Source of the DNA: Pseudomonadota bacterium
GTDB lineage: Bacteria > Pseudomonadota > Gammaproteobacteria > Pseudomonadales > Oceanobacteraceae
Length of the DNA: 8,304 nt
NCBI GenBank assembly: GCA_023399105.1
Contig: JAEWQT010000291.1
Span: 1 to 8,304 of the forward strand
Direction of reading: 5' to 3'
Below the pieces are notes generated by a model that saw nothing but the letters and a program-made list of their open reading frames with translations, made no database searches and was not told where the DNA came from. The translations under genes and the position numbers were made by a program. This document shows, one piece after another, positions 1 through 8,304 of the stretch (position 1 is the first letter of the stretch; each line of letters starts with the position of its first letter).

Positions 1-479
1 GACTGGGGCTGGATGTGTCATCGGAAAGTGCGCTGGCCGCCGGTCTGGTGATGGGCATTATGATTATTCCGTTCGTGTCATCACTGTCAGACGATGTGAT
101 CAATGCCGTGCCGCAATCGTTGCGCGATGGCAGCTATGGCCTGGGTGCCACCCGCAGTGAAACGGTGAAAAAAGTGGTCCTGCCGGCGGCGCTGCCGGGC
201 ATTGTCGGCGCCATTATGCTGGCCGTGTCACGCGCCATTGGTGAAACCATGATTGTGGCCATGGCGGCTGGTCTGGCCGCCAACCTCACCGCCAACCCGT
301 TCGACAGCGTCACCACCGTAACGGTACAGATCGTGACCCTGCTGGTGGGCGACCAGGAATTTGATTCACCGAAAACACTGGCAGCCTTTGCGTTGGGCTT
401 AATGCTGTTCCTGACCACGCTGGTGCTGAATTTTGTTGCCCTTAAAGTTGTGAAGAAATACCGGGAGCAATATGACTGA
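1..479 (+). CDS. pstC: Phosphate ABC transporter permease PstC, C-terminal part (5' end outside window)
   Basis: Inner-membrane permease subunit of the high-affinity phosphate importer PstSCAB; it pairs with PstA to form the channel. The reading frame is open from the first bases (codons start at position 3), so the gene begins upstream and only about 158 C-terminal residues are present. The visible part has a binding-protein-dependent permease pattern: hydrophobic helices, then the cytoplasmic EAA-type coupling loop (SLRDGSYGLGATRSETVKKV) that contacts PstB, then the PstC-like stretch LPGIVGAIMLAVSRAIGETM. The last helix is followed by a short basic tail. Its stop overlaps the pstA start by 8 bases (ATGACTGA), indicating translational coupling. 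Identification is strong because pstA, pstB and phoU follow in the standard order. Confidence 0.95.
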   Translation, partial: LGLDVSSESALAAGLVMGIMIIPFVSSLSDDVINAVPQSLRDGSYGLGATRSETVKKVVLPAALPGIVGAIMLAVSRAIGETMIVAMAAGLAANLTANPFDSVTTVTVQIVTLLVGDQEFDSPKTLAAFALGLMLFLTTLVLNFVALKVVKKYREQYD

Positions 480-1749
480 TTCATCCTTAACCACCCGCCA
501 GAAAGTTGAGCGCAGCATGCAGTACCGGCGTGGCCGTGAACTGCGCTTCCGCGCCTATGGCCTGGCGTCGGTGTTATTTGGCTTGTTGTGTTTGCTGATG
601 GTGTTTGGCGACATCCTCAGTAAAGGCCTGACGGCTTTTCAGCAAACCGTATTAAGTACTGAGATTTATCTGGATCAGGATTATCTGGGTATCAGCCGCA
701 AATCCGATGATCAGGAGCTGTTTAATGCCGATTACGAAGGCTTAATCAAAAGCCAGTTCCGTGAGCGTCTGGGCGTGGAAAACCGCGGTGAACGCCGCCA
801 GCTGAACGCTTTGCTCAGTGCCGGTGCCGGCTGGCAGCTGCGCGATGTGATTGCTGATAATCCGGAACTGCTTGGCAGCACCATTACCGTCGCGGTGTTG
901 CTGGATGACGAAGTGGACCAGTGGTTCAAGCATTACCGTCATGCCGGTCAGACCGGCAAGCTGAGTGAACGTCAGCTGCAGTGGTTGCAGCAATGGCAGG
1001 ACGAAGACCGTTTAAGCACCCAGTTTAACCGGCTGTTTTTTACCAACGGTGATTCGCGCGAGCCGGAACTGGCGGGTATCCGCGGCGCCATTACCGGTAC
1101 CTTCCTGACCTTGCTGGTGACCTTGTTGTTGTCCTTTCCGATTGGTGTGGCAGCGGCGATTTATCTGGAAGAATTTGCGCCGAAAAACAAACTGACAGAG
1201 TTTGTGGAAATTAACATCAACAACCTGGCGGCGGTGCCGTCGATTATTTTCGGCCTGCTGGGCTTGTCGATTTTTATCGGTGTGTTCGGGGTTACCCGCT
1301 CCACACCGCTGGTGGGCGGCCTGGTGCTGACCTTAATGACCCTGCCGACCATTATTATTTCCGGTCGTGCGGCGATTAAATCGGTACCGCCGTCCATCCG
1401 TGAAGCGGCCTATGGCCTGGGTGCTTCAAAAATGCAGGTGGTTTTCCACCATGTATTACCGCTGGCACTACCGGGTATGCTGACCGGTACCATTATTGGT
1501 ATGGCCCAGGCGCTGGGTGAAACCGCGCCACTGCTGATGATCGGTATGGTGGCCTTCGTAGTGGATATTCCGGGCTTTATTACCGACCCGTCCACCGTAC
1601 TGCCGGTGCAGATTTTCCTCTGGGCCGACAGCCCCGAGCGGGCGTTTATGGAGCGTACTTCCGGTGCCATTATTGTGCTGCTGGGCTTCCTCATCACCAT
1701 GAATACCCTGGCGGTAATTTTGCGCCGTCGCCTCGAGCGTCGCTGGTAA
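472..1749 (+). CDS. pstA: Phosphate ABC transporter permease PstA, long form
   Basis: Second inner-membrane permease subunit of PstSCAB. At 425 residues it is well over 100 residues longer than E. coli PstA (about 296). The extra length is an N-terminal region: a basic cytoplasmic tail, one hydrophobic helix at about residues 30-50, then a hydrophilic segment at about 52-200 expected to lie in the periplasm. I believe this matches the DUF3333-type extension of many proteobacterial PstA proteins, but recalled family knowledge is the only basis. The transporter core runs from about 203 to 420 with several membrane helices. The EAA loop is at about 308-330 (SIREAAYGLGASKMQVVFHH), followed by LPGMLTGTIIGMAQALGETA. 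The ATG start overlaps the pstC stop by 8 bases. pstB begins 34 bases after the stop. Confidence 0.95.
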   Translation: MTDSSLTTRQKVERSMQYRRGRELRFRAYGLASVLFGLLCLLMVFGDILSKGLTAFQQTVLSTEIYLDQDYLGISRKSDDQELFNADYEGLIKSQFRERLGVENRGERRQLNALLSAGAGWQLRDVIADNPELLGSTITVAVLLDDEVDQWFKHYRHAGQTGKLSERQLQWLQQWQDEDRLSTQFNRLFFTNGDSREPELAGIRGAITGTFLTLLVTLLLSFPIGVAAAIYLEEFAPKNKLTEFVEININNLAAVPSIIFGLLGLSIFIGVFGVTRSTPLVGGLVLTLMTLPTIIISGRAAIKSVPPSIREAAYGLGASKMQVVFHHVLPLALPGMLTGTIIGMAQALGETAPLLMIGMVAFVVDIPGFITDPSTVLPVQIFLWADSPERAFMERTSGAIIVLLGFLITMNTLAVILRRRLERRW

Positions 1750-1827
1750 GCGGCGCCGGGTTTAACGAATTTACGAGCGAACTATGACCATGAATATCAT
1801 CGACAATCATCAAACCCGCGGCGCCGC
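1750..1827 (+). promoter_or_regulatory. Possible GC-rich stem enclosing the pstB start region
   Basis: GCGGCGCCG at 1750-1758, right after the pstA stop, can pair perfectly with CGGCGCCGC at 1819-1827. Two further G-C pairs form beyond a one-base bulge at 1818 (1759-1760 with 1816-1817). The stem would enclose the pstB translation start at 1784 in a loop of about 55 nt, and its right arm is followed at once by five T (1828-1832). This is compatible with translational or attenuation control between pstA and pstB. Each arm is also partly self-complementary, so the pairing could be a by-product of GC-rich sequence. Structure seen; function inferred. Confidence 0.3.
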
Positions 1828-2593
1828 TTTTTGTGATAATCCGAAATTAAAGGCCCGTAATGTCGGCGTTTTTTACGGCGAAAAACAAGCCATTTTTGAT
1901 GTCAGTCTGGATATCGGCGCCAACGAAGTCATTGCCTTAATCGGCCCGTCCGGTTGTGGTAAATCCACCTTCCTGCGCTGCCTGAATCGTATGAACGACA
2001 CCATCGACATCTGTAATGTCACCGGTGAAATTCTGCTCGACGGTGACAATATTTATGACCCGAAAGTGGATGTGGTGCCGCTGCGGGCGCGTGTTGGCAT
2101 GGTGTTTCAGAAACCCAATCCGTTTCCGAAATCCATTTACGACAATATTGCCTACGGTCCGCGCATTCACGGCCTGGCCACCTCACGGGTCGAACTGGAC
2201 GAAATTGTCGAAAAAAGCCTGCAGCGGGCTGGTTTATGGAATGAAGTAAAAGACCGTCTGCATGCTCCGGGCACCGGTTTATCCGGTGGTCAGCAGCAGC
2301 GTCTGTGCATTGCCCGCACCATTGCGGTGGACCCGGAAGTGATCCTGATGGACGAACCCTGTTCGGCCCTCGACCCGATTGCCACTGCCAAAATTGAAGA
2401 GCTGATTGACGAACTGCGCGAGAATTACACCATCGCCATCGTTACTCACTCAATGCAACAAGCGGCACGGGTCTCACAACGTACCGCCTATTTTCACCTG
2501 GGTCAGCTGATTGAGGTGAATCCGACCGATCAGGTTTTCACCACGCCCGATCATGAACTAACAGAAGCCTACATTACCGGCCGGTTCGGTTAA
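1784..2593 (+). CDS. pstB: Phosphate ABC transporter ATP-binding protein PstB
   Basis: Cytoplasmic ATPase that powers phosphate import through PstC/PstA. All ABC ATPase motifs are present in order in 269 residues: Walker [10 protein letters not shown] (54-62), the Q-loop in [12 protein letters not shown] (Q109), the signature LSGGQQQR (166-173), Walker B VILMDEP (186-192), the D-loop SALD (194-197) and the switch histidine in [13 protein letters not shown] (H222). The [13 protein letters not shown] segment is typical of PstB. The first ATG is used here; a second in-frame ATG at 1790 is possible, and no strong Shine-Dalgarno separates the two. About ten residues at the N terminus exceed the E. 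coli protein. The gene lies 34 bases after pstA and 11 before phoU, in the same operon. Confidence 0.97.
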
Positions 2594-2604
2594 GGGGACG
2601 CAGC

Positions 2605-3318
2605 ATGGAAATGAATTTTAACCAGCATATTTCCGGTCAGTTTAACGCCGACCTGGAAGGTATCCGCAACAGCATGATGGCCATGGGTGGCCTGGTTGAG
2701 CGTCAGGTGGCCAATGCCATTGAAGCCATTACCACCGGCGACAGCCGGGTGGCCGATGACGTTATTCGCCGCGAAGACGAAGTGGATAAACTGGAAGTGG
2801 AAATTGACCAGGAATGCACCCAGATTCTGGTGCGCCGCCAGCCGGCGGCTTCGGATTTGCGCATGGTATTGTCGGTTTCACGGGTGGTGCGTGATCTGGA
2901 GCGTATTGGCGACGAAGCCTGCAAAATCGCCATTCATACCCTGGAAATGGGCGACCAGAAAAATAACCCGCTGTGCCAGCAAGCGATGCGTTACATGGGT
3001 GCCGAAGTCGTAAAAATGATTTCCGGGGCATTGGATGCCTTTACCCGCCACGATATGGACGGCGCGGTGGAGGTGGTGCGTAACGACAAACTGGTCGATC
3101 AGCAGTACGCCTCGGCGTTGCGTGAACTGATTACCTATATGATGGAAGACCCGCGCTCCATCAGTCAGGCCATCAGCATTCTGTGGATTCTGCGCGCCAT
3201 TGAGCGTATTGGTGACCACGCCCGCAATATTTCTGAACAGGTAATTTACCTGGTAAAAGGTACCGACGTGCGCCACAGCAGTCTGACCGAAATTGAAGAG
3301 CAGGCGCAGAAAAAGTAA
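2605..3318 (+). CDS. phoU: Phosphate signalling / transport regulator PhoU
   Basis: Cytoplasmic helical protein that links the Pst transporter to PhoR, keeps the Pho regulon off when phosphate is ample and limits Pst uptake. At 237 residues it has the normal length. Two PhoU repeats are visible as paired three-helix bundles, each with the metal-binding E/DxxxD pattern: DLERIGDEACKIA (E99, D103) and AIERIGDHARNISEQVIYLV (E200, D204). A purine-rich ribosome site (AGGGGA, 2593-2598) sits 6 bases before the ATG and overlaps the end of the pstB stop codon. Another in-frame ATG at 2611 is less well spaced. It is the last gene of the pst operon. Confidence 0.97.
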   Translation: MEMNFNQHISGQFNADLEGIRNSMMAMGGLVERQVANAIEAITTGDSRVADDVIRREDEVDKLEVEIDQECTQILVRRQPAASDLRMVLSVSRVVRDLERIGDEACKIAIHTLEMGDQKNNPLCQQAMRYMGAEVVKMISGALDAFTRHDMDGAVEVVRNDKLVDQQYASALRELITYMMEDPRSISQAISILWILRAIERIGDHARNISEQVIYLVKGTDVRHSSLTEIEEQAQKK

Positions 3319-3344
3319 GTCTTTCTGCTGATGGCATTAACCAC

Positions 3345-3368
3345 CAGGCCCGCCAATGTGCGGGCCTG
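3345..3368 (+). terminator. Hairpin after phoU, probable end of the pst operon
   Basis: A perfect 9-bp stem (CAGGCCCGC / GCGGGCCTG) with a 6-nt loop starts 26 bases after the phoU stop. No T-run follows, so it is not a textbook intrinsic terminator. It may instead stabilise the mRNA 3' end or act as a weak terminator. Confidence 0.5.
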
Positions 3369-3435
3369 ATGCGTTATGGGCAGGCAATTTTGCTAAAGCG
3401 TACTATGGTAGAACTCACGCTTGGAGAGTTTCTTG

Positions 3436-3470
3436 TTAATGTCATAAAAACATCATAAAAATGACATTAA
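3436..3470 (+). promoter_or_regulatory. Upstream inverted Pho half-site element of the porin promoter
   Basis: TTAATGTCAT (3436-3445) is repeated as its exact reverse complement ATGACATTAA (3461-3470) across a 15-base A-rich spacer. Read forward, 3439-3456 matches the 18-base E. coli Pho box consensus at 14 of 18 positions. TGTCAT begins 11 bases before CATCAT, which is the PhoB half-site period. It lies about 20 bases upstream of a stronger Pho box, so it is probably an auxiliary PhoB site; the opposed orientation is unusual. Confidence 0.6.
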
Positions 3471-3489
3471 ACCGAAATACCGACAGGCA

Positions 3490-3507
3490 ATGTCATAAAA
3501 CTGTAAC
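3490..3507 (+). promoter_or_regulatory. Pho box (PhoB binding site) of the porin gene
   Basis: ATGTCATAAAACTGTAAC matches the E. coli consensus CTGTCATAWAWCTGTMAY at 17 of 18 positions; only the first base differs. It consists of two TGTCA/TGTAA half-sites 11 bases apart. It ends exactly 10 bases before a -10-like hexamer, the arrangement in which bound PhoB replaces a -35 element. Confidence 0.9.
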
Positions 3508-3517
3508 TATTCTGCAA

Positions 3518-3523
3518 CACAAT
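3518..3523 (+). promoter_or_regulatory. Probable -10 element of the PhoB-dependent porin promoter
   Basis: CACAAT matches TATAAT at 4 of 6 positions and is 10 bases downstream of the Pho box. No -35 is needed at PhoB-activated promoters. Transcription would start near 3530, giving a leader of about 50 nt that contains a small near-palindrome (3535-3550). Confidence 0.6.
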
Positions 3524-3579
3524 CGTCATGACTCTGCTGCCATGGCGGCACCCGGCAAACTGACTATTGGAAGACAATT

Positions 3580-4584
3580 ATGAAAAAACTCGCTTTAGCA
3601 ATCGCCATTGCAACCACGCCGTTTATCGCAGGCATGGCTCAGGCCGAAGATGGCAAACCGGAGCTGTATGGCCGCGTTAATCTGGGCTTTCAGTATGTGG
3701 ATGAAGCGGATCTTAACGGCAAACTCGATGGCAAAACTGAGCTGCGTTCTAACAGTTCGCGCATCGGCGTAAAAGGCTCACAGGTGATTAACGACGCTGT
3801 TACTGCCATTTATCAGGTAGAACTGCGCATTAACCCGGATTCCAAAGACGGTGGTGATAAAGACCATATGAAGCATCGCAACAGCTTTATTGGTTTTAAA
3901 GGCGAGTTTGGTACGGTGAAATTCGGTACCCACGATACCCCTCTGAAGCTGATTCAAGACAAAATCGACCTGTTCAGCACCCTCGATGGCGATATGAAAG
4001 AAGCCCTGTTCGCTAACAGTGAAAATCGTGGCCAGAACATGCTGATGTACACCTCGCCCAGCCTGAGCGGTTTTACGGTGGATGTTGCCCATATCAGCAC
4101 CGAAGAAACTGATCCTGCCAAGAAAGACGATGACGGTATTTCGGCGGCGGTAAGCTACAAGGCCGACAAGATGTACTTCGGTATCGCTTACGATGACAAT
4201 GTAAAAGGCCAGGAAATCAGTACCTTGCGCGCCTCGGCCCGCGTTAATGTTGCAGCCGTACAGCTGGGTGCTATTTATGAACAGTCGCAAAATAAAGCGA
4301 CCAAATTTGCCACTGGCGATGATAAAGAAGACGGCTGGCTGGTTTCTGCGGCTTATACTATGGCGCCTAAGGTGACCCTGAAAGCCCAGTACGGCCAGTC
4401 GGATATGGTCTATAAAGACGGTGAATCCGTCAGCGTAGGTGCTGATTACCAGTACGCAAAAAATACCCGTCTGATGGTTTTCTCAACTATGAACTCTGGG
4501 ATTGTTAAAGACACAACTCTTGCAACATCCGGCACCAACCAATCCGCCTATTACAACGGCGTTGCGGTTGAATACCGCTTCTGA
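3580..4584 (+). CDS. Outer-membrane porin, phosphate-starvation inducible
   Basis: Beta-barrel porin of the general Gram-negative type, expected to let phosphate or other anions cross the outer membrane. Residues 1-22 form a clear signal peptide (MKK, hydrophobic core, AQA before the cut), so the mature protein begins EDGKPELYGRVNLG and has about 312 residues. Typical porin landmarks follow: ELYGRVNLGFQYV as the first strand, NSSRIGVKG, SFIGFKGEFGTVKFGTHDTP near the constriction loop, NMLMYTSPSLSGF, and a C-terminal strand ending in phenylalanine (VAVEYRF), the usual barrel-assembly signal. GGAAG (3569-3573) is the ribosome site. A strong Pho box upstream and its position between phoU and phoBR make it a functional analogue of PhoE or OprP. 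Ion selectivity cannot be read from the sequence, so no symbol is given. Confidence 0.9.
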   Translation: MKKLALAIAIATTPFIAGMAQAEDGKPELYGRVNLGFQYVDEADLNGKLDGKTELRSNSSRIGVKGSQVINDAVTAIYQVELRINPDSKDGGDKDHMKHRNSFIGFKGEFGTVKFGTHDTPLKLIQDKIDLFSTLDGDMKEALFANSENRGQNMLMYTSPSLSGFTVDVAHISTEETDPAKKDDDGISAAVSYKADKMYFGIAYDDNVKGQEISTLRASARVNVAAVQLGAIYEQSQNKATKFATGDDKEDGWLVSAAYTMAPKVTLKAQYGQSDMVYKDGESVSVGADYQYAKNTRLMVFSTMNSGIVKDTTLATSGTNQSAYYNGVAVEYRF

Positions 4585-4603
4585 TCGGCTGGTGTGATTT
4601 ATC

Positions 4604-4628
4604 AGGGGCGCTGTGGCGCCCCTTTTTT
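4604..4628 (+). terminator. Intrinsic terminator of the porin gene
   Basis: Perfect 8-bp stem AGGGGCGC / GCGCCCCT with a TGTG loop, with the T-tract at 4623-4628 directly after the stem, 19 bases past the porin stop. On the minus strand no T-run follows, so it is a poor terminator for phoR. Confidence 0.93.
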
Positions 4629-4672
4629 ATTGGCCGTTTATTGAGGTTTTGCCACGTTATTGTCGGACGTTA

Positions 4673-4716
4673 TTGGTGGTCGTTGTTGGTGGTCGTTGTT
4701 GGTGGTCGTTGTTGGT
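4673..4716. repeat. Tandem 13-bp repeat in the porin-phoR intergenic region
   Basis: Three perfect head-to-tail copies of TTGGTGGTCGTTG (4673-4685, 4686-4698, 4699-4711), then a partial copy (TTGGT, 4712-4716). It lies beyond the porin terminator and just past the phoR stop, so it would be transcribed mainly as the phoR 3' untranslated region. There each unit contains an AACAACGA sequence. It is not inside any convincing reading frame. Confidence 0.9.
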
Positions 4717-4743
4717 TGTTGGCCCGGAACATTGGTCAGCGGC

Positions 4744-6021
4744 TCAGTTCTGCTCGCTGATCCGGCAACGGTCAGCCGGCAGGGTAAAGCTGAAGGTGCT
4801 GCCCTTGCCCAGAGTCGATTCAATATCCAGCACAGTGTCGTGGTGGTCCAGCGCGTGCTTCACAATGGCCAGCCCCAGCCCCGAGCCGCCCAGAGTCGAT
4901 TCCCGCGAATCATCCACCCGGTAAAAGCGTTCGGTTAAGCGGCTGATATGCTGTGCCGGAATGCCCGGACCATGGTCAGTGATGCTGACTTTTACGCCGT
5001 CCATACCCGCGCGGATAGTCAAGTCAATGTGGCCGTCACCACCGTACTTCACCGCATTGGTCAGCAGGTTGCTCAGCACGGAACTCATTTCTTCCGCATG
5101 GCCGCAGACGTCAACCTGTTGCGGACAGTGCAGACGAATACGGCCTTCACTCAGGGGGTGCAGCTGATCCATAACCGCATGGGCGAGCTGTTGCAGGTCA
5201 AACCAGTCACCACGCTGCTCGCTGTTGGTGCTTTCCAGCCTGGACAGCTGAATAAGATCATTCACCAGTGTCTTCATACGCTTTCCCTGGCTGTCCATCT
5301 GGCGGATGGCTTTGGCCAGCGCTGGCGGCAGCTCCATATCCCCCAGCATTTCCAAATAGCCGTTAATCACCGTCAGCGGCTTGCGCAGCTCATGCGAGAC
5401 ATCGGCAATAAAGTTCTGCCGCATGGTTTCAAGGCGTTTGCGCTCGGTAATGTCTTTGACCAGCATTACTTTCTGGTCATCACCAAAGGGCGTAATCTGC
5501 ACCTGCAGGCTGAACAGCCGGCGGTGATTAATATCAAACTGCAGTGCTGAGCTGTAATCACCGGCTTTGAAATAACGGGTAAAGCGCGGGTTGCGCAGCA
5601 GGTTGGTAACCGGCTGGCCGGTGTCTTCTTTGCGCAGCCCCAGCAGGCGGGCAGCGGCACTGTTAAAGGCGACAATATGGCCGTCGGCGTTCAGGGTAAC
5701 CACCCCGTCATGCAGCGACTCGATGCCTTGTTTGTAGCGCTGAATCTGGCCGGTCAGCAGCTGGATTTTATGTTTCAGGTTTTTTTCACGCAGCAGAATA
5801 CGGTCGGTGCTGTAGCCGATCAGGCCATCTTCCGGTCGCGGCCCCTGGCGCAGACTCCAGCGGTACAGCGCCAGCATGGTGCGGTACATCAGCACAATCA
5901 CAACCAACAGGCCGATCATCAGCCCCAGCAGCGGGTAGCCCAGCGACCAGCCCAGTGTCAACCCCAGGCCGGCAATAACCAGAACGCGTAACAACTCTTT
6001 CTGCCGGGCAATCTGCTGCAC
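4744..6021 (-). CDS. phoR: Phosphate-regulon sensor histidine kinase PhoR
   Basis: Inner-membrane kinase/phosphatase that controls PhoB in response to Pst-PhoU status; 425 residues, as expected. Two hydrophobic helices (about 11-30 and 32-50) with almost no periplasmic loop are typical of PhoR. A PAS domain follows (about 97-190, from GIESLHDGVVTLNADGHIVA), then the dimerisation/phosphoacceptor domain with H210 (FIADVSHELRKPLTVINGY), then the ATPase boxes: N box NLLTNAVKYGG (318-328), G1 DHGPGIP (349-355), F box RFYRVDDSR (365-373) and G2 GSGLGLAIVKHAL (379-391). The start is GTG (6019-6021), supported by AAGGAG (6029-6034) 7 bases upstream, which overlaps the phoB stop; the gap to phoB is 11 bases. 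Odd: residue 214, four after the histidine, is lysine where threonine is usual. Confidence 0.96.
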   Translation of the reverse strand: MQQIARQKELLRVLVIAGLGLTLGWSLGYPLLGLMIGLLVVIVLMYRTMLALYRWSLRQGPRPEDGLIGYSTDRILLREKNLKHKIQLLTGQIQRYKQGIESLHDGVVTLNADGHIVAFNSAAARLLGLRKEDTGQPVTNLLRNPRFTRYFKAGDYSSALQFDINHRRLFSLQVQITPFGDDQKVMLVKDITERKRLETMRQNFIADVSHELRKPLTVINGYLEMLGDMELPPALAKAIRQMDSQGKRMKTLVNDLIQLSRLESTNSEQRGDWFDLQQLAHAVMDQLHPLSEGRIRLHCPQQVDVCGHAEEMSSVLSNLLTNAVKYGGDGHIDLTIRAGMDGVKVSITDHGPGIPAQHISRLTERFYRVDDSRESTLGGSGLGLAIVKHALDHHDTVLDIESTLGKGSTFSFTLPADRCRISEQN

Positions 6022-6032
6022 CTGGCGACTCC

Positions 6033-6737
6033 TTAGTGGCCGTTATGGGTGGGCGGGGAAAAGCGATATCCCGTGCCGCGGACGGTTTGAATCATCTGTT
6101 CCTGGCCTTGTGGCGACAGGGCTTTGCGCAACCGGCGGATGTGCACATCCACCGTGCGTTCATCGACATACACATTGCCACCCCAGACCCGGTCGAGCAG
6201 CTGCCCCCGGGAAAAAACCCGGTCGGGGTGCAGCATAAAGAACTCCAGCAGGCGGAACTCCAGCGGCCCCAGCGTCACGGGTTCGCCAGCAATGCTGGCT
6301 TTCTGGGCCTTGCGGTCAAGGCTCAGCTGGTCGGCCACCACCGGCTGGTCATCCACCAGGCTGCCGCTGCGGCGCAGTAAGGCCCGTACCCTGGCCACCA
6401 GTTCGCGTGGCGAAAAGGGTTTCACCACATAATCATCGGCCCCGGTGTCCAGGCCATTGATGCGGTCATCTTCATCGCTGCGGGCGGTGAGCATAATCAG
6501 CGGAATATCTGCCGTTAATTCATCGCGCTTCAGCCGCCGCGCTAGTTCAATGCCTGACACCATTGGCATCATCCAGTCCAGCAGCACCAGATCGGGCCGG
6601 TCATTCACAATCATCTGGTGGGCCAGATGCCCGTTAGCCGCCAGCCGGACTTTAAAGCCGGCCATTTCCAGGCAGGTGCGGATCATGTCGCAGATGGCCG
6701 GTTCATCGTCTACCACCAGAATGTAACCACCACTCAT
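6033..6737 (-). CDS. phoB: Phosphate-regulon response regulator PhoB
   Basis: OmpR/PhoB-family transcription factor that binds Pho boxes when phosphorylated. With the start chosen here it has 234 residues (E. coli 229). Receiver domain: acidic pair D10/D11 (ILVVDDEP), phosphoacceptor D54 (LVLLDWMMP), T84 (LIMLTAR) and K106 (VVKPFSP), each one position beyond the E. coli residue. The C-terminal winged helix spans about 135-230, with recognition-helix sequence VDERTVDVHIRRLRKAL and ending VRGTGYRF. The frame stays open upstream to an ATG at 6830, but the family normally begins immediately before the ILVVDDE strand and the Pho box lies inside the extended frame, so the ATG at 6735-6737 is preferred. 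Its ribosome site is weak (a G-run 5 bases upstream). First gene of phoB-phoR. Confidence 0.95.
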   Translation of the reverse strand: MSGGYILVVDDEPAICDMIRTCLEMAGFKVRLAANGHLAHQMIVNDRPDLVLLDWMMPMVSGIELARRLKRDELTADIPLIMLTARSDEDDRINGLDTGADDYVVKPFSPRELVARVRALLRRSGSLVDDQPVVADQLSLDRKAQKASIAGEPVTLGPLEFRLLEFFMLHPDRVFSRGQLLDRVWGGNVYVDERTVDVHIRRLRKALSPQGQEQMIQTVRGTGYRFSPPTHNGH

Positions 6738-6777
6738 CGCGGCCCCCGATTTTAAGGTAAAAAACACGGCCGGTATT

Positions 6778-6795
6778 GTGACAGTTTTATGAATC
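6778..6795 (-). promoter_or_regulatory. Pho box upstream of phoB (autoregulation)
   Basis: The minus strand reads GATTCATAAAACTGTCAC, which matches the Pho box consensus CTGTCATAWAWCTGTMAY at 15 of 18 positions; the second half-site is perfect and only the first three bases differ. It lies 40 bases before the chosen phoB start. No good -10 is seen at the usual 10-base distance; the best T/A hexamer (TAAAAT, 6749-6754) is further away, so the exact promoter is unclear. Confidence 0.78.
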
Positions 6796-6866
6796 GCCGT
6801 GCAGCCCGGTTGCTGACGGATTTTATTCATAATGTGAAGATTTTCAGCGGCTTACCGAAAAAGCAG

Positions 6867-6895
6867 TTGACGGAACCGGGGGCGCTCATTAATAT
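6867..6895 (+). promoter_or_regulatory. Sigma-70 promoter of the tRNA-Thr gene
   Basis: -35 TTGACG (6867-6872, 5 of 6) and -10 TAATAT (6890-6895, 4 of 6) are separated by 17 bases. Transcription would start near 6902, about 6 nt before the mature tRNA. The G/C-rich bases after the -10 resemble the discriminator of stringently controlled stable-RNA promoters (inference). Confidence 0.75.
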
Positions 6896-6907
6896 CCGTG
6901 CCCACTT

Positions 6908-6983
<76 letters not shown>

Positions 6984-6988
6984 CACAA

Positions 6989-7015
6989 AAAAGCCCGTCC
7001 TTGTGACGGGCTTTT
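6989..7015 (+). terminator. Intrinsic terminator of tRNA-Thr
   Basis: AAAAGCCCGTC (6989-6999) pairs perfectly with GACGGGCTTTT (7005-7015) around a CTTGT loop, and further T-rich sequence follows. It starts 6 bases after the CCA end. Confidence 0.95.
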
Positions 7016-7105
7016 GCTTTTCCGGGGTTCAGTGACTCAGAGCTTCTGTGGATTGGAAACTCTTCTTCCGGCTGCAATAATCCGCGCCTTGATAAGGGGA
7101 TAACC

Positions 7106-7426
7106 ATGAGTCTGATTGTTGATCTCGCCGGCATTGTGCGGCCTTACACCAGCAGTATTGCCATTGCCTTAATTGCCACGCTGCTGGTGATTTTTGGTGG
7201 CGCCATTAATGAAATGGTACGCACGCTGATCAAAACCCAACCTATGTGGTTGCGGGTGCTGGTGTTTATTCTGCTCTGTACCTTTGGCTACGGGATTTTG
7301 TCGGTGTGGTTAACCGGTTTGCTGCAGGGGTATTTGCGCGGTTTGAGTGCGGGGATGTTTTTGTTGCAGGTGAGTCTGGCGTTTGTGGTGATTGGCGTGC
7401 TGGCCGAACGCAGCCGCTGGCGGTGA
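7106..7426 (+). CDS. Small integral membrane protein, DUF3392-like
   Basis: 106-residue hydrophobic protein with three predicted membrane helices (about 17-34, 48-71 and 81-100), a basic segment between helices 1 and 2, and a basic C-terminal tail (ERSRWR). AAGGGGA (7094-7100) is a strong ribosome site 5 bases before the ATG. From memory it resembles the uncharacterised gammaproteobacterial family DUF3392, whose members have about this length and topology; I could not verify this. No catalytic motif is visible. It sits alone, after the tRNA terminator and convergent with the regulatory RNA, so the context gives no functional hint. Confidence 0.85.
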   Translation: MSLIVDLAGIVRPYTSSIAIALIATLLVIFGGAINEMVRTLIKTQPMWLRVLVFILLCTFGYGILSVWLTGLLQGYLRGLSAGMFLLQVSLAFVVIGVLAERSRWR

Positions 7427-7466
7427 AATTCTGGTTATCCGGGGAATGTGGTGCGGGGGAGGGGTG

Positions 7467-7501
7467 AAAATCGGGCGGTCGGAATTCCGTTTCTGACCAC
7501 C
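7467..7501 (-). terminator. Terminator-like hairpin of the CsrB/RsmZ-type RNA
   Basis: On the minus strand GGTGGTCAGAA (7501-7491) pairs with TTCCGACCGCC (7484-7474) as an 11-position stem with one A-C mismatch and one G-U pair. Its 6-nt loop ACGGAA itself carries a GGA. CGA and then four T (7470-7467) follow. The T-run is short and 3 bases from the stem, so efficiency is uncertain. On the plus strand no T-run follows. Confidence 0.65.
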
Positions 7502-7738
7502 ACAGCACCCAAAGCCTTCCTGGCCGAGAAGCTTACGCTTAATCCGTCTTGCCCTTCCTGGGTTCTTCCTTGTCATCGTCCTGATGAATGTTCTTCCTGT
7601 TGCCTCCTGGCGGGTCTTCCCTGAAGCAATCCTTTGCAGAGTCCTGTGGTATTCCGCTACCTGATTTCATCCTTTCGCACGTCCGTGCACATCATCCTGC
7701 TGACCACTGCGATCCGTGCAGTGCAGTCATCCCTGATG
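7467..7738 (-). ncRNA. CsrB/RsmZ-type CsrA-sequestering regulatory RNA (candidate)
   Basis: About 272 nt on the minus strand, with no convincing protein frame. It contains 17 GGA motifs, where about four would be expected by chance; seven are CAGGA and others are AAGGA or ACGGA. CsrA/RsmA proteins bind GGA, best when it sits in a hairpin loop. Several motifs here do: CACTGC-ACGGATC-GCAGTG (7705-7723), GCAC-GGAC-GTGC (7677-7688), GGTA-GCGGAA-TACC (7648-7661), GCAA-AGGA-TTGC (7626-7637) and TCATC-AGGAC-GATGA (7573-7587). The 3' end is a terminator-like hairpin. Upstream are an extended -10, an IHF-like site and a GacA/UvrY-like palindrome. Known CsrB, CsrC and RsmY/Z RNAs titrate CsrA/RsmA away from target mRNAs under GacS/GacA (BarA/UvrY) control. 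The 5' end is estimated from the -10 (within about 5 nt). I cannot choose between the csrB and rsm family names. Confidence 0.85.
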
Positions 7739-7744
7739 CGAATA

Positions 7745-7753
7745 AAGATAACA
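7745..7753 (-). promoter_or_regulatory. Extended -10 promoter element of the CsrB/RsmZ-type RNA
   Basis: The minus strand reads TGTTATCTT: a TGn extension followed by TATCTT (4 of 6 to TATAAT). No good -35 lies at 16-18 bases, as expected for an activator-dependent promoter. Transcription would start near 7738. An overlapping alternative -10 (TTTATT, 7746-7741) would shift the start by about 4 bases. Confidence 0.55.
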
Positions 7754-7844
7754 GAATCAGTGGGTTGCAAAAGTGCCACTGGCTGCTTTTGTGACCACTT
7801 ACCAGATGATTTTTTTGTTATCAGTGATTGGTAAAAGCCATATA

Positions 7845-7857
7845 AATCAATGAGTTA
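7845..7857 (+). promoter_or_regulatory. IHF binding-site match
   Basis: AATCAATGAGTTA is a perfect match to the IHF core consensus WATCAANNNNTTR, with A/T-rich DNA beside it. It lies between the palindromic activator site and the RNA promoter, where DNA bending could bring the two together. A weaker second match (11 of 13) is at 7819-7831. Confidence 0.55.
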
Positions 7858-7921
7858 GCTAATTGTGTTGCCGTGCGGATGGCAAATGATGTCGAATGGC
7901 TGCCGGAATGTCCTACCAGCG

Positions 7922-7939
7922 TGTGAGATATATCGCACA
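7922..7939. promoter_or_regulatory. GacA/UvrY-type upstream activating palindrome
   Basis: TGTGAGATATATCGCACA fits the TGTAAG-N6-CTTACA type of GacA/UvrY site at 9 of the 12 defined positions. It is the core of a larger palindrome at 7919-7942 whose 12-base halves (GCGTGTGAGATA and TATCGCACACGC) are reverse complements except for one position. Its centre is about 190 bp upstream of the inferred RNA start, comparable to the remote activating sites of known csrB and rsm RNA genes. It is also 53 bases before the divergent gene at 7993. A CRP/Vfr-type site is the main alternative reading. Confidence 0.65.
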
Positions 7940-7992
7940 CGCGCTGCAGAAATTCGCCCGGCACCTTCGTCCGCAGGGCACAGGAGTGAGAC

Positions 7993-8304
7993 ATGAGTGA
8001 CACATTAAACATCCCGGCCGGGCTGGTTTTTTTACCGCTGGGCGAAGAGGCCTTGCCGCTGCTGAAACGGGGCGTGGTACCGCTGCTGCAGCCGGTCGAC
8101 AGTGGCTTGCCCTGGTTTGTTCGGGCAGCCGAAAAGGCTCAGGCTCCGGCGCGGATTGATGACGCCGTCTATCTGGCGCATTTGCAGCGCGAGTATCAGC
8201 GTCTGCCGGACTCTTTGCGTGGCCTGCTGACGCAGGAGGTATTTATTCAGCAGGCGGAAAAGAAGCGCGCGGATATTGAAGCGGCCTTATTGGCGCAGCA
8301 GCAG
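7993..8304 (+). CDS. Unrecognised protein, N-terminal 104 residues (runs off the window)
   Basis: An open frame from ATG with AGGAG (7982-7986) 6 bases upstream continues without a stop to the last base, so the C terminus is missing. The N terminus is mildly hydrophobic but not a signal peptide (MSDTLNIPAGLVFLPLGEEA), with a proline- and leucine-rich stretch to about residue 40. Residues about 56-104 are charged, rich in Q, A and L, and look helical, possibly the start of a coiled coil (EVFIQQAEKKRADIEAALLA). Codon use is G/C-ending and resembles its neighbours, so it looks like a genuine gene. I recognise no domain. It is divergent from the CsrB/RsmZ-type RNA and shares its upstream region, including the palindrome at 7919-7942. 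Confidence 0.8.
   Translation, partial: MSDTLNIPAGLVFLPLGEEALPLLKRGVVPLLQPVDSGLPWFVRAAEKAQAPARIDDAVYLAHLQREYQRLPDSLRGLLTQEVFIQQAEKKRADIEAALLAQQQ

Follow-up and report, generated by a model that had tools for sequence, protein, structure and literature searches.

A predicted CsrB-type small RNA gene beyond a DUF3392 gene in a likely relative of Thalassolituus

Introduction

What does the apparently empty interval between a DUF3392 gene and a divergent gene encode, when one of its strands is crowded with GGA motifs? The first-pass annotation proposed that its minus strand encodes a CsrB/RsmZ-like RNA that titrates CsrA, and took this to imply an active Gac/Csr network. The question was addressed in the window, by which we mean the whole stretch of 8,304 nucleotides that was analyzed, and in the corresponding loci of related genomes.

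The host is likely a bacterium related to Thalassolituus, from which the closest named DUF3392 proteins come. The 5′ part of the window holds genes that we take, from their translations, to be pst, phoU and phoB-like. A porin gene and a gene for a PhoR-like histidine kinase, both recognized with Pfam (the PhoR domain itself scored below the cut-off), precede the interval, and a tRNA was found by the Rfam search. As context, the interval is flanked by two plus-strand genes: the syntenic DUF3392 gene (7106–7426; PF11872, 105.6 bits), which reads towards it, and the divergent gene, which has no Pfam match and no assigned function and runs from 7993 to 8304, past the window edge.

Results

The minus strand from 7738 to 7467 contains 17 GGA in 272 nt, with 10 AGGA and 7 CAGGA, and the plus strand of 7467–7738 contains one GGA. 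The recount agrees with the numbers first given for GGA and CAGGA, and both are rare in shuffled sequences. Mononucleotide shuffles contained 8.3 GGA on average and reached at least 17 in 1 of 5000 cases; dinucleotide shuffles averaged 10.3 and reached at least 17 in 5 of 5000. CAGGA occurred 0.94 times on average in the dinucleotide shuffles, none of which (0/5000) reached 7. Elsewhere in the 8.3-kb window, the richest 272-nt stretch has 8 GGA (starts 7201–7799 excluded). Based on the GGA excess and on conservation in relatives, we placed a predicted small RNA of ~271 nt with 17 GGA at 7467–7737 on the minus strand; its start is predicted at ~7 nt past the hexamer TATCTT described below, and the Thalassolituus counterpart would be ~206 nt long.

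To compare the locus with those of relatives, 54 DUF3392 loci were taken from genome contigs by a profile search with an alignment of DUF3392 homologues; a search of genome contigs with a single DUF3392 protein returned nothing. A stretch was counted as GGA-rich when 250 nt of the minus strand within ~1.6 kb of DUF3392 held at least 12 GGA, at least 10 of them in CsrA-like context. An equivalent stretch lies beyond DUF3392 on the same strand in 16 of the 54 loci (L001–L012, L016, L025, L039 and L046), and L036 has a weaker one with 8 GGA. The GGA count as sole identifier was rejected, because another part of the L052 locus also has 13 GGA in 250 nt.

Upstream of the predicted RNA, the window carries an 18-nt inverted repeat of the UvrY/GacA-box type (7922–7939; TGTGCGATATATCTCACA on the minus strand), which is a predicted activator site. 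Between this repeat and the promoter lies AATCAATGAGTTA (7845–7857, plus strand), which has no mismatch to the IHF consensus WATCAANNNNTTR; 2 of 300 shuffles gave an equally good match. The −10-like hexamer TATCTT (7745–7750, minus strand) aligns with hexamers of the TATCTT/TATTGT type in the relatives. No −35 element was identified for the window RNA, and simple promoter and terminator scans of the window listed neither for it.

A degenerate pattern of the repeat, devised after the sequences had been seen, occurs in the window and in 17 of the 54 loci, namely the 16 GGA-rich loci and L036; the other 37 lack it. Measured from the middle of the repeat to the last base of the −10 hexamer, the distance is 171–175 nt in 12 loci, 162 nt in L011, 150–151 nt in three Reinekea loci and 186 nt in the window, which exceeds that of the 12 relatives by 11–15 nt. 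A perfect IHF consensus 63–64 nt past the repeat is shared by the window and 8 loci (L001–L004, L006–L008 and L011). At the conserved offset, L005 and L010 differ from the consensus by one mismatch, and L016 has its perfect match elsewhere; L009, L012, L036, the Reinekea loci and the second copy in L011 likewise have no perfect match at this offset.

The repeat lies only 53 nt 5′ of the start codon at 7993, and its TGTGA-N6-TCGCA form resembles a CRP site, which raises the question of whether it belongs to the divergent gene and leaves the GGA-rich RNA outside UvrY/GacA control. Homologues of the divergent gene were found in 12 of the 54 loci and are absent from L009, L011, L012, L016 and L046. 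In these five the spacing from the repeat to the −10 hexamer is nevertheless kept, and the repeat is therefore tied to the RNA. The half-sites of L010–L012 are moreover of the TGTAAG type and resemble the GacA box, which is described in PMC8523701. We thus regard assignment of the repeat to the divergent gene alone as very unlikely, although it may also serve that gene in a second role.

The 3′ end of the predicted RNA is a terminator-like hairpin (7467–7504, minus strand) with a GGA in its loop and a U4 tract. A covariance model of this end (R1; 59 positions) matches it at 54 bits, the window being one of the 13 source sequences of the model. In an alignment of 26 distinct sequences, 10 of the 15 pairs of the helix have changed on both sides. 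The covariation score was 0.406, compared with 0.185 for shuffled alignments, none of which (0 of 500) scored as high, and no more than 0.098 for slid ones; fitting of the alignment to the model favours this score. Directly 5′ of the hairpin, the motif GGGTGCTG (7503–7510, minus strand) shows no variation across all 13 aligned 3′ ends, and it is missing from the Reinekea type (L025, L039 and L046) and from one of the two L011 copies. The stem with U4 noted earlier is present, but it is weak in the window: it contains one A-C mismatch and has a folding energy of −14.2 kcal/mol, compared with −28.8 kcal/mol and U7 in the Thalassolituus-type version.

This weak terminator and the repeat-to-promoter spacing of 186 instead of 171–175 nt would also fit a window copy that is a decaying sponge gene and no longer works. 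The comparison with the nearest relative, L102 in genome G050 (94.0% identical over 2339 bases), points the other way. The RNA is identical at 265 of 271 positions (97.8%), with six differences including a one-base gap, and all 17 GGA (51 of 51 bases) are kept. The repeat is identical at 18 of 18 positions, and at 38 of 38 when 10 bases on each side are included; the spacer from the repeat to the RNA start is identical at 160 of 184. Third codon positions of the neighbouring genes are identical at 93 of 107 (DUF3392), 210 of 236 (phoB) and 87 of 104 (divergent gene), i.e., 83.7–89.0%. The RNA and the repeat are better kept than these positions, which indicates purifying selection since the window and L102 split. 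The terminator of L102 is identical to that of the window. Decay is accordingly very unlikely. Conservation of the GGA motifs in related genomes, which had been proposed as a check, was seen both in the GGA-rich loci and in L102.

In the window RNA, hairpins with at least 4 pairs display 7 GGA in their loops when G-U pairs are allowed and 5 when the pairs are Watson-Crick only, as expected from the earlier count of at least five in short perfect hairpins. Taken alone, this hairpin count is a weak excess, which was equaled by 24 of 300 shuffles with the GGA fixed; the same test is weak for many single RNAs and shows no excess in L008 (207 of 300). A permutation over 28 RNAs, in which the 3′ flanks were swapped among the GGA sites within each RNA, is the better test. 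The set consisted of the 30 model loci without L103 and L106, which have no repeat, and without L092, which equals L091, and with the window added. Of the 536 GGA sites, 167 fall within hairpins that have at least 4 Watson-Crick pairs, compared with a permuted mean of 28.0 and a maximum of 45 in 200 permutations. The bases of the GGA motifs have a mean unpaired probability of 0.70, compared with 0.44 for other G and A, and the value is higher for GGA in 28 of 28 RNAs, which share ancestry and are therefore not independent trials.

Both strands have open frames of 66–88 aa that run through the interval. The earlier statement that no protein frame explains it holds insofar as a Pfam search of two such frames gave no match, but frames as such do exist. 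That the interval encodes a short protein whose coding sequence accounts for the conservation is nonetheless highly improbable: in L102 the stretch is interrupted by a gap of one base, the RNAs of the relatives differ in length (202–599 nt), and the conservation is located in the GGA hairpins and the covarying terminator. The whole-RNA folding energy of the minus strand is ordinary (z −0.94) and lends no support, and folding is relatively better for the plus strand (z −2.46), yet a functional plus-strand RNA, or an RNA that acts mainly by base-pairing with mRNAs, is equally hard to credit given one GGA on plus versus 17 on minus, a −10 hexamer and U tract oriented for the minus strand, and the conservation of every GGA in L102.

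R1 matches 33 of the 44 genomes of the family of G005. Twelve of the matched genomes supplied R1 sequences, so the corresponding figure for the others is 21 of 32. For 30 R1 matches fetched with ~1.5 kb on each side, the repeat lies upstream in 28 and DUF3392 is present in 23. Every one of the 33 genomes matched by R1 has a CsrA over the Pfam cut-off, as do 8 of the 11 others, and a UvrY homologue at E ≤1e-50 is present in 31 of 33 and 9 of 11, respectively; at this threshold none was found in G004 and G048, though both are matched by R1. The presence of csrA and uvrY in the lineage of the window is known only from relatives' genomes, including G050 (a 94% relative), which has one CsrA and a UvrY homologue at 57% identity.

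The search with Rfam models, which had been suggested as a check, did not return the RNA above threshold. The CsrB model (RF00018) aligns end to end with 7683–7463 of the minus strand at 19.3 bits, with an E-value of 0.037 window-wide against all families and 0.0026 for 7420–7992 alone; the gathering score is 71, and Rfam would therefore leave the RNA unannotated. No genome passed the RF00018 cut-off, either among the 44 of the family (26 candidates scored per genome) or among 17 genomes of relatives (up to 50 candidates scored). Sub-threshold matches to it occur in 9 of these 17, at this locus in 7 (G001, G009, G010, G011, G013, G014 and G017). At E ≤1, control genomes also matched RF00018 (5 of 14, one over the cut-off) and RF00166 (8 of 14, none over the cut-off), so sub-threshold Rfam matches are weak evidence alone. 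RF00166 (PrrB_RsmZ; gathering score 44 bits) was not listed for the interval at E ≤1 and was over its cut-off in 0 of the 17 relatives' genomes. In 13 loci, Rfam at the gathering threshold reported tRNA only.

Discussion

Judging from the sequence features described above, the minus strand from 7737 to 7467 very probably is a CsrB-type small RNA gene. Its transcript would capture many CsrA dimers at its 17 GGA sites and thereby free CsrA-controlled mRNAs. In the mechanism that we propose, phosphorylated UvrY/GacA would bind the 18-nt repeat, IHF would help it to reach the promoter, and the promoter would yield an RNA of ~271 nt. CsrA would then bind the GGA loops and become sequestered, and the CsrA-controlled mRNAs would be released by this titration. 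The reading of the first-pass annotation, an RNA that titrates CsrA, is strengthened by the equivalent stretch at the same place and strand in relatives, the repeat of UvrY/GacA type, the IHF consensus, the GGA-loop hairpins, the covarying terminator, and the csrA and uvrY genes of the relatives' genomes, including G050. Its reference to an active Gac/Csr network fits the genes seen in relatives and the predicted sites, but the word "active" goes beyond these.

The RNA looks like a distant relative of CsrB, and the order of its parts (repeat, IHF consensus, −10, GGA-rich RNA and terminator-like hairpin) is that of E. coli csrB. In E. coli K-12, the repeat TGTGAGAGATCTCTTACA is centred 182 nt before the start, and the window likewise has its 18-nt repeat at ~180–190 nt. 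Both have a −10-like TATCTT; E. coli has GATTCTATCTTC directly before the start, where the window has GATTCTGTTATCTTT. A perfect IHF match, identified by consensus alone, is found at offset 68 in E. coli, in the orientation opposite to that of the window. Both RNAs have many GGA/CAGGA in hairpin loops and a 3′ terminator or terminator-like hairpin, but csrB is longer (369 nt with 22 GGA, compared with 271 nt with 17 GGA) and has yqcC and syd as neighbours, compared with DUF3392 and the unassigned gene here. UvrY binds the E. coli csrB palindrome at −183/−182 and IHF is needed at csrB, according to PMC4682653.

RsmZ (RF00166) is also a CsrA/RsmA-binding RNA with GGA loops, but its model of 133 positions is much shorter than the window RNA. 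Of the original designation "CsrB/RsmZ-like", the CsrB part is therefore retained, on promoter layout, length and GGA number, and the RsmZ part is dropped.

RNAs of this kind are already known, also in Oceanospirillales; what is new here is a divergent lineage below the Rfam cut-off, with a wide range of GGA and copy numbers. In Marinomonas mediterranea, of the same order, the CsrB and CsrC loci combine a GacA box with numerous CsrA motifs, and RNA-seq shows that the two RNAs depend on the BarA/UvrY-like PpoS/PpoR, as stated in PMC8523701; these loci have other names and were compared by description. Two CsrA-related small RNAs, CsrR1 and CsrR2, were detected by dRNA-seq in Alcanivorax dieselolei, a marine alkane degrader. 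In CsrR1, which derives from the hfq 5′UTR, five GGA are unpaired and four are paired in part, and in CsrR2 six are unpaired, as given in PMC9788540; they are likened to the window RNA by description only. A literature search, covering few subscription papers, never returned CsrA with Thalassolituus, CsrB with Reinekea, or CsrA with Oceanobacter together.

The 17 RNAs of the 16 loci and the window span 202–599 nt and 12–44 GGA, and a wider set reaches down to 9 GGA in 146–166 nt. Three large sponges are L016 5328–5873 of Oceanobacter mangrovi (44 GGA in 546 nt), L011 6196–6794 (39 in 599 nt) and L009 5514–6011 (35 in 498 nt); E. coli CsrB, by comparison, contains 22 in 369 nt. Head-to-tail sponge copies, each with its own 18-nt repeat, are present in L025 6100–7510 of Reinekea sp. 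G2M2-21 (three), L039 6150–7080 of Reinekea blandensis (two) and L011 5300–6980 of Parathalassolituus penaei (two). These data may reflect one clade-wide sponge gene with a conserved UvrY-IHF promoter, whose capacity has been rescaled by repeat expansion and tandem duplication; we consider the chances of this evenly balanced. If it holds, the rescaled sponge would amount to a naturally occurring dosage series for CsrA titration, one missed by the Rfam cut-offs, and RNAs with 9–44 GGA would be suited to asking how sponge capacity sets CsrA control. With this analysis, a csrB-like gene whose activator and IHF sites are predicted is assigned to a family in which the Rfam CsrB model passes in 0 of 44 genomes and R1 matches 33. 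For Thalassolituus-like bacteria, the output of the Gac/Csr switch can thereby be tested directly.

Other candidates were observed in the relatives. L071 1501–1610 of Reinekea blandensis, away from the DUF3392 locus, gives an RsmZ-like match of 41.6 bits (cut-off 44). A second GGA-rich RNA candidate in a Bermanella MAG (L060 341–526; 9 GGA in 186 nt) has a stem ending in a T run and was picked up by the CsrB model at 27.4 bits, and L064 holds another secondary GGA-rich match.

Elsewhere in the window, the porin gene (3580) sits between the phoU-like and phoR-like genes. Repeats at 3436–3510, 5′ of this gene, resemble the Pho box, and the product may be a phosphate-controlled porin. Between the porin gene and the phoR-like gene, at 4670–4720, ggtggtcgttgtt-like units recur in a short, imperfect tandem array that was seen by eye.
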